From a virus: a DNA stretch of 64,000 bases. The position numbers and the translations under genes were made by a program. This document shows positions 1 to 64,000 of this stretch, piece by piece; within the stretch, counting starts at the first letter, position 1, and each line of letters begins with the position of its first letter. Under the pieces are notes generated by a model that did no database searches, had not been told where the DNA came from, and was given only the letters and a program-made list of their open reading frames with translations. The stretch covers positions 1 to 64,000 of IMG/VR virus record IMGVR_UViG_3300036831_000125; one strand, written 5' to 3'.

Positions 1-280
1 GGAATTCCTGCCGGGCCGGACGCGCGCCCAGATGCCGGTCCGCGCCACGCCGCGTGCTATCTCGCAGATTTCCCATAATAGAGAATTATACGCGAGATGG
101 GCGGATTGCTGCGATGATGCAATGGCTTAGGTAAGATGCATAAGCGCTTGGCTATGCGAGATAGCACGCGAACACAACATGTAGCTTGGCGAGGTTAGGT
201 TCGCAGTCGGACGCGAGGTTCGTCAGTGTGCAAGCATAAACCCTCCGCACGGGGATGGTCCGTACACAGATGGTCCGCAG
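1..280. other. Non-coding left margin with inverted repeat
   Basis: I see no convincing gene here. The segment lies beyond the stop of the NusG-like gene. It holds a perfect 16-base inverted repeat, CGCGTGCTATCTCGCA at 51-66 and its complement at 155-170, separated by 88 bases. It could be a regulatory region for genes to the left of the window, or part of a packaging or terminal region. Nothing in it decides between these. Confidence 0.5.
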
Positions 281-835
281 TCAGAGCAATGCGACGTCGG
301 CGCGGGGCAGACTTATCGTGGGCTTGCCGATAGCGTCAAGCAGTAGCCGCACCCTGTCACGTTCGCACAACTCCACTATGCCGCTTCCAACGCCTGCAAA
401 CGGGCCTTGCACGATCTTGACTCGCGTTCCGAATTCCAGCATTTCCTCGCGTTTTTCGTTCTCTGAACACTGCGCAGAAACAAAACAAACGAATGACTCA
501 CGGACTACGCCCAGAACGGATCGAACCTTGCGCAAATGCAAAATAGCTGAGTGGACTGAGGTATCTGACGAAGCGAATTGCGCGAATAGATAGCTAGGGA
601 ATAGCGGCGAAGGGACGGAGATGATAGGCCGGGCGAAGCGGGTGCGGTCACGCGTCGGGCGCTGGAACGTCGGCAGGTAGGCGGGCACGCCCAGAGCGAT
701 GATTTCGTCGCGGACCAGCGGCTCGTGGCGGGCGTAGGTTTCGATGCAGTGCCATGGAAGCGCGCCTTGGAGCGCGCCTTGCGAGGGCGATTCGGCAAGC
801 GGGTGAGCGAGGGCGGATTGCGCGGCTTGCGCCAT
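281..835 (-). CDS. NusG/RfaH-like transcription antitermination protein
   Basis: This 184-residue protein matches the NusG pattern. A tryptophan-containing first strand leads into an alternating segment ending in YLPT. A basic loop and the signature PLFPSYLFAQF follow (NGN domain), and then a C-terminal KOW-like part with GPFAGVGSGIVEL. NusG paralogues bind RNA polymerase and reduce pausing or termination. A phage copy would probably act on long phage transcripts. I chose the ATG at 835 because a TGGGGA element sits 8 bases upstream. An ATG at 877 lacks one. The gene lies downstream of DUF932, beyond a terminator hairpin, and so is probably transcribed separately or by read-through. Confidence 0.82.
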   Translation of the reverse strand: MAQAAQSALAHPLAESPSQGALQGALPWHCIETYARHEPLVRDEIIALGVPAYLPTFQRPTRDRTRFARPIISVPSPLFPSYLFAQFASSDTSVHSAILHLRKVRSVLGVVRESFVCFVSAQCSENEKREEMLEFGTRVKIVQGPFAGVGSGIVELCERDRVRLLLDAIGKPTISLPRADVALL

Positions 836-897
836 GTAGCTGGTCCCCAGGTGATGATATGTGGCCGCTGGTAACATGCGAGCGGCGCAAAAGAAAA

Positions 898-915
898 GGG
901 CCGGTTTCCCGGCCC
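898..915 (-). terminator. Rho-independent terminator after DUF932 gene
   Basis: A perfect 7-base-pair GGGCCGG/CCGGCCC stem with a four-base loop. On the minus strand it is followed by TTTTCTTTT, directly after the DUF932 stop. Its flanks, AAAAGAAAA on one side and CCTTCCCTG on the other, recur at two other hairpins in the window. Confidence 0.8.
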
Positions 916-941
916 CTTCCCTGTCCCCCTGGCGTCTGATG

Positions 942-2036
942 TTAGGCCGCTGCTTTCAGCAAATCCCCCGCCTTGCGCTCAAGCTCGACGCGTTCATTCT
1001 GGTACGGGATGCTTCGAGCCTGAGCGGTAACTGCCGTAACCGCGTCCCATACGGTTTCGATAGGGCGGGATTCTTCCAGCATGTGAACGGCCTTGAGCGA
1101 TTCCACGGTCCGCTTGCCGAACCGTTGCGCCAGGAACGCGTCAACATCGTCTAACCGAGCGGCGCGGGCGCTTTCGATTAGGGCAACCACGCCTTGCGAG
1201 CTCGCGTTGCCGTAAGTCTCGAGCGCGGGCATGATTTCTTCTAGCCAACGTTCTGGCGCCGTTGCGGTATGGCGGATCTTGATTTCCTGGTATTGGTCCG
1301 CGCCCCAGATCATGCGGTTTTTGCAACAATAATCGTACAAAAACGTGGCGAAACCGAACGTTGCCGCGCCAACCTCAGAATTCCAAACAAAGAAACCGCG
1401 CGCCATGCTGCCCGGCTTGCCGTCACGACGGTTGCAGATTTCAATCTGATTCGACTCGTTTGCGAGAAAAACAAACATGTCGCGATCACCCGCGTAAAGC
1501 GTGGTATTTTCCTTGGTTACCGGGACGGGAACGCGAAATTCCCCCGGGACTCGCCAGTCGCCAGTCGCGCCGTCGCCATACTTGTCGGTTAGGACTTGAA
1601 GGATACCGTTATTCCAGATTCGGCCATATTTCTCGCCATTTGCCGAGCGGCATGCCTTTTCGTTGTTCTCCGAATCCGCATGTAGCAAAAGGCCGATAGA
1701 TTCGATGTCGCGCTTGTACTTAAGCCCGTAATTAAGGCAATCCGCCGCCATAGGTGCGGGCAAGGTTCGAAGATACCCGGCCGGCGCTTCTGCAAGCTGT
1801 GACAGCTGGCCGAACGCCCAATTCGACGGCGCGTAGGGAACGCCAGCTTTGCCGACAACGGACAATCCTTTGTTGTCGGATGTCGGGACAATTTCGATGG
1901 TCCGGGTGTTGACAATGGCGGTACGGGATTCGGCGCGGATTCGGTCGAATTTATCCCGCATGGCGTAAAGCGATGTGAAGCGTTCGTCGGATTTGCGGGT
2001 CGCCCATTCATATGAAGCTTGTGTGAGAGTCGACAT
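942..2036 (-). CDS. DUF932 family phage/plasmid protein
   Basis: This 364-residue protein has the features of the DUF932 family, which is common on phages and plasmids. There is an N-terminal segment ending in the YAPSNWAFGQLSQL region, a middle part with RVWNNGILQVLTDKYG-like features, and a glycine-rich segment around GFFVWNSEVGAATFGF. A charged C-terminal helical part completes it. The molecular function is unknown; some members lie near single-strand annealing or replication genes. An AAAGGT ribosome site precedes the ATG. The gene stands alone between two terminators, so it probably has its own promoter in 2037-2170, where TAGTCTGCT matches the promoter-like element found upstream of 4312. 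Confidence 0.82.
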   Translation of the reverse strand: MSTLTQASYEWATRKSDERFTSLYAMRDKFDRIRAESRTAIVNTRTIEIVPTSDNKGLSVVGKAGVPYAPSNWAFGQLSQLAEAPAGYLRTLPAPMAADCLNYGLKYKRDIESIGLLLHADSENNEKACRSANGEKYGRIWNNGILQVLTDKYGDGATGDWRVPGEFRVPVPVTKENTTLYAGDRDMFVFLANESNQIEICNRRDGKPGSMARGFFVWNSEVGAATFGFATFLYDYCCKNRMIWGADQYQEIKIRHTATAPERWLEEIMPALETYGNASSQGVVALIESARAARLDDVDAFLAQRFGKRTVESLKAVHMLEESRPIETVWDAVTAVTAQARSIPYQNERVELERKAGDLLKAAA

Positions 2037-2170
2037 TGGTTTGACCTTTCTGTGTCCGGCTTTCTAGGCCGGGTTTGTTACCGCTCGCGCGGGTGCCCAT
2101 CGGCGAAAAGCAGACTAATTTAGCAGCTGTGGAAAGGCAATGCTTATTACTGGAAAATTAGCGCCGCAAA

Positions 2171-2193
2171 AAACCCGCCTTTTGAGCGGGTTT
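2171..2193 (-). terminator. Rho-independent terminator closing the 3082-2236 operon
   Basis: Stem AAACCCGC/GCGGGTTT, 8 base pairs with a 7-base loop. On the minus strand it runs into TTTTTT. It lies just past the stop of the last gene in the small minus-strand operon. Confidence 0.85.
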
Positions 2194-2235
2194 CTGTAAG
2201 CGTTAAACATTTGAAATGGTTAAGATTTAGCGAGG

Positions 2236-2700
2236 TTACTGGCCTAGCGCGGTTTCGAGCGCTTCCCGACTGTCGAATTCCTGCCCGATCAGCCGTTCAG
2301 CGGCGACTAGATAACGAAGCACGATACGGAAAAGCTTGTCTTTATTGGGATATGGCTCGATTCCGTAGTGATTCTGTGTATCGATGGAAATGGTTTGACG
2401 TTTCGCAGATGGAGGCGTGAACCGCCGTCCGATATGCCAGCTTGACGCGGCTTCAGACAACAAACGCTTGCCGCTGTAAGTATGATTGTAGGTCACCGTC
2501 ATGCGGCGTTCTATCGCAACCAAGTCGCCACGCTTCCAAGGGTCAAGGCGCATGCCCGCATAGGGTTTGGGTGCGGAGGGCGCCACGAATTCGTCGCCAT
2601 GGTGATCAGTGTGGATCTCGATCAGCTTGTAAGGGACTGGGCGAAATGTGGCGCTTGCGGCGCGCGTGGCGAGCGCTAGGGCGGTATCGCGCGCGTTCAT
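2236..2700 (-). CDS. Hypothetical protein, last gene of a three-gene operon
   Basis: A 154-residue protein I do not recognise. It has a basic, polar composition and no membrane segment. The central region contains YAGMRLDPWKRGD and RRMTVTYNHTYSGK. The C-terminal part reads LVAAERLIGQEFDSREAL, which looks helical. I placed the start at 2700, where ATGA overlaps the stop of the upstream gene. A longer reading from 2748 would run through that gene. It is probably translated by coupling. A terminator follows at 2171-2193. Confidence 0.7.
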   Translation of the reverse strand: MNARDTALALATRAASATFRPVPYKLIEIHTDHHGDEFVAPSAPKPYAGMRLDPWKRGDLVAIERRMTVTYNHTYSGKRLLSEAASSWHIGRRFTPPSAKRQTISIDTQNHYGIEPYPNKDKLFRIVLRYLVAAERLIGQEFDSREALETALGQ

Positions 2701-2978
2701 GACACAGACTCCTTGGCGACGCTGGTCGCGGCTATTGCCGCCTCGCATGCCTTCGTAGCCGCGCTGTACGCTGTCATGTCGTCGTCAAGCGCTCGGATGT
2801 TATGCAGATAGCCAAGCTGATGCACCATCAGCCGGATGGCAGGATCAGCGTAGATTGCATCGGTGCCCATGCCTTCGTCGCGGCATTCGCGGCAAGCATC
2901 GATAAGCGAATGTGCGATGCCGGACGGATTGCATGCGCCAAGCTGAATCGCGAGGGCGTTTGAAAAGCGTGTGCTCAT
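2697..2978 (-). CDS. Hypothetical protein, middle gene of operon
   Basis: A 93-residue protein of unknown role. It is rich in alanine and has two cysteines in the segment SLIDACRECRDEG. Both ends overlap neighbours by ATGA, which ties it to the 35-residue gene upstream and the 154-residue gene downstream. I see no domain. Confidence 0.68.
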   Translation of the reverse strand: MSTRFSNALAIQLGACNPSGIAHSLIDACRECRDEGMGTDAIYADPAIRLMVHQLGYLHNIRALDDDMTAYSAATKACEAAIAATSVAKESVS

Positions 2979-3082
2979 GACGCGACTCCTTCAACGGCAT
3001 TGCCTCGCGTGATGCCGTAGCTGTAGACGGCCTTTGCGCCGCTCCAAAGTCTGCCGTAAACCTCTAGCGTGAATTCTTCCAT
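2975..3082 (-). CDS. Hypothetical 35-residue leader gene
   Basis: A small open frame starting MEEFTLEVYGRLWSG and ending in EGVAS. Its stop overlaps the start of the next gene as ATGA. It carries a strong ribosome site, ACTTGGGAG, 7 bases before the ATG. That element precedes several operon leaders in this genome, and this is the main evidence that the gene is real. Function is unknown. Confidence 0.62.
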   Translation of the reverse strand: MEEFTLEVYGRLWSGAKAVYSYGITRGNAVEGVAS

Positions 3083-3089
3083 TGTCGTT

Positions 3090-3098
3090 CTCCCAAGT
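3090..3098 (-). promoter_or_regulatory. Extended ribosome-binding element ACTTGGGAG
   Basis: Lies 7 bases before the ATG of the 35-residue gene at 3082 and fixes that start. Confidence 0.7.
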
Positions 3099-3130
3099 TT
3101 TGCCGCGCTACTGCTTAGCGCTAGTAGATG

Positions 3131-3145
3131 ATGCACTCACTAGCG
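3131..3145 (-). promoter_or_regulatory. Promoter-like direct repeat, copy 1
   Basis: On the minus strand the sequence is CGCTAGTGAGTGCAT. An identical copy lies at 4355-4369. Both sit about 30 bases before an ACTTGGGAG element and its start codon, the position expected of a promoter or operator. Similarity continues beyond the repeat as nnTCTnCTA. Confidence 0.5.
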
Positions 3146-3191
3146 GCGGATTGCAATCTGCTATGAGAGATTATTTCTGCTAGCGTTGAAG

Positions 3192-3443
3192 CTAGATCTT
3201 AAACTCCGCAACGTTATATGTCGGTCCGAAATCACCATCCATGATTTTGCGGCTCATGACGTTGATTCTAGTCCCGACGACGCCAGCGGCGCGTTGTTCG
3301 CGAGCGAAGCGTTCCGCGTATTGCACCGCGTCGTTTTGAGTCGCGAATGTGGCGGCGCTTTCGTAAGGAAACCATTGGCCGTTTCGGCCGCGTTGCGATT
3401 TGACGACGCGGAATTGCCATTGGCGGTTTGTTGGCGTGTTCAT
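3192..3443 (-). CDS. Hypothetical protein
   Basis: An 83-residue protein that may be a small alpha/beta domain. An aromatic, basic beta segment (WQFRVVKSQRG) leads to a helix (NDAVQYAERFAREQRA) and then a beta segment (GTRINVMSRKI). No family is recognised. It overlaps the upstream 181-residue gene by ATGA and closes the 4312-3192 minus-strand gene run. Confidence 0.68.
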   Translation of the reverse strand: MNTPTNRQWQFRVVKSQRGRNGQWFPYESAATFATQNDAVQYAERFAREQRAAGVVGTRINVMSRKIMDGDFGPTYNVAEFKI

Positions 3444-3985
3444 GGCCGCGTGCTCCGCGTGCTTTTTCGTCGCGCGTCCGGCCGAATAAATTCCGACTCC
3501 GATTTCTGCAACATTAGCGAGCCGCTGGCGCTCCGGATCATGGACGAGAGCGTAATTTGTTCTGGTTCGTCGGCGCGGCGCGCGAATGTCCAGCCATCGG
3601 CATCATTATATCCCGGCAAGCTGCCTATCGCCGTATGCCGGATGGCATCGATAATGCGATGCGCGACAGATTCTTCATAATCGTCCGTTTCGCATGCTTG
3701 GTAATCGAAGCAGCTGCATGCTTTCAGGATATTGACTGGCGTCAAGCGGCGGTTGGGGAAACGACGCCATTCGTAGCTGTCGGCAATGCCAGCATCGTTT
3801 TCTTGATAGCGCTGATTTACGCTGCGTTCGTTCTCGCGTAACAGAACGCGGCCGATCTCTGTTGCGGTAGTTTCCGCGAAGCTCATACGCCCGCAACTTT
3901 CATTGATGTTATAGCTCGCACGCTTATCGATGGCGAACGTTAGCAATGCGTCGATGTGATCGTTGGAAACGACAAAAGCAGACAT
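3440..3985 (-). CDS. Hypothetical phage protein
   Basis: A 181-residue protein. The stretch ILKACSCFDYQACETDDY followed by AHRIIDAIRHTAIGSLPGY is the kind of conserved core I associate with a widespread small phage protein of unknown function. The start at 3985 follows a CCTTGGGAG element by 8 bases. A slightly longer reading from 4000 would place the ribosome site inside the gene. No catalytic motif is visible. It overlaps the next gene by ATGA. Confidence 0.72.
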   Translation of the reverse strand: MSAFVVSNDHIDALLTFAIDKRASYNINESCGRMSFAETTATEIGRVLLRENERSVNQRYQENDAGIADSYEWRRFPNRRLTPVNILKACSCFDYQACETDDYEESVAHRIIDAIRHTAIGSLPGYNDADGWTFARRADEPEQITLSSMIRSASGSLMLQKSESEFIRPDARRKSTRSTRP

Positions 3986-3993
3986 GTGAATTT

Positions 3994-4002
3994 CTCCCAA
4001 GG
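3994..4002 (-). promoter_or_regulatory. Extended ribosome-binding element CCTTGGGAG
   Basis: Lies 8 bases before the ATG at 3985 and decides that start over the upstream ATG at 4000. Confidence 0.7.
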
Positions 4003-4022
4003 TTTTCGCTGCAACGCGGCCT

Positions 4023-4133
4023 TTATAATGTAGCGCATGCCGCGTCGATGTCGATGGTCCAGGTTACGCGATACGATGTTGATGGCGCTGGCGTTGGCGC
4101 TGGCGCTGGCGTTGGCGCTGTCGTGCCGCTCAT
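4023..4133 (-). CDS. Hypothetical 36-residue Pro-rich protein
   Basis: A tiny protein with a Thr-Pro-Ala-Pro repeat (APTPAPAPTPAP), then YRVTWTIDIDA, which looks like one beta strand pair of a larger family of phage proteins. It starts by ATGA overlap with the 60-residue gene upstream. The repeat comes from alternating GGCGCT and GGCGTT hexamers. The last residues may be a truncated remnant of a longer domain. The terminal part overlaps no other gene. Confidence 0.55.
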   Translation of the reverse strand: MSGTTAPTPAPAPTPAPSTSYRVTWTIDIDAACATL

Positions 4134-4312
4134 GATGCGCCACCCGCCGCATCGCCCGCTTTCTCGACCGCCTCACGCAATGCGTCGATTTCTATACACA
4201 GATTGCTAATCCCGCGCGCAATCGCGTAGAGCAATCTGGTATTCAGCGCTTCGAGTGTATCCCGCTCAAGCTCCTTACACTCTCTTTCTAAGCTCTTTAG
4301 ATCGACTTCCAT
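4130..4312 (-). CDS. Hypothetical coiled-coil protein, operon leader
   Basis: A 60-residue, highly charged helical protein with heptad-like spacing (LKSLERECKELERDTLEAL, then IEIDALREAVEKA). Function is unknown. The start at 4312 follows ACTTGGGAG by 6 bases. An in-frame ATG at 4333 would put that element inside the coding region. It leads the minus-strand run 4133, 3985, 3443. Confidence 0.65.
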   Translation of the reverse strand: MEVDLKSLERECKELERDTLEALNTRLLYAIARGISNLCIEIDALREAVEKAGDAAGGAS

Positions 4313-4318
4313 TTTGCT

Positions 4319-4327
4319 CTCCCAAGT
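4319..4327 (-). promoter_or_regulatory. Extended ribosome-binding element ACTTGGGAG
   Basis: Lies 6 bases before the ATG at 4312 and decides that start. Confidence 0.7.
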
Positions 4328-4354
4328 TTTCATTCGTCATCGTCATAGCAGACT

Positions 4355-4369
4355 ATGCACTCACTAGCG
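4355..4369 (-). promoter_or_regulatory. Promoter-like direct repeat, copy 2
   Basis: Identical over 15 bases to 3131-3145 and similarly placed before an ACTTGGGAG leader. The intergenic stretch 4313-4460 must drive both this minus-strand operon and the plus-strand gene at 4461. Confidence 0.5.
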
Positions 4370-4443
4370 CAATCACGCAATCCCCCAGCAACATAATTTT
4401 CCCCATTGCAACATCACAGCTACTACGCTAGAGTGCTGGCGAA

Positions 4444-4452
4444 ACCTGGGAG
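4444..4452 (+). promoter_or_regulatory. Extended ribosome-binding element ACCTGGGAG
   Basis: Lies 8 bases before the ATG at 4461. It differs by one base from the minus-strand copies. Confidence 0.65.
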
Positions 4453-4460
4453 CTTAACAA

Positions 4461-4736
4461 ATGACAAGATCTAACCTCGAAGCGCTCCGCGCTGCGAAAG
4501 ATGTCGCCCGCAACCCTTACGCTTGGCCAGGTGGCTACCAGCGTTTTCTCATGCTCGCGGATGGCGATTGCCTTTGCCCTGCTTGCGTCAAGTGCGAGTT
4601 CAAGGAGATCGTGTGGGCGACAATGCACAGTCTCAATGCTGGCTGGCTGCCAGCGGCGGGCGATATCAATTGGGAGGATGCCGAATTATATTGCGCGCAT
4701 TGCAACGCGCAAATCCCTCCGGCCTATGGAGCGTGA
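4461..4736 (+). CDS. Small zinc-ribbon-like phage protein
   Basis: A 91-residue protein with two cysteine knuckles, CLCPACVKC in the middle and CAHCNAQIP near the C-terminus. A Trp-rich linker (LNAGWLPAAGDINWEDAEL) joins them. This spacing resembles a treble-clef or zinc-ribbon fold. Similar proteins are common in phage early regions and have no assigned role. It leads the plus-strand early cluster. Confidence 0.75.
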   Translation: MTRSNLEALRAAKDVARNPYAWPGGYQRFLMLADGDCLCPACVKCEFKEIVWATMHSLNAGWLPAAGDINWEDAELYCAHCNAQIPPAYGA

Positions 4737-4766
4737 TCACGCCATAGCCGTTACACCACTCCGCAA

Positions 4767-4784
4767 GGCCGCGCATATGCGGCC
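4767..4784 (+). terminator. Hairpin terminator
   Basis: GGCCGC/GCGGCC stem with a six-base loop, followed by CTTCTTTT. It lies between the genes at 4461 and 4809, so it may attenuate rather than fully stop transcription. Confidence 0.6.
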
Positions 4785-4808
4785 CTTCTTTTCCGGAGAC
4801 TGACTCCT

Positions 4809-5072
4809 ATGTCCACGCAGACGCCCACGCCTACGCCCGCCCCTATCGCCTACAACCGCACCATCGCGCGGCAATTGCTCGACAACATGACATGCGAGCA
4901 GGCCAACACCTTCTTAAGTTTCTACATCCGGCAGCGCGAAGAATCCCCGCAACCAAAAACCTGGCATGCATTCTTCGCCAGCGCGCGCTGGGATAGCATC
5001 AACGATTGCGTGATGTTGCCTTATGCGGGTGCCGTGGTCGGGATCGAGCGCGACGGGTATGCGCATTCCTAA
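4809..5072 (+). CDS. Hypothetical protein with Thr-Pro N-terminus
   Basis: An 87-residue protein beginning with a TPTPTPAP run. Its helical core (ARQLLDNMTCEQANTFLSFY) is followed by an aromatic C-terminal part. No domain is recognised. CCGGAG lies about 10 bases before the ATG. It follows the hairpin at 4767. Confidence 0.65.
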   Translation: MSTQTPTPTPAPIAYNRTIARQLLDNMTCEQANTFLSFYIRQREESPQPKTWHAFFASARWDSINDCVMLPYAGAVVGIERDGYAHS

Positions 5073-5092
5073 CTAACCGCTTGATAATCGAA

Positions 5093-5101
5093 TCTTGGGA
5101 G
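5093..5101 (+). promoter_or_regulatory. Extended ribosome-binding element TCTTGGGAG
   Basis: Lies 10 bases before the ATG at 5112 and fixes that frame over the overlapping reading from 5095. Confidence 0.65.
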
Positions 5102-5111
5102 CTTCAGAATC

Positions 5112-5309
5112 ATGTTGCACGGCACGTCATATTTTCTTAGCGTATATTCCGCATGTGCGTATTACCGCAGTTATGGGTACACACAGCGCGAGGTCCAGAA
5201 GAAGATTGCAGCGGGGGAGATTCACATCGGCGTGCCGCCGGTCGGCGAGGGCGAGGTTGTCACGCTCATCGATGGCGGCATGCGTTATGCGATTCTAACA
5301 AGATCTTAA
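5112..5309 (+). CDS. Hypothetical small phage protein
   Basis: A 65-residue protein. The pattern SVYSACAYYRSYGYTQREVQKKIAAGEIHIGVPP looks like a small helix-strand unit found in other phages. I recognise no function. The rest, VTLIDGGMRYAI, is a beta hairpin-like end. The upstream TCTTGGGAG supports the start. Confidence 0.68.
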   Translation: MLHGTSYFLSVYSACAYYRSYGYTQREVQKKIAAGEIHIGVPPVGEGEVVTLIDGGMRYAILTRS

Positions 5310-5369
5310 GATCTATAGATCTGAATCAATGAATCATCGAGTGAAGATTGAATCGAGAATCAATGAATC
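5301..5369. repeat. AGATCT triplet and GAATCAATGAATC direct repeat
   Basis: AGATCT occurs at 5301, 5309 and 5317, an exact 8-base period. GAATCAATGAATC then occurs at 5323-5335 and again at 5357-5369. The block lies in the leader of the gene at 5419 and could be a binding site array or simple duplication debris. Confidence 0.6.
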
Positions 5370-5398
5370 GAGTCGCGCGCGTAGCACAGCGCGTGCCA

Positions 5399-5407
5399 AC
5401 TTGGGAG
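5399..5407 (+). promoter_or_regulatory. Extended ribosome-binding element ACTTGGGAG
   Basis: Lies 11 bases before the ATG at 5419 and decides that start over an in-frame ATG at 5329. Confidence 0.68.
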
Positions 5408-5418
5408 CAAAGCGACGC

Positions 5419-5796
5419 ATGACATTCGAAACTGGCTTTAACAACCCGGCGCATGTCGGTGATGTGATCACCTGTCAGGAGGGCGCCTTCACTGCCAGCG
5501 CGCAGCTATACAACGCAACCGGCTATCCGACACCGCCGGACAAGGGCGCGTTCTATTGTGGCGTGGCCGTGACCGTGAGTTTCGAGGGCAAGCGGATCAC
5601 TGGCGCGTTCAGCAACGCGCGCTGGGGCTTGGAAGCGAATCCGGGTGCCGGCGTAGGCAATGAGCGGCTGCTGATCGAAGCGAACCGGCTGCTGCCTAAT
5701 GCACTCAGTGACGCGCGCGCTTGGGTGCGGCGGCTGACCGACGCCCACATGCAACGCGCAACGATTTCTGTCAGCGGGATGGGTGAGATGTCATGA
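5419..5796 (+). CDS. Hypothetical protein
   Basis: A 125-residue soluble protein of unknown function. The N-terminal half has beta-like segments around GDVITCQEGAFTASAQLY and GVAVTVSFEGKRITGAF. The C-terminal half is helical (LIEANRLLPNALSDARAWVRRLTDAH). The start follows ACTTGGGAG. Its stop overlaps the next start as ATGA. Confidence 0.68.
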   Translation: MTFETGFNNPAHVGDVITCQEGAFTASAQLYNATGYPTPPDKGAFYCGVAVTVSFEGKRITGAFSNARWGLEANPGAGVGNERLLIEANRLLPNALSDARAWVRRLTDAHMQRATISVSGMGEMS

Positions 5797-5945
5797 AGAA
5801 GCAAGAACGGATCATGCAGCTGATTGATGCGGTCGATGAATTCTGTGAGTCGTTCCATAATGAGAAAAAGCTCTCGGAGCTGGGCGAGCAAGTGACGGCG
5901 TTGGAGAAGATTTCGAAGAAAGCACGCAAAGCGGTCGAAGATTAA
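5793..5945 (+). CDS. Hypothetical 50-residue helical protein
   Basis: Starts MKKQERIMQLIDAVDEF and ends KKARKAVED. Heptad-like leucines and isoleucines suggest one long helix or coiled coil. It is translationally coupled to the gene upstream by ATGA. Function is unknown. Confidence 0.58.
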   Translation: MKKQERIMQLIDAVDEFCESFHNEKKLSELGEQVTALEKISKKARKAVED

Positions 5946-5986
5946 GGATCAGGCTTCGACGCGAGCTGCGTGCGCAGCAAAAGCAA

Positions 5987-5995
5987 ACTTGGGAG
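5987..5995 (+). promoter_or_regulatory. Extended ribosome-binding element ACTTGGGAG
   Basis: Lies 11 bases before GTG 6007. An ATG at 5999 opens only an 8-codon frame, so the element probably serves the GTG. Confidence 0.6.
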
Positions 5996-6006
5996 GTAAT
6001 GGAAAA

Positions 6007-6471
6007 GTGGGTACGAAATGTCTAACGCGCGTGTTTGATCACGGGCAAGAGATCTTGTGTCTCTATCGGCAGTATGACGGCGATCCGAGCTGGCATGGCG
6101 GCGAGCTGTTCACGCTGTTTCAAGGCTTCCGCATCGTCAACGGCATCAGCGGCGTAACGTTTCAAGTCGCGAACGGAATGGGTGATTTCGCGGCGCAGCT
6201 AGTTCACGCATTCAAGCGTGGCGCAGCAGGAAAAGACTGTACCAAGAACGGCGCGCGTGTGGGTGCGTTCTATCTCTATCCGCCTGGCGCAACTGATGTC
6301 GGCGAGGAATACATTTATGTGCTGACGGAATCTAAAGGCCGACTTTGGCTCACCGTGTCCGGCGGCGAGCAAGAGAACGAGATCTATAATGGGCTGCTTG
6401 ATGCTTTCACGCTCGATCACCGCTTGCCTGAACTGAATCGCGAAGCTGCGAGGTCATCAGCAAGACCATGA
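6007..6471 (+). CDS. Hypothetical protein, GTG start
   Basis: A 154-residue protein, acidic and aromatic, with beta-rich segments (TRVFDHGQEILCLYRQYDGDPS and EEYIYVLTESKGRLWLTVSGG). The first of these is reminiscent of a small phage protein that reports on or binds a carbohydrate-like partner, but I cannot name a family. The only start with a well-placed ribosome site is GTG 6007. The stop overlaps the next gene by ATGA. Confidence 0.62.
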   Translation: MGTKCLTRVFDHGQEILCLYRQYDGDPSWHGGELFTLFQGFRIVNGISGVTFQVANGMGDFAAQLVHAFKRGAAGKDCTKNGARVGAFYLYPPGATDVGEEYIYVLTESKGRLWLTVSGGEQENEIYNGLLDAFTLDHRLPELNREAARSSARP

Positions 6472-6881
6472 TCAAAACTATCAACGGGACAAAAATCACC
6501 GACGCCAAGCGCGCGATGCTGTTGGAGATCGAAAAGCAAGACATCGCCAGCGCGCGCCCACAAGAGCCCAACATGTGCCCGATCGCGCGGGCGATAAAGC
6601 GGGCGCTAAAAGCCAATGACGTGCATGTGCATCTATCGCGCGTGTATGTGCAACCTGAGCCGAAAATGTCCTATACGCGCTATTTCGTGCCGCAGGCGTT
6701 GCGCGCCGAGATCGTGACGTTTGATCGCGGCGGCGGGTTTGAACCTGGGCATTTCATACTCAAGCCGATCAGCGTGCACATGAAGGCCGGCTATCGCCGC
6801 AAGAGCAACGGCGAGGATAAGGGCTATCGCAAGCGCAAGCGGCATACGCTGGAGAATGTACGACCGTGGGCGGGTGCGTGA
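6468..6881 (+). CDS. Hypothetical basic protein
   Basis: A 137-residue, strongly basic protein. A helical N-terminal part (TDAKRAMLLEIEKQDIASA, then CPIARAIKRALKAND) is followed by beta-like segments and a Lys/Arg-rich tail (YRKRKRHTLENVR). The charge pattern suggests nucleic-acid contact, but no fold is recognised. It is coupled to the upstream gene by ATGA. Confidence 0.66.
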   Translation: MIKTINGTKITDAKRAMLLEIEKQDIASARPQEPNMCPIARAIKRALKANDVHVHLSRVYVQPEPKMSYTRYFVPQALRAEIVTFDRGGGFEPGHFILKPISVHMKAGYRRKSNGEDKGYRKRKRHTLENVRPWAGA

Positions 6882-6893
6882 GGGCGTGAGCCG

Positions 6894-7124
6894 ATGCCGC
6901 GACCGATCACCAAGAAGCAGCTTTCGGACTTTTGGGCTACGGATTATTCGCCTAAGAACCACTGCTGCCTCTGCGGTAATCGCGGGATCATTGATACACG
7001 CGGCAAGGTCTTCACGCCTGCTGGGTACGAGTGCGGGGCAATGGTCTTTTGCATCTGTCCGAACGGGCAGGCGATCAAGAGGCAAGACCCCAACTATGTC
7101 AAAGCTCTAGAATCCAAAGGATGA
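6894..7124 (+). CDS. Small zinc-finger-like phage protein
   Basis: A 76-residue protein with HCCLCGNRGIID, then YECGAMVFCICPNGQAIK. The paired cysteines (C-x2-C and C-x-C) suggest one bound zinc. Similar small proteins occur widely in phages without known function. It sits 12 bases after the preceding stop, in the same transcription unit. Confidence 0.7.
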   Translation: MPRPITKKQLSDFWATDYSPKNHCCLCGNRGIIDTRGKVFTPAGYECGAMVFCICPNGQAIKRQDPNYVKALESKG

Positions 7125-7131
7125 GGGCGTA

Positions 7132-7281
7132 ATGCGCTTTTGGATCGAACACGAAGGCTTTCCGCGCTGGGTGGCGCTGCTGATCTTCGCGGCAATCGTC
7201 GGCCTATGGCTGTACGGAGTTTGGGGATTATTATGGCTGTACGGCGTTTGGGGATTGTTCAGACTCATGGTGAGGCTATGA
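7132..7281 (+). CDS. Small membrane protein with internal repeat
   Basis: A 49-residue protein. A charged N-terminus (MRFWIEHEGFPRW) precedes one or two hydrophobic segments. The second half contains the nonapeptide WLYGVWGLL twice in tandem, encoded by a 27-base duplication (7207-7233 and 7234-7260). The stop overlaps the next start by ATGA. An inner-membrane location is likely; its function is unknown. Confidence 0.62.
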   Translation: MRFWIEHEGFPRWVALLIFAAIVGLWLYGVWGLLWLYGVWGLFRLMVRL

Positions 7282-7691
7282 AAACAGATCTATTGCTCAA
7301 GCTTGCAGATTTTCTCGAACGCATCCCGCCTGATCGCTTCTATATGGAAGAGTGGGAGACGGATTCTGCTGAGCGTAATTTTGACGGCACGTTCGATTGC
7401 GGCTTCGCGGGCTGTGCACTGGGTTGGGCAGCGCATGCGAATCTTATCTATGGGCTGCATATGGAAGACAGCAGCGTGCATTTTCATAAATGGAGCGATG
7501 TCTGGCCAGAGGAGTTCTCTATTTATGAAGGTTTCGCTGCGGCTATGGAGGCATTCGAGATCGACAGCACACTAGCGCGGCATTTGTTCGATCCGAGGCA
7601 GTATCCGCAGTCATACAGCAAGGGCGGCAAAAGCATAAGGATTAAGCCGAGCGACGTTGCAGAGCGCATCCGCATCGTAGTCGCGCAATGA
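7278..7691 (+). CDS. Hypothetical phage protein with GFAGCALGWAA core
   Basis: A 137-residue protein. An N-terminal helix (LLLKLADFLERIPPDRF) is followed by DCGFAGCALGWAAH, an aromatic middle (VWPEEFSIYEGFAAAMEAFEI), LFDPRQYP and a C-terminal KPSDVAERI. This order is shared by a broad family of phage and bacterial proteins of unknown function. The start is set by ATGA overlap with the membrane protein. The longer frame from 7140 is only a shadow. Confidence 0.74.
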   Translation: MKTDLLLKLADFLERIPPDRFYMEEWETDSAERNFDGTFDCGFAGCALGWAAHANLIYGLHMEDSSVHFHKWSDVWPEEFSIYEGFAAAMEAFEIDSTLARHLFDPRQYPQSYSKGGKSIRIKPSDVAERIRIVVAQ

Positions 7692-7918
7692 CGACGCTCT
7701 ATAATATGTGCACCGGCCGGCGGATCTTGCGCGTGCGTAGCGGCGACACTGCCATCCGCACCGCGCGCAGGCTCGCGCATATGTGGCGTTCTGATGTCGT
7801 CGTGCTCACCCGAGCGCAGAACGGCAAGACGATGGCGTATTTCCGCGTCAAGCCGACAGGGCGCATTATGCCAGTGCCAGAGGATTGGTCGGTGCCGAAA
7901 TTCCGCGAGATGGGGTGA
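7688..7918 (+). CDS. Hypothetical basic protein
   Basis: A 76-residue basic protein with a small alpha/beta look: a helix AIRTARRLAHMWRS followed by the beta pair DVVVLTRA and KTMAYFRVKPTG. No family is recognised. It overlaps the gene upstream by ATGA. Confidence 0.64.
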   Translation: MTTLYNMCTGRRILRVRSGDTAIRTARRLAHMWRSDVVVLTRAQNGKTMAYFRVKPTGRIMPVPEDWSVPKFREMG

Positions 7919-7924
7919 CTGCGC

Positions 7925-8164
7925 ATGAGCAAGGATCTGACTCAGATCTTCATTTGGACAGAGGTCGATCACCGCGACGACGCGGAAGGCGTGATCGCTG
8001 TCATATCGCCGCTCATGCCAGGCGTCTTTCCGTTGATGACGCGCCGCCGTGACATCGCCGAGGGCGCGTTTGCGGAGCTGGCTGAGGAACACCGCAAGCG
8101 CACCGGCCATCGCGTCCGGCTGGTACATTGGACAGCGCGAGAGGATGTGCGGGAGCTGCCATGA
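7925..8164 (+). CDS. Hypothetical protein
   Basis: A 79-residue protein of mixed alpha/beta composition with the segments DAEGVIAVISPLMPG and AFAELAEEHRKRTGHRVRLVHW. Function is unknown. Its stop overlaps the following ATG. Confidence 0.62.
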   Translation: MSKDLTQIFIWTEVDHRDDAEGVIAVISPLMPGVFPLMTRRRDIAEGAFAELAEEHRKRTGHRVRLVHWTAREDVRELP

Positions 8165-8376
8165 TTCAGATTCAACGCGAGCGCAAAGAGCAGCTTATTT
8201 TCCTTCTCGGCCAGCTGTTCGGGCTGCTTAGTTCACCGGATATCAAGGAGTATCTGCGCGAGCGCGGCGTGACTGAATCAGAGCTGCGCGCCATGCATGA
8301 CGCGCAGGCAGTTTTGATTAAGCGCCTCCTTGATCGCCCCGATGTGAAGCCAGCGCAGCCGGCGAAGCAGCAATGA
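8161..8376 (+). CDS. Hypothetical helical protein
   Basis: A 71-residue protein with two amphipathic helices, KEQLIFLLGQLFGLLSSPDIKEYL and ESELRAMHDAQAVLIKRLL, and a proline/lysine tail. I chose the start by ATGA overlap with the preceding gene. The first helix is hydrophobic enough to pack against a membrane or a partner protein. Confidence 0.62.
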   Translation: MIQIQRERKEQLIFLLGQLFGLLSSPDIKEYLRERGVTESELRAMHDAQAVLIKRLLDRPDVKPAQPAKQQ

Positions 8377-8663
8377 GCCTCAAACCCATCTGCGTTTCGT
8401 GTCAGCGCTTCTATCGCCCATCGCGCAACGGCGTCTATTTCCTCGAAGGCATGCCCGGCGAGAACGGCGTCAAGCCGGGCCGCGTCGAAGCGTGGCGCTG
8501 GAAGAATTACAAGCTCTGGGCTGGGGATGAATGGCAATGCCCGGGCTGCGCCTCAACCATCATCGTGGGCGTGCCGCATCAGCATATCGCCGAGCACTAT
8601 CAACCTGATTTCGAAGAAAAGGTGCGCGCTTTCGGGGCGACGTTTCGCGTCAATGACTGCTGA
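8373..8663 (+). CDS. Zinc-ribbon-like phage protein
   Basis: A 96-residue protein. CVSCQRFYRP near the start and CPGCASTIIVG in the second half form two C-x2-C knuckles. Between them are NGVYFLEGMPG and the aromatic WRWKNYKLWAGDEWQ. I regard this as a common small phage zinc-ribbon family without known role. It is coupled upstream by ATGA and overlaps the next gene by 11 bases. Confidence 0.74.
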   Translation: MSLKPICVSCQRFYRPSRNGVYFLEGMPGENGVKPGRVEAWRWKNYKLWAGDEWQCPGCASTIIVGVPHQHIAEHYQPDFEEKVRAFGATFRVNDC

Positions 8664-8955
8664 GATCGAGATTCACCGAAACATCCGGCTGCGCTGCGAT
8701 CGCTGTCACCAGCCGATGCTCGGGACAACTGCCTATGACGGCGCATGCGCATGCGGCGGTCTTATCGAATCAGAACCAAACATAGCCAGCGGCGATCCCC
8801 CTTCGACGCCGCCGACGCAGCCCAACGAGCCCCCGCTCCGGCTGCGTCATTCTTGCGCCGGGCCAAGATCTGGTTATGGCCTACTGCCCGGCACCCCTTT
8901 CGCGCGTGTGAACGTTTACCCTGGATGCACCCGTATCGCACGCGCGAAAGGATGA
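8653..8955 (+). CDS. Zinc-ribbon protein with low-complexity tail
   Basis: A 100-residue protein. The first 45 residues hold RCDRCHQPML and ACACGGL, another two-knuckle zinc ribbon. The rest is proline-rich and looks disordered (PPSTPPTQPNEPP). The start at 8653 lies inside the end of the upstream gene. The tail may partly be read-through into non-conserved DNA. Confidence 0.58.
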   Translation: MTAEIEIHRNIRLRCDRCHQPMLGTTAYDGACACGGLIESEPNIASGDPPSTPPTQPNEPPLRLRHSCAGPRSGYGLLPGTPFARVNVYPGCTRIARAKG

Positions 8956-8989
8956 TTCATGACCCTCGGGCTGATGTTCTGGGATCCTG

Positions 8990-9133
8990 ATGCTGCTCTG
9001 GCTTGTCGTCGGCGCTTACCCATGGTGGTCGAGCCCAGCGCCCAATTGGCCCGGGCTGGGCGGCAACTTGCTGCTGTTCATCCTGCTGCTGTTGCTCGGC
9101 TGGCACGCCTTCGGTCCACCGATTCACGCCTAG
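8990..9133 (+). CDS. Small two-part hydrophobic membrane protein
   Basis: A 47-residue protein. A hydrophobic N-terminus (MLLWLVVGAYPWW) precedes a Pro/Trp loop and then a strongly hydrophobic stretch (LLLFILLLLLGWHAFGPP). The pattern resembles the small DUF3309-type membrane proteins of alphaproteobacteria and their phages, but this match is only by look. A rival frame from 8959 has a ribosome site but no plausible protein. Confidence 0.58.
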   Translation: MLLWLVVGAYPWWSSPAPNWPGLGGNLLLFILLLLLGWHAFGPPIHA

Positions 9134-9260
9134 CACCTAGCGCCGCCGGCTGCGTTGCCGTACTATCCGCCTCGTTTCCATCTGACCATGGAGACACCCC
9201 ACCCTTAATGCACCTTAAGAGAGGGCCAGAGCTGCGAATACCCCGGTAGCCCAGTGTGTT

Positions 9261-9269
9261 CTCCCAAGT
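9261..9269 (-). promoter_or_regulatory. Orphan ACTTGGGAG element
   Basis: A perfect minus-strand copy of the leader element in the 232-base gap 9134-9365, with no start codon in range. It may mark a decayed leader gene. I see nothing else in this gap. Confidence 0.45.
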
Positions 9270-9365
9270 CACGCCGCTGCCCTTTTCGCCTTTGCGCTCT
9301 CTCTTTTTTCTCCCTACAAGCGACCCTGGCGGGAACCAAGCCCTGAAAAGAGGCATTGCGCTCCC

Positions 9366-9608
9366 ATGTCCGAATTCATCCCGACGCCCGAGCACTATTA
9401 CCCTTGGAACGCACCGCAGCCAGAGGCGCTGCCGCGGCGCGCCAGCGGCGCCCAAACCCACCCGCCGGCTGCCGCCCTGCCGCGTTTACCAACCCGCCAG
9501 CGGACCCCGCGCGCGCCGCTGAGCTGGTCGGCTGAGACCATGGACCGGACTGCCAGCGACGCCGTGCGCGAGGTGCAAACCCGCATCGAACGGGTTATTA
9601 GGGCATGA
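9366..9608 (+). CDS. Hypothetical Pro/Arg-rich protein
   Basis: An 80-residue protein. The N-terminus is acidic and aromatic (MSEFIPTPEHYYPW), the middle is rich in Pro, Ala and Arg, and the C-terminal helix reads SDAVREVQTRIERVIRA. AAGAGG lies upstream. It ends 11 bases inside the convergent ParB-like gene. Function is unknown. Confidence 0.52.
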   Translation: MSEFIPTPEHYYPWNAPQPEALPRRASGAQTHPPAAALPRLPTRQRTPRAPLSWSAETMDRTASDAVREVQTRIERVIRA

Positions 9609-10614
9609 AGACGGAGGTTGAGGTTGAGGCCGGTGCCTCGTAGGTAAATGGCGGTACTATTTCCTCGTAGGTGACCGGCGGGAACGGCGTTGACGATGAC
9701 TCCTCTGCGGGCACTGCTTGGGTAGATTCAAACTCTGGAATAAGCTCGAACAACCCACTTTTCGTGTCCCACTTCAAGGTTTTGATCGCCTTCCCTTTGC
9801 GGAAAGCGTTCCAAACAAAGATACAGGCTTGATAATAGTTTCCTCCCCCTAATCTGTTTCCTTTTCCCACTTTTATCTGCTTTTCTTTGGCTCGCCGCAA
9901 GAAAGAGTCGAGCACGGCGGCTGGTGCATTATCATCCCCGCCGTGAGCGACCGCTCCCCAGAATCTTTTCGCTTCAATCTCGTTTGCCTGGTATGTCGCC
10001 CATATCGCTGCGCTAACCCCAACTTGTTGCAGTTCGCTTTTGTTGGGCAACAATTCCTGACCAAACCATTGAAGGTAGCTGTGTTTGCGAATGTCATGAA
10101 AGCCCCGGTACTTATCTTCAGCCACGCCTACAACAACATGATCAATATTTCGATCGTACCAAGCGATTCCATTGATCGCTAACGTCGCCCACGATTTCGA
10201 GATAGCCTCCAACTTAGGCTCTGCTGCTTGATATAGGCTTGAAACATCCCTGCTCGTGCGAACTGATATTTTGACGTCATGCTGAGCGCATGCGTCAGCA
10301 ACACCGAGAAGCATGGTGCACTCATAATAATCCATGTGAACGAAGCGTCCTTTGGGAAATTCTTCTTCGCTAAGCTCACACAGCACCGCAGCCGAATGGT
10401 AGCCGTCCACACGCCATATACCCGGCCGGCCTTTAATTGTGGCCCGAGCCCATTTGAAACTCGTCAGCCAACCGATTGTGATGCGTTGTCTTAGATATTC
10501 CAGGTGCTTCGGTTTGAGCTGACGCGCACCCGGTGAAGCTTCAAGGTGAAGCTGTTCCTCAGCTAATTCTCGCGTAAGAGGCAAGGTCACTGAGCTTATA
10601 AGACGAAAGGTCAT
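9598..10614 (-). CDS. ParB-like protein
   Basis: A 338-residue protein. After an N-terminal beta segment it reads LKPKHLEYLRQRITIGWL, then WRVDGYHSAAVLCEL, a pattern like the ParB N-terminal or DGQHR-type fold (a position analogous to ParB box II). The middle is helical and the tail is acidic and proline-rich. Such proteins may bind DNA or hydrolyse CTP, but I see no clean GERR motif. GGAGGAG lies 9 bases before the ATG at 10614; an upstream ATG at 10689 lacks a site. It lies beside the repeated GAGTCCCAG motifs, which could be its target. Confidence 0.55.
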   Translation of the reverse strand: MTFRLISSVTLPLTRELAEEQLHLEASPGARQLKPKHLEYLRQRITIGWLTSFKWARATIKGRPGIWRVDGYHSAAVLCELSEEEFPKGRFVHMDYYECTMLLGVADACAQHDVKISVRTSRDVSSLYQAAEPKLEAISKSWATLAINGIAWYDRNIDHVVVGVAEDKYRGFHDIRKHSYLQWFGQELLPNKSELQQVGVSAAIWATYQANEIEAKRFWGAVAHGGDDNAPAAVLDSFLRRAKEKQIKVGKGNRLGGGNYYQACIFVWNAFRKGKAIKTLKWDTKSGLFELIPEFESTQAVPAEESSSTPFPPVTYEEIVPPFTYEAPASTSTSVFMP

Positions 10615-11089
10615 GGTTGTTACTCCTCCACACTGATGGCCCAAAAAAGCGGGCGGAAAAATAATCCGTCGCCAACTTTGCTTGGGCAATTATCCTTTGG
10701 GGTAGATTTGTGTGGCCCAGAGCGATCCAAGTTGAGGGGCCCTAATCAGCCTTGCGCTCAGCAAAACATTGATCTACTAATGATTCCAACAGCTTAGTGA
10801 ATTTACCCAGCCCGGCACGCTGGGACTCGGCTGAGACAGAATCAGCATTGATTTCATTAGCTTTTTTGCCCCAAGTCCCAAGAGTCCCAGCCTCCAAGGC
10901 GATTTTTCAAAACCCTCTACAATCCTCTATCACGCCAAACCACAACATCTTGTGTGTACCTCACCAGAAATAAGTAAATAAGAGTTATAGAATTAGTATG
11001 GAGGTTGGGACTCTTAGGACTCTTACTTATTTTTCCAGCTCTTCCTTGGGGCTTCGAGTCCCAGCTGAGTCCCAGCCCCCCTGCTCTCG
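10615..11089. promoter_or_regulatory. Intergenic region with GAGTCCCAG iteron-like motifs
   Basis: This 475-base AT-richer gap has no convincing gene. The nonamer GAGTCCCAG occurs at 10882-10890, 11056-11064 and 11067-11075, and inverted at 10820-10828. Near copies are at 10872-10880, 11005-11013 and 11017-11022. AAATAAGTAAATAAGAG and CTCTTACTTATTT form an inverted pair around 10970-11033. Its place between a ParB-like gene and a VapE-type helicase suggests a replication origin, partition site or operator. Confidence 0.5.
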
Positions 11090-12442
11090 TCATTCCTCTT
11101 TTTTCAAGCCTCGCGGCACATAAGCCCAGTATCTCCTTGCGTTTTTCGGTGTTTTCCGTACCCGCTTCCAACCTAAAACCTCCAACGCATCAGTCACCTC
11201 GCGCTCTTGATCCTTGCGGATTTTTCCCAGGGAAACATTGAAGATTTGATTGAGCAGATCTGCCAGCTTGATCTCGCTCTTACTTACCAGCTTTTGTTCC
11301 ACCAGCTCCTCAACGACGCCGGCTTCGCGAAACTCCTCAGCAATCACATCGGCCATAACCCTTTGCTCCTTATCGCTTAACCACCATTTCTCCCCGGCCT
11401 TGTAGCGGACCACTGCTTCGGCCCAGAGTTGCTCCCGATCCCGCCCGAGGGCCGCGAGGTCGATGGAATTGGTGAGGATGGGCCAGAACCGCCGGTTCCC
11501 TGTGATATCTTTTAGGGGGGTCCGCTTGTTCGTGGTGGCCGCGAAAACGATCTGGCGGGGATGGTCCTCTGCCAGCCGGTCGAACACACCGCGGTATCGA
11601 TTCGCCCGGCGTGAAAGGAAAGCCTTCAGCTCTTCGACGGACTTACCCCGGAAGCCTTCGAGGTCGCTGAACTCGGCGAGCAGCTTACCGATCATGGCGA
11701 TAGGTGTGTCCTTATCGCCCGACAGTGCGCCGATCTCGTCCGTGAACCATTTCTCACCAACCAGCACGACGAGCGCGGTGCTCTTTCCTTGTCCCTGGTC
11801 GCCGATCAACATCAGGACGCAATCAGCCTTGCAGCCGGGCTCCATGATTCTTGCTACGGCAGAGATGAGGTACTTAGGGCCGACACAACATTCGAACGCG
11901 CGGTCTTCTGCGCCGAGATATGTGACCAACCATTTGTCCAGCCGTGGCGTGCCATCCCACGTAAGCGAAGCAAACCAATCGCGGACAGGATGGAATTCTT
12001 GTTCGCGAGCGATTGTGAGCGCTGCGTCCATCGCAAGGTGACTACTGACATCGATGGCTTGTTGCTGCAGCCACTCCGCAAGTTTCCGGCCGTCGTTGTT
12101 CACCCATTGTCGTGGTTGCCAAGGCTCGCCCTTCTTGTGCCAAGGCGGCGCACGATCGAGCAGCACGATATCGGAGAAGGCGTTATAGCGAAGGGATTTC
12201 GTCCATTCTGGAGCGATGCGCAGAGCAGTGAGTGCATTGGCGAGGTTAGGCTTGTAAAGAACCTTGCCCTTTTTATAGAGCCGCGCTTTCCAGCTGGGTG
12301 CCGGCGGTGGTTTTGGTGCAGCTGCGCTGGCTGGCGCAGGGGCTTTCGCCTTGCCCTTCGCAGTGTCGATATGAACTACATTATCTTTAGTGTTATTTTC
12401 TCCGACAGCCTTAGATTCATCGATCTTATCGGCTTCTGACAT
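11090..12442 (-). CDS. VapE/VirE-family P-loop ATPase (replicative helicase-like)
   Basis: A 450-residue protein. An Ala/Pro linker covers about residues 30-50. A conserved lead-in, VRDWFASLTWDGTPRLDKWL, follows at about 153-171. The Walker A GDQGQGKST is at 214-222, and a later ATTNKRTPLKDITGNRRFWP segment is typical of VapE proteins. These act as SF3-like helicases, usually with a primase. No primase domain is present here. A C-terminal winged-helix-like part follows residue 380. The start at 12442 follows GCTTGGGAG. It is transcribed away from the plus-strand replication genes. Confidence 0.85.
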   Translation of the reverse strand: MSEADKIDESKAVGENNTKDNVVHIDTAKGKAKAPAPASAAAPKPPPAPSWKARLYKKGKVLYKPNLANALTALRIAPEWTKSLRYNAFSDIVLLDRAPPWHKKGEPWQPRQWVNNDGRKLAEWLQQQAIDVSSHLAMDAALTIAREQEFHPVRDWFASLTWDGTPRLDKWLVTYLGAEDRAFECCVGPKYLISAVARIMEPGCKADCVLMLIGDQGQGKSTALVVLVGEKWFTDEIGALSGDKDTPIAMIGKLLAEFSDLEGFRGKSVEELKAFLSRRANRYRGVFDRLAEDHPRQIVFAATTNKRTPLKDITGNRRFWPILTNSIDLAALGRDREQLWAEAVVRYKAGEKWWLSDKEQRVMADVIAEEFREAGVVEELVEQKLVSKSEIKLADLLNQIFNVSLGKIRKDQEREVTDALEVLGWKRVRKTPKNARRYWAYVPRGLKKEE

Positions 12443-12453
12443 AGGAAATTTCA

Positions 12454-12462
12454 CTCCCAAGC
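12454..12462 (-). promoter_or_regulatory. Extended ribosome-binding element GCTTGGGAG
   Basis: Lies 11 bases before the ATG at 12442 and decides that start over an ATG at 12481. Confidence 0.65.
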
Positions 12463-12640
12463 GAGAGACAGCTGGCCTCAAGCTCGCAGGCGTGGAGTAT
12501 CCCCCCTCCCCCTCGCAAGCTGGCGTGTTGGGGGAGCTTCACACGGGGGGAGAAGCGCGCAAATAGGGACCGCGCGAAGGATCTGTGCATGACTGCCGCA
12601 GGCCGCAGAGAAGCTGCGGAAAATCTTCGCTTGCGTGCAG

Positions 12641-12663
12641 CTGTAGTATGTCTATAACTACAG
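12641..12663. promoter_or_regulatory. Operator-like inverted repeat
   Basis: CTGTAGT and ACTACAG, 7 bases each around 9 bases containing TATA, lie in the divergent gap 12443-12694 just before the gene at 12695. The size and symmetry fit a repressor or activator site overlapping a promoter. The rest of the gap holds a C-rich stretch and one short CCGCAG/CTGCGG hairpin at 12603-12619. Confidence 0.45.
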
Positions 12664-12694
12664 GCTAGTACGGAAGCTTGAGGAAACGCCAGCT

Positions 12695-12895
12695 ATGTCC
12701 CGCAAGATCTATCGCCGCATACGGCCATGTTCGCATGAGTTCACCGCGATAGATTCTCGCATCCCCAATCCTAAGATGGAGTGCATCGAATGTGGTGCGG
12801 TGATCCCGAAGATCGACGAGAAGAATTATGAACAGATCTTCGACAAGCCGCCGCTGTCGCTGCTCTCCGGCCGTAGCCGGAACCACCCGCCCTAG
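12695..12895 (+). CDS. Small Cys-containing hypothetical protein
   Basis: A 66-residue protein with CSHEF near the start and CIECGAVIPK in the middle, so one zinc site with Cys and His ligands is possible. It leads the plus-strand replication transcription unit. Function is unknown. Confidence 0.65.
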   Translation: MSRKIYRRIRPCSHEFTAIDSRIPNPKMECIECGAVIPKIDEKNYEQIFDKPPLSLLSGRSRNHPP

Positions 12896-12918
12896 ACGCC
12901 TTTCGCAGGTTGTAGTAG

Positions 12919-13260
12919 ATGTGGCGAGTGGATTATATCCGTACAGAGAACGCCTGTTTAACGCTTATGAAAATCGACATCCAAACCGGGAATATCGGAC
13001 CATGGGAGCGGGCTCGCGTCGGCAACGTCTACCCGATCAAAGGCGGGCGTGGGCTGCGTGACGGACATATGCAAGTCTTGATCGCAATCACCGAACCAAC
13101 GGAGCGCTGGCAGGGGCCGGCGGCACTGCTCCTCGTGATCGACAAAGAAGGCAACCCGCGCGGCGTGAATAGCTACGGGCTGCATGCGATCGAGGATCTC
13201 CAGCCGATCGCGTTCGTTGATGGGTTGGATCAGCTTACTCTAACAATGAGGTCGCTTTGA
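12919..13260 (+). CDS. Hypothetical phage protein
   Basis: A 113-residue protein. From residue 17 it reads MKIDIQTGNIGPWERARVGNVYPIKGGRG, which looks like an SH3-like small beta barrel and a natural start. The ATG at 12919 also has a weak AGG site. If the second start is used the protein has 97 residues. The stop overlaps the next ATG by one base. Confidence 0.66.
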   Translation: MWRVDYIRTENACLTLMKIDIQTGNIGPWERARVGNVYPIKGGRGLRDGHMQVLIAITEPTERWQGPAALLLVIDKEGNPRGVNSYGLHAIEDLQPIAFVDGLDQLTLTMRSL

Positions 13261-13355
13261 TGCGTATCAGTGTTCTTTTATTTCTCTGCGCCTTTATCTG
13301 CGTTGGCTCTTATGCCGACGTTGATCTTGGTGCTCTATTGAATGTGCTGCCATGA
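13260..13355 (+). CDS. Tiny hydrophobic protein (signal-peptide-like)
   Basis: A 31-residue frame, MRISVLLFLCAFICVGSYA followed by an acidic tail. It has a hydrophobic core and a possible signal-peptidase site after SYA. It begins at TGATG overlap and ends in ATGA overlap with the next gene, so the gene arrangement supports translation. Function is unknown. Confidence 0.5.
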   Translation: MRISVLLFLCAFICVGSYADVDLGALLNVLP

Positions 13356-13636
13356 ATGCGCTCCTAACGCCTGCCCAGGTTAAGCTGATCAAGATGCGAA
13401 TCTGGTACGGCGAGCTGCATGACTCTCTCGCCGATCATTTCGAGTGCTCGCTGCAATCGATTAACGAGATCGCGCGCGGGAGCCGCTGGAATGAGATTGA
13501 GTGGCCGGATGGGACGATCGGAGCGCTGGCACCAGCCCGGCGGCTGTTGATCGTGCGCGCGCGTCGCGAAGCTAAAGACGCGATGGTGCAGGCGACGGCA
13601 GCGAAGGTGAAGGCGCTGTTGAAAGAGGCGAGCTGA
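13352..13636 (+). CDS. Helix-turn-helix protein
   Basis: A 94-residue protein. LTPAQVKLIKMRIWYGELHDSLADHFECSLQSINEIARGSRW has the spacing of a resolvase- or sigma-4-like helix-turn-helix, followed by WPDGTIG. Such modules accompany HNH or NUMOD endonucleases in phages. A DNA-binding regulator is plausible. It is coupled at both ends. Confidence 0.65.
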   Translation: MNALLTPAQVKLIKMRIWYGELHDSLADHFECSLQSINEIARGSRWNEIEWPDGTIGALAPARRLLIVRARREAKDAMVQATAAKVKALLKEAS

Positions 13637-13905
13637 TGTCGGCTAATGAACCACGCGAACCTGATCCCGACACCCTCGCCGACATCAAAGAGCTAGAGTT
13701 CGAGATCATCAAGCTTGCGACTAAATATGGTTATTCCGTTGCGCTCACTGCGATTGCGGCGGCGCTTGCGCAAGTGATGTCTTTAGGATGTTCGAGCAAA
13801 GAGCACCTTAACACCGGGTTTGATCAGGTGTTCGAGAAAATCCGCAGCGTCGCCGAGCATGACCTTGAACGAAGAATGTTACCTCAACCGAAAGGAGAAT
13901 CTTGA
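13636..13905 (+). CDS. Hypothetical protein
   Basis: An 89-residue, mainly helical protein with an acidic N-terminus (EPREPDPDTLADIKELEFEII). A hydrophobic helix (SVALTAIAAALAQVMSLG) could be membrane-associated, but is interrupted by polar residues. It overlaps the upstream gene by one base. Confidence 0.6.
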   Translation: MSANEPREPDPDTLADIKELEFEIIKLATKYGYSVALTAIAAALAQVMSLGCSSKEHLNTGFDQVFEKIRSVAEHDLERRMLPQPKGES

Positions 13906-13911
13906 AAGTCC

Positions 13912-14475
13912 ATGCGCAATAATAAAACACCGATCGTTCGTGCCGCCAGAGGCAATGGCGTTGCCAGGAAGCAAACCACTGCGGCCGAATCCAAGCGCAC
14001 CCGCACTGTCGCGGCACCGCTCGCTGAGGTCATTGGGTTTGATTATGATTTCGGCCGCACCGCCGCAGACGCAATCCGGCTGTTCAGCGATGCAGTTGTG
14101 TTCAAATTATTCAAATCCGCGGCGCAGCAACAGCTGAGCGATTTCATTCGCCAGTGTCGCGCTGGCACGAAGCAGCGGCCGGCGATGTCGGATAAGCAGC
14201 TCAAGGCTGCGGTGCGCGATTGGAGCCCGGAGTTAAAGCGACGCGGCAAATCCCCGGTCGTGAAGGCGTCGAAATTCATCGGCAAGATGACAGAAGATGA
14301 GAAGGCCGAAATGCGCCGGCTACTGGATGAAGGTGAAGGCAGTGGAGGTTTTGGCGCTACGAACGGCAAAGGACATGCTGTTGTTGCTGGCAGCAATGAC
14401 GAAAACGTTGAAGATGTGGGCGAGCGCGATGATGCTGTGAATCTCGTCGAAAATCACGACACGCACGTCGCTTAG
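13912..14475 (+). CDS. Hypothetical protein, probably disordered tail
   Basis: A 187-residue protein. A basic, Ala-rich N-terminal 35 residues precede a helical middle (TAADAIRLFSDAVVFKLFKSAAQQQL, then LKAAVRDWSPELKRRG). The C-terminus is glycine-rich and acidic. The composition suggests a DNA- or protein-binding accessory factor. AAGGAG lies somewhat far upstream, about 13 bases. A terminator follows. Confidence 0.6.
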   Translation: MRNNKTPIVRAARGNGVARKQTTAAESKRTRTVAAPLAEVIGFDYDFGRTAADAIRLFSDAVVFKLFKSAAQQQLSDFIRQCRAGTKQRPAMSDKQLKAAVRDWSPELKRRGKSPVVKASKFIGKMTEDEKAEMRRLLDEGEGSGGFGATNGKGHAVVAGSNDENVEDVGERDDAVNLVENHDTHVA

Positions 14476-14505
14476 ACGTCCCTCCGCCGCCGCTAAAAGA
14501 GAAAA

Positions 14506-14529
14506 GCCCCTGCGTTCCCGCGCAAGGGC
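14506..14529 (+). terminator. Hairpin terminator
   Basis: GCCCCTGCG pairs with CGCAAGGGC over 9 positions with one mismatch and a six-base loop, then CTTTCCCTG. It is preceded by AAAAGAGAAAA, so it would also work on the minus strand. It matches the other hairpins at 898 and 33106. Confidence 0.6.
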
Positions 14530-14679
14530 CTTTCCCTGGTCAATACTTATCCCCAGGCATTTAGCCGGCATTGCCTTTTGCTGATCGCGTCTCCCTAGCT
14601 CCGAGAGCAGAATCAAACCCAGAACCGCTGGGCGCGGGTAGGCGCATTGTGCGCCGGCTGCGGCTCTTCGGACAAGTTA

Positions 14680-14688
14680 ACTTGGGAG
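14680..14688 (+). promoter_or_regulatory. Extended ribosome-binding element ACTTGGGAG
   Basis: Lies 11 bases before the ATG at 14700 and decides that start over an in-frame upstream reading. Confidence 0.68.
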
Positions 14689-14699
14689 CTTTGCGAAAT

Positions 14700-14885
14700 A
14701 TGCGAGAGATTCATTGGTTTATCGAAATGAGCTTGGAGGGCTGCGAGCGCTCCGGCGTGCTCATGGTTGAGGACAACGCGACCGATGCCGAGATCGAAGA
14801 GGAGGTGCGCGACGAGGTGTTCGATAAAATCACCTGGGGCTGGGCGGAGAAAGGCGACGACGAGCTGAAAGGCGGTGGCCAATGA
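14700..14885 (+). CDS. Hypothetical acidic small phage protein
   Basis: A 61-residue acidic protein. MREIHWFIEMSLEG is a beta strand or short helix pair. DAEIEEEVRDEVFDKITWGW follows, a pattern I have seen in small phage proteins of unknown role. Its stop overlaps the HNH gene by ATGA. Confidence 0.64.
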   Translation: MREIHWFIEMSLEGCERSGVLMVEDNATDAEIEEEVRDEVFDKITWGWAEKGDDELKGGGQ

Positions 14886-15430
14886 GCGAGGAATGGCGCG
14901 CTATCGTTGGCTATGAAGGGCTGTATGAGGTTTCGGATCAGGGGCGCGTGCGATCAGTAGACCGCGTGGTGCATCGTCGTGGCTCATATCGGAACAGAGA
15001 ATGCGTGCAGCGCACCCGAGGCAGATTGCTACGCCCGGGGACAGACGACAAAGGTTATCGATATGTGAATCTGCATAAGGAAAATAAGGCCCGCACCATT
15101 TTTGTACATACGTTGGTGCTTGAAGCCTTCGTTGGGCCGCCTCCTTCTCCTCAACACGTATGTCGCCATGGCGACAATATCCCAGGGAATAACAAGAGCA
15201 AAAATCTCTGTTGGGGAACACAGAAGGAAAACAACAACGATAAATTAAAACACGGAACTCTTCTACATGGAGAAGACGTAGCGACCGCCATACTAAAGAA
15301 AGCTGATGTAATCAAGATAAGGCATCTTGTCTCTATCGGGCATACGCAGAGTAGCTTGGCGAAAGCGTATGGCGTCATACCTCAAACTATAAACGTCATA
15401 GTGAAACGCAAGACCTGGAGGCATGTATGA
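14882..15430 (+). CDS. NUMOD4-HNH homing endonuclease
   Basis: A 182-residue protein. The NUMOD4 module EEWRAIVGYEGLYEVSDQGRVRS opens it. An HNH core follows with FVHTLVLEAFVGPPP, the CRHGDNIPGNNKSKNL region and WGTQKENNND. The C-terminal part (IRHLVSIGHTQSSLAKAYGVI) is a helix-turn-helix. Free-standing homing endonucleases of this kind spread by nicking or cutting alleles lacking them. Its second half is clearly more AT-rich than its neighbours, a sign of recent arrival. It is seamlessly coupled by ATGA at both ends. Confidence 0.9.
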   Translation: MSEEWRAIVGYEGLYEVSDQGRVRSVDRVVHRRGSYRNRECVQRTRGRLLRPGTDDKGYRYVNLHKENKARTIFVHTLVLEAFVGPPPSPQHVCRHGDNIPGNNKSKNLCWGTQKENNNDKLKHGTLLHGEDVATAILKKADVIKIRHLVSIGHTQSSLAKAYGVIPQTINVIVKRKTWRHV

Positions 15431-16497
15431 ACGACAAACTATCTCTTTGGGACAACACCCGCCTTTCAGCAGCAAAGACATGCATGCGTTATTTTATGTA
15501 CAGACACGTATACCACCTTACTCCTGATGAGATTGCGCCGCCGCTAGTATTTGGAAGTGCATGGGGATGTGCCCTCGACGTCATCTGGCTTCGCAACCGC
15601 GAGATCTACGTCTCCAAAGCCACCCGTCGCGATGCGATCGACGCCGCCTATGCTGCGTTCACTGAATCATGGACCACGCACGGCTTTATGCACCCCGACG
15701 ACCTCTCCCCTGACGACATCGACCGCCTCGGGGCCCGTACGCCCATGACAGCGCTCGATATGATTCATGACTACGTCGATGTGCGGCAGCAGCTTTTTAT
15801 GGACAAAGGCTTCTCTCTCATTTCGATCGAAAACCCTTTCATTGTCCCGCTCGATCCTAACGACCCGCATAAATGGTATGTCGGCCGCATCGACAAAGTC
15901 TTCGCGTTGCACAAGGACATTTACGGCAGCGATCACAAAACCACGGTGATGTATGCCAAGAAAGGAATATTCCGCTCGCCTTGGATCGACGCTTGGTCGC
16001 TGAATTCCCAAATCGATGGCTATAATTATGTGCTGCGAATCGAGTACGGCGAACGGGCCCGAGGCGTGTGGGTGGACGGTGCACTTGTGCACAAGACTGT
16101 TCACGACGGCTTTAAATTCATCCCCGTCGAGCGCCAGCAGCAGCAGCTCGACGCCTGGCTTTGGGAAGCTCATTCATGGATTGACGACATCGAAGCCAAC
16201 CTCGCGGTGCTCGAAGAGCGCTCCGACCCAGCTGCGCCCTATCTCGCCGCCTTTCCGAAAAACACCAACTCCTGCGTCCAATACGAGCGCACCTGCCCGT
16301 ATTTCGAACTCTGCCAAATGTATGCCAACCCGACCAAGCTCCGAGACAATCCGCCGATCGGGTTCAAGATCCACAAATGGCAGCCCTTCGACGAGCTAAA
16401 GCTTGCGCAGCTTGGGCTGGCTAACCCCGAAAAGGAAAGAGATAGCGAAAATGCGACCGCGCCCACCGCGATCACCGCGCCCGAACGCGCCCCCTAA
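15427..16497 (+). CDS. PD-(D/E)XK nuclease, Cas4/RecB-like, probable Fe-S
   Basis: A 356-residue protein. LSAAKTCMRYFMY at about 14-26, GSAWG at 43-47, GRID at 153-156, SDHKT at 168-172 and the QIDGYNYV helix give the RecB-family nuclease order (the D and the D-x-K pair). C19 and the C-terminal trio CVQYERTCPYFELC match the four-cysteine iron-sulphur layout of Cas4/AddB nucleases. A 5' resection exonuclease feeding the downstream Sak4-like recombination proteins is the simplest role. The tail is low in complexity. The next gene starts inside it at 16451. Confidence 0.83.
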   Translation: MNDKLSLWDNTRLSAAKTCMRYFMYRHVYHLTPDEIAPPLVFGSAWGCALDVIWLRNREIYVSKATRRDAIDAAYAAFTESWTTHGFMHPDDLSPDDIDRLGARTPMTALDMIHDYVDVRQQLFMDKGFSLISIENPFIVPLDPNDPHKWYVGRIDKVFALHKDIYGSDHKTTVMYAKKGIFRSPWIDAWSLNSQIDGYNYVLRIEYGERARGVWVDGALVHKTVHDGFKFIPVERQQQQLDAWLWEAHSWIDDIEANLAVLEERSDPAAPYLAAFPKNTNSCVQYERTCPYFELCQMYANPTKLRDNPPIGFKIHKWQPFDELKLAQLGLANPEKERDSENATAPTAITAPERAP

Positions 16498-16867
16498 TTA
16501 CGGCCATACCGAGGAAAGAGACGCCGCCTTTGGGCATACCCATGCGCGCATCAGCGATCCGCACACTTCTAAAGAAGCGGCGCACAGCATGGTCGAAGAG
16601 AGCAAGAATCAAGAAGTTCGAATCATGCAGTTCATTGAGTACGGCGTTGATCCGAACCGTGGCGCGACCGCTGAAGAACTTGGGGACGGCTGCGGCCTCA
16701 CCATCGGTCAAGCCATGCGCCGTGTGTCCGATCTCTCTAAAAAAGGCTTAATCGTTTGGCGCGGCACACGTAAGCTCTCCTCTGGCCGCAAAGGCCGAGT
16801 CTGGTTCTTTTCCAAACGGAGCATTGAACATGACCCTGATCTCTTCGACATTCACGCCGACTATTGA
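16451..16867 (+). CDS. Winged-helix DNA-binding protein
   Basis: A 138-residue protein with a Pro/Arg-rich N-terminus, then HTSKEAAHSMVEESKNQEVRIMQFI. A winged helix follows: ATAEELGDGCGLTIGQAMRRVSDLSKKGLI, then WRGTRKLSSGRKGRVWFF as the wing. It is probably a DNA-binding accessory of replication or a regulator. The GAAAGAG site supports the ATG at 16451, which overlaps the nuclease by 47 bases. The next gene in turn begins inside this one. Confidence 0.7.
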   Translation: MRPRPPRSPRPNAPPNYGHTEERDAAFGHTHARISDPHTSKEAAHSMVEESKNQEVRIMQFIEYGVDPNRGATAEELGDGCGLTIGQAMRRVSDLSKKGLIVWRGTRKLSSGRKGRVWFFSKRSIEHDPDLFDIHADY

Positions 16868-18134
16868 ACAATCCCGTGCGCTGGACGCCATACATAAATG
16901 GCTCAGCACCAGCGGCAAGCCCTTCTTTACCCTTCACGGCCTCGCTGGCACCGGCAAGACCACCCTCGTCAGCTATCTCGCGGCACAATATGACGAACCT
17001 GTCTACGCCATGGCTTTTAGCGGCAAGGCGGCCTCTGTCCTTACCCGCAAGGGGCTGCCAGCGACGACGATTCACAGCCGGATTTATCAACCGCCGAGTG
17101 AATCCAATGAAGCCGCCGACATGCTTCAGCGCGAGCTGATCGAGCTGGAAAAGAATGATCCAGACTCACCTAAGATCGACACAATCTTGCGCAAGCTCGA
17201 AAAGCTCCGCCGGCCGGAGTTCGACGTTCTGCGCTCGCGTCGCCGGGCCTTTCCTGCGTCCTACGACGAAACCGCCGATGTCATGAAGATCTTAGGCCAG
17301 AGCGTCGATATTGGCGATGACGACGAAGACGATGAGGACGAGCCACCTCACGGCGGCCTGATTCTCCTCGACGAATGCTCGATGGTCGATGAGAAGCTCG
17401 CCAGGGATCTCATCAGCTTCGGGTTCCCGATTCTGGTGCTTGGCGATCCTGGGCAGCTTCCGCCGGTTAAGGGCACCGGGTATTTCGACCAACACCCGGA
17501 TTTCACACTTACCGAGATCCATCGGCAGGCGCTGGAATCTCCTGTTATCCGCCTTGCCATGCAGGCGCGCGAGGGCAGGCGTCTGAAGCTGGGGATTTAC
17601 GGCGCCAGCCGCGTCATCTCGCGCAAGGCGATCGGCAAGGAGGAGGCGCTGGGAGTCGAGCAGATCCTCTGCGGCAGCAATAAAGCGCGGGTGAAGCTGA
17701 ATCACGAGGTGCGGATTTTACGGGGCTTGGCCGAGCATGAATTCCCGCGCAAAGACGAACGGCTGATCTGCCTGCGCAACAATCGTCCGCAAGGGTTGCT
17801 AAACGGCATGGTAGTGCAGACCATCGCCGATACCATCAATGACGAGAAAGAGCCTTATATACAGATTCCCGTGCAGGAATGGGATCATCCGATCACGGTG
17901 CATCGGGAATGCTTCACGCGGCCGGAGATCGTGAAATCCTGGGCGCTCAGCCATCGCCGCACCGCGAATGAGTTCGATTATGCGTATGCGATTACGATTC
18001 ATAAGAGTCAGGGCTCGCAGTTCAAGGATGTGCTGGTCGTGCCGGATTACGGGTTTTGGGATAAGGATCTCTACGCGCGGCTGCTTTACACCGCGCTCAC
18101 TCGCGCCGAAGAGCGCGTCATCGTCGCGCTGTGA
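16830..18134 (+). CDS. RecD2/Dda-like SF1 helicase
   Basis: A 434-residue DNA helicase. Walker A GLAGTGKTT is at 37-45, Walker B reads LILLDECSMV, motif III is GDPGQLPPV, and the late motif ITIHKSQGSQFKDV precedes the final YTALTRAEERV. The order and length fit phage Dda or RecD2 relatives, which unwind 5' to 3' and support replication start-up. An acidic insert (DDDEDDEDEPP) precedes Walker B. The ATG at 16830 follows GGAGC. The stop lies just before an inverted repeat. Confidence 0.88.
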   Translation: MTLISSTFTPTIEQSRALDAIHKWLSTSGKPFFTLHGLAGTGKTTLVSYLAAQYDEPVYAMAFSGKAASVLTRKGLPATTIHSRIYQPPSESNEAADMLQRELIELEKNDPDSPKIDTILRKLEKLRRPEFDVLRSRRRAFPASYDETADVMKILGQSVDIGDDDEDDEDEPPHGGLILLDECSMVDEKLARDLISFGFPILVLGDPGQLPPVKGTGYFDQHPDFTLTEIHRQALESPVIRLAMQAREGRRLKLGIYGASRVISRKAIGKEEALGVEQILCGSNKARVKLNHEVRILRGLAEHEFPRKDERLICLRNNRPQGLLNGMVVQTIADTINDEKEPYIQIPVQEWDHPITVHRECFTRPEIVKSWALSHRRTANEFDYAYAITIHKSQGSQFKDVLVVPDYGFWDKDLYARLLYTALTRAEERVIVAL

Positions 18135-18171
18135 TTCATTGTGTGAATAACTAACACGCACAAATGCTGGG

Positions 18172-18210
18172 GTGATGTAGAGTTATCAACACTATAGCGC
18201 TCTACATCAC
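18172..18210. promoter_or_regulatory. 11-base inverted repeat in leader of vWA gene
   Basis: GTGATGTAGAG and CTCTACATCAC flank 17 bases. There is no U-run afterwards, so an operator or RNA hairpin fits better than a terminator. It sits 94 bases before the vWA start, in the only sizeable gap of this gene cluster. Confidence 0.5.
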
Positions 18211-18303
18211 TACAGCTATTCTTGCGCTGCTCAATAAATCATGGTTAACCTCCCCGCCTTACTTAGACATACACCAATCAAACCCAAGGGGAGTTTCAAC
18301 TTC

Positions 18304-18909
18304 ATGGAACGGGCAGTTTTGACAGAATATGATTCCATCGTATGCGTCGATCGATCGGGTTCGATGTCGTTAGAAGCGAAGGGCTTCTCTTCGCGTTGGG
18401 AGCAGGCGAAGGAAATCACTCTCGGCATCGCCGGCCTGGCGCAGACTGTTGATGATGACGGGATCACGCTGATTAGTTTCGGCGGCAGCTTCAACCCGAA
18501 ACGCGACATCGCTGATGGGGTCAAGATGGACGCCGTGACGCAACTCTTCACAAACCAATCTCCTGGCGGCTCGACACCTTTGGACAAGGCGCTTTATGCC
18601 GCGTTTGATAAAAAGTTCTCTGGCAGCAAGAAGGCGGTGATTTTCGTCATCACTGACGGCGAGCCCGACGACAAGAACGCCGTGGCGAACGTCATCCGCA
18701 GCGCTGTTTCGCGCATCCCTGATGCTTCGCACATCCGGATGTTATTCCTGCAGGTCGGTGATGATAAAGGCGCTGCGGCTTATTTGAACGATCTCGACAG
18801 CCATCTAACCGGCGCGAAATTCGACATCGTCAACACCGTCAGCTTCGCGGAAGCGAACGCTCTCTCGCCTGATGATCTGTACGCGCGAGCAATTCAGGAC
18901 AGCCATTAA
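18304..18909 (+). CDS. von Willebrand factor A domain protein
   Basis: A 201-residue protein that is one complete vWA domain. DRSGS at 16-20 is the DxSxS metal-ion site. The expected threonine lies in GGSTPLDKAL, and the third site is ITDGEPDD. The metal-dependent fold binds protein partners. Phage vWA proteins have no settled role; chaperone-like remodelling with an ATPase partner is known in cells, but no MoxR-like ATPase is seen here. I chose the ATG at 18304 after GGGGAG over an ATG at 18241. It sits between helicase and recombination genes. Confidence 0.88.
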   Translation: MERAVLTEYDSIVCVDRSGSMSLEAKGFSSRWEQAKEITLGIAGLAQTVDDDGITLISFGGSFNPKRDIADGVKMDAVTQLFTNQSPGGSTPLDKALYAAFDKKFSGSKKAVIFVITDGEPDDKNAVANVIRSAVSRIPDASHIRMLFLQVGDDKGAAAYLNDLDSHLTGAKFDIVNTVSFAEANALSPDDLYARAIQDSH

Positions 18910-18981
18910 TTCTTTCGCATCTGCTGAAGCGCCCAGCTTTCGCGAGCTGGGTTGCCAGCGGTTTGTGCTTCAAAAGGAGAA

Positions 18982-19170
18982 ATGAACTTGGCTACAGACT
19001 GGCAAGCACCGAAGCCGCCGCCGGATCACGTCCCGCCGGCACCGCCAACCGACCCCTGGAAGCCGTGGCGCGATCGCTTCGACACCTTCACGACTTGGTT
19101 CAAAGCCAACGCGCTCAACGCCGGGATTACGTTGCTGATCGGCTACATCCTTGGGCGTGTGTTCAAGTGA
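18982..19170 (+). CDS. Small membrane-anchored protein
   Basis: A 62-residue protein. The N-terminal half is proline-rich (PKPPPDHVPPAPPTDPW). A C-terminal hydrophobic helix, LNAGITLLIGYILGRVF, anchors it. AAAGGAG directly precedes the ATG. GTGA overlap couples it to another tiny membrane gene. Function is unknown. Confidence 0.66.
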   Translation: MNLATDWQAPKPPPDHVPPAPPTDPWKPWRDRFDTFTTWFKANALNAGITLLIGYILGRVFK

Positions 19171-19259
19171 ACCTCTTCCACGAATTCCTCGCGTTCATGG
19201 TCTTCATCGCGGTCGCGCTTCTGATCATGGCGCTGCGACATTGGATTTTAGGAGTCTGA
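19167..19259 (+). CDS. Tiny membrane protein, GTG start
   Basis: A 30-residue frame with one hydrophobic helix (LAFMVFIAVALLIMALRHWIL). It begins at GTGA overlapping the upstream stop. The two small membrane genes probably form a translational pair. Function is unknown. Confidence 0.55.
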   Translation: MNLFHEFLAFMVFIAVALLIMALRHWILGV

Positions 19260-19264
19260 CTGAC

Positions 19265-19705
19265 ATGGGTGATTCAAAGAAATGGCTCGATGAGCAAGAT
19301 GAGATTCGAGAGAAAACAGTAGAGAGCGCGAGACAGCGCGTTCTAGCCGGCGGCGGCGGCGGCAATGTCAACGCCAATACCAACGCCGCCAAAAGCGACT
19401 TCGATCGTTCCTATTCCTATCCTGTTCCTAACGAAACCAACGACGTCCACGCTGCCCAAATCACCGACGACGCCGACGAGATGCGCCGGGCCCGCTTCAA
19501 CGAGATCATCGGGCTCTGCTCAACGCTCTGTGAACACGAAGCCGATCTCTGGCGTGGCATGTCGCTGCGCCTCTGTTCGGCCGCGAACGGCCGCATTACC
19601 ACGCCGCAGATCCAAGCCGAGGCCAAGCGCGATGCTTGCCATGCCCTCGCCGGCCGCATTCGCGATCTCATGCTTCCCATCCCAGCTCAACGCCAGAATC
19701 GGTGA
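19265..19705 (+). CDS. Hypothetical protein
   Basis: A 146-residue polar protein. A charged helical start (KKWLDEQDEIREKTVESARQRV) is followed by a glycine/asparagine linker and a helical end with four cysteines or methionines (GLCSTLCEHEADLWRGMSLRLC). No fold is recognised. It lies directly before the Sak4-like gene. TAGGAG upstream supports the ATG. Confidence 0.62.
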   Translation: MGDSKKWLDEQDEIREKTVESARQRVLAGGGGGNVNANTNAAKSDFDRSYSYPVPNETNDVHAAQITDDADEMRRARFNEIIGLCSTLCEHEADLWRGMSLRLCSAANGRITTPQIQAEAKRDACHALAGRIRDLMLPIPAQRQNR

Positions 19706-19708
19706 TTC

Positions 19709-20599
19709 ATGGACGAGGTGAAATCCGCTGAACTCATCGAATCCAAAGCACAAACCATCTTCGTGCTTGGCCGCACAGGAGGCGGCAAAACGGCACAAAT
19801 CGTCACCCTCCCAGGGAAGAAATTCGTCTATGTCTGGGAGCCCAACGCGATGGAGACTCTGCGCGGGTATAAGGGAATCGATTATCTCGATTTCATCCCG
19901 CAGGAAGACGAACTCGAAATCGCGCTCAAGGGGTTCAATCAAAACTCGCTGAACGATCGCAAGGGGAGTAAAGAGCCCAAGACCTTCGAACGCTGGCGGC
20001 ATGATTACGGCGAGCGGCGTAAATCCGGGTTCTTCCAGCAGTACGACTGGGTCTGCATCGATTCCTTCACCTTCATGGTATCGGCGATGATCGAGCGCCA
20101 GATGTTTCTCGATAAGCGCAACGGCGAACCGCCGGACATGGGCGATTACCGTGTCGTGGGTGATTCGCTCCGGCGCATCGTGCTTTCGATGCAGGCGCTC
20201 AAAGTCAATCTATTTTTCACCGGGCATTTGTCGGAATACCAAAACGAGAAGACGAAGATCATCACGGTGCAAGCGAACCTGCCCGGCCAATCTCGCACTC
20301 TCATCCCGCTCGGCTGCACCAACATCTGGCAGTGCGAGCATAACGGCGAAGCAAGCAAGGATTTCGTGATTCGGACCAAACCCGATTCACGCGGTCTGCG
20401 CGAGCTCCGCACCACCATTCCGAATCTTAAAGAGTTCGAAAACGTCACCATCCCAGTTGATGCCGCGGGGCGATTCGTCAATCCAGAAAAGCACGGCATC
20501 GGTGCGCTTCTTATGAGCGGCAAGAAGCCAGCGCCCGCAGCACCGAGCAAGCCTCCGCCGCCGCCTACTACCGCCGCTGCGGCGAAGATCACTGCCTAG
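19709..20599 (+). CDS. Sak4-like RecA-fold ATPase (recombination)
   Basis: A 296-residue protein. Walker A GRTGGGKT is at 21-28, Walker B reads WVCIDSFTFM, and the Mg-side motif NLFFTGHLSE is like those of phage Sak4 or AAA_24 ATPases. These proteins help single-strand annealing together with a DNA-binding partner. Here the next gene fits that partner. The last 30 residues are an Ala/Pro-rich tail. It forms a recombination set with the RecB-like nuclease upstream. Confidence 0.82.
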   Translation: MDEVKSAELIESKAQTIFVLGRTGGGKTAQIVTLPGKKFVYVWEPNAMETLRGYKGIDYLDFIPQEDELEIALKGFNQNSLNDRKGSKEPKTFERWRHDYGERRKSGFFQQYDWVCIDSFTFMVSAMIERQMFLDKRNGEPPDMGDYRVVGDSLRRIVLSMQALKVNLFFTGHLSEYQNEKTKIITVQANLPGQSRTLIPLGCTNIWQCEHNGEASKDFVIRTKPDSRGLRELRTTIPNLKEFENVTIPVDAAGRFVNPEKHGIGALLMSGKKPAPAAPSKPPPPPTTAAAAKITA

Positions 20600-20654
20600 C
20601 TAGCCACCTAGCCTCCATCGCAATCAACAAGTGCATTTGTAGGAGAATCACATC

Positions 20655-21092
20655 ATGTCTATTATCACTGCCGAAGAATTGGGCGCCGATTATGAAGACG
20701 TCCCGGCACCCGAAGGCGAATACAGCGTGCGCATTCAAAAAGCCGAGGTCACAGACACCAAAGACGGCTTACGGCAGCGGCTTAAATTCGGTGCCATCAT
20801 CGAAGGAGGCGATTACGCCTATCTCAGCGATGGGCTGAATTTCCCGCTCAAAGAAGGCGGCGATGATAATTACCGCCGCATCTGTCGCGATTTCAGCAGA
20901 TTCTTTGCGCTCTTCGGAGTGTCGAACGAGATCCAGATCGACAAAGACGACGAAGCCAAAACGCTCAGCATTGTTAATGAAGCAGAGATCCCGCAGATCC
21001 TCGCCGGCAAGAGCGCCAATGTGTGGCTGGAGCAAAAGGCCGGCATGAGCGCGAACGAAACTGTCAATCGAATGAGGTTGCCGAAACGCTAA
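20655..21092 (+). CDS. DUF669-like ssDNA-binding protein
   Basis: A 145-residue acidic protein, probably beta-rich: PEGEYSVRIQKAEV, then RLKFGAIIEGG, then LNFPLKEGGDDNYRRICRDF. The pattern fits the DUF669/OB-fold proteins that follow Sak4 ATPases and bind single-stranded DNA. Residues 138-145 (MRLPKR) form a basic end. GTAGGAG lies before the ATG. I infer its function from position as much as from sequence. Confidence 0.62.
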   Translation: MSIITAEELGADYEDVPAPEGEYSVRIQKAEVTDTKDGLRQRLKFGAIIEGGDYAYLSDGLNFPLKEGGDDNYRRICRDFSRFFALFGVSNEIQIDKDDEAKTLSIVNEAEIPQILAGKSANVWLEQKAGMSANETVNRMRLPKR

Positions 21093-21110
21093 GCTGAGGT
21101 GCTACAATAA

Positions 21111-21184
21111 GGAAGAAGGGCTTATTTGACCTTCGGCGTGGCATCCCCGCCCAGCGCCGGCTCGGGACGATAGGCTCTTCTTCC
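21111..21184 (+). ncRNA. Possible structured leader RNA
   Basis: GGAAGAAGGGC (21111-21121) can pair with GCTCTTCTTCC (21174-21184) over 11 positions, one of them G-U. Inside, CGGCG and CGCCG form a smaller stem. TGCTACAAT just upstream looks like an extended -10 promoter box. The GCTTGGGAG ribosome site of the gene at 21204 lies outside the helix. A regulatory leader is possible. Confidence 0.35.
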
Positions 21185-21188
21185 ACCC

Positions 21189-21197
21189 GCTTGGGAG
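21189..21197 (+). promoter_or_regulatory. Extended ribosome-binding element GCTTGGGAG
   Basis: Lies 6 bases before the ATG at 21204. Confidence 0.68.
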
Positions 21198-21203
21198 AGC
21201 ACG

Positions 21204-21548
21204 ATGAGCAGCGATGACAGCGATAAAGATAAACTGACGAAGATCTGGGATCAGGCGTTCGAGAACATCAATGTCGCCGTCCCGATCGGGCGGAATGTGT
21301 TCTGCGACGGCTGTAGCTGGGATTGGACCGAGCGCACCGAGACCGGCGGGTTTATTTTCGGGAGCTATGCCTACTGCCCGACCTGCGCGCCTGTCATGCT
21401 GCGGGGCATCAAGAGTCATAACGAAGAGCAATACATCAAAGGCTTCTGCCCGCCGAGCCAGAGCTTCGCCGATTGGTGCCGCGAGATGCGCGGGCCGGAT
21501 GCGTCGATCAAGGTGTCGGTTTACAACAAGCCGCCAGCAAAGCTGTGA
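21204..21548 (+). CDS. Zinc-ribbon-like hypothetical protein
   Basis: A 114-residue protein. VFCDGCSWDW and YAYCPTCAPVML form two C-x2-C knuckles. GFCPPSQSFADWCREM follows. One zinc site is likely; its function is unknown. It leads a new plus-strand gene string after a leader with a ribosome-binding element. Confidence 0.7.
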   Translation: MSSDDSDKDKLTKIWDQAFENINVAVPIGRNVFCDGCSWDWTERTETGGFIFGSYAYCPTCAPVMLRGIKSHNEEQYIKGFCPPSQSFADWCREMRGPDASIKVSVYNKPPAKL

Positions 21549-21829
21549 ACAACCCGAAGATCTCCTCCATCGCGTCACAGAAGCTCGCTAAGCTCTGCCA
21601 GCCGCATGGCCTGCATGAGATGAGCGACGAGGCTGCGCTGGCGCTGGTGGAGGGGCTTCGCGAGACGAGGTTGCAGGCAAGAGCGAAAATGAAGGTCAAG
21701 AAGGTGAAGGCGCCGAAGATCGCGAAGCCGCCCAAGCCGCCCAAGCCGCCCAAGCCGCCCAAAGTGCCGAAAGAAAAGAAGCCCAGAGCCCCGCGAAAGA
21801 AGAAAGACAAAAATGCCGTCGTCGAATGA
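21545..21829 (+). CDS. Lys/Pro-rich tailed protein, GTG start
   Basis: A 94-residue protein. The first half is helical (SQKLAKLCQPHGLHEMSDEAALALVEGL). The second half is a basic, disordered tail with the triplet KPP repeated (KPPKPPKPPKPPKVP), then KKPRAPRKKKDKN, which suggests nucleic-acid binding. It starts at GTGA overlap with the upstream stop, and overlaps the next gene by 17 bases. Confidence 0.58.
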   Translation: MNNPKISSIASQKLAKLCQPHGLHEMSDEAALALVEGLRETRLQARAKMKVKKVKAPKIAKPPKPPKPPKPPKVPKEKKPRAPRKKKDKNAVVE

Positions 21830-22199
21830 AAAACGCTCTGAACGCCGTGCTGCTCTCCGCGCCGCCCGTGCCGACCGGCTGACTCTAATCGCCGCCGCGG
21901 TCGCTCAGCCCGAGCTGGCGACACCTGATCCGCATACCTTTCGCGCCACGCCCAGCGCGCAGGTTAGCACTGTCGCGCCGGAGGTCGGCAAAGCCTACAA
22001 GCTGCGCAATGGCGACGTTGTCCGGGTCACGCTGAAGCGCAACGCGATCTCGCTGGACGGCAAGACTCTCGAACCTGTGCTGGTAGGGGTGTTTCGCGAG
22101 GGCGGCGGGCTGTGCGCCTGGTGGCCGAATGGCGTGTATCGCGCGAGTAGCGGGCTGATTCCTTACGACTACGATGTGGTTGAGGAGTGCCCGCTATGA
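21813..22199 (+). CDS. Hypothetical protein
   Basis: A 128-residue protein. A basic helical N-terminus (EKRSERRAALRAARADRL) precedes a linker and a beta-rich domain: AYKLRNGDVVRVTLKR, VLVGVFREGGG and CAWWPNGVY. The second part resembles a small phage fold of unknown role. Its stop overlaps the next ATG. Confidence 0.64.
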   Translation: MPSSNEKRSERRAALRAARADRLTLIAAAVAQPELATPDPHTFRATPSAQVSTVAPEVGKAYKLRNGDVVRVTLKRNAISLDGKTLEPVLVGVFREGGGLCAWWPNGVYRASSGLIPYDYDVVEECPL

Positions 22200-22462
22200 C
22201 GCTGAAGACCTCTTTGCACAAGCCAACCATCGATCAGCAAGCCTTTCGCAACGACGCTGTAAGGCTGTTGAATGAGTACGCCGGCAAGCTCTCAGCCGTC
22301 GAAATGCTCGCGCTGGGCTCGCATCTCGTCGGGCAGATCCTCGCGCTCCAAGACCACCGCAGCATGACGCCCGACCGCGCCATGGAGATCGTTAAACAGA
22401 ATATCGAGCAAGGGAACCGCGAGGTTGTGGATGAGATGATGGCGAGCAAGGGGAAGGCGTGA
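22196..22462 (+). CDS. Hypothetical helical protein
   Basis: An 88-residue helical protein: FRNDAVRLLNEYAGKLSAVEML, then HLVGQILALQDHRSM. No family is recognised. It starts by ATGA overlap. Confidence 0.62.
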   Translation: MTLKTSLHKPTIDQQAFRNDAVRLLNEYAGKLSAVEMLALGSHLVGQILALQDHRSMTPDRAMEIVKQNIEQGNREVVDEMMASKGKA

Positions 22463-22472
22463 GGCAGAGCCG

Positions 22473-22823
22473 ATGAAGCTTGTTGTAGTGGAAAGTCCGT
22501 TCGCAGGTGCTGTGAAGCTGAATCTCGAATATGCCCGCGCCTGCATTCGTGACAGCCTTATGCGCGGCGAAGCGCCGTTCGCTTCTCACATCCTCTATAC
22601 CGGCGTGCTGCACGATGATGATTCCATGGAGCGCGAACTCGGCATGACCGCCGGCTTCATGTGGAGTCTGCACGCCACCCTTACCGCCGTCTATCAGGAT
22701 CGCGGCATCAGCAATGGCATGCGGCTGGGGATCGCCGCCGCCGAAAAGGCGAATCGCCCGATCGAGTACCGCAGCCTCAAAGGCTGGGGCTCGAACGTGC
22801 GCAACATCGGGGAGAAGACATGA
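22473..22823 (+). CDS. DUF7768-like (nucleoside deoxyribosyltransferase-like) protein
   Basis: A 116-residue protein with VVVESPFAGAVKLNLEYARACIRDSL, then GEAPFASHILYTGVLHDD. This is a Rossmann-like pattern seen in phage and bacterial proteins now called DUF7768, related in look to DUF4406 and deoxyribosyltransferases. A role in nucleotide metabolism or modification is plausible but unproven. The last part, NGMRLGIAAAEKANRPIEYRSL, matches the same family. Confidence 0.76.
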   Translation: MKLVVVESPFAGAVKLNLEYARACIRDSLMRGEAPFASHILYTGVLHDDDSMERELGMTAGFMWSLHATLTAVYQDRGISNGMRLGIAAAEKANRPIEYRSLKGWGSNVRNIGEKT

Positions 22824-22824
22824 C

Positions 22825-23046
22825 ATGAAGACCTACACGCATCAGGATCTCGAAGCTGTCGTGGCGCATTTCGAGAGCGTTGCGGCGGATTATGTCCGGA
22901 CCTCGCTGCGGACGCATAACGTCAACGTCATTCAGCGGCGCAGGGACCAAGCGGCAGCGTTCCGGCGGGCGGCCGAGCTGCTGCGCATGACGATTGAGCC
23001 GAGCGCTGAGATCCAGCCTGAGCCGCTGCTGCGGGCTCGTGGTTGA
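22825..23046 (+). CDS. Hypothetical protein
   Basis: A 73-residue, mostly helical, basic protein (HQDLEAVVAHFESVAADYV, then QRRRDQAAAFRRAAELLRM). It begins one base after the preceding stop. Function is unknown. Confidence 0.6.
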   Translation: MKTYTHQDLEAVVAHFESVAADYVRTSLRTHNVNVIQRRRDQAAAFRRAAELLRMTIEPSAEIQPEPLLRARG

Positions 23047-23345
23047 TGCCCCAACCGACCAAAATTGTCTGGCGCGAATGGTTCAACAAAGCGGCGGTCG
23101 CGAAAATGACCGAGATGGGAACGTTGCCACGCCGAGAGACCTACATCGATACAAGATTCTCCGACGGCTGTGGTATCGCCGAGGAAATCGCGAAATCGGC
23201 AAATAATGAGGATTATGAGATGTTCGCTAAAAGCGGAGACGTCCTTGTGATCTTAGAGCCGGAGGAGTTTGCTGGGGCTTATCAAATCGAGGTCGACTTC
23301 GATCCGAACTTCACCGCAATCACGCATGAAGCTGATCTCGAATGA
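23046..23345 (+). CDS. Hypothetical protein
   Basis: A 99-residue protein. After a basic start (TKIVWREWFNKAA) it becomes acidic and mixed alpha/beta, with DGCGIAEEIAKSANNEDYEMF and VLVILEPEEFAGAYQIEVDF. It is coupled at both ends (TGATG and ATGA) and directly precedes the UDG-polymerase gene. Function is unknown. Confidence 0.6.
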   Translation: MPQPTKIVWREWFNKAAVAKMTEMGTLPRRETYIDTRFSDGCGIAEEIAKSANNEDYEMFAKSGDVLVILEPEEFAGAYQIEVDFDPNFTAITHEADLE

Positions 23346-25048
23346 CGTCGGCGTTTGAGGAAGGCGACCCAGCCACCGCTCGCATTGCCATTGTCGGCGA
23401 AGCCCCAAGCTACACCGAAATCCGCTCTGACCAGCCCTTCGTCGGACCATCCGGCCATCTTCTCAACCAACTCCTGCAAGCGGGGCAAATCCGCCGTGCC
23501 GACTGCTACATCACGAACGTCTTCGAAACCGAAGTCAAAAAGCCCAAAAAAGACGCCAGCAAGATCTTCTCGCAAAACGACGTCCTCCTCTGGACCGCGA
23601 AGAAAGGCTTCACCGAAGCTGGATTCGAGGCTTCGCGCGGATGCAGAGAACGCATTGCACGGTGCGCAGCGAATGTTATCTGCACTCTCGGGGCACCTGC
23701 TCTGCATCGCTTTGTCGATGTCCGCTCTATTAGCAAATGGCGGGGGAGCATTATCGAAGGGAGCGATGGGGAAAGGAAAAGGAAAGTCGTCGCGAGCTTC
23801 CACCCGAGCTATGCGCTCCAAGGCGCCTATGAAGCGCGCTACATCATTGCTGCCGACTTTAAGCGAGTCAAAGCGGAGAGCGTCGAGCCAGCCATTCGAT
23901 ATGATGTGCGCGAACTGCGGATCGATCCATCATTCGACGAGTGCATGTCCTTCTTACGACGTGCCCTCGACGCGCCAGCCATCAACACGGACATAGAGCT
24001 GCTGAACGGCAGCGTTGATTGCTTCTCGATCGCGCTTTCCCCAACTGAAGCCATCACCATCCCGCTGCTAGACGTGGGCTTCGATCATCGTTGGACGGCA
24101 GACGAAGAGCGCCAGATCTGGCAAGGATACGCGGCGCTGATCGCCGCGCCGCACATCACGAAAATCAATCAAAACATCGCCTTCGACCTGGCAGTGCTGC
24201 TGCAGCTGAACAGGATTCTTCCCGCCGGGCCGATCGCCGACTGCATGGTCGCGTTCAGCGTCATGAATCCCTTCCTCAAGAAATCCCTCGGCCTCATCAG
24301 CTCGCTCTACACCCGCGAGCCCTATTACAAAGATGATGGCGAGCTGCATGACTCCGTCGGAATTGATGATTTCAAGCGGCGGTGGCTTTATTGCGCGAAA
24401 GACTCTGTCGTGTCGCTGGAGAGCTGGCAGAAGCTCGATCGCGAGCTGGACGAAAAGGGGTATCGCAGCACCTATGACATGACAATGAATCTCGTGCCCT
24501 CACTGATCTGGATGATGGTGCGCGGGTTGCGTGTGAACTCGCCCGCGTTGCTTAAAACCAAGCACGATACGCAAGAAAAGATCGCCGCGCTGATGGCGCG
24601 CATGGCGGAGAGCTTCGGCCGGCCGATCATTAATCGGGCGCCGAAAACCGCTGCTGAAAAGCGCGCTGTGGCGGCGAGCGGGGCTATCAATATCAATTCG
24701 CAGAAGCAGCTCTGTGCGTATTTTTACGAAGAAAAGAAGCTCCGGCCGTATATCGGGGATTCTGGCGCCCAGACGTGTGATGACCTCGCGCTTTCCCGCA
24801 TCATCCGGCGCGATGGGCTGCACGAGGCGAAGCTCCTGCAAGACTACCGCACCCTCAACACGCTGCTGACGCGGTATTTGGATATTAATTTCGACGCCGA
24901 CGGCCGGGTGCGGTGTTCGTGGAATCCGCGCGGCACCTGGACGGGGCGGTTGAGCAGCAGCCAAACCGTGTTCGACACGGGCGGGAATTTACAAAATCTT
25001 CCCTACGACGTGCGCACCTTCATGGAGAGCGATTACGCCGATGCTTGA
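23342..25048 (+). CDS. UDG-like + 3'-5' exonuclease + N-terminal part of family A DNA polymerase
   Basis: A 568-residue protein with three modules. Residues 14-175 look like a family-4-type uracil-DNA glycosylase: GEAPS at 19-23, PFVGPSG, YITNVF and HPSY at 154-157. It has no cysteine pair before GEAPS, so an iron-sulphur cluster would be incomplete. Residues 212-360 are the proofreading exonuclease, with D217-x-E219, N278 plus FD 281-282, and Y349-x3-D353. The rest is the thumb and start of the palm, ending after GNLQNLPYDVRTF, just before motif A. The catalytic half is encoded separately at 25405. Two small genes lie between. It is the replicative polymerase candidate. Confidence 0.88.
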   Translation: MTSAFEEGDPATARIAIVGEAPSYTEIRSDQPFVGPSGHLLNQLLQAGQIRRADCYITNVFETEVKKPKKDASKIFSQNDVLLWTAKKGFTEAGFEASRGCRERIARCAANVICTLGAPALHRFVDVRSISKWRGSIIEGSDGERKRKVVASFHPSYALQGAYEARYIIAADFKRVKAESVEPAIRYDVRELRIDPSFDECMSFLRRALDAPAINTDIELLNGSVDCFSIALSPTEAITIPLLDVGFDHRWTADEERQIWQGYAALIAAPHITKINQNIAFDLAVLLQLNRILPAGPIADCMVAFSVMNPFLKKSLGLISSLYTREPYYKDDGELHDSVGIDDFKRRWLYCAKDSVVSLESWQKLDRELDEKGYRSTYDMTMNLVPSLIWMMVRGLRVNSPALLKTKHDTQEKIAALMARMAESFGRPIINRAPKTAAEKRAVAASGAININSQKQLCAYFYEEKKLRPYIGDSGAQTCDDLALSRIIRRDGLHEAKLLQDYRTLNTLLTRYLDINFDADGRVRCSWNPRGTWTGRLSSSQTVFDTGGNLQNLPYDVRTFMESDYADA

Positions 25049-25151
25049 ATTGACCTCGGAAACCTATGCCGGCCTGTGGTTTTGGCTTGGCTTCATGATG
25101 GGCGTGTTCTTTTATCAGACTGTCAGACTCATCATCGACCGTTGCAAGTGA
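25041..25151 (+). CDS. Tiny membrane protein inside the polymerase split
   Basis: A 36-residue frame. It starts MLELTSETYAGLWFWLGF and has one hydrophobic helix. The beginning resembles a copy of the polymerase motif-A strand (MLLEFDL at 25405) at the DNA level. It may have arisen by duplication at the insertion site rather than being a true gene. Confidence 0.4.
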   Translation: MLELTSETYAGLWFWLGFMMGVFFYQTVRLIIDRCK

Positions 25152-25163
25152 ACGATTACGCTG

Positions 25164-25415
25164 ATGCCGCATCAGAGATTTAGAATCGATCGCGATGACA
25201 GCCGGATGTATGCGACGTCGGTCGAATGGTGCGTGGTCGATCGGCGGCAGATGATTGAGGTTATGTGGTTTAAGCAGGTGCGCGAGGCGGAGTGGGTGTG
25301 TGAGGCGCTGAATCGCAAGGAAGATCTCGAAAACCTTAAGCGCGCATATCGGGCCCATATTAAGGAGCGCGGCGGCATGTTTTATGGCATAGGCGGTAAA
25401 GCAAATGCTGCTTGA
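25164..25415 (+). CDS. Hypothetical protein inside the polymerase split
   Basis: An 83-residue protein. YATSVEWCVVDRRQMIEVMWFKQVREAEWVCEALN is a small alpha/beta unit like other phage accessory proteins (strand, strand, helix). It is not an HNH, GIY-YIG or intein domain. It overlaps the start of the catalytic polymerase gene by 11 bases, so translation of that gene may depend on it. Confidence 0.6.
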   Translation: MPHQRFRIDRDDSRMYATSVEWCVVDRRQMIEVMWFKQVREAEWVCEALNRKEDLENLKRAYRAHIKERGGMFYGIGGKANAA

Positions 25416-26340
25416 GTTCGACCTCGCTGGAGCTGACTGGTTCGTTACCGCTTTCGTCGCGCGCGAGCCGAACATGATAGCCGTCTTCCGCGCTGGGAAA
25501 TCGCCACATCCCGTGACCGGCGCGCGCCTCACCGGCCTCTCGGAAGATCTCATTAAAGCCGAAGACAAAATGCTCGCGAAGCTGGTCGACTCGGGCGAGC
25601 GCATGGACCAAGACGGCATCGCTCGGATGCGGCGCGAGCATTTCCCCGAGATCCTCGCAGCGCCCTGGTTCCCGCGCACCTTCTCGATCCGCCAAGCCGC
25701 GAAGAAGGCCAATCATGGGCTGAACTACCGGCTGCAATACAAGACCTATTCGCTGAAGAACGAGATCCCTGAACGCGAAGCGAAGCAGGTCATCGATCTG
25801 TACCGCAAAAAAGCCTATCCGGGGCTCGCGGTTTCGGCGCGCGGGAATTTATGTTGGTACGACAGAATCGACAAGCAAATCCGCGACACACGGACGATGA
25901 AGAACTGCTTCGGCCGAACGGTGTATTTCAGTGGGGCGCTGGACGATGACACCTTTCGCGAAGCGACGTCATTCGTGCCGCAGAGCACGGTGTTCGATGT
26001 TACTGGGCGGGCGATGCATTTGATGATGGAAGATGATTCAGCGGATTTCGCGCCGGCTGAAAAGCTCGCCCAGGTGCATGATTCGCTGTTGTTTCAATAT
26101 CTGAGTCTCGATTTTGCAGCGATGGCACGATTCGCGATTAAATTCGGGCTCGATTACATGTCGCCGACGCTGGACTACGGCGAGCCTTTTACGCTGGGCG
26201 TTGGGCTGAAGGTGGGCAGGAATTGGGGCGGTCTGAAAGAAATTAAGCTGACGCCCGATGTTGAGGCGCTGACAGGAGAATTTCGCAGAGTCTGGGAAGA
26301 AACCGCAGGGCGAGCGCCGCCGCTTACTTTAGCGGCATAA
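25405..26340 (+). CDS. Family A DNA polymerase, catalytic (palm-fingers) part
   Basis: A 311-residue protein with only the catalytic core. Motif A is EFDLAGADW at residues 4-12, with metal-binding D6. The fingers motif is R96-x3-K100-x3-H104-x3-Y108. Motif C is VHDS at 224-227. Compared with E. coli Pol I, the Glu of motif A is Asp (D11), F762 is His (H104), and the last Glu of HDE is Ser. The first catalytic half is in the 23342 gene. Both halves are intact frames, so they probably assemble as two chains. Confidence 0.88.
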   Translation: MLLEFDLAGADWFVTAFVAREPNMIAVFRAGKSPHPVTGARLTGLSEDLIKAEDKMLAKLVDSGERMDQDGIARMRREHFPEILAAPWFPRTFSIRQAAKKANHGLNYRLQYKTYSLKNEIPEREAKQVIDLYRKKAYPGLAVSARGNLCWYDRIDKQIRDTRTMKNCFGRTVYFSGALDDDTFREATSFVPQSTVFDVTGRAMHLMMEDDSADFAPAEKLAQVHDSLLFQYLSLDFAAMARFAIKFGLDYMSPTLDYGEPFTLGVGLKVGRNWGGLKEIKLTPDVEALTGEFRRVWEETAGRAPPLTLAA

Positions 26341-26527
26341 CCGAATCTGAATTATCGTTATTCGCGTCCTCCGGCCAGATCGGCACAGCGAAGATCTCCC
26401 AACGATTGAAGCTGTTTTTCAGCAGCGCTAGCGCCGCCCGCGCCTCGTGCTCTTCGACGAATGCCTGAATCGGCGGCGAGCGGCCTTCGTAGCCGTGATT
26501 GATGACGAGCACGAAGATCTGCTTCAT
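26324..26527 (-). CDS. Hypothetical protein
   Basis: A 67-residue protein: MKQIFVLVINHGYEG, then FVEEHEARAALALLKNSFNRWEIFAVPIWP. The shape (strand, helix, strand) is like a small ferredoxin-like phage protein. It overlaps the end of the polymerase gene by 17 bases on the other strand. I chose the ATG at 26527 because it overlaps the stop of the tiny gene upstream. Confidence 0.62.
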   Translation of the reverse strand: MKQIFVLVINHGYEGRSPPIQAFVEEHEARAALALLKNSFNRWEIFAVPIWPEDANNDNSDSVMPLK

Positions 26528-26610
26528 TTTAGGAAGAGCAGAAAGGGCAGATTCATGCCGACGAAATAGGTCATCATCAGCGCTATCCACCACCAAGGTA
26601 TCTCCGTCAT
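26524..26610 (-). CDS. Tiny membrane protein
   Basis: A 28-residue frame, MTEIPWWWIALMMTYFVGM and then NLPFLLFLK: one hydrophobic helix. GAGGTGAGG precedes the ATG. Its stop overlaps the next gene by ATGA. Function is unknown. Confidence 0.52.
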   Translation of the reverse strand: MTEIPWWWIALMMTYFVGMNLPFLLFLK

Positions 26611-26614
26611 CGCC

Positions 26615-27118
26615 TCACCTCGCCGCCTGCATCAAAAACCCTAAATCACACTTCTCCGCCGCGTTCGCCAGCGCCTGCCGGCCTTGCCAGCCGATCGCCA
26701 TCAGACACGTCCCCTGCGCAGGGGATTTCCCAGGCTCGCCATCATCGCCGATGAATTTGATCTTATATTTCACGAACAGAATCAGATCCATTTTCGGCGC
26801 GTATTCCTGCCACCAGGGCGCCGACGTCCGATCGGGCACCAGGCATATCCCATTACCATGTGCCACGAAGCGCTTCAGCCACGGCACCAGCCCATTTCGG
26901 CCGCCGAAGGGAGGGTTCATCCAGACCAACCCATGCCAGGGCTGATCGAGGCTGTCAGCGGTGAGGAACTGGGCGGCGGGTATCCAAGGGGTTTTGTCGC
27001 GGCCGGGGCTGGCGACGTCCATGTCGAAGCGGACCCCGAGCGAAGAGAAGATGTAGCTGGGCGTATACCATTCGTCGGAGGCACCGACGGCTTGCTCATG
27101 CAGGGCCATTTTCTTCAT
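26615..27118 (-). CDS. Dam-like DNA N6-adenine methyltransferase
   Basis: A 167-residue protein. DEWYTP near residue 15, FDMDVAS in the middle and VWMNPPFGG at 66-73 match phage Dam-type N6-adenine methyltransferases. NPPF is the DPPY-type catalytic motif. Later motifs such as CLVPDRTSAPWWQEY fit the same family. It would modify phage DNA, perhaps against restriction. It overlaps the gene upstream by ATGA. A second ATG at 27109 (MALHEQ) is a possible start. Confidence 0.86.
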   Translation of the reverse strand: MKKMALHEQAVGASDEWYTPSYIFSSLGVRFDMDVASPGRDKTPWIPAAQFLTADSLDQPWHGLVWMNPPFGGRNGLVPWLKRFVAHGNGICLVPDRTSAPWWQEYAPKMDLILFVKYKIKFIGDDGEPGKSPAQGTCLMAIGWQGRQALANAAEKCDLGFLMQAAR

Positions 27119-27402
27119 CCATCCGATCGAACAGTCACTTCTACCAGCGCCACACCGCCGCCAGCATATCGCTTAAAGAGTTCCCGCACGGTGTCGTCTG
27201 GTACGCCAGCCCGCACCCTCACCCCCTCGATCCAAAGCCAGTTCACCATGGCGCTGATCTCTGTTGGGCCGACTGTACGCATGAAGATCTCGTGCGTGTT
27301 CCGCACAGCCCAGCCGGAGGCTTTGAGCGGCAGGCGGACAGGGTGCGCATGCCGGCCCTTGTGCTCGCAATTCGGGTCAGTGCATTTCGCGAATTCAACC
27401 AT
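27115..27402 (-). CDS. Hypothetical Cys-containing protein
   Basis: A 95-residue protein. CTDPNCEHKGRHAHP near the N-terminus has Cys and His spaced as a small zinc site. The rest is mixed (NWLWIEGVRVRAGVPDDTVRELF). No role is known. It is coupled to the methylase and overlaps its upstream gene by 8 bases. Confidence 0.64.
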   Translation of the reverse strand: MVEFAKCTDPNCEHKGRHAHPVRLPLKASGWAVRNTHEIFMRTVGPTEISAMVNWLWIEGVRVRAGVPDDTVRELFKRYAGGGVALVEVTVRSDG

Positions 27403-27598
27403 TCTGCTCCTCGTCCTTTACAAAGCCATGTTGTATCAGCAGCTCTTGACCAACAGCATCCAGCGCGCCTTCAGCCGTCCGGCATTGATGCATCTGCGCC
27501 ACATCCAGCATCTTCTGTGCCTCGTCTCCCAGCTTGCGCCAGCGCTTGATATGCCGCTCGATCAGCGCCAGCGTCATGCGGAGATCACGTTCGTCCAT
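27395..27598 (-). CDS. Hypothetical helical protein
   Basis: A 67-residue, charged helical protein (LRMTLALIERHIKRWRKLGDEAQKML). It overlaps genes at both ends. Function is unknown. Confidence 0.58.
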   Translation of the reverse strand: MDERDLRMTLALIERHIKRWRKLGDEAQKMLDVAQMHQCRTAEGALDAVGQELLIQHGFVKDEEQNG

Positions 27599-28022
27599 CG
27601 CCCAGCCCCGCGCTTAGCTTTTCTCTATCTCGACGCTTCACGTTCCCCACCGCTTCGCTCACTGTCGAATGATCTTTCCCAGCTGCGCGGGCGATCGTCA
27701 CAACTCGATGGCCTTCTCTGTAAAGCCTTCGCCATACCGCTTGTCGTATAGCAGTATGTTCACGATCTCGGGCGTGCATCACATCGATGAATCTCAACCC
27801 AGCCCTCTCTGCCGCGCGCCTGATTCGCTCTTCATATCGCAGTTTCGCGATGCTCTTAGGCCAGGGCTTGTGCAGCTCAAGATACGTGGCGCGGTTATTG
27901 ATCGCGCTGAGAGTGCGGTTGGGTAATTTGAGCGCCAGCTGCTTGCAGGGCATTTTCCCGAAGCATTCCAATAAGATCGCATCTTCTTCTTCTGTCCAGA
28001 ATCCTTGCCGTTTCTTGTACAA
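27585..28022 (-). CDS. SANT/Myb-like plus DnaA-C-like DNA-binding protein
   Basis: A 145-residue protein. FWTEEEDAILLECFGKMPCKQLALKLPNRTLSAINNRATYL is a Myb/SANT-like helix-turn-helix unit. The second half, TAIRQAVWRRLYREGHRVVTIARAAGKDHSTV, resembles the DnaA C-terminal box-binding domain: DHSTV sits where DnaA has DHTTV. The two-part arrangement points to sequence-specific DNA binding. It leads the minus-strand operon that includes the methylase. The promoter must lie in 28023-28141, which I could not resolve. Confidence 0.72.
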   Translation of the reverse strand: MYKKRQGFWTEEEDAILLECFGKMPCKQLALKLPNRTLSAINNRATYLELHKPWPKSIAKLRYEERIRRAAERAGLRFIDVMHARDREHTAIRQAVWRRLYREGHRVVTIARAAGKDHSTVSEAVGNVKRRDREKLSAGLGDGRT

Positions 28023-28141
28023 GGCTCGCTCCCCTGCTCCCCCTAGGATATTAACAGCCCTATTGTAGGACTGCAGTTTTCATCGCGCAGGAAACTGTGC
28101 ATAAATGCCCGCGAAGCACGGAGCAAGACGGGGAAGGTGAA

Positions 28142-28543
28142 ATGAGTCTCTACAACGCTATGTGCGGAATGAATCCCGCCACCGATCGACTCCTCGCTGC
28201 GATCAATCTCCCACGCGAGACCATCCCGCGGTTTCGCGACGTCTGGATCAATGCGGATTTCACCGAGCTGACGGTGCACACGCGGACCGGCGGCGGAAAC
28301 CGGCGCGAGTACGCGACGCAGAATGCGATGCTCACAGCGCATCCGCTTTACATGCGTGATGCCGATGATGCGTTCGACAGCACCTTCGCAGATTTCACTT
28401 TTCGGGTGCCGCAGGAAGAGGCGAAGAAGCTCAACGCCGAGATCGAGGATTTCGCTGACGATGTTCGCGCGCAGGTCATCGCGATGATCACCGAGAAGCC
28501 GCGAGAGAAATTCGACAAGGTCATGGAGGCGTTGAAGAAATGA
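28142..28543 (+). CDS. Hypothetical phage protein
   Basis: A 133-residue protein. MSLYNAMCGMNPATDRLLAAI and the run IPRFRDVWINADFTELTVHTRTGGGNR are a pattern I associate with a widespread unknown phage family. The central DADDAFDSTFADFTFRVP also fits. It stands alone on the plus strand in a divergent position. AAGG precedes the ATG. Confidence 0.72.
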   Translation: MSLYNAMCGMNPATDRLLAAINLPRETIPRFRDVWINADFTELTVHTRTGGGNRREYATQNAMLTAHPLYMRDADDAFDSTFADFTFRVPQEEAKKLNAEIEDFADDVRAQVIAMITEKPREKFDKVMEALKK

Positions 28544-28739
28544 TGTGTCTGAGATCCTGAACCGCTTGCTCTAGCCCTTTGATTGGGCAGTCCCCCATGT
28601 GTCCTCCGCGCGAGAGGATTCGGAAACACAAGCAGCACTCGTCTTCTGTAAGAAGCCCGAATTCACGCAGCGTAGCAAGCATGTCTTCGCTGGCTTTGAT
28701 CGTTTCAGAGATCGCAGCAGCGTTAGTGCTGGCGCTCAC
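28521..28739 (-). CDS. Hypothetical protein, GTG start
   Basis: A 72-residue protein beginning with GTG in a GTGA overlap. The middle, ECCLCFRILSRGGHMGDCP, could be a zinc site. The C-terminal end overlaps the plus-strand gene at 28543. Function is unknown. Confidence 0.56.
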   Translation of the reverse strand: MSASTNAAAISETIKASEDMLATLREFGLLTEDECCLCFRILSRGGHMGDCPIKGLEQAVQDLRHIISSTPP

Positions 28740-29284
28740 GCCGCCTGCTTCTCGTCCGGCTTGCTGCCGACATAGCCCAGCGTCCACATCAACGCCTGCA
28801 GACCGCCGCGCAGATCCTCGATCCCGCGGTTGTTGTCGAGCACGAAATCCGCCATCCACGGTTCGAGCGTCATTGAGCTGCGATCCTCCGGCGGGAGATG
28901 GTCGCTGCGATCGACCCAGATCGCGATGTCAAACGTCGCAGCGTTGCGATTGGCATGCAGCTCGGCGCGGTTCCGCAGCCCGATATAGATGTCGTTCTCG
29001 GCCCAGATCGCTCGCCCGAGCGCGGTCAAATCAGGATTATTGAATGCTTTGACTGCGTCATACCAATCGGCGCGGCGGTTGGCGCGGTCGGCGAAGCACT
29101 GATCGATGCTGGCGTAGGTAATGCCCTTATTAGCGAGGAAAGGCTGTACGACGCGCTCTGCCAGAAACCAGCTGCTCGACACAGCGCGGAGCCCGTACTG
29201 CTGACACATCATATCAGCGACCGTGTCTTTGCCGTGCCGAGCATGGCCGATGACAAGGAGTTTTAGATTCGGGTTCGGCTTCAA
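28736..29284 (-). CDS. P-loop deoxynucleotide monophosphate kinase-like protein
   Basis: A 182-residue protein. Walker A GHARHGKDT at 13-21 opens an adenylate-kinase-like fold. WVDRSDHLPPEDRSS and FVLDNNRG are in places expected of phage dNMP kinases. A role in raising dNTP supply is likely. It is coupled by ATGA to the upstream 86-residue gene. I am confident of the fold; the substrate is inferred. Confidence 0.8.
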   Translation of the reverse strand: MKPNPNLKLLVIGHARHGKDTVADMMCQQYGLRAVSSSWFLAERVVQPFLANKGITYASIDQCFADRANRRADWYDAVKAFNNPDLTALGRAIWAENDIYIGLRNRAELHANRNAATFDIAIWVDRSDHLPPEDRSSMTLEPWMADFVLDNNRGIEDLRGGLQALMWTLGYVGSKPDEKQAA

Positions 29285-29541
29285 GTGTCCTCCGGCTTCT
29301 CGTCTTGCGCAGCGAACGGCTCGTATTTCTCCTGCGCCTGTTTCATCTCGAACGCTCTGATTTTCACCAGCAGCTCTTCTTGATAACGCATCAGTTCACG
29401 GAACACCGCCGGTTCCAATCCGACCCAATGATCGCCGCCTTCTCGCGGCGCCCGCAGCACAATGTGCCAGCCATCGAAAGAGGCGTAAAGCCCATCCCCG
29501 AGATAGGTCTCGCCGGCACTGGTTGGGTTGTCGTCGATCAT
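29281..29541 (-). CDS. Hypothetical phage protein
   Basis: An 86-residue protein: YLGDGLYASFDGWHIVLRAPREGGDHWVGLEP, then a helix. This beginning is familiar from many phages, and its function is unknown. It leads the short minus-strand unit and is followed by the kinase. GGGAG precedes the ATG. Confidence 0.72.
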   Translation of the reverse strand: MIDDNPTSAGETYLGDGLYASFDGWHIVLRAPREGGDHWVGLEPAVFRELMRYQEELLVKIRAFEMKQAQEKYEPFAAQDEKPEDT

Positions 29542-29575
29542 GTGTGTTCTCCCTGTGGATGAATCGCTTCGACCA

Positions 29576-29603
29576 TTGACAATAGGTTATCCAAGCGTAT
29601 GGT
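29576..29603 (+). promoter_or_regulatory. Sigma-70-like promoter candidate
   Basis: TTGACA (29576-29581) and TATGGT about 16 bases later form a good -35 and -10 pair for the plus-strand genes beginning at 29663. The same divergent gap must also hold the promoter for 29541 on the minus strand. Confidence 0.5.
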
Positions 29604-29662
29604 CAAGTTACCACATGTCATTGACGCTGCTAGCGTTTAGGGAACCAAGGGCGGGGGCCAGC

Positions 29663-29932
29663 ATGAGGATCGAGGAAAGCTCGCCGAGCCACCGTCCGTT
29701 GCCTGAAGGCGCAGCGTTCGCTGTCTGGGTGATTTACGAACGCCCGAAGGATTTCCCGCAAGGTTATGTGCTGCGCTGCCAATGGCCGATGAAGGATGGG
29801 ACTATCCAGATCGATCGGCTGGCATGGTATGCGGATAGCGCCGAGAAACTGCGCGAGATCGTGCCGCCTGGGCTGTTCTGCCTGCGACATCAACCTGGCG
29901 ACCCGCCGCATGTCGTGGAGAGCTGGTTTTGA
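29663..29932 (+). CDS. Hypothetical phage protein
   Basis: An 89-residue protein. FAVWVIYERPKDFPQG, then WYADSAEKLREIVPPGLFCLRHQPGDPPHVVESWF, is a pattern common in phage genomes with no known role. It heads the plus-strand accessory string that continues to 33098. Confidence 0.72.
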   Translation: MRIEESSPSHRPLPEGAAFAVWVIYERPKDFPQGYVLRCQWPMKDGTIQIDRLAWYADSAEKLREIVPPGLFCLRHQPGDPPHVVESWF

Positions 29933-30228
29933 CCGTCACGCGCACGCCGGAATGCAGGTGCCCGCTGTGTCATAAGAAGCTCGACGCAATGTCGGGGCTT
30001 TTTGATGATGTTGATGATGTTGATGATGTTGATGATGAAGACAGGACCCCCCAGCGCGGCCCGAGAGGGGGTGATTATTCGATCTGCGGCGGGTGCATGA
30101 GCGTGTTGATTATTAATGAGGATCTCACGCTTCGAGCCCCGACGGCCGAGGAGTTGGAGGACGCCCCAGCGGCGATTAAGAAATTCATGAAGGCCATGAG
30201 CAAAATAAGCAAAGGATCGAGGTCGTAA
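29929..30228 (+). CDS. Zinc-ribbon protein with Asp-rich repeat, TTG start
   Basis: A 99-residue protein. CPLCHKK near the start and CGGCMSVL in the middle are the two knuckles. Between them is DDVDDVDDVDDED, encoded by a 9-base tandem repeat. The C-terminal half is helical and basic. The TTG start overlaps the upstream stop as TTGA. An ATG further in would lose the first knuckle. Confidence 0.66.
   Translation: MTVTRTPECRCPLCHKKLDAMSGLFDDVDDVDDVDDEDRTPQRGPRGGDYSICGGCMSVLIINEDLTLRAPTAEELEDAPAAIKKFMKAMSKISKGSRS
30004..30036 (+). repeat. In-frame 9-base tandem repeat
   Basis: Three perfect GATGATGTT units and a partial fourth, coding Asp-Asp-Val. Copy-number change would leave the reading frame intact. 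Confidence 0.85.
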
Positions 30229-30647
30229 TGTTTGGTAAAGCCCCTCCGCCGCCGTTCGAGACCCTGCACTCGATCATCGACGAGTTCTTCACCGCGCAAG
30301 GTAAGGATCCGAAAGACGCCACGCGCAAGGATCTTTCCGAGGCCGCTGCAGCGATCTCGAAAAAGTTCGTCGAGAAAGGAAAATTCGTCGAAGCCGGGTT
30401 CGTGGCGCTGTGCATCATTAGCCTCCCGCGCAATGCGACGAGTCAGCAAATGGCCGCATGGCGCGTAGCGTATTTTGCCGGCGCGCAGCATATTTTCGCA
30501 TTGCTTGAGCTGCTGGATCACGACGACGAAGAAGCGACGCCGGCAGATTTGAAGATGCTGGATTCCGTTCATACGGAGCTAGAAGCGTTTGCTGATTCAT
30601 TCCGGGCGGCGCATGGCTTCGGTGTAGCAGAGAAGGAGAAACACTAA
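30228..30647 (+). CDS. Hypothetical protein
   Basis: A 139-residue protein, helical throughout. FETLHSIIDEFFTAQGKDPKDATRKDL opens it. A hydrophobic middle (AGFVALCIISLPRN, AYFAGAQHIFALLELL) and an acidic end follow. No family is recognised. It is coupled by overlap with neighbours (TAATG on both sides). Confidence 0.64.
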   Translation: MFGKAPPPPFETLHSIIDEFFTAQGKDPKDATRKDLSEAAAAISKKFVEKGKFVEAGFVALCIISLPRNATSQQMAAWRVAYFAGAQHIFALLELLDHDDEEATPADLKMLDSVHTELEAFADSFRAAHGFGVAEKEKH

Positions 30648-30865
30648 TGATGCATTCTTCGACGTTCGAATATCTCAAGCCGACGCAGCCTCAGATCGAG
30701 AGGATGGAAAGGGTCCGCCGCGCCGCGCGGGCTTATAATGATGTGCTGGAGTCGGAGCTGCCGGACGGGCCCGATAAGACGTTCGTGATTCGGGCGCATC
30801 GGAGCAACGCAATGTGGGCGAATGTCTGCATCACGCGCCATCCTGACGGCAGCCCGAGGGAGTGA
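30647..30865 (+). CDS. Acb2/Tad1-type nucleotide-sponge (anti-CBASS candidate)
   Basis: A 72-residue protein. FEYLKPTQPQIERMERVRRAARAY, then LPDGPDKTFVIRAHRSNAMWANVCITRHPDGSPRE. The signature order (YLKPT, PDGPDKT, MWANV.ITR, DGSPR) matches the Acb2/Tad1 hairpin domain. Family members bind and sequester cyclic oligonucleotide signals and so block CBASS or Thoeris defence. It is in a string of accessory genes. By look this is one of the clearest small-gene matches in the window. Ligand preference cannot be read from sequence. Confidence 0.83.
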   Translation: MMHSSTFEYLKPTQPQIERMERVRRAARAYNDVLESELPDGPDKTFVIRAHRSNAMWANVCITRHPDGSPRE

Positions 30866-30874
30866 AAAGCAGCG

Positions 30875-31087
30875 ATGCAACTCTGGCCTTTTTCTCTTCG
30901 CACGGTTCGTGTGCTGACCTATGTGATGCAGGTCTGTCTTGTGGTGATGCTTCTCGTTGATGCGAGGCTTCTTTACAGCGACGCGGCGAACGATGATCTG
31001 ATCACCTTCGCTCTGCGCGGTTTTAACATCGCTGTGTTGATCTATTTATTCGTTTGGCAAGCGCGCATCCGAGCTAGGGCGCGCTGA
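30875..31087 (+). CDS. Two-helix membrane protein
   Basis: A 70-residue protein with two hydrophobic helices (VLTYVMQVCLVVMLLVDARLL and ALRGFNIAVLIYLFVWQARI) separated by an acidic loop, and a basic C-terminus. It could be a small inner-membrane accessory or a class II-like holin, but lies far from the lysis genes. Confidence 0.64.
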   Translation: MQLWPFSLRTVRVLTYVMQVCLVVMLLVDARLLYSDAANDDLITFALRGFNIAVLIYLFVWQARIRARAR

Positions 31088-31386
31088 TGACCAATCTCCT
31101 CGCACGGCTGAACGAGCCTCTCATGATCATGATCTCGCCGACCGAGCTGCGTCCGACGGTAGAAACTGCCAAGCAGCTCCGGCGCATGCTGATGGAGCGC
31201 AGCGAAGCCGCTTGCGAGATCGAACGGCTGATCATGGAGAATATGTATCTCGGGCGGCTGCTGAAGAATCTGATCGAGGCGGAGGAATATTGCGATGCCG
31301 GCGAGGTGCGAAAAGGGAAATTCGACGCGGCGCGCAGGGCGGTTAATCTCTTAGGGGTAAGTAATGACCACAAGAACACACGATGA
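31087..31386 (+). CDS. Hypothetical protein
   Basis: A 99-residue charged helical protein (AKQLRRMLMERSEAACEIERL, then LGRLLKNLIEAEEYCD). It overlaps the next gene by 23 bases. Function is unknown. Confidence 0.62.
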   Translation: MTNLLARLNEPLMIMISPTELRPTVETAKQLRRMLMERSEAACEIERLIMENMYLGRLLKNLIEAEEYCDAGEVRKGKFDAARRAVNLLGVSNDHKNTR

Positions 31387-31588
31387 GCATTTGGCGTGGT
31401 GCAAGCAACAAGCAAACGAATATCTCGCGCGCGGTGCGGTTATTGAAGCGATCGCATCGATGTTAGGCGATCTCAACAAGCATCCGGAGTTAAAGGGCAT
31501 CAGCGAGAAGATGGCACCGCTGGGGTTGTTGATTGCAGCGAATCGCGACGAGCAAGCAGCGATGCGCTTCATCGAGGGGTTTCGCTGA
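31364..31588 (+). CDS. Hypothetical phage protein
   Basis: A 74-residue protein. THDEHLAWCKQQANEYLARG, then AIASMLGDLNKHPELKG, is a common small phage pattern of unknown function. It is coupled at both ends. Confidence 0.72.
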   Translation: MTTRTHDEHLAWCKQQANEYLARGAVIEAIASMLGDLNKHPELKGISEKMAPLGLLIAANRDEQAAMRFIEGFR

Positions 31589-31836
31589 TGGTGGAGCTAG
31601 AAGATAAAAGAGCCCTCACCCTTCCTGAGAGAGATCTCCATCAGCGGCTTACCGCAGTGCTTGAGCTCTCGGAGCTGGATTGGAACAGCCGCATGTCAGC
31701 GGTGGTGAATTTGTTGGGCGCTGAGATCTACTGCAGCGTTGATAATTTCGCGCAAGCGAAAGAATGCATCGAGGAGGTTAAGGAACTGCTGCTGGAGATT
31801 CTGAGAGTGAATCTCGAACGAGGGGGGATGAATTGA
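31588..31836 (+). CDS. Hypothetical helical protein
   Basis: An 82-residue acidic helical protein (DLHQRLTAVLELSELDW, then NFAQAKECIEEVKELLLEIL). No family is recognised. Confidence 0.6.
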   Translation: MVELEDKRALTLPERDLHQRLTAVLELSELDWNSRMSAVVNLLGAEIYCSVDNFAQAKECIEEVKELLLEILRVNLERGGMN

Positions 31837-32237
31837 GCAACGACGATGACCTTAATAACGCGAGCGAGATTCGGCGGGCTTTTTGCGAAGCCGAAAACCG
31901 CCGGCCGTATCAAGCTGATCCGATTCTCTGCATCGCTGCGACGCCGCCGGGCGGCGATTGGAATTGCCGGATGGCGCATCAATTAGCGTATCTAGTGACC
32001 TGGCGCGGTGCCGAGGTCGCCTGTGTCAATCGGCTCGATCAGATTGAGCCAGAAAGAGCCGGCGGGATCGCGATGGCGATCACCGCGCTGCCGATTATGG
32101 ATGCCGCGCTGCGGGCGATTTTGGTGCTGATTGAGGAGCAAGAGAACGTAGGGCTGATTCAGCGGCTCATTCATGCTGTGCTGGCGCGAGTCGAGACTGA
32201 GCCTCCGAGGGTGCTGCCGAGGGTGGTTGCTGAATGA
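31833..32237 (+). CDS. Hypothetical protein, TTG start
   Basis: A 134-residue protein. GGGGGG just before TTG 31833 and the TTGA overlap support this unusual start. The segment DWNCRMAHQLAYLVTWRGAE, then ALPIMDAALRAILVLIEEQENV, is helical. Function is unknown. Confidence 0.58.
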   Translation: MSNDDDLNNASEIRRAFCEAENRRPYQADPILCIAATPPGGDWNCRMAHQLAYLVTWRGAEVACVNRLDQIEPERAGGIAMAITALPIMDAALRAILVLIEEQENVGLIQRLIHAVLARVETEPPRVLPRVVAE

Positions 32238-32455
32238 GCTACATCCCGACCTGCGAATTCTGTCTGCAGCCGATCGAGGCGCATGCGACCGAGATCAGGA
32301 TCGGGAACCGTTTTCAGCATCTCGGGCTGGTGTGCGATCGGTGCCTGCATGAGGAGCTGCCCAAGCATGAGGCGCTGTTAGAAGAGAACACGCATGTTTG
32401 CGTGCTGTTGGGGCGAGAACGGGCGATGGAACGAGCGATGGGAGGTGAGCAATGA
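32234..32455 (+). CDS. Zinc-ribbon-like small protein
   Basis: A 73-residue protein. CEFCLQPIE and CDRCLHEELP are two C-x2-C knuckles around a beta-like linker (ATEIRIGNRFQHLGLV). Function is unknown. Confidence 0.7.
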   Translation: MSYIPTCEFCLQPIEAHATEIRIGNRFQHLGLVCDRCLHEELPKHEALLEENTHVCVLLGRERAMERAMGGEQ

Positions 32456-32586
32456 CGGATGGGTTTATCTTTCTCTCGATTGTCTTCGCTGCTGTGGCCA
32501 TTCTAGGCATCAGCGCGATCGTCGATGTGTTCCGGCTGCTTCGGCAACAGCGCAAGCGTGAGCGCAGGAATAGGGATCTGTGGTAG
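32452..32586 (+). CDS. Tiny membrane protein with basic tail
   Basis: A 44-residue frame. One hydrophobic helix (FIFLSIVFAAVAILGISAIV) is followed by a strongly basic tail (RQQRKRERRNRDLW). It starts by ATGA overlap. Topology is probably N-out, C-in. Confidence 0.6.
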   Translation: MTDGFIFLSIVFAAVAILGISAIVDVFRLLRQQRKRERRNRDLW

Positions 32587-32602
32587 CGGAGGGGAATTAC
32601 TG

Positions 32603-32866
32603 ATGTTGCAACATTGTCTCGATTTCTTCTGCTGTATAATACTGCCTTGGCATAGGCGAGTGATCGTCAAGCGCCTCGCGCCGGGGAATTGCTTCTTGAT
32701 GCGCTGCATCAGATGCGGCCGGGAATATTCGTTTAATATAGATCTAGAGATCATGTTGTCGTACCGCGACGTGAAGGAATGGCATGAGCGGATAGAGAAG
32801 GATGTGGCCAGGGCGGCATATCTGCGGGCGAAGCACAAGGCGTTTGCGAAGGCGCACGGGCGATGA
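32603..32866 (+). CDS. Small Cys-containing protein
   Basis: An 87-residue reading after GGAGGGG. The second half, MRCIRCGREYSFNI, then VKEWHERIEKDVARAAYL, looks most like a natural protein. An internal ATG at 32699 may be the true start, giving 55 residues. Confidence 0.5.
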   Translation: MLQHCLDFFCCIILPWHRRVIVKRLAPGNCFLMRCIRCGREYSFNIDLEIMLSYRDVKEWHERIEKDVARAAYLRAKHKAFAKAHGR

Positions 32867-32870
32867 GCTG

Positions 32871-33098
32871 ATGAGCTGGACCAAAGTCTCTGAAGCGCAA
32901 CCAAAGCCGCATGCGAAATATCTCGTTCGGCGCGGCGGCTACACCCATACCGCGACGCCTTGTTACAGCATGCATGCGCCTTGGTGGGTTCCGATGGCGA
33001 TCAATGGCGACGAATACGACCCAGTGAAGATGCTTGATGATGACGAGTGGCAGCTGTTGGTGTCATTTCCGCCACCACCGCCGCCGGATGCGGCATAA
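32871..33098 (+). CDS. DUF551-like protein
   Basis: A 75-residue protein: MSWTKVSEAQPKPHAKYLVRR, then APWWVPMAINGDEYDPVKM. The beginning and the aromatic middle match DUF551 phage proteins of unknown function. It is the last plus-strand gene of this string, and a terminator follows. Confidence 0.68.
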   Translation: MSWTKVSEAQPKPHAKYLVRRGGYTHTATPCYSMHAPWWVPMAINGDEYDPVKMLDDDEWQLLVSFPPPPPPDAA

Positions 33099-33105
33099 AG
33101 AAAAA

Positions 33106-33127
33106 CGCCCCAGCTTTCGCTAGGGCG
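33106..33127. terminator. Bidirectional hairpin terminator between converging genes
   Basis: CGCCCCAGC/GCTAGGGCG, 9 positions with one mismatch, four-base loop. On the minus strand TTTTTCTTT follows. It shares the AAAGAAAA and CTTCCCTG flanks seen at 898 and 14506. Confidence 0.78.
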
Positions 33128-33153
33128 CTTCCCTGTTGCCAGTACGTCGGTGC

Positions 33154-33381
33154 TCAGCGTGCTGGCGACTCATCTATCACAAAGCCGCGGAAATATCGCG
33201 CCCCGCCGAGCGGGATTTCGATAATATGTTCCGGCATCGTCATCTCGCCGGCTTCGATCGCGTCAGTATAAGCTCGCGAGATCTTCACGAATTGATTCAC
33301 AGAAGTCGAGTCCTGCGCGCCCAGCTTGCCGCCGAGCTTCTGATGCAACGGAACATGCGTGTGAGCCGTTTGAGCTGTCAT
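33154..33381 (-). CDS. Hypothetical protein, end of lysis-side operon
   Basis: A 75-residue protein. VNQFVKISRAYTDAIEAGEMTMPEHIIEIPLGGARYFRGFV suggests a small alpha/beta unit. AAGGA precedes the ATG at 33381. The 148-base gap upstream carries CCGGGG/CCCCGG inverted arms but no clear terminator. Function is unknown. Confidence 0.62.
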   Translation of the reverse strand: MTAQTAHTHVPLHQKLGGKLGAQDSTSVNQFVKISRAYTDAIEAGEMTMPEHIIEIPLGGARYFRGFVIDESPAR

Positions 33382-33529
33382 GGTCAATATCCTTACGCCC
33401 AAGGAGAGAAAGACCGGGGAGTCAATCGGGCGTGATCGACACCCCGGCCCTTAGTAGCGCTTGCCCTTTTGCTGTTGCCCCAGGGAGGAGATTCAAGGAC
33501 AGGCGAAGGCAGAAGCGCTCTTTAGACTA

Positions 33530-33883
33530 TTACCTACGGCGCAGCTGGCCAGCAGGTGCCGGCTGCGGGTTCGGGTTGGCGACGTCGGTCTCGACGATCG
33601 CGACAGACGCGATGTTACCCGCGATGACCGGCTGCTGATCGGTCGCGGTGAAGGTCACGCCGCCGACGACGACGGTCACAGTGGCGTCCGATTGCCCCGG
33701 GGTCTTGAGCGGCGTTTCAGCGACGGTCAAGCCATCGGCGCTGACGCTGCTCTGAATCGAGGTCGGATCGGTGAAGGCCCATTGCGGCATCGAGTCAGGC
33801 GTTACGCCGGAGACGAGATGGCCTTGGCTGTCTTTGAATTGCAGCGACAGCGTGCGGAGCATGTCGATGTGTAGAGCGCTCAT
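33530..33883 (-). CDS. Ig-like domain phage protein
   Basis: A 117-residue protein. LSLQFKDSQGHLVSGV, then WAFTDPTSIQSSVSADGLTVAETPLKTPGQSDATVTVVVGGVTFTATD, is a beta-sandwich pattern of bacterial Ig-like repeats in phage surface proteins. The last part is Pro-rich and Arg-rich. The start at 33883 follows AAAGG. It is probably virion- or cell-surface-associated. Confidence 0.7.
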   Translation of the reverse strand: MSALHIDMLRTLSLQFKDSQGHLVSGVTPDSMPQWAFTDPTSIQSSVSADGLTVAETPLKTPGQSDATVTVVVGGVTFTATDQQPVIAGNIASVAIVETDVANPNPQPAPAGQLRRR

Positions 33884-34060
33884 GAAAGTAACCTTTCTGT
33901 TGGGAATTAAACGGACGCTAAGCCCTTCGCTGGAGGTTAGCCAAACGAAGATCTCGTAACAGACGGAATCTACTTGCGGCATTTGTGCGGCTCTCCGTCT
34001 TGGTGTGATGATCGAAGAGCTATTACGAGTCTGTGACAGCTGCAATACCGCAAGATACGC

Positions 34061-34094
34061 AAAGCTGTGACATTGAAAAAGTACGCACAGCTTT
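34061..34094. repeat. Inverted repeat after protease gene
   Basis: AAAGCTGT at 34061-34068 and ACAGCTTT at 34087-34094 form perfect 8-base arms around 18 bases, overlapping the protease stop. There is no U-run, so it may be a regulatory site for the gene at 33883. Confidence 0.45.
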
Positions 34095-34854
34095 ATGCTG
34101 TCGTGCTCGCAATGGCCCAGAAATCACTCGCGAGATTCGCGTTCGTTACATACGCATAAGGGATCGTGAAATATCCCGCCTGTCCCCAATTTGCTCCCCA
34201 AGAATTCCGCACGATGAAGCGCTGCGACGGGTCGTCATAGCCTACTGCAAGCACCGCGTGTCCGCCGATCATGCTCTCGTAAGGCGAGGGCATCGGGACG
34301 ACGCCGGTTTGGGCGACCTCGTCGGATTCGAAACTTTCATAAACCGAGAAGCCGAAGACAAAGGGCACGCCGGTTGCGAGCGACGCCCGCAAGCCTGGGA
34401 GTCCGCCGAGATAGCGCTGGTAGGCGACAGAGCGGTACTGGGTAGCATCGGCGTAGTCCTGCGGCGTGGGCGCTACAGTGAATTGCGTGACGTCGTAAGG
34501 GAGTTCGGTCTCGGGGCACACGCCCCATTTGGTGATGCTCTTCATGCCATCGCGGAGTGCGGCGCCGGAGTCGTATGGAATCGAACCTTCGAGCGCCCGT
34601 TCGCAGTAATAAATGAACAAGCGCGACGGGATGAAGTTGGGCGAGAATTTCTCGCGCATGCGTTCGTACTGCACGGCACCCGCGATGGCGTTGGCGGTGC
34701 AAGAGCCGAGGCTGCCTTGGTCATACGGCGGCGGCATCGCTGGCCGCAGATCGACCCGCGGCGGAACGAGGACGAGCTTCGACGGTGCCGCGATGCGATC
34801 GCGCTGATCCGGCAGATCGCGCTTCCAGCCATAGCTCTTAATCTTCCGAATCAT
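34093..34854 (-). CDS. Papain-like (C1A) cysteine protease
   Basis: A 253-residue protein. DLRPAMPPPYDQGSLGSCTANAIAGA sets the oxyanion Gln (Q46) and catalytic Cys (C52). IGGHAVLAVGYDD supplies His (H199), and IVRNSWG supplies Asn (N217). The order and spacing are those of C1 peptidases. No signal peptide is seen. Phage C1 proteases are known, but their roles vary. Its place beside lysis genes suggests virion maturation or host interaction. AGGAGG lies about 11 bases before the ATG. Confidence 0.9.
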   Translation of the reverse strand: MIRKIKSYGWKRDLPDQRDRIAAPSKLVLVPPRVDLRPAMPPPYDQGSLGSCTANAIAGAVQYERMREKFSPNFIPSRLFIYYCERALEGSIPYDSGAALRDGMKSITKWGVCPETELPYDVTQFTVAPTPQDYADATQYRSVAYQRYLGGLPGLRASLATGVPFVFGFSVYESFESDEVAQTGVVPMPSPYESMIGGHAVLAVGYDDPSQRFIVRNSWGANWGQAGYFTIPYAYVTNANLASDFWAIASTTA

Positions 34855-34951
34855 CGTCGTACCATCCTCCTCTGGTGGTGTAAGTTCCGTCGCACAGCAT
34901 CAGCACCCCGCCGCAAGCAAAGAAAAGCAGGATGAAGCCGAAGATCTCCAT
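34838..34951 (-). CDS. Tiny membrane protein
   Basis: A 37-residue frame: MEIFGFILLFFACGGVLML and an acidic tail. One hydrophobic helix. It overlaps the protease start by 17 bases, so translation is coupled. Function is unknown. Confidence 0.58.
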   Translation of the reverse strand: MEIFGFILLFFACGGVLMLCDGTYTTRGGWYDDDSED

Positions 34952-34968
34952 GGCGCGTGCCCTCACGC

Positions 34969-35355
34969 TCAGCGATAGGGAATTTTTAAAAAAAAATCGA
35001 TCAGCTTGCTGAAAGCCGCGCCCCCAAACGCCAGCCCGATCAGAATCGCGATGATAAACTTCACTGATGTCGTTTTCGCGAACCGAATGAAGCCTTCGAG
35101 AACGTGGAGATCTTCTGCGATGCGGCCGACGCGAGCTTCCATCACGGTCACACGCGAGGCGAGTAGCGTGAAATCTTGGATGCGGGCGTTCATCATCATG
35201 TAATCAGCCCGCATGCCGGCGATGGCTTCACGGAATTCGGCGTTGGATTTGAGGTTTTGTTCGAGCGAACGCTTTAGCTCGCCGCGTTCGATCTTGCCTT
35301 GTTCTTGGGCTTCGAGGATCTTACCGATGTCGCGTTCGATCGAAGAGACGGTCAC
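34969..35355 (-). CDS. Coiled-coil membrane protein, GTG start
   Basis: A 128-residue protein. An N-terminal helical region (IERDIGKILEAQEQGKIERG, then LEQNLKSNAEFREAI) precedes a C-terminal hydrophobic helix (FIIAILIGLAFGGAAF) and a short basic end. The shape fits a phage membrane accessory or pinholin-like protein. I chose the GTG at 35355, which has AGAAGG nearby. An ATG at 35376 lies inside the upstream gene and is possible. Confidence 0.64.
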   Translation of the reverse strand: MTVSSIERDIGKILEAQEQGKIERGELKRSLEQNLKSNAEFREAIAGMRADYMMMNARIQDFTLLASRVTVMEARVGRIAEDLHVLEGFIRFAKTTSVKFIIAILIGLAFGGAAFSKLIDFFLKIPYR

Positions 35356-35356
35356 G

Positions 35357-35899
35357 TTAGCGAGCCTTCTGGGCATGGCTGACCGCCGCAGCCCAGGCGT
35401 CATAAGCGGCTTTTGCTTTATTGAACCAAGCAGGCCATTGCACGTTTACGGCATTGAGGGCTTTTTCGCAGGTTCCGTAATTGGCGACGACGGTGCCGAC
35501 AAAGGTATCGATTCCAACCCCGGAAGGGGCGTCAACAGCTCCGCTGGCGGGCTCGGGAAGGGCGGCGGAGGCGCTAGTAGCGTTGGCGTTGTGCAGCTCG
35601 ATAATCCCGCGGCTAAGGCTGCAAGCAGCAATCGCCTTTGGCGTGATGAAATCATGAACCTGCCTCGTGAGGGTAATGGTGCGCTCGGTGACGCGGTCGC
35701 GGTAGATGATGGTCTGATGCCCGACGTCGAAATTCGCGGCGTCGTCGGCGATCTGCAGGGCGCGAGCTTGTTCGACGGCGTTTTGTTGCGCGGTGAGTTC
35801 GGCGGAGTCGCGGCGCCAGGATTCGGTCTGCCAGCCGGAGGCGAAGCCGATGCTCAGCAGTGCGGCTGAGCCAAGCAGATAGATCGCCAGAATTGGCAT
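35357..35899 (-). CDS. Rz: Rz-like i-spanin
   Basis: A 180-residue protein. It has an N-terminal membrane helix (LAIYLLGSAALLSIGF), a polar helical periplasmic part (SAELTAQQNAVEQARALQI), and a later segment with ITPKAIAACSLSRGIIELHN typical of Rz-type proteins. It joins with the outer-membrane lipoprotein encoded inside it to disrupt the envelope. I chose the ATG at 35899, with GGGA 5 bases upstream. GTG 35926 lacks a site. Confidence 0.78.
   Translation of the reverse strand: MPILAIYLLGSAALLSIGFASGWQTESWRRDSAELTAQQNAVEQARALQIADDAANFDVGHQTIIYRDRVTERTITLTRQVHDFITPKAIAACSLSRGIIELHNANATSASAALPEPASGAVDAPSGVGIDTFVGTVVANYGTCEKALNAVNVQWPAWFNKAKAAYDAWAAAVSHAQKAR
35446..35655 (-). CDS. Rz1: Rz1-like o-spanin, embedded in Rz
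   Basis: A 69-residue lipoprotein. Its basic start and hydrophobic core end in a lipobox (LAAGLSSC, lipidated Cys at residue 21). The mature part is proline-rich (LLAPPPPFPSPPAELL). It lies wholly inside the Rz frame in another register, the classical nested Rz/Rz1 layout. GAGGCAGG precedes the ATG. Confidence 0.82.
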   Translation of the reverse strand: MISSRQRRLLLAALAAGLSSCTTPTLLAPPPPFPSPPAELLTPLPGLESIPLSAPSSPITEPAKKPSMP

Positions 35900-35932
35900 A
35901 ACTGTCCCAAAGCCCCCGTCCGCCACGTATGG

Positions 35933-36535
35933 TTAATTTTCTAACATGGTTCGCCAATAGGCGATACGGGTGACGTAGGTCACTGTCTGACTGGAATTTT
36001 GCAGTCCTGTGACGTCTGGAAGACAGAGCTGCACGGTCTCCCAGAGGACGGCGTTTTGGCACAGGCGCTGGGCGGCAAGGATCGAGCCGAGGCCGGCATT
36101 GTAGGAGGCTTGGGCGAGGCGGTGGGATTCAAGGATGGGGCGGTTGCGCCGCCACTCGGCGCGGAGCTTCATCATGTAATAGGCCGCGGCGGTGATGGCG
36201 GGACCAGCTTGGTTCGCGGACACGCCGGACCAGCCGAGCTGCCGGGTGATGTCGGCCCAGGATTTCGGCATGAATTGCGCGATGCCTTCGGCGCCGGCAG
36301 CGCTGCGGGCGTTGGGATCGAGCTTGCTCTCTTGCACGAGCTGAGCTTTGAGGAAGAGCCAATCAGGGAAATCAAGCCAGTAATGCTTGACGGCTGACTG
36401 AATCGCTTCGTCGTAGCGGCTATCGAATGAAAGCCGCGGCGATGACGCTGCCGCCGATGAGCACAGAAGCCACCCGGCAGCCGAGATACACCCCAGCAGC
36501 AAGGTTGTTTTTGCGAATTTCTGCCCAGATGTCAT
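35933..36535 (-). CDS. Lytic transglycosylase (SLT) endolysin-like
   Basis: A 200-residue protein. An N-terminal hydrophobic stretch (TLLLGCISAAGWLLCSSAAAS) looks like a signal peptide or SAR anchor. Then LKAQLVQESKLDPNARSAAGAEGIAQFMP gives the catalytic Glu (E69) and the GIAQ motif of SLT domains. ASYNAGLG and VTYVTRIAYW complete the family pattern. It cleaves peptidoglycan and is either the main lysin or a virion-associated enzyme. It overlaps the holin-like gene by 116 bases. Confidence 0.88.
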   Translation of the reverse strand: MTSGQKFAKTTLLLGCISAAGWLLCSSAAASSPRLSFDSRYDEAIQSAVKHYWLDFPDWLFLKAQLVQESKLDPNARSAAGAEGIAQFMPKSWADITRQLGWSGVSANQAGPAITAAAYYMMKLRAEWRRNRPILESHRLAQASYNAGLGSILAAQRLCQNAVLWETVQLCLPDVTGLQNSSQTVTYVTRIAYWRTMLEN

Positions 36536-36683
36536 TCGGCGCGATCCCCATCTCGTTATTCATGCGCACAAACATGTGGTCAACGACAACATTGAGGATC
36601 GCAAAGATCACGAGGAGGTAAAGGATGTTGCGGACGAAGCCAAAGAGGGAGATCCCGACGGGGTCCATTAGTAACCATTCCAT
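36420..36683 (-). CDS. Holin-like (DUF350-like) membrane protein
   Basis: An 87-residue protein. Hydrophobic helices are at VGISLFGFVRNILYLLVIFAILNVVV and at NLAAGVYLGCRVASVLIGGSVIAAAF. The second resembles DUF350 by look. The position before the SLT gene supports a holin, but the 116-base overlap in a different frame leaves room for another role. GGAG lies about 10 bases before the ATG. Confidence 0.65.
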   Translation of the reverse strand: MEWLLMDPVGISLFGFVRNILYLLVIFAILNVVVDHMFVRMNNEMGIAPNDIWAEIRKNNLAAGVYLGCRVASVLIGGSVIAAAFIR

Positions 36684-36757
36684 GAGATTGCGCTCCGAGC
36701 GCGGGAGGGGGGTGTGGTAGCGCTGGTGTCGAGGCTACAGATGATTAGGAGAGGACG

Positions 36758-36841
36758 ATGGAAACGCTGTGGGGAGTGCTAGAGAGCGCTATAATGGGCT
36801 TTATTCTTTGTGCAGCGCTGATGAGCGGTCGCGATTATTGA
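36758..36841 (+). CDS. Tiny plus-strand hydrophobic ORF
   Basis: A 27-residue frame with a good AGGAGAGG site. METLWGVLESAIMGFILCAALM is a possible membrane helix. It is the only plus-strand frame I would call in this minus-strand region. It overlaps the next gene's stop by seven bases. A true gene is uncertain. Confidence 0.4.
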   Translation: METLWGVLESAIMGFILCAALMSGRDY

Positions 36842-39800
36842 TTGATCAGCCCGGGCTCATAAGGCTGATCCTGATACCCGGTGTCGTCATTAACAGCGGC
36901 ACCGCTTCCAAGTAGACCAGGGACGCCGGTTCGGATGACATTCAGCCCGAGCGCTGCACGCATGCGAGCGACATGAGCAGCCTGGAAGGCAGCTGAAGGC
37001 TTCGGTGGGAGCTTGACCAAGAGTTCGTGCGCGACCTCTGGATTGAGGATGGCATCGCGGAATAACTCATTACTCCTGGTGATGTTTGCTTCGCGGAAGG
37101 CGAGATACATCTTGGCGGAAGCAAGACCGCCCATGAAACCCGCGACGCCATGCGAAAGTGCTCCGACAGCACCCGCACCTATGCTCCCGATATCCTTCAG
37201 CGCGGCACCGAGAAGACTGTTCATTCCACCTTTGGCTTCGGCTGCAAAATCCTGCGGCGTGTTGCTCTGCCCAGGGAGCTTCACCGTGCGTTGGCCGCGC
37301 TGGATATTATCCGCGATGCTATGCAGCCCTTCGACTTGTTCATGCGTCAGCACCTCACGGAGAGCAGCGTCGTTCTGGCGCACGAAGGTTTGGAAGGAGT
37401 CGGATTTGATTTGAGTCACGCCAGAGGTGCCAGCTTCAGTGTTGCTGACGAGTTTTTGAGAGATGAAATCCGCGACGGCTCTGCGCAAGCCTTGCAGCGC
37501 TGCTGGGTCGCGAGAGGCAGTCTGCACGAGATCGCGCATCTGGCCGACGCGGTCTTGAGCACCGAAGATCCCACCGATGGCGCGGGTGACATCGTCGGGG
37601 GTGCGCAGCCCGGTGAGCTTGCCGAGCATGCCGGCCTCGGCGGCGTCTTGCACGGTGCGGCGCGTAGCGGTGGATTCGACGATCGCTTCGGAGGCGCTGG
37701 CGGCGTTGCGGAAGCGGTCTTGTAACGTTGGGAAGGCGCGTAAGGCTTCTTTGTGCTGCTGCATCCAAGCGGTGGTGCGCGCTGGGTCGAGGGTGCCGTC
37801 GGCTTTCATGGCGGCGTTCTTGAGCGAGGCAGCAGCGGCGTCTTGGAGATCGACCATCGCTTGCCCATCGCCGACCGCTTGGCGATAGGCGGTGACGGTC
37901 TCAGCGCCGGTCGGGCCCTGGTGCCAGAGGGTGCCAGGCACGCCAGCATTCGAGATCTTGTATTCGCCTTGGCGGCCGCTGGAGGCGAGGATTTCGCCGA
38001 CGGGGCCTTCGGTGTAGGTCCGCGCGTGTTCGGTCGAGGCTTGCAGTGCGGCGGAGTAGCGATCGCGGATGTCGTCGTTGATCGGGGTGCTTTCAGGTGC
38101 CGGGGGCGCAGGGGCAGCTGGTGCCGGCGCGGGCTGCGGGACCGGGCTCGATCGCGGTGCCCGATTCCCTTCCCAGGTGTCGCGCCAGTTTGCGAGGTTA
38201 TCGATCCACGCCGCGCGCGCTTGCGGGGTCGCGGTCGTGGCGATGGTCGCGGCTTGATGCTCGATCGCGCTATTCATCGACCGCTCGATCGCGCCGCGCA
38301 TGAGACTGAGCCGCCCCCATTGCGTGCTGCGGCCATTGGCGAGCTGCTCTGCTGCCATAGCCTCGTTGACGGTGTTGCGCAGTGCCGTCATTTCGGTGAA
38401 GGGGACGGCGTTGCCGTAAGCAGAAGCGGAATCAAGGACGTGTTTCTCGGCACCAGAAATCGGGAGCGCTGAGGTTGGGTGCTCGGCGAGGATGGCGTTC
38501 GCTTGCTCGCGGACAGGGTTGCCGGCGACGACAAGGGTGCCGTCAGGGTCGATGGCTTTCCAAAGCGCACTGCGGCGCTCGCGGCTAGCGTTGGCGGCAG
38601 CCTGGGCCGGAGCGCGGAGGGCAGCGCCTTGATTCTCGGGTGTGCGGGTGCCGCCGAGCGCAGCGGTGCGTTCCTGGCCGACGCGAGTTGCATCGGCGAT
38701 GTCTTGTTCGGTTTGCCGATCGAGCCAGCGGACTTGATCTTTGACGTAGGTAGCGAGATCGGTCGGGTTGCCCTCGGGCTGGATATTGCCGAGCGCAGCA
38801 CGCTGAGCGGTGGTTTGGGCACCGCGGCGATCAGCAGCGTCAGCAGCGAAGTTCTTATCGACGACGCGCTGTTGCTCACCGATGCCAGTGTCGCCCGTGA
38901 GCTGGAAGGTGGTGGGTTTCGAGTTCGGGAGCGCTGGATCGTAGCCGTAGCCTTCGGAGGTTTGCTGCGAGCCTTCGCCGAGCGTGCGGCGGAGTTCATC
39001 GGGATCGCGGGCGGTGTTCTGCAGCTTCTCGCCGACACTGAGATCACGCTGGGCTTGGGTGATGGGACCAAAGACGTGCGTCGTCGCGCGGCTGGCAGCG
39101 GCTTTGGCATCATTGATCACGCCAGGAACGGCGCGAGCAGCAGCAGGGGCGTTGCGCGTGTTGCCGGTGATGATCCCGCCGAGGATGCGCGCGATGGGTT
39201 TGAGGAAATCAGGGACGGATTCAGCGCTGAGTTCGCCGCCGACACTGGCGAGGACGTTGTCGATGATCTTGCCGGCGATGGTGCCAGAGCCGGAGGGCAG
39301 GGCTAGGGCAGGGAGGCCGGCACCCGTAGCACGGAAGAGCTTTTCCTCAGTGGAGTCCGCCGGCACCCCTTCTGGATTGTAGCGCCCCCAGGCTTGATTG
39401 AGCGTGTGTGAGGCACCGCCGAGCGGGTCGGTGACCATCCCGAGCAAGCCGGTCATACCTTCTTGTAGGCCGGCGCGGATATTGGCGAGATCGCCGCCGG
39501 CATGGCCATGTGCGAGGGTCGCCGCGTTCTGCATGAATCTCGCGCCAGCCTCGTCGCTGTCGAAGGCCCCGTAATGCTGGCCGTCTTTGAGGTAGCGATC
39601 GACTGCGGTGCCGAGAAAGCCGGTGTCGTCGTTGGCGGGTCTGTCGCCGGGGCGAGCCGGGAGGACGAGGTGCTCGGGGATGCCGCCGCGCGAAACCTCG
39701 TGCGTGGCCCAGAAATCGCCGGCTTCAGCGGGGTCGAGGTTGCCCTCGCGGCCGGGGATCGAGCCGTCCGGGTTGACGCCGTTGGAGACGGGCGGCGAGC

Positions 39801-39945
39801 CTGGGGCTGCTGCAGCTGGTGCCGCGGCTGCGGCATCGGTGTGCTGCGCCTGGACCTGAGCGAGGGCTTGTTCCTCCGTCGCTCCTTCAGGTCCGGTGAC
39901 ATTGTATTTCGTGCCGTCGGGCGCGGTGATGAGAAATTGGGGCAT
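36835..39945 (-). CDS. Large internal virion (ejection) protein
   Basis: A 1036-residue protein. The N-terminus (MPQFLITAPDGTKYNVTGPEGATEEQALAQVQAQ) is a small beta-helix module common at the start of phage virion proteins. An Ala/Pro linker follows (residues 37-55), then long helical stretches with many Gln and Ala. No enzyme motif was seen. By size and order it is an ejection protein released into the host envelope with DNA. The ATG overlaps the upstream stop by one base. Confidence 0.72.
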   Translation of the reverse strand: MPQFLITAPDGTKYNVTGPEGATEEQALAQVQAQHTDAAAAAPAAAAPGSPPVSNGVNPDGSIPGREGNLDPAEAGDFWATHEVSRGGIPEHLVLPARPGDRPANDDTGFLGTAVDRYLKDGQHYGAFDSDEAGARFMQNAATLAHGHAGGDLANIRAGLQEGMTGLLGMVTDPLGGASHTLNQAWGRYNPEGVPADSTEEKLFRATGAGLPALALPSGSGTIAGKIIDNVLASVGGELSAESVPDFLKPIARILGGIITGNTRNAPAAARAVPGVINDAKAAASRATTHVFGPITQAQRDLSVGEKLQNTARDPDELRRTLGEGSQQTSEGYGYDPALPNSKPTTFQLTGDTGIGEQQRVVDKNFAADAADRRGAQTTAQRAALGNIQPEGNPTDLATYVKDQVRWLDRQTEQDIADATRVGQERTAALGGTRTPENQGAALRAPAQAAANASRERRSALWKAIDPDGTLVVAGNPVREQANAILAEHPTSALPISGAEKHVLDSASAYGNAVPFTEMTALRNTVNEAMAAEQLANGRSTQWGRLSLMRGAIERSMNSAIEHQAATIATTATPQARAAWIDNLANWRDTWEGNRAPRSSPVPQPAPAPAAPAPPAPESTPINDDIRDRYSAALQASTEHARTYTEGPVGEILASSGRQGEYKISNAGVPGTLWHQGPTGAETVTAYRQAVGDGQAMVDLQDAAAASLKNAAMKADGTLDPARTTAWMQQHKEALRAFPTLQDRFRNAASASEAIVESTATRRTVQDAAEAGMLGKLTGLRTPDDVTRAIGGIFGAQDRVGQMRDLVQTASRDPAALQGLRRAVADFISQKLVSNTEAGTSGVTQIKSDSFQTFVRQNDAALREVLTHEQVEGLHSIADNIQRGQRTVKLPGQSNTPQDFAAEAKGGMNSLLGAALKDIGSIGAGAVGALSHGVAGFMGGLASAKMYLAFREANITRSNELFRDAILNPEVAHELLVKLPPKPSAAFQAAHVARMRAALGLNVIRTGVPGLLGSGAAVNDDTGYQDQPYEPGLINQ

Positions 39946-41780
39946 TAGGGTGTCGGCACTCGTTGAACGGTCCAGCCGTTGGCGGCAGGCGGTGCGGCTG
40001 CCCTTGGAGCTGCTTGCGGCGGTGTTGCTGCAGGAGCAGCAGCCTTCCCAGCCACGCCAGATTTTCTCGCCATGTCCATGAGCGTGTCTTGTGGATTACG
40101 CGATTGCTCTAAGGCGCTGACGTCATTCGGCGACCAAGGAACTAACGCCGCGATCTTGTCGCGCAAACCTTGTGCGTAGGTCTTTTGCTCGCGTGTGAGC
40201 ATGGGACTCACGATGGCACTTTCGAGAGCATTATCAGAGAGCTGTCTGATCTCGCCGATTTTGCGCATCTTGTCGTACTGATTATCGGTATCGAGCACAC
40301 GAAGTCCCTGCATCTGTTCGATGAGATCTTTGTTGATGCCAACGCCGGAGGCATCGAGCGTCGCGATCGCTTTACCCAAGCCGATGAAGGTGGTGTTCGC
40401 ATCTTTCACTTCTTGTGTTGTGACCTTTGCTGCGAAGTAGCGTTTCCCAACCTCCGCGAGATTCGTTGTTTGACCCAATGCGCCGAAATAGCCACCGCCT
40501 GCTCTGGCCGGCAGATGCATGAGGTTGTCGAGAGAAGTGACTGAATCCTTGGCGCTGTTGAGAATGCGGCTGACGATGGTTGAGCTGCGACCGCCGCCGG
40601 GGACGACTTCAGGAAGCCTCACGCCGGTAAGAGATGTGCCAGCTTTATCGGCTGTGACCCAATCATGAGTTATGCGATTCCACGCAGCAAGAACATCCAT
40701 CTTGCCGCCTTGGCCGTCATCAGCTTCGACCATGATAGGTTTGTCGAATTTATCAGGGCTGCCGGCAGCGGTGCCGGTGGCGCGGGCAGTTGCCTCGGCT
40801 TGGATTGTGTTGGGGTCGTGTGAAGCGCCTGGGATGGGCACCTGCCCAGTGTGGGCGGCGTTCCACATCATGCCGGGTTCGGGTTTTTGATTCTCGGGTT
40901 TGTTCTCAACGCCGAGTCGAGCGCCCGTGGTCGCGGTTGTGTCGGCCGCTTGTTGCTCTGGTGTTGGGCGGCGCGAGTCAGCGAGCGTTCGCGCAGTTGT
41001 TGGGTCGGCCGGGCCGCCAGGGATGTACTCTTGTTTTGTATGCGTAGCGTCCCAGCGATAACCCGCGTCGGGCTTTTGGTTAGGGTTCGCAGCGTCAGCG
41101 GCGAGCCTGGCATTGGCGCGAGCAGTTTCTTCGCGCCCAGCCAGCCAGACGGCATAATCAGGCTGGCGCAGGATCGTCGGCTTGCCTTTTTCCATGTAGC
41201 CAACATCGGACTTGAGCAAGCCAAAGGCTGCGCGATCGGCGTCGGTGATTGGTGTGGCTTGCGGTCCAGGGTTTGTGTCGAGCGTGACACCGCCGGCTTT
41301 GCGTACTGTGTTTTCGCGGAGGTCGTAAGGTTCGGCGAGCTTGGCGGCGTAGGCGAGTGCTTCTTTGCGACCGCTGGTTCCAACGAGCTGCCGAAAGAGG
41401 CGCTTTTGATCCGCGGTTGCGTTGCCGGGGAGATAGCGTTCGGCAAAGGGGTCGCTGTAGGTAGGTGCTGGTGGCGCAGCGGTGCCGGCAGCGCCAGCGG
41501 TGCCAGCGGTCGTGTCGGTGTTGATCACGCCGGGGATCATGCTGGGTTGGGAAGCTTTTGCTTCAGCGCTAAACGCTTTATCGCGATCAAGTTCGAGCTG
41601 CATAGTCTCGCGCTTGATAGGCAGACCCTCAGCTTCGTTCTGCTTTTCCTGCCGCTGCTCGGCGAGCTGGCTTGCCAGAATCGTCTGCTGCTTTTCAGCA
41701 TCAGCCTTGATCGCCTGCAGCCCAGCCTCGCCCGCCCATTGGCCAAGCGCTGCGAGCCCATTCCCGAGATTGAAACCCAT
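39945..41780 (-). CDS. Internal virion (ejection) protein
   Basis: A 611-residue protein, polar and rich in Ala, Gly and Thr. Two copies of a 30-residue unit are visible (KPDAGYRWDATHTKQEYIPG and KPEPGMMWNAAHTGQVPIPG), so the middle is duplicated. The C-terminal half is helical (FIGLGKAIATLDASGVGIN, then ALVPWSPNDVSALEQS). By place it is one of three adjacent large ejection proteins. Confidence 0.68.
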   Translation of the reverse strand: MGFNLGNGLAALGQWAGEAGLQAIKADAEKQQTILASQLAEQRQEKQNEAEGLPIKRETMQLELDRDKAFSAEAKASQPSMIPGVINTDTTAGTAGAAGTAAPPAPTYSDPFAERYLPGNATADQKRLFRQLVGTSGRKEALAYAAKLAEPYDLRENTVRKAGGVTLDTNPGPQATPITDADRAAFGLLKSDVGYMEKGKPTILRQPDYAVWLAGREETARANARLAADAANPNQKPDAGYRWDATHTKQEYIPGGPADPTTARTLADSRRPTPEQQAADTTATTGARLGVENKPENQKPEPGMMWNAAHTGQVPIPGASHDPNTIQAEATARATGTAAGSPDKFDKPIMVEADDGQGGKMDVLAAWNRITHDWVTADKAGTSLTGVRLPEVVPGGGRSSTIVSRILNSAKDSVTSLDNLMHLPARAGGGYFGALGQTTNLAEVGKRYFAAKVTTQEVKDANTTFIGLGKAIATLDASGVGINKDLIEQMQGLRVLDTDNQYDKMRKIGEIRQLSDNALESAIVSPMLTREQKTYAQGLRDKIAALVPWSPNDVSALEQSRNPQDTLMDMARKSGVAGKAAAPAATPPQAAPRAAAPPAANGWTVQRVPTP

Positions 41781-42448
41781 TAGGCAGCTCCTGCGGAGGC
41801 ATTGATGTTGGGCATGTTGCCGGCGCCGGGACCGTCATAGGCGCGGGTGCCGGCTTTGAGTTCGATGGCGCGCATCTTCCCCGGGTCTTGGGAGATTTTG
41901 TGGATGTTGATCGCGGCGGTTTTGATCATTTGAGGGGAGATCTTAAAGGCGCGGAAGATGAGCGTTGTGTAGATGTGCACCGCTTGTACGAGCGCAGGCT
42001 GATCGACGCGAGCGATGCCGGTGCGCTCGGCGAAGTCGAGGGCTTTGAGCATGAGCGTCATGCCAGCGGGGACCATGGCTTTGAGAGGCATGACGCCGCG
42101 CGCTTGCTTGCGCAGGAGGAGCACGAGGGTCACGGCACCGATGGCGCAGTCGCGGATGGGATTGGGGCTGTTGCGGAGTTTCGCGATCATGCTGATGTGG
42201 CCGCCATCCATCGCGGTGTGCATCCCAGCAACGACGATTTTGAGGTAGTTGACGCGGTTTTCGGGAGTGAGTTCGGATTCGATCTTCTTCTCGCATTGGA
42301 GGAGGAGCGGGTCGTGGATGGTGCCTGCGCCGGAGTCTTCTTGGTTAGAGTCGGTGTCGGCGGTGTCGGTATCGTCGGCGCCAGGTTGCGCTGCAGCATC
42401 ATCGCTGTCGTCTTCGTCGTCGTTTTGATTGATCAGCCCTTTGGCCAT
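41780..42448 (-). CDS. Structural protein, acidic N-terminus
   Basis: A 222-residue protein. The first 45 residues are very acidic (NDDEDDSDDAAAQPGADD). The rest is helical and hydrophobic in parts (IRDCAIGAVTLVLLLRKQA, ALVQAVHIYTTLIFRAF). It sits between ejection-type genes and is probably a virion or assembly component. The frame overlaps the next gene by one base. Confidence 0.64.
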   Translation of the reverse strand: MAKGLINQNDDEDDSDDAAAQPGADDTDTADTDSNQEDSGAGTIHDPLLLQCEKKIESELTPENRVNYLKIVVAGMHTAMDGGHISMIAKLRNSPNPIRDCAIGAVTLVLLLRKQARGVMPLKAMVPAGMTLMLKALDFAERTGIARVDQPALVQAVHIYTTLIFRAFKISPQMIKTAAINIHKISQDPGKMRAIELKAGTRAYDGPGAGNMPNINASAGAA

Positions 42449-42457
42449 GGAAGCTCC

Positions 42458-43618
42458 TTAAGCCGGCACGCCGGTTACGGTGTTCGAGTTGATGACGCCT
42501 GCGAGCGGGTTGACGGGTCCGGGCGGTGAGAGCCCAGCGGGTGAGCCGGTCACGGGCGCGGATTTGACGGGCGCCAGACGCGCGGTCGGGATGCCAGATT
42601 GGATGTTGGCGAGCTGCTGCACGGCGAGGGAGGCGGCGGCGTTGTTTTGGTTGGCTTGGGCGCGTTGATTCGCGGCCTGGGCCGGGGTGAGAGAGGAGAA
42701 GGCGTTGCCAGCGACTTGGATCAGGCCGTAAGCCGCGCCGGGGCTCTGGAGAAGACCCTTGAGGCCGGTGGGCGCGTTGGGGTCGAGGTTGCCGTGGCCG
42801 ATGATGTTTTTCTCGAACCAGCTTTGATTCGCGTCGGCGGTGGACTGCGGTGCAGCGGCCGGCGCGGCGGTGGCAACGCCGGGTGTTTGGGCAGGCGCAG
42901 CAGCGCCTCCGCCGCCGGCTGCCTGCATTGGGGTGACGCCGGGGGCCGGCGCAGCGGCTGGCGGCGCGGTCGGACCCGAGACGGGCGTCACGGAGGCTGT
43001 CGTCGCGCTCCCGGGCTGCACAGCAGCTTTTGCAGCTTGTTCAGCGAGGTCCGAAGGGTTCGCAGCAGCGTCGGTCGGCGTGATGCCTTCTTGCGCGCTG
43101 AGCGATTGCGCGATCGGTTGGTCCGGCGTTGCTACGACGACGTTGCCGGTTTCATCGATCGAGACGCTGGCGTTGTCGGGGATGTTGTTAAAGTTCGGCT
43201 GTGGGGTGAACATGTTGATGTAGTCTTCGCTCGTGCCCGCGAGCGTGCCGGTTGCGCCGGCAGCAAAATCCGCAGCACCGCCGGAAGCAGCGCCCTCGAC
43301 CGGGCCGGTGATATCGACGCTGCTTGGGATCTGATCGAGCGCACCGAAGAGGTTTGAGGTGTCGCCGAGGACGCCAGCTTCGTTCGCGAGCGCGCCGACG
43401 CCGCCGATGCCCCCGATGATGAGTCCGGCGGTTTCGAGCCCTTTGTCTTTGGTGATAGCACCGACTGCGCCGAGCGTCGCCCCAACCGCTCCGGTGATTT
43501 CGAGTGCAGCGGTGAGCCCGCCGGCTGCAGCCAGGGTTGCACCGCCGATCAGTGCACCGATAGCAGGCGCAGCGATAGCGCCAGCAACAACAGCGCCCGC
43601 AATTGCGATGATGGGCAT
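42458..43618 (-). CDS. Ala/Gly-rich virion protein
   Basis: A 386-residue protein. The N-terminal 85 residues form a nearly continuous small-residue hydrophobic stretch (VVAGAIAAPAIGALIGGATLAA, then TAGLIIGGIGGVGAL), as in membrane-inserting phage ejection proteins. A polar Ala/Pro-rich middle follows, and the C-terminus is again Pro and Asn-rich. A role in forming the channel across the host envelope is plausible. Confidence 0.66.
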   Translation of the reverse strand: MPIIAIAGAVVAGAIAAPAIGALIGGATLAAAGGLTAALEITGAVGATLGAVGAITKDKGLETAGLIIGGIGGVGALANEAGVLGDTSNLFGALDQIPSSVDITGPVEGAASGGAADFAAGATGTLAGTSEDYINMFTPQPNFNNIPDNASVSIDETGNVVVATPDQPIAQSLSAQEGITPTDAAANPSDLAEQAAKAAVQPGSATTASVTPVSGPTAPPAAAPAPGVTPMQAAGGGGAAAPAQTPGVATAAPAAAPQSTADANQSWFEKNIIGHGNLDPNAPTGLKGLLQSPGAAYGLIQVAGNAFSSLTPAQAANQRAQANQNNAAASLAVQQLANIQSGIPTARLAPVKSAPVTGSPAGLSPPGPVNPLAGVINSNTVTGVPA

Positions 43619-43622
43619 GGGC

Positions 43623-43994
43623 TTATCTCACCTTTTCGATTCGGTAATGGATGAAGAACTCGTCGATGCCGGCGGCGCGGAAGCCGATGAGTTCGTTGAA
43701 GCGCTGCTGGCGGGTGTCGTCGCGGGGCGTGCGGGTTAGGGCGTAGCCTTCGCGAGCGATGATCTTTTCGAGAAAGGCGCGGATGGCGCGGCGAGAGAGG
43801 GATTTGCCGGGCTCGATCGCGGAGTAGTGGAACTCGGGCCCGCGCACGAAGGCGACGAAGGCATCGTCCCGCACCATCTCCCAGCCTTCGAGCGAGCGCA
43901 GGAATTGCTCGCGCGTGATGAAGACGTGCGGTGCGACGCGCTGCCAGAGAGAGTCGATGATTTGAGACTCAGAAGCCGAGCGCGCGCAGGCCAT
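43623..43994 (-). CDS. P22 gp14-like head protein (DUF2824, GNAT-like)
   Basis: A 123-residue protein. The part FVAFVRGPEFHYSAIEPGKSLSRRAIRAFLEKIIAREG matches the DUF2824/gp14 pattern, with later FNELIGFRAAGIDEFFIHYRIEKV as in an acetyltransferase-like fold. In P22-like phages gp14 is needed for infectious particles. It overlaps the next gene's end by 26 bases. Confidence 0.7.
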   Translation of the reverse strand: MACARSASESQIIDSLWQRVAPHVFITREQFLRSLEGWEMVRDDAFVAFVRGPEFHYSAIEPGKSLSRRAIRAFLEKIIAREGYALTRTPRDDTRQQRFNELIGFRAAGIDEFFIHYRIEKVR

Positions 43995-45969
43995 TGTTGT
44001 AAGCCGGAGGTGGCGTGTAGGTCGGAGTGATCGGCGTCGCCGCGGGTGGTGGGGCTGGGGCGGTGATCGTCGGGACGTTGCTGGTGTTGTTGTTGATCAA
44101 GCCGGAAGTGTCGATCGCCGCCGGGACGTCGGTGTTGGGGTTGGTGGTGGCTGCTGTTGATGTGGACGCGGTCGCAGCACCCGCGCCTTGGTCAAAAGAC
44201 AGTGTGGACTGAACGATCGGGAGCCCGGCGATTTGCGAGACCACGGCGAGGGCGTCGTTGAGTTGGGCGACGCCGTCGTTGAGCGCAGTGGCCTTTTGGT
44301 CGCTGGAGAGGTTCGTGTTCTGGACGATCGAAGCGAGGTTCGTCAACCCTTGATTGTAGAGCGCCGCTGCTCCGGACGAGGTCTGCACGAGCGTCTTGTT
44401 GGCGTTGGCGAGGTTCTGCAGCTGCACCTGCAGCGCGGTGTTGATCTGGCCTGAGGTGATGATGTTCTGCAGGTTCCCGTCATTCTGCATTTGCTGAACG
44501 ATCTGGGCGTTTTGGTTGTTCATCGCGGCGACCGCCTGCGCCGATGCTGTTTGCTTGTCCTCGATCGTGAGCTGGTTGTCGTTGTTGATGGCAGCGATGT
44601 ATTGCGCCGAGAGGTTGTTCGCTGAGGCGATGGCTTCAGACGCGGCGGAGGCTTTGTCCTGGACGGAGAGCTGCGTCGAAGATTGAAGCTGGCCGAGATA
44701 GGTCTGGAGCTGGGACTGCGAGGCGGTGATCGCGAGGTTGGTTTGGTCCTGTTTGTCCTGAGCGGTCAGGGTTGTGCTGGACTGGATCGAGGCGATGACC
44801 TGAGCGTTCGCGTTGTTCGCCGCAGCGATGATCTGGGCGCTGGCGTTGGCCTTGTCCTGGGCAGTGAGCGTCGTGTTGGCTTGAATCTGGCCGAGCGCCA
44901 TCTGCGTCGTGTTGTTCGCCGCGGAGATGACGGTGTTGGTCTGATCTTGCTTGTCCTGGGCGGTGAGCGTGGTCGAGGACTGGATGTTCGCGATGATCTG
45001 CGCGTTGGCGTTGTTCGCGTCGGCGACGGCTTGTTGTGTTTGATCTTGTTTATCCTGTGCCGTGAGGGTGGTTGAAGATTGGATGTTCGCAATGAGTTGT
45101 TGCGAGCTGTTGTTCATGCCGGCGACGATCTGCGCGGACTGATTCGCTTTGTCTTGAGCAGTCAGGGTCGTCGAGGCTTGCAGGTTGGCGATCTGCTGCG
45201 CTGAGGCGTTGTTGGCGGCAGCGATGACTTGCGAGGAGACGTCGGCCTTGTCCTGCGCGGTTAGGGTCGTGTTCGACTGGATGTTGGCGAGGACAGTGTT
45301 GGTTTGGTCCTGCAGCTGTTGCGCGGTTAGAGTGGTGTTGGATTGGAGATTCGCGACGAATTGCGAGGTCGCGGCTTGGATTTGAGCGATGTTGGTCGAG
45401 CCCGCGATGGTCTGCGCGGTGTTCGCGAAGGTGTTCGCGGCGGTGGCCTGGACGCCGGCTGCGGTATTGGCAGCGCCGGCATTGAATTGCGAGGTGCCGG
45501 TGGCGAGCTGGGCGTTTTGTAAGGCGGCGGCGTTGCTGGCCTGGGCGCCGGCCGCGAGCGCGGTGTTTTGTGCGTTGGTGGTATTGGTCGCGGCCTGGGC
45601 GTAGGTGTTAGCGTCGGCCGTCGCGATGGGCGTAGCGGCGGCGATCACGGCTTGCTGGCCGGCACCAATCCCGATCGAGGAGTTGATCAGCCCGCGCTCG
45701 TTCATTTGTTGGCGCGCGGAGGTCTCGGCTTGCTGCATCAGCGGCGAGCCGGAAGCGATGATGTCCTTGAGCTGGCCGGCGGTGGTTTGCTGCGGCGTGA
45801 CGCTGAAGGCATTCGGATCGTAGGTCGTGACCGGCGCGGTTTGCGAAGAGGCTTGCGCCGGGTTGTAGCCTGTGACGGTGCCAGCGCCGCCGGGAGCGTC
45901 GGTGGAGGTGAGCTGCGGCGGCGCAGTGCTGTTGATGATGCCTTGGGAATTGGAAGGGGCGTCGGCCAT
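43969..45969 (-). CDS. Virion protein with nine 33-residue repeats
   Basis: A 666-residue protein, nearly free of Cys, His and Trp. Residues about 205-497 contain nine units of roughly 33 residues carrying STTLTAQDKQDQTN and IAAANNANAQ-like segments. It is likely to be a long alpha-helical or coiled rod. The N-terminal 200 residues are Ala/Thr/Gln-rich; the end is Pro/Thr-rich. Its place between the fibre and ejection genes suggests a rod-like tail or ejection component. Confidence 0.7.
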   Translation of the reverse strand: MADAPSNSQGIINSTAPPQLTSTDAPGGAGTVTGYNPAQASSQTAPVTTYDPNAFSVTPQQTTAGQLKDIIASGSPLMQQAETSARQQMNERGLINSSIGIGAGQQAVIAAATPIATADANTYAQAATNTTNAQNTALAAGAQASNAAALQNAQLATGTSQFNAGAANTAAGVQATAANTFANTAQTIAGSTNIAQIQAATSQFVANLQSNTTLTAQQLQDQTNTVLANIQSNTTLTAQDKADVSSQVIAAANNASAQQIANLQASTTLTAQDKANQSAQIVAGMNNSSQQLIANIQSSTTLTAQDKQDQTQQAVADANNANAQIIANIQSSTTLTAQDKQDQTNTVISAANNTTQMALGQIQANTTLTAQDKANASAQIIAAANNANAQVIASIQSSTTLTAQDKQDQTNLAITASQSQLQTYLGQLQSSTQLSVQDKASAASEAIASANNLSAQYIAAINNDNQLTIEDKQTASAQAVAAMNNQNAQIVQQMQNDGNLQNIITSGQINTALQVQLQNLANANKTLVQTSSGAAALYNQGLTNLASIVQNTNLSSDQKATALNDGVAQLNDALAVVSQIAGLPIVQSTLSFDQGAGAATASTSTAATTNPNTDVPAAIDTSGLINNNTSNVPTITAPAPPPAATPITPTYTPPPAYNNGLRALGF
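44479..45357 (-). repeat. 99-base tandem coding repeat
   Basis: The DNA behind the nine 33-residue repeats. Units vary in base sequence but keep the spacing exactly, except between the first two units (22 residues). Confidence 0.8.
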
Positions 45970-47945
45970 TAATGAAGGCTCCCCAAGCGGGTTTCGAGAT
46001 CGGCGATGCGAGTGAGGGCGCGAGCGAGGAGTGCGTGGCTGATATTGGTGAGATTGTGCTCGTAGACGCCCATGACGTTGGCGAGGTTCTTCGGGCCAAG
46101 GGCGACGTTGCCGACGAGTTCAGGTGCGGTGTTAGCGAAGGCGCGCGCGACGCCTTGCGCCGTGTAGCCGTGGTTCCATTCGTCGTGCGTTTGATCGCGG
46201 TATTTGAAGCGCCCCCAATCGACGGCGGTGAAGGAGGATTCGAGCGCGGCGAGATCGGCTTCGGCGTAGCGCGTGAAGGCGGATTTAACGCGCGCGTCGG
46301 AGAGGTTGACGTTGTTGGCGGAGTAATTTGCGATGCCGCCGTTGGAATAGACCTGGAAGCGCACGGCGACGTTGTCAGAGCCGAGCAGGATGGTCGCCGA
46401 GGTGTTGTTCGGTGCGGCGGCGTTGAAGGTCGCGTTGAAGATGGTCGCGCCGGAAGGCGAGGCGGCTGTGTTGAGCGCAATGAGCGTGCCGACATTGGCA
46501 GTGGCTTGGGAGATGAGGCATTTCTCACTGCCGAGCGGCGAGGTTGCGCCGATGAGGAGCTGGCCGGTGTTGGTGAGGCGCATCATCTCGACGCGGTTTT
46601 GCGCGAAGACGATGGGAGCGGCGGTGAGCGTACCGATGTAGAACGCGCTTGAGGAAACGGCTTCTAGGACAGAAAGACTATTACCGCTGAGTCCTGCATA
46701 GGCTGTGCCGCCGATGGTTGATCCATCTGTTGCGATGTAGATCTGCGATGTGTCGGCTTTGCATTGAAGCGCTGATGCGCCGCCAGTGTTCGTGTTGTTC
46801 ACAACGGCTTTGGTTGTGCCACCTTGGTTTTTGCCGATGTCTACGAAATTGGCCGGCGTCATGCCGATGCCGACCTGGCCGGTGGCATCGATGCGCATCG
46901 CCTCAGTCAGCGATGCTGCTGTCAGCGTCTTGAGGATAAGACCGCCATTGTTGCTGTCGAGATGGAAGGCTGCGAGCGCCCCCATCGAAGCTCCACCAGC
47001 GATATCAGTGACCTCATATTCGCCTGTGCCGAGTTTAAGATTGCCGGAGGTGTCGAGGCGCATCTTTTCAACGTTGTTGATGCCGAAGTAGATCGGCTGG
47101 ACAGCGTTGGTGTTGAATGTGAGGCCGCCCGCGCCAGAGCAGTTGATGAAGCCGCCGTCTGCGCGGATCATGTTTGCTGGCGTGACGCCCGTGCCGTTCA
47201 TGAGAAACGCGAGCGCGTTCGTACCGTTGTCGCAGCGGAGCTGGGCAGAAGCGCCTGTGCCGGCGCTGGTGATTTTTGAGATGATTTGCGAAATGGCGGA
47301 ATTGCCAGAGTTCGCGTTGAGAAGGCTGAGGACTGATGTGCTGTTTTGCGATTGAACGACGTCGAGGATGTTGATGGGGTTGTTGTTGCCAATGCCAACG
47401 AGGCCGGAAGGATTGACGCGGAAGCGCTCTGCTGGAGAAGTGCCGCCCGTAAAGATCTTGAAAGAAGCGCTTGCGCTGATGAGCGCGAAATTCACTCCGC
47501 CAGCGCCGGTATTGACGGCATAGAGGCCGTCTTGAATGTCGTAGGTGTTGGTCGCGACGTAGTTCAGCCCTGTCATCGCGAAGGCGGTGATAGTTGTACC
47601 GTTCGTGATGCGGAGAGTAGCAGCGGCAGCGTTGCCGGTGTTAGCGTTGGCGACGTTGAGGGTCGTGGAGGCGTTGGCGCTGCTGTCGAGGATATCGACC
47701 TTAAAGGCCGGCGAGACGTTGCCGATGCCGATCTTGCCAGAGGATTCGATGAGGACCGAGCTGACGTCGATGGCGGTGTTGGCTGAGTTGATCTTGAGGA
47801 ACGCGCCGGCTGCGAGGGCGGTGTAATCGGGGAGCTTGGAGAAGCCGGTCTGGACAGCGCCGAACTCGGTCCGCATCGGGGCAGATGCGCCGGCAGAAGA
47901 GGTCGCAGGCGTGCCGGAGGGGGAGTAATAAGGATTGCCTGTCAT
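45969..47945 (-). CDS. Tail fibre/spike with S74 chaperone domain
   Basis: A 658-residue protein. The body has many short repeats such as VGIGNNNP and GQVGIGMTP, typical of trimeric fibre shafts. The last 111 residues match the intramolecular chaperone S74: LSDARVKSAF at 548-557 (self-cleavage next to S549), then HGYTAQGVARAF and the helical end LARALTRIADLETRLG. The chaperone assembles the trimer and then cuts itself off. It probably recognises the host surface. The start overlaps the neighbour's stop by one base. Confidence 0.85.
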   Translation of the reverse strand: MTGNPYYSPSGTPATSSAGASAPMRTEFGAVQTGFSKLPDYTALAAGAFLKINSANTAIDVSSVLIESSGKIGIGNVSPAFKVDILDSSANASTTLNVANANTGNAAAATLRITNGTTITAFAMTGLNYVATNTYDIQDGLYAVNTGAGGVNFALISASASFKIFTGGTSPAERFRVNPSGLVGIGNNNPINILDVVQSQNSTSVLSLLNANSGNSAISQIISKITSAGTGASAQLRCDNGTNALAFLMNGTGVTPANMIRADGGFINCSGAGGLTFNTNAVQPIYFGINNVEKMRLDTSGNLKLGTGEYEVTDIAGGASMGALAAFHLDSNNGGLILKTLTAASLTEAMRIDATGQVGIGMTPANFVDIGKNQGGTTKAVVNNTNTGGASALQCKADTSQIYIATDGSTIGGTAYAGLSGNSLSVLEAVSSSAFYIGTLTAAPIVFAQNRVEMMRLTNTGQLLIGATSPLGSEKCLISQATANVGTLIALNTAASPSGATIFNATFNAAAPNNTSATILLGSDNVAVRFQVYSNGGIANYSANNVNLSDARVKSAFTRYAEADLAALESSFTAVDWGRFKYRDQTHDEWNHGYTAQGVARAFANTAPELVGNVALGPKNLANVMGVYEHNLTNISHALLARALTRIADLETRLGSLH

Positions 47946-50065
47946 TAGGGTCTGATCCCTCTGCGTGGCGTGTAGTGATGAATGATGGAGTTGATCGTGT
48001 AGGCCGGGATGAAGTTGGTGCCGGACGCGATCGTGACTTGGATGTTTTCGGCGGTGCCGGTGACGTCGATGTCGGTGGGCGCGAGGGTCTGGCCGTCCCA
48101 GACGAAATTATCCCAAGTGAAGGAGTCCCAATTGGGCGCGCCGGAGAAGGCCGAGGCGAGGGTGACGCCGGTCGGCTGGCCGGTGTTCATGGAGGAATAG
48201 GCAAGGGAGTAGCCGAACTGGATCTCGGCGTAGCCAGAGCCTTGCATTTCGATCGAGGCGGCGCGGAAGCGCTTGAGCACGCGCGGGGTGTTGATCGGAT
48301 CCCAGGCGAGCGTGATGTAGGCGTTGAGGGCGGCGCCGTCGAAGGAGGTGCCGGAGTCGAGCTGATAGACATAACCGTTGCCGTCGGAGGATCCGAAGTA
48401 AGTGGCTTCGGTGCCGTTGACGAGATTATCGGTGTCGATGCAGGAGACGGGGTTGGGGAACTGGACCGGGATGCAGCCGAGGTATTGGCGATTGACGACG
48501 GTGAGATAGAGCCCGTAGCCGTCGGAGAAGAATACGCGATATTGGTTTTTGTAGTGCGAAGTGGTGCTGCAGACGACCTTGGTATTCTCCTGCAGAATGA
48601 AGGGCAGGATGTTCTTCGTCAGCGTGGAAGCGATGAAGTTACCGTAGTTTAAGGTCGTCTGCAGCGAGAGAACGCCGAGCGTATCGAAGGCGAAGACATC
48701 GAAGAGATTTTGTACGCTGCCAGGGAGCGCGCCGACGCCTGTATTGAAGGTGACGTAATTGAAGGTGGTCGGATCGAGGCCGTACAGGAATGAGGTGTTG
48801 TTGCGCTGGAAGACAGCGAGCGTCGCGTTGGTTTGCGAGCCTGGGAGAGTCTGCATCGCAGTGACGGTGTCGCCGGTTGCGATTTCCCAAGCGCCGTCGG
48901 CTGCGGTCCATTTGTACGGAAGGCCCGGCCCCGAGCCGATGATCGAGCCGTCGAAGCCGAACACGAGATAGTTCTTGTGGCATTTGACGTGCTTGGGGGT
49001 GTCGGGGGATGTGCCGGTCGCGATGGGCGCATAGACGACGCCGTCGAATTCGTAACCTTTGTTGACGCCGTCAGCACCGTAGGCTTTGCGCGGGATCGCG
49101 AGGCCCGTGTAGTTGTTTTTGTCATGCTCCCAAGTGCCGCCCGGCGTGATGGTGATCGCAGTCTGGACGCCGGAGAGCGTGAAGGCACCGCCGGAGGTCG
49201 AGGTCGCTGCGCCAGAGGTGTAGTTGCCGCCAGCTGGGGTGGTGATGATGAGTTTGCCTGCGGCGGAAGATGCGCCGGTCGTGCCGGACTGCCATTGCAC
49301 GAGTTTGATGGTCGAGGTGACGCCGCCTTGTGTGAGCGTGTCGCCAGCGATCGGGAGCGTGGTGCCGGCAGTGAAGGAGACGACATCGAAGAGCGTGACC
49401 TGCGTCCAGCCCGAGCCGGTGGTTTTGTAGAGATTGACCGCGGTGTTGCCGAGGTTGGCGCGGAAGGCGAAGACGACGTCCACGCCGGCAACGATGAGAT
49501 GGTAAGTGTCGAGGATAGGGCCAGAGCCCGGGACTGCGCCGATCAGGGCGCGGTACACATCGGCCGCGGCAGCGGTGTATTGCGCGGATTGTTTCGAGGT
49601 CAGGGAGACGGTCGGCGCGATCGGGATGCCGATGGTGATTGGGCCGGACTTGGTGACGTTGTGGGTGAGGTCGAAGGTGCCCGAGACTTGCGTGAGCGCG
49701 ACGTAAACTGCGCCAGGCGCGTTGTTGACGATGATGACGGTGCCGGTCGCGCCGGAGGTGGCTTGGGTAAGGGTGTCGCCGACGGCGGGGACGTTCGTGA
49801 AGGCGGAGAATTGGACAAGGGTGTAGGCACCCATGGACGGCGCGAGGCGGCCATCGAGGCGCTCATAGCCAGCGATGCGGGAATAGCCGCCGGATTGGGC
49901 GCACTCGAAGTTCTGGCCGGCCCGGATCGCGCCGGGCTGGAGGGAGAGCGAGGGCGTGGTGAGGTCGAGCCCGCCGGGAAAGGGCTGGCCGGTTTTGGAT
50001 TGGCCGGCACCGAGATGCGTGACGGAGTATTCGACCTTCGGCCATTGCTGCGAGAGGGGTTTCAT
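47945..50065 (-). CDS. Tail protein (hub or stabilisation)
   Basis: A 706-residue protein with beta-rich composition: many Thr, Gly, Val and repeated GDTLTQ units (VPAVGDTLTQATSGATGT and LPIAGDTLTQGGVTST). The C-terminal third has VLKRFRAASIEMQGSGYAEIQFG. Its position after the adaptor and before the fibre suggests the tail hub or a P22 gp10-like factor. I cannot name a family. Confidence 0.66.
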   Translation of the reverse strand: MKPLSQQWPKVEYSVTHLGAGQSKTGQPFPGGLDLTTPSLSLQPGAIRAGQNFECAQSGGYSRIAGYERLDGRLAPSMGAYTLVQFSAFTNVPAVGDTLTQATSGATGTVIIVNNAPGAVYVALTQVSGTFDLTHNVTKSGPITIGIPIAPTVSLTSKQSAQYTAAAADVYRALIGAVPGSGPILDTYHLIVAGVDVVFAFRANLGNTAVNLYKTTGSGWTQVTLFDVVSFTAGTTLPIAGDTLTQGGVTSTIKLVQWQSGTTGASSAAGKLIITTPAGGNYTSGAATSTSGGAFTLSGVQTAITITPGGTWEHDKNNYTGLAIPRKAYGADGVNKGYEFDGVVYAPIATGTSPDTPKHVKCHKNYLVFGFDGSIIGSGPGLPYKWTAADGAWEIATGDTVTAMQTLPGSQTNATLAVFQRNNTSFLYGLDPTTFNYVTFNTGVGALPGSVQNLFDVFAFDTLGVLSLQTTLNYGNFIASTLTKNILPFILQENTKVVCSTTSHYKNQYRVFFSDGYGLYLTVVNRQYLGCIPVQFPNPVSCIDTDNLVNGTEATYFGSSDGNGYVYQLDSGTSFDGAALNAYITLAWDPINTPRVLKRFRAASIEMQGSGYAEIQFGYSLAYSSMNTGQPTGVTLASAFSGAPNWDSFTWDNFVWDGQTLAPTDIDVTGTAENIQVTIASGTNFIPAYTINSIIHHYTPRRGIRP

Positions 50066-50784
50066 CAGGCCAGCGCCCCCGCGAGGCGAACGCGCGGTCC
50101 GTAGCGCCGTTCGAGCTGAGTGAGGAGAGTTTGATAGCCATCCATGCCGCGGGTGGCGATCTCGGGCGCGGCCTCGTAAGTGCCGTAATAGATCATGCCC
50201 TGATAGACGAGAATCATGTGGTACTGATTCGGGAGACCGATCGGGAGATCGGTGTCGGCAGACATGGAGGTCGGCGCCGCGAAGTAGTCGCCTGTGACGG
50301 TGTAGAGCCCGTTGGACGCCGGCCCGACGCAGATGGATTTATCCGACCCGACGGCGAAGACGGCCGGGCGGGTTTGGACGAAGCGGTTCGCACCGTACAT
50401 GTAGGAGTCACGCCACCAATCGAAGCCGATATGCGGCATGAAGATCTCGGATTGCGGTCCGACGGTGGTGACGTAGTTGCGGAAGGAGTCGATCACCCAT
50501 TTGCCGCCGAAGAGCGAGGGATCGAGATTGAGCGTGCCAGGGCCGGTGCCGAGGGGCGTGTTGGCGACGCCCGCGACAGGGACGAAAGAGACGCCGCCGC
50601 CGAGGAGATTGGACGAGCGCATCCACTCCCAATCGTCATGCATGGTCTGGAGTTCGGTCCAGGCTTGATTGATCCAATTGACGAAGCGGACGGCTTCGCC
50701 GACGGGCGATTGCGCGGTGGAAAGGGTGACGTTGGTCGCGGCGCACTCGACGAGGAGGCGCTGGCAGAGCGAGAGGAAGTTCAT
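50065..50784 (-). CDS. gp4-like head-to-tail adaptor protein
   Basis: A 239-residue protein. MNFLSLCQRLLVEC, then VRFVNWINQAWTELQTMHDDWEWMRSS, is the typical opening of the adaptor proteins that bind below the portal. The pattern YYGTYEAAPEIATRGMDGYQTLLTQLERRY near the end also fits. It extends the portal so the tail can attach. Confidence 0.76.
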   Translation of the reverse strand: MNFLSLCQRLLVECAATNVTLSTAQSPVGEAVRFVNWINQAWTELQTMHDDWEWMRSSNLLGGGVSFVPVAGVANTPLGTGPGTLNLDPSLFGGKWVIDSFRNYVTTVGPQSEIFMPHIGFDWWRDSYMYGANRFVQTRPAVFAVGSDKSICVGPASNGLYTVTGDYFAAPTSMSADTDLPIGLPNQYHMILVYQGMIYYGTYEAAPEIATRGMDGYQTLLTQLERRYGPRVRLAGALA

Positions 50785-50814
50785 TTCTTAAGCCTCAGAG
50801 GCAGGCAGGTAGGC

Positions 50815-51336
50815 TTAGGCCGCGAGGCGTCGGAGTTCGGTCAGCCAAGCTGCGCCTTTGGGGTTTTTGTCTTCGAGCACAGAGAAGGCTTGGTACGAGG
50901 AGGTGAAGCGCTTGATCGTGTTTTGCGGGTGCTCTTCGCCAGGCTGGCCGTGGTGCGTCGTGATCTTGTCTTGCTTCGCCATGACGAGGATCGCGAGGTA
51001 TTTGCGCTTGATGGTGAGGACAGCGCCAACCGGGATGTAGCCGCCTGGGGCCTGGACCCAGCGATCGTTGCGAAGATATTCGCAGCCGATGCCATTGCAC
51101 CAGATCGGGATGGCAGAGGCGGCGTTCGGGTCGGAGGAGGGTTCGAGCCGGATGGTGACGGGCTCTTCGTTAAAGGCGAGTTCGGCGAGTTGGTCTTTGT
51201 TGGCGATCGAGGGGTCGGCCCGGATGATGAGATCGGATTCAGGTCGTTTGTTGGAATCGACGATGTCGGGTTTTTGGTCGATGGGCAGGGTTTCGGAGAG
51301 GGTTTCTTTGCCGGGGCGGGAATTGATGTTGGCCAT
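50815..51336 (-). CDS. Hypothetical structural-region protein
   Basis: A 173-residue protein. The N-terminus is acidic and polar. The middle, EEPVTIRLEPSSDPNAASAIPIWCNGIGCEYL, then VGAVLTIKRKYLAILVMAKQD, is beta-like. The helical end follows (FTSSYQAFSVLEDKNPKGAAWLTEL). No family is recognised. It is probably a minor virion or assembly protein. Confidence 0.64.
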   Translation of the reverse strand: MANINSRPGKETLSETLPIDQKPDIVDSNKRPESDLIIRADPSIANKDQLAELAFNEEPVTIRLEPSSDPNAASAIPIWCNGIGCEYLRNDRWVQAPGGYIPVGAVLTIKRKYLAILVMAKQDKITTHHGQPGEEHPQNTIKRFTSSYQAFSVLEDKNPKGAAWLTELRRLAA

Positions 51337-51461
51337 GAGTCAGGGAAGCTCCAAGAGTCAAGATGTGCGGATAATGTGCGGAGAGATTTGTCCGCCAATT
51401 GGCGGATGCGCAGGAGATGCGCGGCAGGGGCGAGCCGAAGCCCGCCCCCGCGCTTTAACGG

Positions 51462-51992
51462 TTACGCGCCGATCTGCGGGCGATCAGGGAGAGTCGCCAC
51501 ATCAACGAAGGTGAAGGCAGCGTTGGCGAGGCTGTTCGAGGTCGTGCCGAACAGGAAGGCTGCTGTGCTGTTGTTGTACTGCCACATGATCAAGTAGCCG
51601 ATCGGGCAGAAGTCGAGCGGCAGCGCGCCGAACTGTGGCGCATCGAGGAAGGCGGCGACGGTGGAGGTCGTGTAGGCGAGATCCATCTGGACGATCGTGC
51701 CCTGGACGACTTTGAGATTGCCCGAGTGATCGAAGCCGATGGTGTAAGCGCAGCCGTTCCATTGCGTGGCAGAGGCAGCCGGGACAGAGATGAAGGCGAG
51801 GCCGGTGGCGTAGTCGGTGGTCGGAGTCGTGGTGTTGCTGAGGTTGGCCTTGGAATAGAATTTTCCACGGATTGCGTAGTAACCGTTGGTCTCGCCATTA
51901 CCCCAAGTCGTGGTGAGGGTCGAGCCAGTGCCAGCCGCGAGAGCGGCTTTGCTGAAGCACATGGTAACGGGAATGAAGGTTTGAGCGTCCAT
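51462..51992 (-). CDS. Capsid decoration-like protein 1
   Basis: A 176-residue protein: Gly/Thr/Ala-rich, with WGNGETNGYYAIRGKFYSK, then DFCPIGYLIMWQYNNSTAAFLFGTTSN. A beta-rich fold is likely. It shares a loose pattern (Y..G, IG, F..GTT) with the neighbouring 52037 gene. Its place next to the capsid gene suggests a decoration or head fibre protein. Confidence 0.64.
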   Translation of the reverse strand: MDAQTFIPVTMCFSKAALAAGTGSTLTTTWGNGETNGYYAIRGKFYSKANLSNTTTPTTDYATGLAFISVPAASATQWNGCAYTIGFDHSGNLKVVQGTIVQMDLAYTTSTVAAFLDAPQFGALPLDFCPIGYLIMWQYNNSTAAFLFGTTSNSLANAAFTFVDVATLPDRPQIGA

Positions 51993-52036
51993 TAGAGATG
52001 CCTTTCGGAGAGGGGAGGGCCTGCGGCGGGTGGTAA

Positions 52037-52558
52037 TTAGCCAAGCAGGCAGTACGGATCGAAGCCTTCGGTGCCGTTGATGAAGACGGCGTTCGGGACG
52101 ACTGTGCCGTCATCAAGCTGCGTCGTGCCGCCGACGAAATCACCAGTCCCTGTTGGATTGATGATGACGAAGCCAATGAGGGCTTTTTTCGCCGGGAATT
52201 GCGGGAAGCCAACCTTTGCGAGCGTCGAACCTTGAACGCCGAGCGCAGCGGTGACTGTGCCACCTTGATCGATGAAAAAGGCCCAGACGTTGAAGGTGGC
52301 GTTGGTGACAGTGCCGACGAGTGCGGGCATGTCCGTCGCGGTTGCGACTTTTACGAGAACGCCATTGGCGACGTAGTAGCTAATCGCGTTGGACTGAGCG
52401 AGCACGCTCGCGCTGCCGCCGTGGATACGGAGAGCAGCGCTGACGAGACAGACCGAAGACATGCGATCGAAGACAGGAGTCGTGATCGCGTGAAGGTGTT
52501 TTCGAGACTTGTAATCGAGAACACCCTCGATCCAGCGAAGGAGGGTATCAGTGAACAT
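52037..52558 (-). CDS. Capsid decoration-like protein 2
   Basis: A 173-residue protein: YKSRKHLHAITTPVFDRM, then AISYYVANGVLVKVATATDMPALV and IGFVIINPTGTGDFVGGTTQLDD. It has features in common with the 51462 gene, so the two may be paralogues. A decoration or virion surface role is inferred from position and composition. GGAAC lies before the ATG. Confidence 0.64.
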   Translation of the reverse strand: MFTDTLLRWIEGVLDYKSRKHLHAITTPVFDRMSSVCLVSAALRIHGGSASVLAQSNAISYYVANGVLVKVATATDMPALVGTVTNATFNVWAFFIDQGGTVTAALGVQGSTLAKVGFPQFPAKKALIGFVIINPTGTGDFVGGTTQLDDGTVVPNAVFINGTEGFDPYCLLG

Positions 52559-52601
52559 GCGTGATGTTCCTTTCTTTTAGGTTTCAGGGATCACGCAGCG
52601 G

Positions 52602-53681
52602 TTAGGAGAGGATGCGCGAGCCGGTGTAGCCGACAGCCATCCAGCCCTGATTCTCGATCATCACGGCCTTCCACCAAATGCTGCCGGCGTAGCCGCGTTG
52701 GCCCATCGGATCGGACTTGGATTTCTCGCCTGGCGAGAGGAAGGTCGGATCCAGCGCGTTCATGTTGCGCACCGCGATCTGGCCCCATGAGTCTTGCGCC
52801 GTGACGATGAGAGGGTAGACGTCGATCTTCGAGTTAGAGGTGCTGTTGAACTGCGCCAGCGAGGTCGCGGAGTTGTCGCCGGAGTCTTGCAGCGCCGGGA
52901 GATCGGGCGAGGTGATGAACCGGAAACGCTCGACCTTGCCGACTTCGTTCGCCATGGGCTTGCCCGAGGCGTAGCGCTCGGTCGGCGTGAAATTCGGGAT
53001 GTCGCGGATATCGGGTTCGAGATCGGTGTGGCAATAGACGGTGTAGCCTTCCGCGACGGCGTCGGTGCCGTAATCGGGAGAGGCGTGCAGCATGCGATTG
53101 ACCATCTTGCCGTGGTTGGCCATGAGACCTTTCGCGATCTTACGGATGAGGCCGAGAGTGAGGCCGCCGTTGACAGTCGCGATGGTTGTGCCGGTGCCTG
53201 CGAAGTAGGTGTTGGTGCAGGCGCGCAGGGCCCCGTAGATGATCATCTCGTTGACGAACGTGACGCGCTCGCCGATCTGCTCAATCATCGCTTTCGGGAT
53301 GTCGTCTTCGTAGAGGTCGTAGGTCTTGTCGGAGAAGCCGTAGAGGCAGCCGAACTGCTGAATGACGACTGTGATGTCGAGCGGCGTGATGTTGTCGGGG
53401 AGCGGGGTGACGCCTTCTTGGATTTGGTGCGCTTGGATGACGCCCTGTTCGCGAGGTTGGGTGGTGAAGTTGTTGAAGAACTGGTTTTGTGTGTTCTTGT
53501 CGGTGGCAGTTGCGCCATAGGGCAGCCAACGACGCGCGACGTAGGTGTCGGATTGGTTCTTCGGGAGCTGAATCTGGCGCCCGCCGCGGCCGAGAACTTC
53601 GACCGGGATGGCATGGGCAAGGATCTGGCCTTTGAACTTATTGATTCGACCAGGCGTGAGGGTGAAAGTTTGCATTGCCAT
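52602..53681 (-). CDS. Major capsid protein, N4-gp56 family
   Basis: A 359-residue protein. LPKNQSDTYVARRWLPYG, then TQPREQGVIQAHQIQEGVTPLPDNITPLDITVVIQQFGCLYGFSDKTYDLYEDD, are the features of N4-gp56-type capsid proteins. Towards the end are AQDSWGQIAVRN and GQRGYAGSIWWKAVMIENQGW. This HK97-fold protein forms the head shell. AAAGG precedes the ATG. The scaffold gene lies just upstream. Confidence 0.88.
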   Translation of the reverse strand: MAMQTFTLTPGRINKFKGQILAHAIPVEVLGRGGRQIQLPKNQSDTYVARRWLPYGATATDKNTQNQFFNNFTTQPREQGVIQAHQIQEGVTPLPDNITPLDITVVIQQFGCLYGFSDKTYDLYEDDIPKAMIEQIGERVTFVNEMIIYGALRACTNTYFAGTGTTIATVNGGLTLGLIRKIAKGLMANHGKMVNRMLHASPDYGTDAVAEGYTVYCHTDLEPDIRDIPNFTPTERYASGKPMANEVGKVERFRFITSPDLPALQDSGDNSATSLAQFNSTSNSKIDVYPLIVTAQDSWGQIAVRNMNALDPTFLSPGEKSKSDPMGQRGYAGSIWWKAVMIENQGWMAVGYTGSRILS

Positions 53682-53698
53682 TGAAAAAGCCTTTCAGG

Positions 53699-54673
53699 TC
53701 AGCCGGTAGCGAAGCCCTCGCGGAATTCGTCTTCGGCGGTTTTGGTGCGTGCGGAGGCTGTGGAGCCCGCGGTCTTGGGTGGGACGGCAGACGCGATACG
53801 GTCACGGCGCGCTTTCGCGCTGGCAGCGGCCAGTACCCCCGCAGCAATTTTCGTCCTGAGTGATTGCTGGGTTTTCGGCGGCGGCGCTTTAGGCGCGGGT
53901 GCCGTCGAGGTTTTGAAGAGCGTGATGGCGCGCGAGATGATCGCGGCGGAGACGGATTCGTTGACCTTCTTTTGGTAGTCGGCGGGTTGGGTGGCCAGCC
54001 ACTTGCGGAAGGGGTGATTCGGGTCGGGCTTGTCGGATGCGCCGACGATGGTGCGCCAGTCGGAGTGCAGGTCGTCGAGTTCTTCCATGGCGCGGCGCCG
54101 CTCGCGTGTGTCGAGGACGGCGTCGAGTTCGGCCTGGGCGCGTTGCGCGGGGGTGAGCGGCGCGGGCTTGGCTGCGGCGGCGGGCGGAGGCGTGCCCGAG
54201 GCAGCGGCGTCGCTGGTGGTGCGGAGCGTTTTGAGCTGCTGTTGGAGTTCGCCAATGGTCCCGAAGGCTCTGGAGAGCTGCTTCTTTTGCTCAGCGGATT
54301 CGGCCGCGACGGCGCGGAGGTGGGTGATCTCGTCGGGGGTGAGCGGCGCGGGGGGTTTCGCGGCGGCGGCGGCGGGTTTGGCCGGGGGCGTAGGCTTGGC
54401 GGCTGGTTTGGCAGCGGCAGCGGGTTTTGCGGCGGTTTTGGCGGCGGGTTTAGCAGCACTGTTGGGGACAGTGCTGAGCACTGTACCCGCTTCGGACGTC
54501 GTGGAACTGGACTCAGCCGGCGGCGGCGTAGCAGCAGCAGCAGGAGACGAGGCGGGCGCCGGAGTTGCAGGCGCAGGTGCGGCCGGGGGCGCGGATTCAG
54601 CTTTAAAGCCAGCCGCGAAATCAGCCTGGGCTTGAGCGTCGGCGGCGGCGTCGGATTCGAGATCTTCGTTCAT
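53699..54673 (-). CDS. Scaffolding protein
   Basis: A 324-residue protein. The first 115 residues are Ala/Pro/Lys-rich and disordered, with KPAAK-type repeats. A helical middle (LRAVAAESAEQKKQLSRAF, then ELQQQLKTLRT) and an Arg-rich end follow. The composition and the location directly before the capsid gene fit a phage scaffold. The low-complexity part is unusually long. Confidence 0.75.
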   Translation of the reverse strand: MNEDLESDAAADAQAQADFAAGFKAESAPPAAPAPATPAPASSPAAAATPPPAESSSTTSEAGTVLSTVPNSAAKPAAKTAAKPAAAAKPAAKPTPPAKPAAAAAKPPAPLTPDEITHLRAVAAESAEQKKQLSRAFGTIGELQQQLKTLRTTSDAAASGTPPPAAAAKPAPLTPAQRAQAELDAVLDTRERRRAMEELDDLHSDWRTIVGASDKPDPNHPFRKWLATQPADYQKKVNESVSAAIISRAITLFKTSTAPAPKAPPPKTQQSLRTKIAAGVLAAASAKARRDRIASAVPPKTAGSTASARTKTAEDEFREGFATG

Positions 54674-54757
54674 GGTAGGGGCTCGCTGGTTGAAGCTCGC
54701 GCGGGAATGGGCGCTCGGGAGCGCTGAGGTCGCGTGGGCTTGTGGGAGACCGCTGTC

Positions 54758-54967
54758 TTACGGCAGGCGGTCGGTGTTGAGGTCGAGGAGTTCTTTAAGG
54801 AGCGCAATCTCGCCGCGGAGGCGGGCGGTGTCGGGCTCAGAGCGTGGGAAGTCGTTTTGTTCGCGCCGGGCGGTCAGCATGGCGGTGAAGTGAGCGTGGA
54901 GGCGAAGCCAGAGGGTGGTCTGGCGTTCGCCAGGGGTAAGCGTGAAGCGAAGGGCAGGGGCGGGCAT
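54758..54967 (-). CDS. Small conserved-type protein between portal and scaffold
   Basis: A 69-residue protein: LRFTLTPGERQTTLWLRLHAHFTAML, then DTARLRGEIALLKELLDLN, a helical pair. Comparable small genes lie between portal and scaffold in related phages. Function is unknown. Confidence 0.68.
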   Translation of the reverse strand: MPAPALRFTLTPGERQTTLWLRLHAHFTAMLTARREQNDFPRSEPDTARLRGEIALLKELLDLNTDRLP

Positions 54968-54973
54968 GGGCGG

Positions 54974-57703
54974 TTAGCGCTGGGCGGAGCTGGCACCAGA
55001 GCTGGCACCAGAGCCAGGAGGTTGCGGCGGTGGTTTGGCCGCAGCGACGGCGGTGGTGAGCAAGTGCTTGTGCATGTCGTGAGCGCGATCGGCGGCGCTG
55101 ATTTGGGTCGTGGCTTCGAGTTTCATCGCTTCTTTGATGAGTTCGGCTTGCGCGTCGGAGATCGAGATGTTGCGCGCGTTGGCGTGATTGAGGAGCGCGA
55201 TCTGGCGCTGGGTGTTGAGTTCGTGCAGGCGGATGGTGGCGTCGGCGAGGGTGCGGCGCTCTTCGGCGGCGACGCGAGCGGAGTCGAGCTGTTGGGCAGC
55301 GACGGCGATTTGCTGTTCGTTGGCGGTGGAACGCTGATCAGTGGATTGCGAGGCGGCGAGCTTTTCGCGATCGACCGCGGCGGCGATTTGCGCGACCTGG
55401 ACGGCGGGTGCCGGCGGAGGTGGCGTCGCTGCTAGCTGTTCGAGTTCTTTTTCGGAATACATGAGATCGGCAGGATGGATGCGCTTGGAGCGCAGCATCA
55501 TTTTCGCCCAGCGCTTCGGGTCGATGCCGTAGTTTGGATTGAGCACCATGTTGCCCATCTGCGCGATGGTTTGATCTTGGATGGCGCGTTCGACGAGGGC
55601 GGCAGAGCCGTGGGCTTCGATTTCGAACTCGCCTTTTTCTTCATCGGGCACGTCGGGGTCGAGCAGTAGCCACTCGTAATATTGGTGGATGAGCGGCTCG
55701 GTGACGTAATCGTCGAAGCCGTAACCGATGGCGCGGAGAAGTTGGTTCGCGTTGGTGTCTTGGAGTTGCGCGGCAGAGGCGGTGTCGGGGGTGGTTTCGC
55801 CGGACTGGCCCTCGGAGATGAGCGGGATCGAGGTCGATTCTTCGGCGAGCTGGAGCGCGTAGTTGACGACCTTCATGAGCGGGTCGGTGGTGTTCGGGAG
55901 TTGGAAGGTCGCGAAGGAGTCTTTGACGCCGTTGGGAGAGGCGGACGAACCGCGCTTAGCGTGCCAGACCTTGTTGGGCGTGATCGACCAACGACCGTCT
56001 TCAGGCTCGATCGAGGAGATGTCGACGACGACTTGCGGGCCGGCGGCGATGCCGGCGTTGTCGAGCATGGCGCGAGTTGCACCGTTGATGATCTTTTGCG
56101 GCGTTTGGATTTGTTCAGGGATCCCGACGCCAGCCCATGAGCCAGTGCGCCGCTGCCAAGGGACGATGTGATACGGGAATGAGCCCGAGTTGAGCGGGTT
56201 GATGGTGGCTTTGACGGGCGTGTCGTCGATCATCGTGACGATCGCGTAGATCGGCGAGGGTGTGAGAGAGGAGGAAAAGGAGGAGTCGGCCGGCATGTGG
56301 GCGCCGTGGTCGAGGCCGGCGTTGGGCTCGGAGTTCGCGAGGGCGTTGAACGCGAGCATCTCTTCGCGGGTGAGCGAACCGTAAAAATACCAGACCTCGA
56401 AGCGGGTTTCCTTGGGCGGCGGATCGCCGGGGGAACGGTCGTAGTGGGTGGAGTCGGGCTTGGCTTTCGGGCCGATCGCGATGCAGTGCTCGATTTGAGA
56501 TGAGATGTAGCCAGGGGCGGCTTTGAGCGCGAGGACTTGGCGCTCGGTCATGTAATCGCGCTCGAAGCAGTAGTCGCCGTCGTGGATGCACTCGCCGCAA
56601 GCAGGGTCGGGGAAGATGTCCCACGGGTTCACCCATTTGACCGCGGGCGAGACGCGCTGGATGAGTTGGATATCGACGCCGGAGTCGGATTTGCGAACCG
56701 CGATGGCCTTTTTGGCGCGCGGGAAGGGACCTTTGAGCACGCCCGTCCCGAGGCGCGCGGAGTCGAAGATGACCTTGCGGACTTCCGCGGTGTAGCGGGA
56801 CGCGACCAGCCAATCGTAGATGCGCTTTTCCGCGGCTTTGGCGGATTTGTGGGCGATCTCGATGCGTTCGTTGGCGAGGTCGGCGACGGTGAGGGGCTTG
56901 CGCGGGGTTTGGGGAGCGCTCGGGGGAGCTGCGCCGGGCTGAGCGCTAATAGGAGTTTGTCCGGGGTTTTGTGGAGCGCTCGAATTGGGCTGATTCGGCC
57001 CGATTTGACCCTGAATCGAGGGGTTTTGGGGCTGATTCGGGAGATTCGAGGCGCTTTGGGGCTGATTCGGAGCGCTCGGAGCGTTCGCAGCACCACCAGC
57101 GCTCGGGAAGGGGAGGATTTGAGCGCTCGGGGAGGCGTTGGCGGCGTTGGCGGCATTTGCGGCCGCGATTTCATGCGGTGCCGCCGGCCGGGTCAGCGGC
57201 CAGTTGCCCATACCGTCGTGATGGACTTGAGAATGGTCTTCGAGGGCCTTCAGGACATGCGGCTCGGGCATTTCCTTGAGCGCGAAGGCTTTGTCGTCGA
57301 CCGGGAGAAGGATTTCCGCGAGCTTGGCCGCGCCAGCATCGACATAGCGCGACGTCATGCGCACGAAGACGGTGGATTTGGTGCCTTCGACTTTGGCAAC
57401 GCGGTCGGTGGTGACGGGCCCGTCCATCGAAAGGGGCTTGGTCCATTTCGAGAGGCCATATTCGCCGCGGTTCGCGTCGTCGATGCCGAGATAAGCTTCC
57501 TCGGAGGCAAGCCAGCAAGATTCGATGATCGAAGAGGTGCGCGCGAGCTTGGCCTCGTCGCGTTTGGCGCAGAGCGTGACGGAGATGAGGGCCAGGGTGG
57601 ACGGCGTGATGACGTGCGGCGCGATGAGTTCGCGGACCTCGTCGGGGAGAGCGTCGAGGTCGGCCTTGGTGGCGCGGGCAGAGGGTTTGGGCAGCTTAGC
57701 CAA
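54974..57703 (-). CDS. Portal protein
   Basis: A 909-residue protein. ANERIEIAHKSAKAAEKRIYDWL, then RKVIFDSARLGTGVLKGP and VNPWDIFPDPACGECIHDGDYCFERDYMTERQV, are portal features of large podovirus portals. Later RRTGSWAGVGIPEQIQTPQKIINGATRAMLDN also fits. An insert of about 80 residues rich in Pro, Asn, Ser and Gln (near residues 185-265) interrupts the N-terminal domain. The end is coiled and Gln/Ala-rich. Confidence 0.88.
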   Translation of the reverse strand: MAKLPKPSARATKADLDALPDEVRELIAPHVITPSTLALISVTLCAKRDEAKLARTSSIIESCWLASEEAYLGIDDANRGEYGLSKWTKPLSMDGPVTTDRVAKVEGTKSTVFVRMTSRYVDAGAAKLAEILLPVDDKAFALKEMPEPHVLKALEDHSQVHHDGMGNWPLTRPAAPHEIAAANAANAANASPSAQILPFPSAGGAANAPSAPNQPQSASNLPNQPQNPSIQGQIGPNQPNSSAPQNPGQTPISAQPGAAPPSAPQTPRKPLTVADLANERIEIAHKSAKAAEKRIYDWLVASRYTAEVRKVIFDSARLGTGVLKGPFPRAKKAIAVRKSDSGVDIQLIQRVSPAVKWVNPWDIFPDPACGECIHDGDYCFERDYMTERQVLALKAAPGYISSQIEHCIAIGPKAKPDSTHYDRSPGDPPPKETRFEVWYFYGSLTREEMLAFNALANSEPNAGLDHGAHMPADSSFSSSLTPSPIYAIVTMIDDTPVKATINPLNSGSFPYHIVPWQRRTGSWAGVGIPEQIQTPQKIINGATRAMLDNAGIAAGPQVVVDISSIEPEDGRWSITPNKVWHAKRGSSASPNGVKDSFATFQLPNTTDPLMKVVNYALQLAEESTSIPLISEGQSGETTPDTASAAQLQDTNANQLLRAIGYGFDDYVTEPLIHQYYEWLLLDPDVPDEEKGEFEIEAHGSAALVERAIQDQTIAQMGNMVLNPNYGIDPKRWAKMMLRSKRIHPADLMYSEKELEQLAATPPPPAPAVQVAQIAAAVDREKLAASQSTDQRSTANEQQIAVAAQQLDSARVAAEERRTLADATIRLHELNTQRQIALLNHANARNISISDAQAELIKEAMKLEATTQISAADRAHDMHKHLLTTAVAAAKPPPQPPGSGASSGASSAQR

Positions 57704-57731
57704 GGGAGAATCCTAGGAAAGCGGGAGGGGA

Positions 57732-58097
57732 TTAGCGGATGCCTACGGGGATGTGCAGCGGCGGATGAATCGGCGGCATCGGCGGCTTCGGCGGCGTAGC
57801 GTGAGTCATGTCGTCGAATTGCTCATGCACGCGGCCGACGACCAGAGGCCCGAAGGTTTTTGCGACGAGGGTTTCGATGAGGACGATTTCTTCGTGCGAG
57901 ACCTCGACCTGGGAAGGGTTGATCTTCATCGCGAGTGTGAAGCGCTTGAGCTTTTCAGCGCCGGGGAGATTGGCTTCGTCGGAGAAATTCGCGAGGAGGG
58001 CTTCTTGGCAGGCGTCGCGGAGCGAGAAGGGCTTGTCGTCGCGCTTGAGCGGTGCGCCGCGGAGGTCGAGGAGGAGGCGGTCGAAGTCGATGAGCAT
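57732..58097 (-). CDS. Hypothetical protein
   Basis: A 121-residue protein: MLIDFDRLLLDLRGAPLKRDDKPFSLRDACQEALLANF, then EEIVLIETLVAKTFGPLVVGRVHEQFDD. Such short helical proteins occur near the portal in other phages without known role. The C-terminal end is Pro-rich. Confidence 0.66.
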   Translation of the reverse strand: MLIDFDRLLLDLRGAPLKRDDKPFSLRDACQEALLANFSDEANLPGAEKLKRFTLAMKINPSQVEVSHEEIVLIETLVAKTFGPLVVGRVHEQFDDMTHATPPKPPMPPIHPPLHIPVGIR

Positions 58098-58144
58098 TTT
58101 TGTGGGGTCTCGTGATGTTCCACTAAAATCAACGGATGATTTAT

Positions 58145-58196
58145 GTGGCCGCGGGAAGGTTTAAGTGGCCGCGGGAAGGTTTAACGGGAAGGTTTA
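58145..58196. repeat. 20-base tandem repeat before coiled-coil gene end
   Basis: Two perfect copies of GTGGCCGCGGGAAGGTTTAA (58145-58164 and 58165-58184) and a partial third (58185-58196), in the 96-base gap 58098-58193. Confidence 0.9.
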
Positions 58197-58742
58197 GGGT
58201 GCCAGGCGCGGCGCGATGATTTGATTTGCGAGATCGCGCAGGGCTTGGGTTTGAGCGGCGGTGTCGGCGTGTTCGGCTTTGGCAGCGGCGAGTTCATCGT
58301 GGATCTCGACGAGCGCGTCGGTGGCGGACTTGAGGGCGAGTTGCTTTTTCGCGAGCGCAGCGTCGGCGGCGGCGTGTTGGGCAGCGACGTCGTGCGCGGC
58401 CTCGGTTCTGGCGGCGTCGGCTTGGGCCTTGCCAGCGGCGATGATCGCGTTGGCCTCGGCTTGAGCTTTGTCGAGATCAGCGAAGACGCGAGCGGAGTGA
58501 TCAGCCCAGGCAGTGGTGATGTCGGCGTGGGCTTTGGCGATGTCGGATTTCGCGGCGGCGACGGTTTTGACGAGGGCGTCGTGCTCGGTGGTGAGGGAAG
58601 CGAGCGCGGCGGTTTTGGTTGCGATAGAAGATTCGAGCTGCTGCGAGTTTTCGAACGCATCAGCAAGATCGACGAGCGCGCGGTACTGCTCAGCGAAGGC
58701 GCGGAGGCGCTCGACGCCGTTCGAGATGCGAGGGTCGGCCAT
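58194..58742 (-). CDS. Coiled-coil virion-region protein
   Basis: A 182-residue protein, Ala-rich and helical over its whole length: SSIATKTAALASLTTEHDALVKTVAAA, then VFADLDKAQAEANAIIAAGKAQADAA. Long continuous heptads suggest a dimeric or trimeric coiled coil. It may form part of the portal vertex or a tail element. Its stop is just past the tandem repeat. Confidence 0.68.
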   Translation of the reverse strand: MADPRISNGVERLRAFAEQYRALVDLADAFENSQQLESSIATKTAALASLTTEHDALVKTVAAAKSDIAKAHADITTAWADHSARVFADLDKAQAEANAIIAAGKAQADAARTEAAHDVAAQHAAADAALAKKQLALKSATDALVEIHDELAAAKAEHADTAAQTQALRDLANQIIAPRLAP

Positions 58743-59122
58743 TATTGCCTCATCGGGTTCGAAAGATGGAAGAGCATGGTGATGGTGACGGATTGGCTGC
58801 CGTCGCCGCTGCTGGAAAGCGGTGCGTGAAAGAGGGCGTTTTCGAGGACAGCTTTCATGCCGGCAGCGGTGAAAGCGATGACGACGCTGTCAGGGCCGCG
58901 AAGGGAAACGAAGTTGGTCGCAGCGGGCTCGTTCGTGCCCTGGATCGCGATGGAAGTGCCGCCACTGAAAGTGCCGGAGACTTGGATCGAGCGATCAGAG
59001 TGTTTCGGAAAGGAAACCGCGTTGCAGGTGTCGCCGGAAGCAACCGGCGTCCATTGCACTTGATAGCAAGATTCGTCGCCGTTCGGAGAGACATCTTTGA
59101 TGACGGGTTTAATCGCTGCCAT
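58742..59122 (-). CDS. Virion beta-sandwich-like protein
   Basis: A 126-residue protein: SYQVQWTPVASGDTCNAV, then DRSIQVSGTFSGGTSIAIQGTNEPAATNFVSL, is a repeated beta pattern seen in phage decoration proteins. Its last residues fall one base into the next gene's start. Confidence 0.66.
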   Translation of the reverse strand: MAAIKPVIKDVSPNGDESCYQVQWTPVASGDTCNAVSFPKHSDRSIQVSGTFSGGTSIAIQGTNEPAATNFVSLRGPDSVVIAFTAAGMKAVLENALFHAPLSSSGDGSQSVTITMLFHLSNPMRQ

Positions 59123-59132
59123 GGTGGTTAGC

Positions 59133-59405
59133 TCATCTCCGGTGGTGATGGCGCGCGAACATGATGTAATCCTCGCCGCTGCCTGATGGTGGACCGCTGC
59201 CGCCCGAGCCGGTGGATTGCCAGAGGATCAGGGAAGACAGCCCGTCGTAGAAATATTGGTTGTGGTAGAGGCGCTTATGTGTGGTAGCGGGCGGCGGCGG
59301 GGTGCCGCCTGTGCCGGTGGAAGGTGGGCGCGTGGCGTAGGCGACATCGTCGCCGCGGAACGACCATTGAGGGTAGCGACGACCGCCGACGACGTATGAA
59401 GGCAT
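59133..59405 (-). CDS. Hypothetical Gly/Pro/Tyr-rich protein
   Basis: A 90-residue protein: MPSYVVGGRRYPQWSFRGDD, then RLYHNQYFYDGLSSLILW, with Pro/Gly stretches and a His/Arg end. It is probably a small virion or assembly protein. No domain is recognised. Confidence 0.58.
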   Translation of the reverse strand: MPSYVVGGRRYPQWSFRGDDVAYATRPPSTGTGGTPPPPATTHKRLYHNQYFYDGLSSLILWQSTGSGGSGPPSGSGEDYIMFARHHHRR

Positions 59406-59453
59406 GGTTCGGTAATGAACCTCACGCGACGGGGGCTTAGGTAGGGGATCTTC

Positions 59454-59491
59454 GAAGTTATGAAGTTATGAAGTTATGAAGTTATGAAGTT
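59454..59491. repeat. 8-base microsatellite GAAGTTAT
   Basis: Four perfect copies of GAAGTTAT and a partial fifth in the 136-base intergenic gap 59406-59541, upstream on the minus strand of the gene at 59405. Confidence 0.9.
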
Positions 59492-59541
59492 GAGGCCGAG
59501 TCACCCAAACAGCTTGAAAAACCTTACACATGATCGTCCGT

Positions 59542-60723
59542 CTACGGACTAGTTTTCAGAGTCACGAACGTGTCGTCGCTGCCGGTGGCGGTGGCTCGAA
59601 GAGTGATCACGTTGCCATTCAAGTCGCCCGCGCCGAAGTCGACTTCATAAATGCCGACTCCGATTTCTGTGACATTGGCAAGGGTGCCAGCGCCAAAGGC
59701 CCCACCATCGATTGAGCGCGTGCAAGTGACGGTTTTGCCTGTGACCGGATTGTGGTTGGTGGAGTCGGTCATGAGGAATTCGAAATTAGTCAGGGCGACG
59801 TTTTTGCGAATGCCGGGGCGGAGTGTCGAGGACATTGAAAGGACGTTGGCGTCGACTTGATTGGCGACCGTGAAGGTCAGCCCGGAGGTTGAAGCGACGA
59901 TAAGATCGGTTTCGCCTTCGACCTCGGCGATGTCGGCGGCGATCGTGCCATTGGCAGGTGAGCCGAGGCGGGCGTAGGCGTCGCCGGTCTGCGGCGTGTT
60001 GCCGGTGTAGGTGGTCAGGGTCGCGAGGGTGCCGGTGATGTTGCCGGTGATGTTGGCGCGGAGATCGACGCCACCCGTTCCGGCCACCGCTTTGATGCCA
60101 TCGGAAGTGCCAGCATTTCCTCCGGTAGAAAGAATGCCGTGCTTGCTAGAGCCCGTTGCCGCAATGTTTGCACCGTGCCCGGCGGTCGTCGTGACATTGA
60201 TGCCATCTCCTGAGGTGCCGCCGCCGATGATGGTGAGGCCGTTGCCAGTTGCGCCGCCGGTAATGGAGACGCCCGCGCCAGAACCGTTGCCTGCGATGGC
60301 AAGGCCGGCGGTGTTGGCCCCGGATTGGTTGATGATGACGCCGGCTGCGAAGGTGACGGCTGCGTTCGAGCCGCAGATGACGAGGCCGTTGGCTGCGCCT
60401 GCAACGGCGTTCGGGATGGCAGTGAGGCCGAAATGCACGCCGTCAGTCGGGTCGGCGGCGGTCGCGAGAACATTGATGGTGACAGGGATCGCGCCTGTGC
60501 CGGTGAAGTTATAGCCGATGTCATTGCCGTTGGTGTCGGCTTGAGTGAGCGCGACCTTGTACCAGCCGTTGGTGGAATCTTCGGTGATGGTCGCGCCGCC
60601 GGCTGCGAAGGTGCCATCGAGGCAACGCCGCATCGTCCAGGTGACGCCGGATTTGATGCCGCCAGTTGTAGCATCGACGCCTTGGATATGGATGAATTGA
60701 CCAGCGACGTTCTTGCGCAGCAT
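59542..60723 (-). CDS. Virion protein with Gly-rich beta-helix-like middle
   Basis: A 393-residue protein. The middle third is a Gly/Ala/Thr run (NGSGAGVSITGGATGNG, then GGGTSGDGINVTTTAG), like a right-handed beta helix. The N-terminal part (SGVTWTMRRCLDGTF...) and the C-terminal part (CTRSIDGGAFGAG...) share the same order of motifs, suggesting a duplicated domain at both ends. It lies near the head genes and may be a fibre or head spike. Confidence 0.68.
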   Translation of the reverse strand: MLRKNVAGQFIHIQGVDATTGGIKSGVTWTMRRCLDGTFAAGGATITEDSTNGWYKVALTQADTNGNDIGYNFTGTGAIPVTINVLATAADPTDGVHFGLTAIPNAVAGAANGLVICGSNAAVTFAAGVIINQSGANTAGLAIAGNGSGAGVSITGGATGNGLTIIGGGTSGDGINVTTTAGHGANIAATGSSKHGILSTGGNAGTSDGIKAVAGTGGVDLRANITGNITGTLATLTTYTGNTPQTGDAYARLGSPANGTIAADIAEVEGETDLIVASTSGLTFTVANQVDANVLSMSSTLRPGIRKNVALTNFEFLMTDSTNHNPVTGKTVTCTRSIDGGAFGAGTLANVTEIGVGIYEVDFGAGDLNGNVITLRATATGSDDTFVTLKTSP

Positions 60724-61479
60724 TTACTGGAAAGCTCCGTCGAGGATTTTCGTGGCGTTCAGGCCCCAGGCGGGTTGAAAGCTGCCGCCGCCGGTTGAGG
60801 GCTTGAATGAAGCGATGCATGCGGCGTGCAAGCCGTTGCCACCTGAACCGTACTGCCACACCGCGTTGATGCTGGCAGCGGTCGATTGCACTTGATAGGC
60901 GGAGAAGCCGCCATAAGCGTTGCCGAGCGTGTTGATGTAAGCGCCGGCTGGTGCCGAGTAGCCGGTGGCTACGGAAGCGCCGGAGGAGTCATTCTCGGCG
61001 GCCCATGAAGTGATGATGAGTTCGCCGTTGACGGTGGGGGTGATCGAGCCAGTGTTGATCGGGGCAGCGGCACCAGAGGCGTTGCCGGTTTCTACATCGA
61101 GGGTGTTGGCTGCGTTTAGCGACCCGGCCCAGGCCATGAATTCGCCAGTCGCGAACATGCCGCCGGCAGAGGTCGTGATCGTGACGTTGTGGTTTGCTCC
61201 GACGCTAGGGGCCTCGACATACCAGATCTGAGTCGCTGCCCCCTGGCCTTCGTTCTGGAGCGTGCCGTGCTTCCATTTGGCGGAGGTGTTGTAGGTGTCG
61301 GCGATAGTGAAGGTGTTGCCGTTGTTGGTGTAGGTGCCGTCCCACGAGAGGCAGAGGATGAGGAGATCAGCGCCGGTTGAATTGATGTTGCTGCCGCCGT
61401 TGGCGTTGGACGAGCCGGTGCCGCCGCCCGAGGGGGTTTGGAAAGTGGTGGATGCGACGGGCGATGCGCCGAAGGACAT
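60724..61479 (-). CDS. Virion surface protein, Gly/Ser/Asn-rich
   Basis: A 251-residue protein. LLILCLSWDGTYTNNGNTFTIADTYN, then WYVEAPSVGANHNVTITTSAGG, is an Ig-like or carbohydrate-binding-like beta pattern. The ATG overlaps nothing. It is probably part of the virion exterior. No catalytic motif was seen. Confidence 0.66.
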   Translation of the reverse strand: MSFGASPVASTTFQTPSGGGTGSSNANGGSNINSTGADLLILCLSWDGTYTNNGNTFTIADTYNTSAKWKHGTLQNEGQGAATQIWYVEAPSVGANHNVTITTSAGGMFATGEFMAWAGSLNAANTLDVETGNASGAAAPINTGSITPTVNGELIITSWAAENDSSGASVATGYSAPAGAYINTLGNAYGGFSAYQVQSTAASINAVWQYGSGGNGLHAACIASFKPSTGGGSFQPAWGLNATKILDGAFQ

Positions 61480-61491
61480 GAGCGGAGCGGG

Positions 61492-61860
61492 TTAGTTCGC
61501 AAGGCCGAGGGTGGAAGCGGCTTCGTGAGTGAGGAGCGTGATCGGTGCGGTGGCAGCGCGCTGGGCGGTGAGCAAGCCAAGGAAGGCTTGCGAGCGGTTG
61601 ATGAGCGCATCGACCGCGTCGAGGAGTTCGGGGCTGTTCGAGGAGTCGAGCGTGACGAGTTCGCGCATGTTGGCGTCAGTGGCGGAGAGTTTGACGCCGC
61701 CAGAGGTGAGGATCTCGGCGATGTACCAGCCGCCGGCCGCAAGGAAAGTGAGCGCGCGCAAGCCGATGGCTTCGGGCCGCGGGATGGTTTGGATCGAGCC
61801 TTTGCCGGTTGGGTAGCGCTGGATGAAAGAGACGGTGATTTCGGGCGGTTTGGGATTCAT
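61492..61860 (-). CDS. Hypothetical protein
   Basis: A 122-residue protein with EITVSFIQRYPTGKGSIQTIPRPEAIGLRALTFLAAGG, then a helical end (ELLDAVDALINRSQAFLGLL). I chose the ATG at 61860, with AAAGAG before it and ATGA overlap with the tiny gene upstream. A longer frame from 62118 is a shadow of two neighbours. Confidence 0.66.
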   Translation of the reverse strand: MNPKPPEITVSFIQRYPTGKGSIQTIPRPEAIGLRALTFLAAGGWYIAEILTSGGVKLSATDANMRELVTLDSSNSPELLDAVDALINRSQAFLGLLTAQRAATAPITLLTHEAASTLGLAN

Positions 61861-61931
61861 TTCGGGCGCTCTTTGCAAGCGAGGAAGGCGACGAAGGCGG
61901 TGATGATGAAGAGGCCGAGGACGATGTGCAT
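61857..61931 (-). CDS. Tiny membrane protein
   Basis: A 24-residue frame: MHIVLGLFIITAFVAFLACK. One hydrophobic helix with a basic end. Overlaps with both neighbours suggest coupled translation. A true product is not certain. Confidence 0.45.
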   Translation of the reverse strand: MHIVLGLFIITAFVAFLACKERPK

Positions 61932-62137
61932 CAGATGCAAGCAGCGGCAAGGGCGAGGAGAGTGATGAGGAGCATGAAGGCGAGAGCAGCGAAGCCGCAG
62001 GCGATGTGGAGCGGGAGTTCGGGAGCAGAGTCAGTGCTCTGCATGCTGGGCATGCTGGGCATGCTGGGCATGCTCTGCATGCTGGGCTCGGCCGCGTTCC
62101 GCGGCGTGACGGATTCAAAGAGGCGCGCTTTGCTCAT
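61931..62137 (-). CDS. Membrane protein with Ser-Met-Pro repeat
   Basis: A 68-residue protein. The middle SMQSMPSMPSMPSMQS comes from a 9-base repeat. The C-terminal helix (LHIACGFAALAFMLLITLLALAAA) is a membrane anchor. It lies directly downstream of the terminase gene. I chose the ATG at 62137. Function is unknown. Confidence 0.6.
   Translation of the reverse strand: MSKARLFESVTPRNAAEPSMQSMPSMPSMPSMQSTDSAPELPLHIACGFAALAFMLLITLLALAAACI
62042..62086 (-). repeat. In-frame 9-base tandem repeat
   Basis: CATGCTGGG occurs five times, the fourth copy as CATGCTCTG. It encodes the Ser-Met-Pro repeat. Confidence 0.9.
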
Positions 62138-62157
62138 GCGTCGGCGTCTCACTGCAG

Positions 62158-63567
62158 TTAGCCAAGCATGCCCATGCCAGGGATGCGGGTCTCGAACGGG
62201 CGGACGCGCGGCGGCGCACGGAGTTCGCGCTCGGTGACGTCAGGGAAGAGTTCAGTCAAGCCCCAGACGAGCGCGTCGACTCGGTCGGGCGAATAGCCGT
62301 CGCTGCGGTCGGCGGCGCGAGCGGGCGTGAAAGAAATCATTTGATCTTCGAGGCCAGGGAGGGTGCCGAGGTGGCGCACGCGGCCTTGTTCGTAAAGAGC
62401 GGAGATCGGCTCGGCGCGGATGTATTTGCCGCGGCTGGCGCGCACGAGTTTGACCGGGACATTGGCGTCGATGGACTGGATCGTCATGCGCACCATTTCG
62501 CCGCCTTGATTCGATTCGGCGACGATCGTGTCTGCGGTGTAGCGGCGATAGGCGCTCACGGCTTTGCGCGCCCATTGATCTGGGCTGCCCGTATCAGACC
62601 AGTCGTCAAGTACGAATGCGGTGCCGGATTCGGAAAGACCTGCAACGATGATCCCTGCTTCATTCGAGCCGTCATTGTTCGTGATGCTGGGGTCGACGGC
62701 GACGACGATGCGAATAAAGGTGGGCAGTGGGCCGTGGCGGGAAGCGTCGAAGCGTTCGGCGTCGAGCGAACGACGCGACCAGAGTGCGCCAGGGACGTCG
62801 GAGAGGATTTCGGCTTCGATTTCTTGGCGCCCAATGCGAGAGCCTTTGTAGCGAGCGAGGGTTTCGTCAAACCATTTCGGGTCGAGATTGGCGCGGTTCT
62901 CGAAGGACGATCCGACGACGACACGAGTGCGCGGGTTGGCTTCGATGGTCTTGAGGATTTCCAAAGGTCGAGGAGTCGTTGTGATAAGGCGGCGAGGTTG
63001 GTCGCCGGAGGGTTCGCGCATGCCGAAGTTGAGATTATCCCAGACCTCTTCGGGATGTTTGTATTTTGCGAACTCATCGAGCCAGGCAGTGTCGCCAGAG
63101 AAACCGCGAAGCTGATCGGGCTCTTCGTCGGTGTAGATGGTCGCCCAGGAGTCGTTCGGCCAGGTGACGCGACGCTTTGAGGGCTCATAATGCGGCATTT
63201 GTTTCGGGAGGCAGTTCTTGAGCAAGCCGCCCGGGCCTTCAATCATGTAGTCGCGTGCGTCGGCAGAGTTGCGAGCGATGAGCGCCATCCAGCGCTTCGG
63301 GTGGGCGAGCGCTCGTTCATGCACCCAGCCGGAACCGCTGCGGGTCTTGCCGAAACCGCGGCCGGCGCGAATCACCCAGACGTCCCAATCACCCGTCGGC
63401 GGGAGTTGTTTCGGGCGGGCCCAGAAGCGCCAATCGTGCAGGAGATCCTTCTGCTGCTCCTGACTCAGGCTGTTGAGGATCTGCAGCTGCTCGCTCGCGG
63501 GCTTCGATGCTAATGAGGCGGCGAGCGATTTCGTCTCGGGCGCTGTGTTCGTGTTCGATCTTGCCAT
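62158..63567 (-). CDS. terL: Terminase large subunit
   Basis: A 469-residue packaging motor. DWRFWARPKQLPPTGDWDVWVIRAGRGFGKTRSG holds Walker A (RAGRGFGKT at 67-75). TAWLDEFAKY is Walker B. The nuclease half starts with VVAVDPSITNNDGSNEAGI, and late ISFTPARAADRSDGYSPDRVDALVWG also fits. Together with the small subunit it cuts and pumps DNA through the portal. The listed start overlaps the small-subunit gene by 179 bases; a shorter version is possible. Confidence 0.92.
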   Translation of the reverse strand: MARSNTNTAPETKSLAASLASKPASEQLQILNSLSQEQQKDLLHDWRFWARPKQLPPTGDWDVWVIRAGRGFGKTRSGSGWVHERALAHPKRWMALIARNSADARDYMIEGPGGLLKNCLPKQMPHYEPSKRRVTWPNDSWATIYTDEEPDQLRGFSGDTAWLDEFAKYKHPEEVWDNLNFGMREPSGDQPRRLITTTPRPLEILKTIEANPRTRVVVGSSFENRANLDPKWFDETLARYKGSRIGRQEIEAEILSDVPGALWSRRSLDAERFDASRHGPLPTFIRIVVAVDPSITNNDGSNEAGIIVAGLSESGTAFVLDDWSDTGSPDQWARKAVSAYRRYTADTIVAESNQGGEMVRMTIQSIDANVPVKLVRASRGKYIRAEPISALYEQGRVRHLGTLPGLEDQMISFTPARAADRSDGYSPDRVDALVWGLTELFPDVTERELRAPPRVRPFETRIPGMGMLG

Positions 63568-64000
63568 CGTGGATTTGGTGAGATTGCTCGCGCCAGAGTT
63601 CGGGGCGACGGTTCTTGAGCCAGAAGATACAAGCGTTGATATCGGGTGGGAGGTGTTCGGTGTAAGCGACGCGCTCGACGGCTTTATTGACGACGAGGAT
63701 CTTTTCGGCCTCGAAGGTGTAGCCGTTGGCGCGGTGGTAGAGAGAGCGCTCGACGCGATCGTCGGCTTCGGTTTTGCCGACCTTTAGGGCTTCGGCGAAC
63801 TCGGGGTGGGCGACGGCCCATTTGCGGATGGTGACGAGGTGGACCTCGAAAAAGGCGGCGATGTCGGAGTCGGTGGCACCGAGGCGCGCCATTTCGCGGG
63901 CTTGCACCGGGAAGGTGGCGCGGTATTTCGAAGGGCCAGGGCCGTGATGCGCGTCGGCGTAGGATTCAATGTCACGCGCCGCGAGCTTTTCGGCCGCGGT
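63389..64000 (-). CDS. Terminase small subunit, cut at right edge
   Basis: The frame is open to base 64000: 203 residues are visible and the start lies outside. KYRATFPVQAREMARLGATDSDIAAFFEVHLVTIRKWAVAHPEF is the DNA-binding helix-turn-helix of phage small terminases, followed by ADDRVERSLYHRANGYTFEAEKI, a strong match. The GTG at 63907 is an internal codon and need not be the start. It recognises the packaging site in phage DNA. The C-terminal tail overlaps the large subunit gene. Confidence 0.88.
   Translation of the reverse strand, partial: TAAEKLAARDIESYADAHHGPGPSKYRATFPVQAREMARLGATDSDIAAFFEVHLVTIRKWAVAHPEFAEALKVGKTEADDRVERSLYHRANGYTFEAEKILVVNKAVERVAYTEHLPPDINACIFWLKNRRPELWREQSHQIHDGKIEHEHSARDEIARRLISIEARERAAADPQQPESGAAEGSPARLALLGPPETTPADG

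Follow-up and report, generated by a model that had tools for sequence, protein, structure and literature searches.

A putative UDG-fused family A DNA polymerase encoded in two halves in a virus genome, and the recurrence of its break before motif A

In textbooks, a family A DNA polymerase is a 'right hand' formed by one chain. Split versions have already been described, and the closest is that of the Methylophilales phages MEP401 and MEP402, published in 2023, in which two ORFs, with a small ORF of no assigned function between them, encode a family A polymerase whose domains are divided in the same way as in the one we report here, and for which an intron was suggested (PMC10580990; OP830906). 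The accessible part of that paper leaves the intron open, does not map the break and reports nothing outside their group. In MEP401 the break lies immediately ahead of motif A (gp13 ends in LFLSRYGE and gp15 starts MILNADAKALEW), as it does in our locus, but these phages lack a UDG domain and their polymerase is of a distant type. The same break before motif A is found in the Alcaligenes phage vB_Af_QDWS535 (OK172329), where both halves are annotated as family A polymerase, but again there is no UDG domain, and the halves overlap by one base (TAATG) with no spacer; we found no paper on this phage.

Closer in domain content is the Vibrio phage ABTNL-3 (our locus L135), with a UDG–exonuclease–thumb chain of 568 aa and a separate palm/fingers chain with one gene between them, though here the break is upstream of that in our locus, right after LQNLP, and of separate origin (see below). 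This split is known from annotation, as we found no paper discussing it and the literature match for ABTNL-3 concerns the capsid only. A UDG-fused split copy is present without comment in the public record MF497422. Unsplit phage fusions such as those of Desulfofustis phage OP947158 (31% identity to polN, described below) and L018 have the same UDG–exonuclease–polymerase domain order but in a single chain of 800–900 aa.

Other essential phage enzymes are also made as two reassembling chains, as we infer for our locus: gp43A and gp43B (PolB) of the T4-type phage 25 co-purify as an active enzyme, and nrdA is split in Aeh1, but these are a family B polymerase and an RNR, and seg/mob homing endonucleases or an untranslated insert accompany them (PMC2988022). 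Further known cases are a PolB that is split and carries a split intein (PMC6892783), and Pol III alpha in split form (PMC7824862). Neither of two surveys of viral PolA mentions splits or UDG domains (PMC6302109, PMC9069017), and in the open-access literature (most subscription journals fall outside it) we found no paper on a UDG-fused split clade or on recurrence of the break. The original prediction that such a split was not known is corrected by the UDG-less MEP401/402 case and by the uncommented UDG-fused copy in MF497422. It is this clade of UDG-fused split polymerases and the convergence of the break that appear to be new here, and not the split family A polymerase itself.

Domain content and predicted structure of the two halves

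The window (the whole stretch of DNA analysed, 64,000 nucleotides of the virus record IMGVR_UViG_3300036831_000125) contains two genes, polN and polC, on the + strand and exactly 356 nt apart, with the following features:

23342..25048, + strand: polN, 568 aa, UDG-like domain, 3'-5' exonuclease and thumb/N-palm (ORF call, Pfam, AlphaFold, Foldseek)
23357..23827, + strand: UDG-superfamily domain of polN, residues 6–162, with GEAP-type motif, N59 and HP motif (H154) (Pfam PF03167, 1.3e-19)
24095..24448, + strand: 3'-5' exonuclease domain of polN, PF01612 stretch at residues 252–369 (DNA_pol_A_exo1, 8.4e-6)
24650..25006, + strand: polymerase N-terminal part/thumb in polN (PF00476), ending just past GNLQN
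25405..26340, + strand: polC, 311 aa, motif A, fingers (motif B) and palm (motif C) (ORF call, PF00476, AlphaFold, Foldseek)
25420..25422, + strand: catalytic Asp of motif A (D6 in polC), kept in 35/35 of the split clade
25690..25728, + strand: motif B R96..K100..H104..Y108 of polC (K100, H104 and Y108 in 35/35, R96 in 33/35)
26077..26082, + strand: motif C H225-D226 of polC (D226 in 35/35, H225 in 34/35)

Two uninterrupted frames had been predicted at this place, the first with a UDG-like domain, exonuclease and thumb, and the second opening at motif A and holding the fingers and motif C. The ORF call recovered both without internal stops, and Pfam (UDG, DNA_pol_A_exo1 and the first third of DNA_pol_A in polN; PF00476 columns ~142–380 in polC) agreed with the division, as did PDB profile searches, which matched polN with UDG and the Klenow exonuclease/thumb, and polC with the Klenow/Taq palm and fingers. 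In polN, residues 437–555 correspond to DNA_pol_A columns 17–133, and polC matches the same profile at 2.4e-15 with a best stretch of columns 206–380; a PF00476 search of the whole record also matched columns 142–213, the motif A stretch, in the polC frame, so that the columns run in order across the pair (17–134, 142–213, 206–380). The motif A Asp, motif B R..K..Y and motif C Asp in a Pol I fold, together with PF00476 matches above cut-off, place the enzyme in family A, and the single chain of thumb, palm and fingers that is usual but not strictly defining for this family is replaced by two ORFs with several stops between them. Together, polN and polC tile one polymerase of family A and keep every conserved residue, and the earlier proposal of one polymerase in two chains, one of them with a UDG-like domain, is the best reading of the pair.

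The exonuclease is DnaQ-like, with ExoI D-x-E, ExoII NxxxFD (N278 in 34/35 of the split clade) and ExoIII YxxxD; of its catalytic residues, D217 and E219 are just upstream of the Pfam stretch and D282, Y350 and D354 are within it. The N-terminal domain belongs to the UDG superfamily by its PF03167 match and its GEAP-type and HP motifs, and may excise uracil from DNA. In family 4 UDGs an N-terminal CxxC belongs to the Fe-S site; we do not assign the polN domain to this family because there is no CxxC ahead of its GEAP motif, nor is one conserved in the clade alignment.

AlphaFold models of the separate chains have mean pLDDT values of 94.5 for polC and 90.5 for polN. The polC model opens on the strand bearing D6 and that of polN ends in a short strand after F560. 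Foldseek matched polC with Pol I large fragments (E 3e-9; Klenow, Taq and Bst among the matches) and polN with Klenow and UDGs (Thermotoga, i.e. T. maritima, UDG with TMt 0.71).

Relatives, selection and the position of the break

A search with polN found 80 viral loci, most of which encode a single uninterrupted UDG–exonuclease–polymerase chain of about 800–900 aa, and the nearest relatives, L013/L026 (53% identity) and L004–L009 (about 43%), have their polymerase split at the same place. The polC sequence alone found no related locus and an eight-row profile was needed; this found 47 loci, nearly all split at the same place (one, L136, sits in a Bacteroidetes MAG contig). When aligned to full-length viral polymerases, the end of the polN model and the start of the polC model abut within a few residues (e.g. 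in the unsplit L017, polN column 543 falls at residue 538 and polC column 3 at residue 540).

The polN C-terminus lies about eight residues past the conserved F following GNLQN and polC begins five residues ahead of the motif A aspartate, and together these approximate the spacing seen in unsplit proteins. In nearly all split loci polC has its own ATG, GTG or TTG 5–11 residues before motif A. The break is of the MEP401 type: it parts the conserved F that follows LQN from the strand of motif A, and the downstream gene has a separate start codon. In an alignment with Pol I it falls at the turn of a hairpin in the palm, about five residues before the aspartate which we take to be E. coli D705.

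A search for the same break among relatives, proposed with the original prediction, yielded 35 distinct loci diverged down to ~35% identity, and in a tree of 101 polymerases these form one clade (SH-aLRT 99). Beside these rows stand the unsplit L129 and also L113, L119 and L130, which are split between the exonuclease and thumb. This second break recurs in L086 (Kuura) and L087 (MW202554), with other genes lying between the parts.

Within the split clade, exonuclease residues D217, E219, D282, Y350 and D354 are kept in all 35 rows, as are H154 and P155 of the UDG-like domain (N59 in 34/35 and E20 in 28/35), and GRLSSS and GNLQN are conserved in the polN thumb/N-palm. For diverged pairs with finite dS, dN/dS was 0.046–0.093 for polN and 0.042–0.149 for polC (near-identical pairs have too few changes to judge), and purifying selection acts on both halves. 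The polN and polC distance matrices are correlated (r=0.80, Mantel 0/2000), a congruence also expected of any two co-inherited genes.

Outside the 35-row clade, a break close before motif A was found in L046, L067 and ABTNL-3. A single origin for all splits was rejected by the AU test (p 4e-57; individually, 9e-39 for L135, 2e-9 for L067 and 3e-5 for L046), which used 37 rows and LG+G4 and shares the limits of this model on long branches, where these three loci sit with their exact placement uncertain. The pre-motif-A break would seem to have been remade in each of them besides the clade, and to be convergent. The hand is cut in the palm beside the catalytic aspartate; a deep clade of phages has retained this cut, and lineages unrelated to it have made it anew. 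The split appears from these comparisons to be a stable and repeatedly invented design; sequencing error is excluded because 35 distinct loci share the break. Going further, we tentatively suggest that the break may be a general and repeatedly selected architecture of phage family A polymerases, with at least four origins among UDG-fused proteins and again among those without UDG, providing a stable heterodimer whose subunits can be separately made, exchanged or regulated.

These loci provide natural two-chain polymerases with cultured representatives as a test set, and the permissive break site could be useful for split-polymerase engineering. We note that surveys and annotation which demand a full-length PolA will miss or miscount phages with split polymerases.

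The spacer and alternative readings of the pair

The length of the intervening stretch had been given exactly as 356 bases; it is not empty, however, and holds two ORFs:

25041..25151, + strand: 36-aa hydrophobic ORF, its start overlapping the polN stop
25164..25415, + strand: 83-aa ORF, its end overlapping the polC start by 11 nt

The 36-aa ORF has no PHROGs match (the one scan made for it), the 83-aa ORF no Pfam or PHROGs match, and neither has a homologue in the fetched loci. The spacer carries stops in every frame, and no read-through joins polN to polC. In relatives with the same break the spacer can be as short as 42 nt (L124) or as long as about 3.4 kb (L133), and the genes in it vary (GH25 lysozyme, M15 peptidases with peptidoglycan-binding domains, ThyX, subtilase, methyltransferase, MazG and small ORFs). 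The GH25 lysozyme genes, between the polymerase halves in L097, L098, L099, L117 and L126, are at an odd site for a lysis gene. No homing endonuclease was recognised by Pfam among 60 spacer ORFs from this clade and other split loci. A resemblance between the polN end (TGCTTGAATT-GACCTCG) and the polC start (TGCTTGAGTTCGACCTCG) was considered as a junction duplication and dropped, as 96/1839 random windows score equally.

We consider it highly probable that polN and polC belong to the same replication operon as separate cistrons and that their products are the two subunits of one heterodimeric family A replicase. This is the best-supported reading because of the intact ORFs, complementary domains, kept catalytic residues, purifying selection, congruence and separately foldable models. 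Each chain would fold largely alone. The cut lies in the turn of a palm beta-hairpin, polC opening with the motif A aspartate strand, and the palm sheet would be re-formed non-covalently between the chains. Association would join the UDG, proofreading and thumb parts of polN with the catalytic palm and fingers of polC, the chains presumably assembling into an active enzyme in which the UDG-like domain may scan the template or newly made DNA in search of uracil or a similar base. The split probably arose when DNA was inserted ahead of motif A, at a site that tolerates it, after which the 3' half would have been translated from its own start codon and the spacer would have become a docking place for ordinary phage genes. 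This origin is unproved because no homing endonuclease family was recognised in the scanned spacer ORFs; one may have been present ancestrally and since lost from the spacer.

The alternative that survives best, while still unlikely, is that polN works mainly alone in repair, as a UDG–exonuclease, and some other partner recruits polC, in which case the two are not one enzyme. The confident model of polN as a lone chain is consistent with this, as is the separation of a UDG–exonuclease gene from the polymerase in Kuura, MW202554, L113, L119 and L130, but polN keeps a thumb and N-palm which would be useless without polC, polC has no thumb to bind the primer-template, and the two distance matrices correlate.

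We regard as very improbable a single polymerase gene interrupted by a self-splicing intron as small as the gap (about 356 nt), even though phage DNA polymerase genes can contain group I introns and the MEP401 authors suggested an intron at this same break (PMC10580990). Rfam found no group I or II intron at either gathering or relaxed thresholds, the second half begins at a start codon of its own and the ORFs in the gap overlap the adjacent genes, as is usual in operons. That the 356 bases are spliced out is very unlikely because the spacers at this break run from the one-base overlap of QDWS535 through 42 nt to kilobases of unrelated genes (lysozyme, ThyX, subtilase and methyltransferase), and this set of spacers also weakens the intron suggestion published for MEP401.

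A decaying pseudogene, or a frameshift or assembly artefact of an intact polymerase, might be suspected given that most UDG–PolA relatives are unsplit and that L072 has an extra break elsewhere, but is hardly credible against the 35 distinct split loci, the low dN/dS of both halves, the retention of all catalytic residues and the split copies in genomes of cultured phages. Least probable of all, to the point of being negligible, is protein trans-splicing of polN and polC by a split intein of the sort found in phage PolB (MIJ3, PMC6892783): homologous inteins do occur in motif B of L013 and L011, but these are uninterrupted and act in cis, and between the ends of the two chains there is no room, with no extra sequence for an Int-N at the polN end or an Int-C at the polC start.

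Neighbouring genes and minor observations

The polN/polC pair is the only PF00476 match in the record, and no family B or III-alpha DNA polymerase was found in it by searches whose controls gave matches. The pair is the only DNA polymerase detected here, although the record (66.5 kb) is linear and possibly a fragment, and a second one elsewhere is conceivable. Two genes lie upstream in the replication module:

19709..20599, + strand: Sak4-like ATPase (phrog_124, 1.5e-15), with 68 matches among the fetched loci
20655..21092, + strand: DUF669-like protein (PF05037, a weak match of 19.1 bits and below cut-off), with 32 matches among the fetched loci

The same module includes an HNH endonuclease gene ~8 kb upstream of polN (14882–15430, +; phrog_1492, 8.6e-50). 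An Endonuclease VII search of the record gave no match, but control genomes gave none either.

Among the relatives, the polN-type gene of L072 (L072:5983-8389) has a frame change between residues 256 and 257 with overlapping ORFs, which is either a frameshift error or a further split. Homologous inteins in polymerase motif B (GKK/C...GN/SNHSLNY) are found in the split polC of L013 (L013:8630-10522) and in the unsplit polymerase of L011 (L011:5530-8901); the L011 insert had been considered as an element at the break site and was rejected as such, being this motif B intein. Residue 104 of polC (25714–25716), four after the motif B lysine, is His in all 35 rows of the split clade and aligns with F762 of E. 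coli Pol I, a position at which His is not mentioned in the two viral PolA surveys (PMC6302109, PMC9069017).

Close upstream of polN is a nucleoside 2-deoxyribosyltransferase-like gene (22473–22823, +; phrog_355, 4e-22) with a homologue in L013/L026, and convergent with polC is a phage DNA methyltransferase gene (26615–27118, −; phrog_111), which may be relevant to base modification and to the role of the UDG-like domain.
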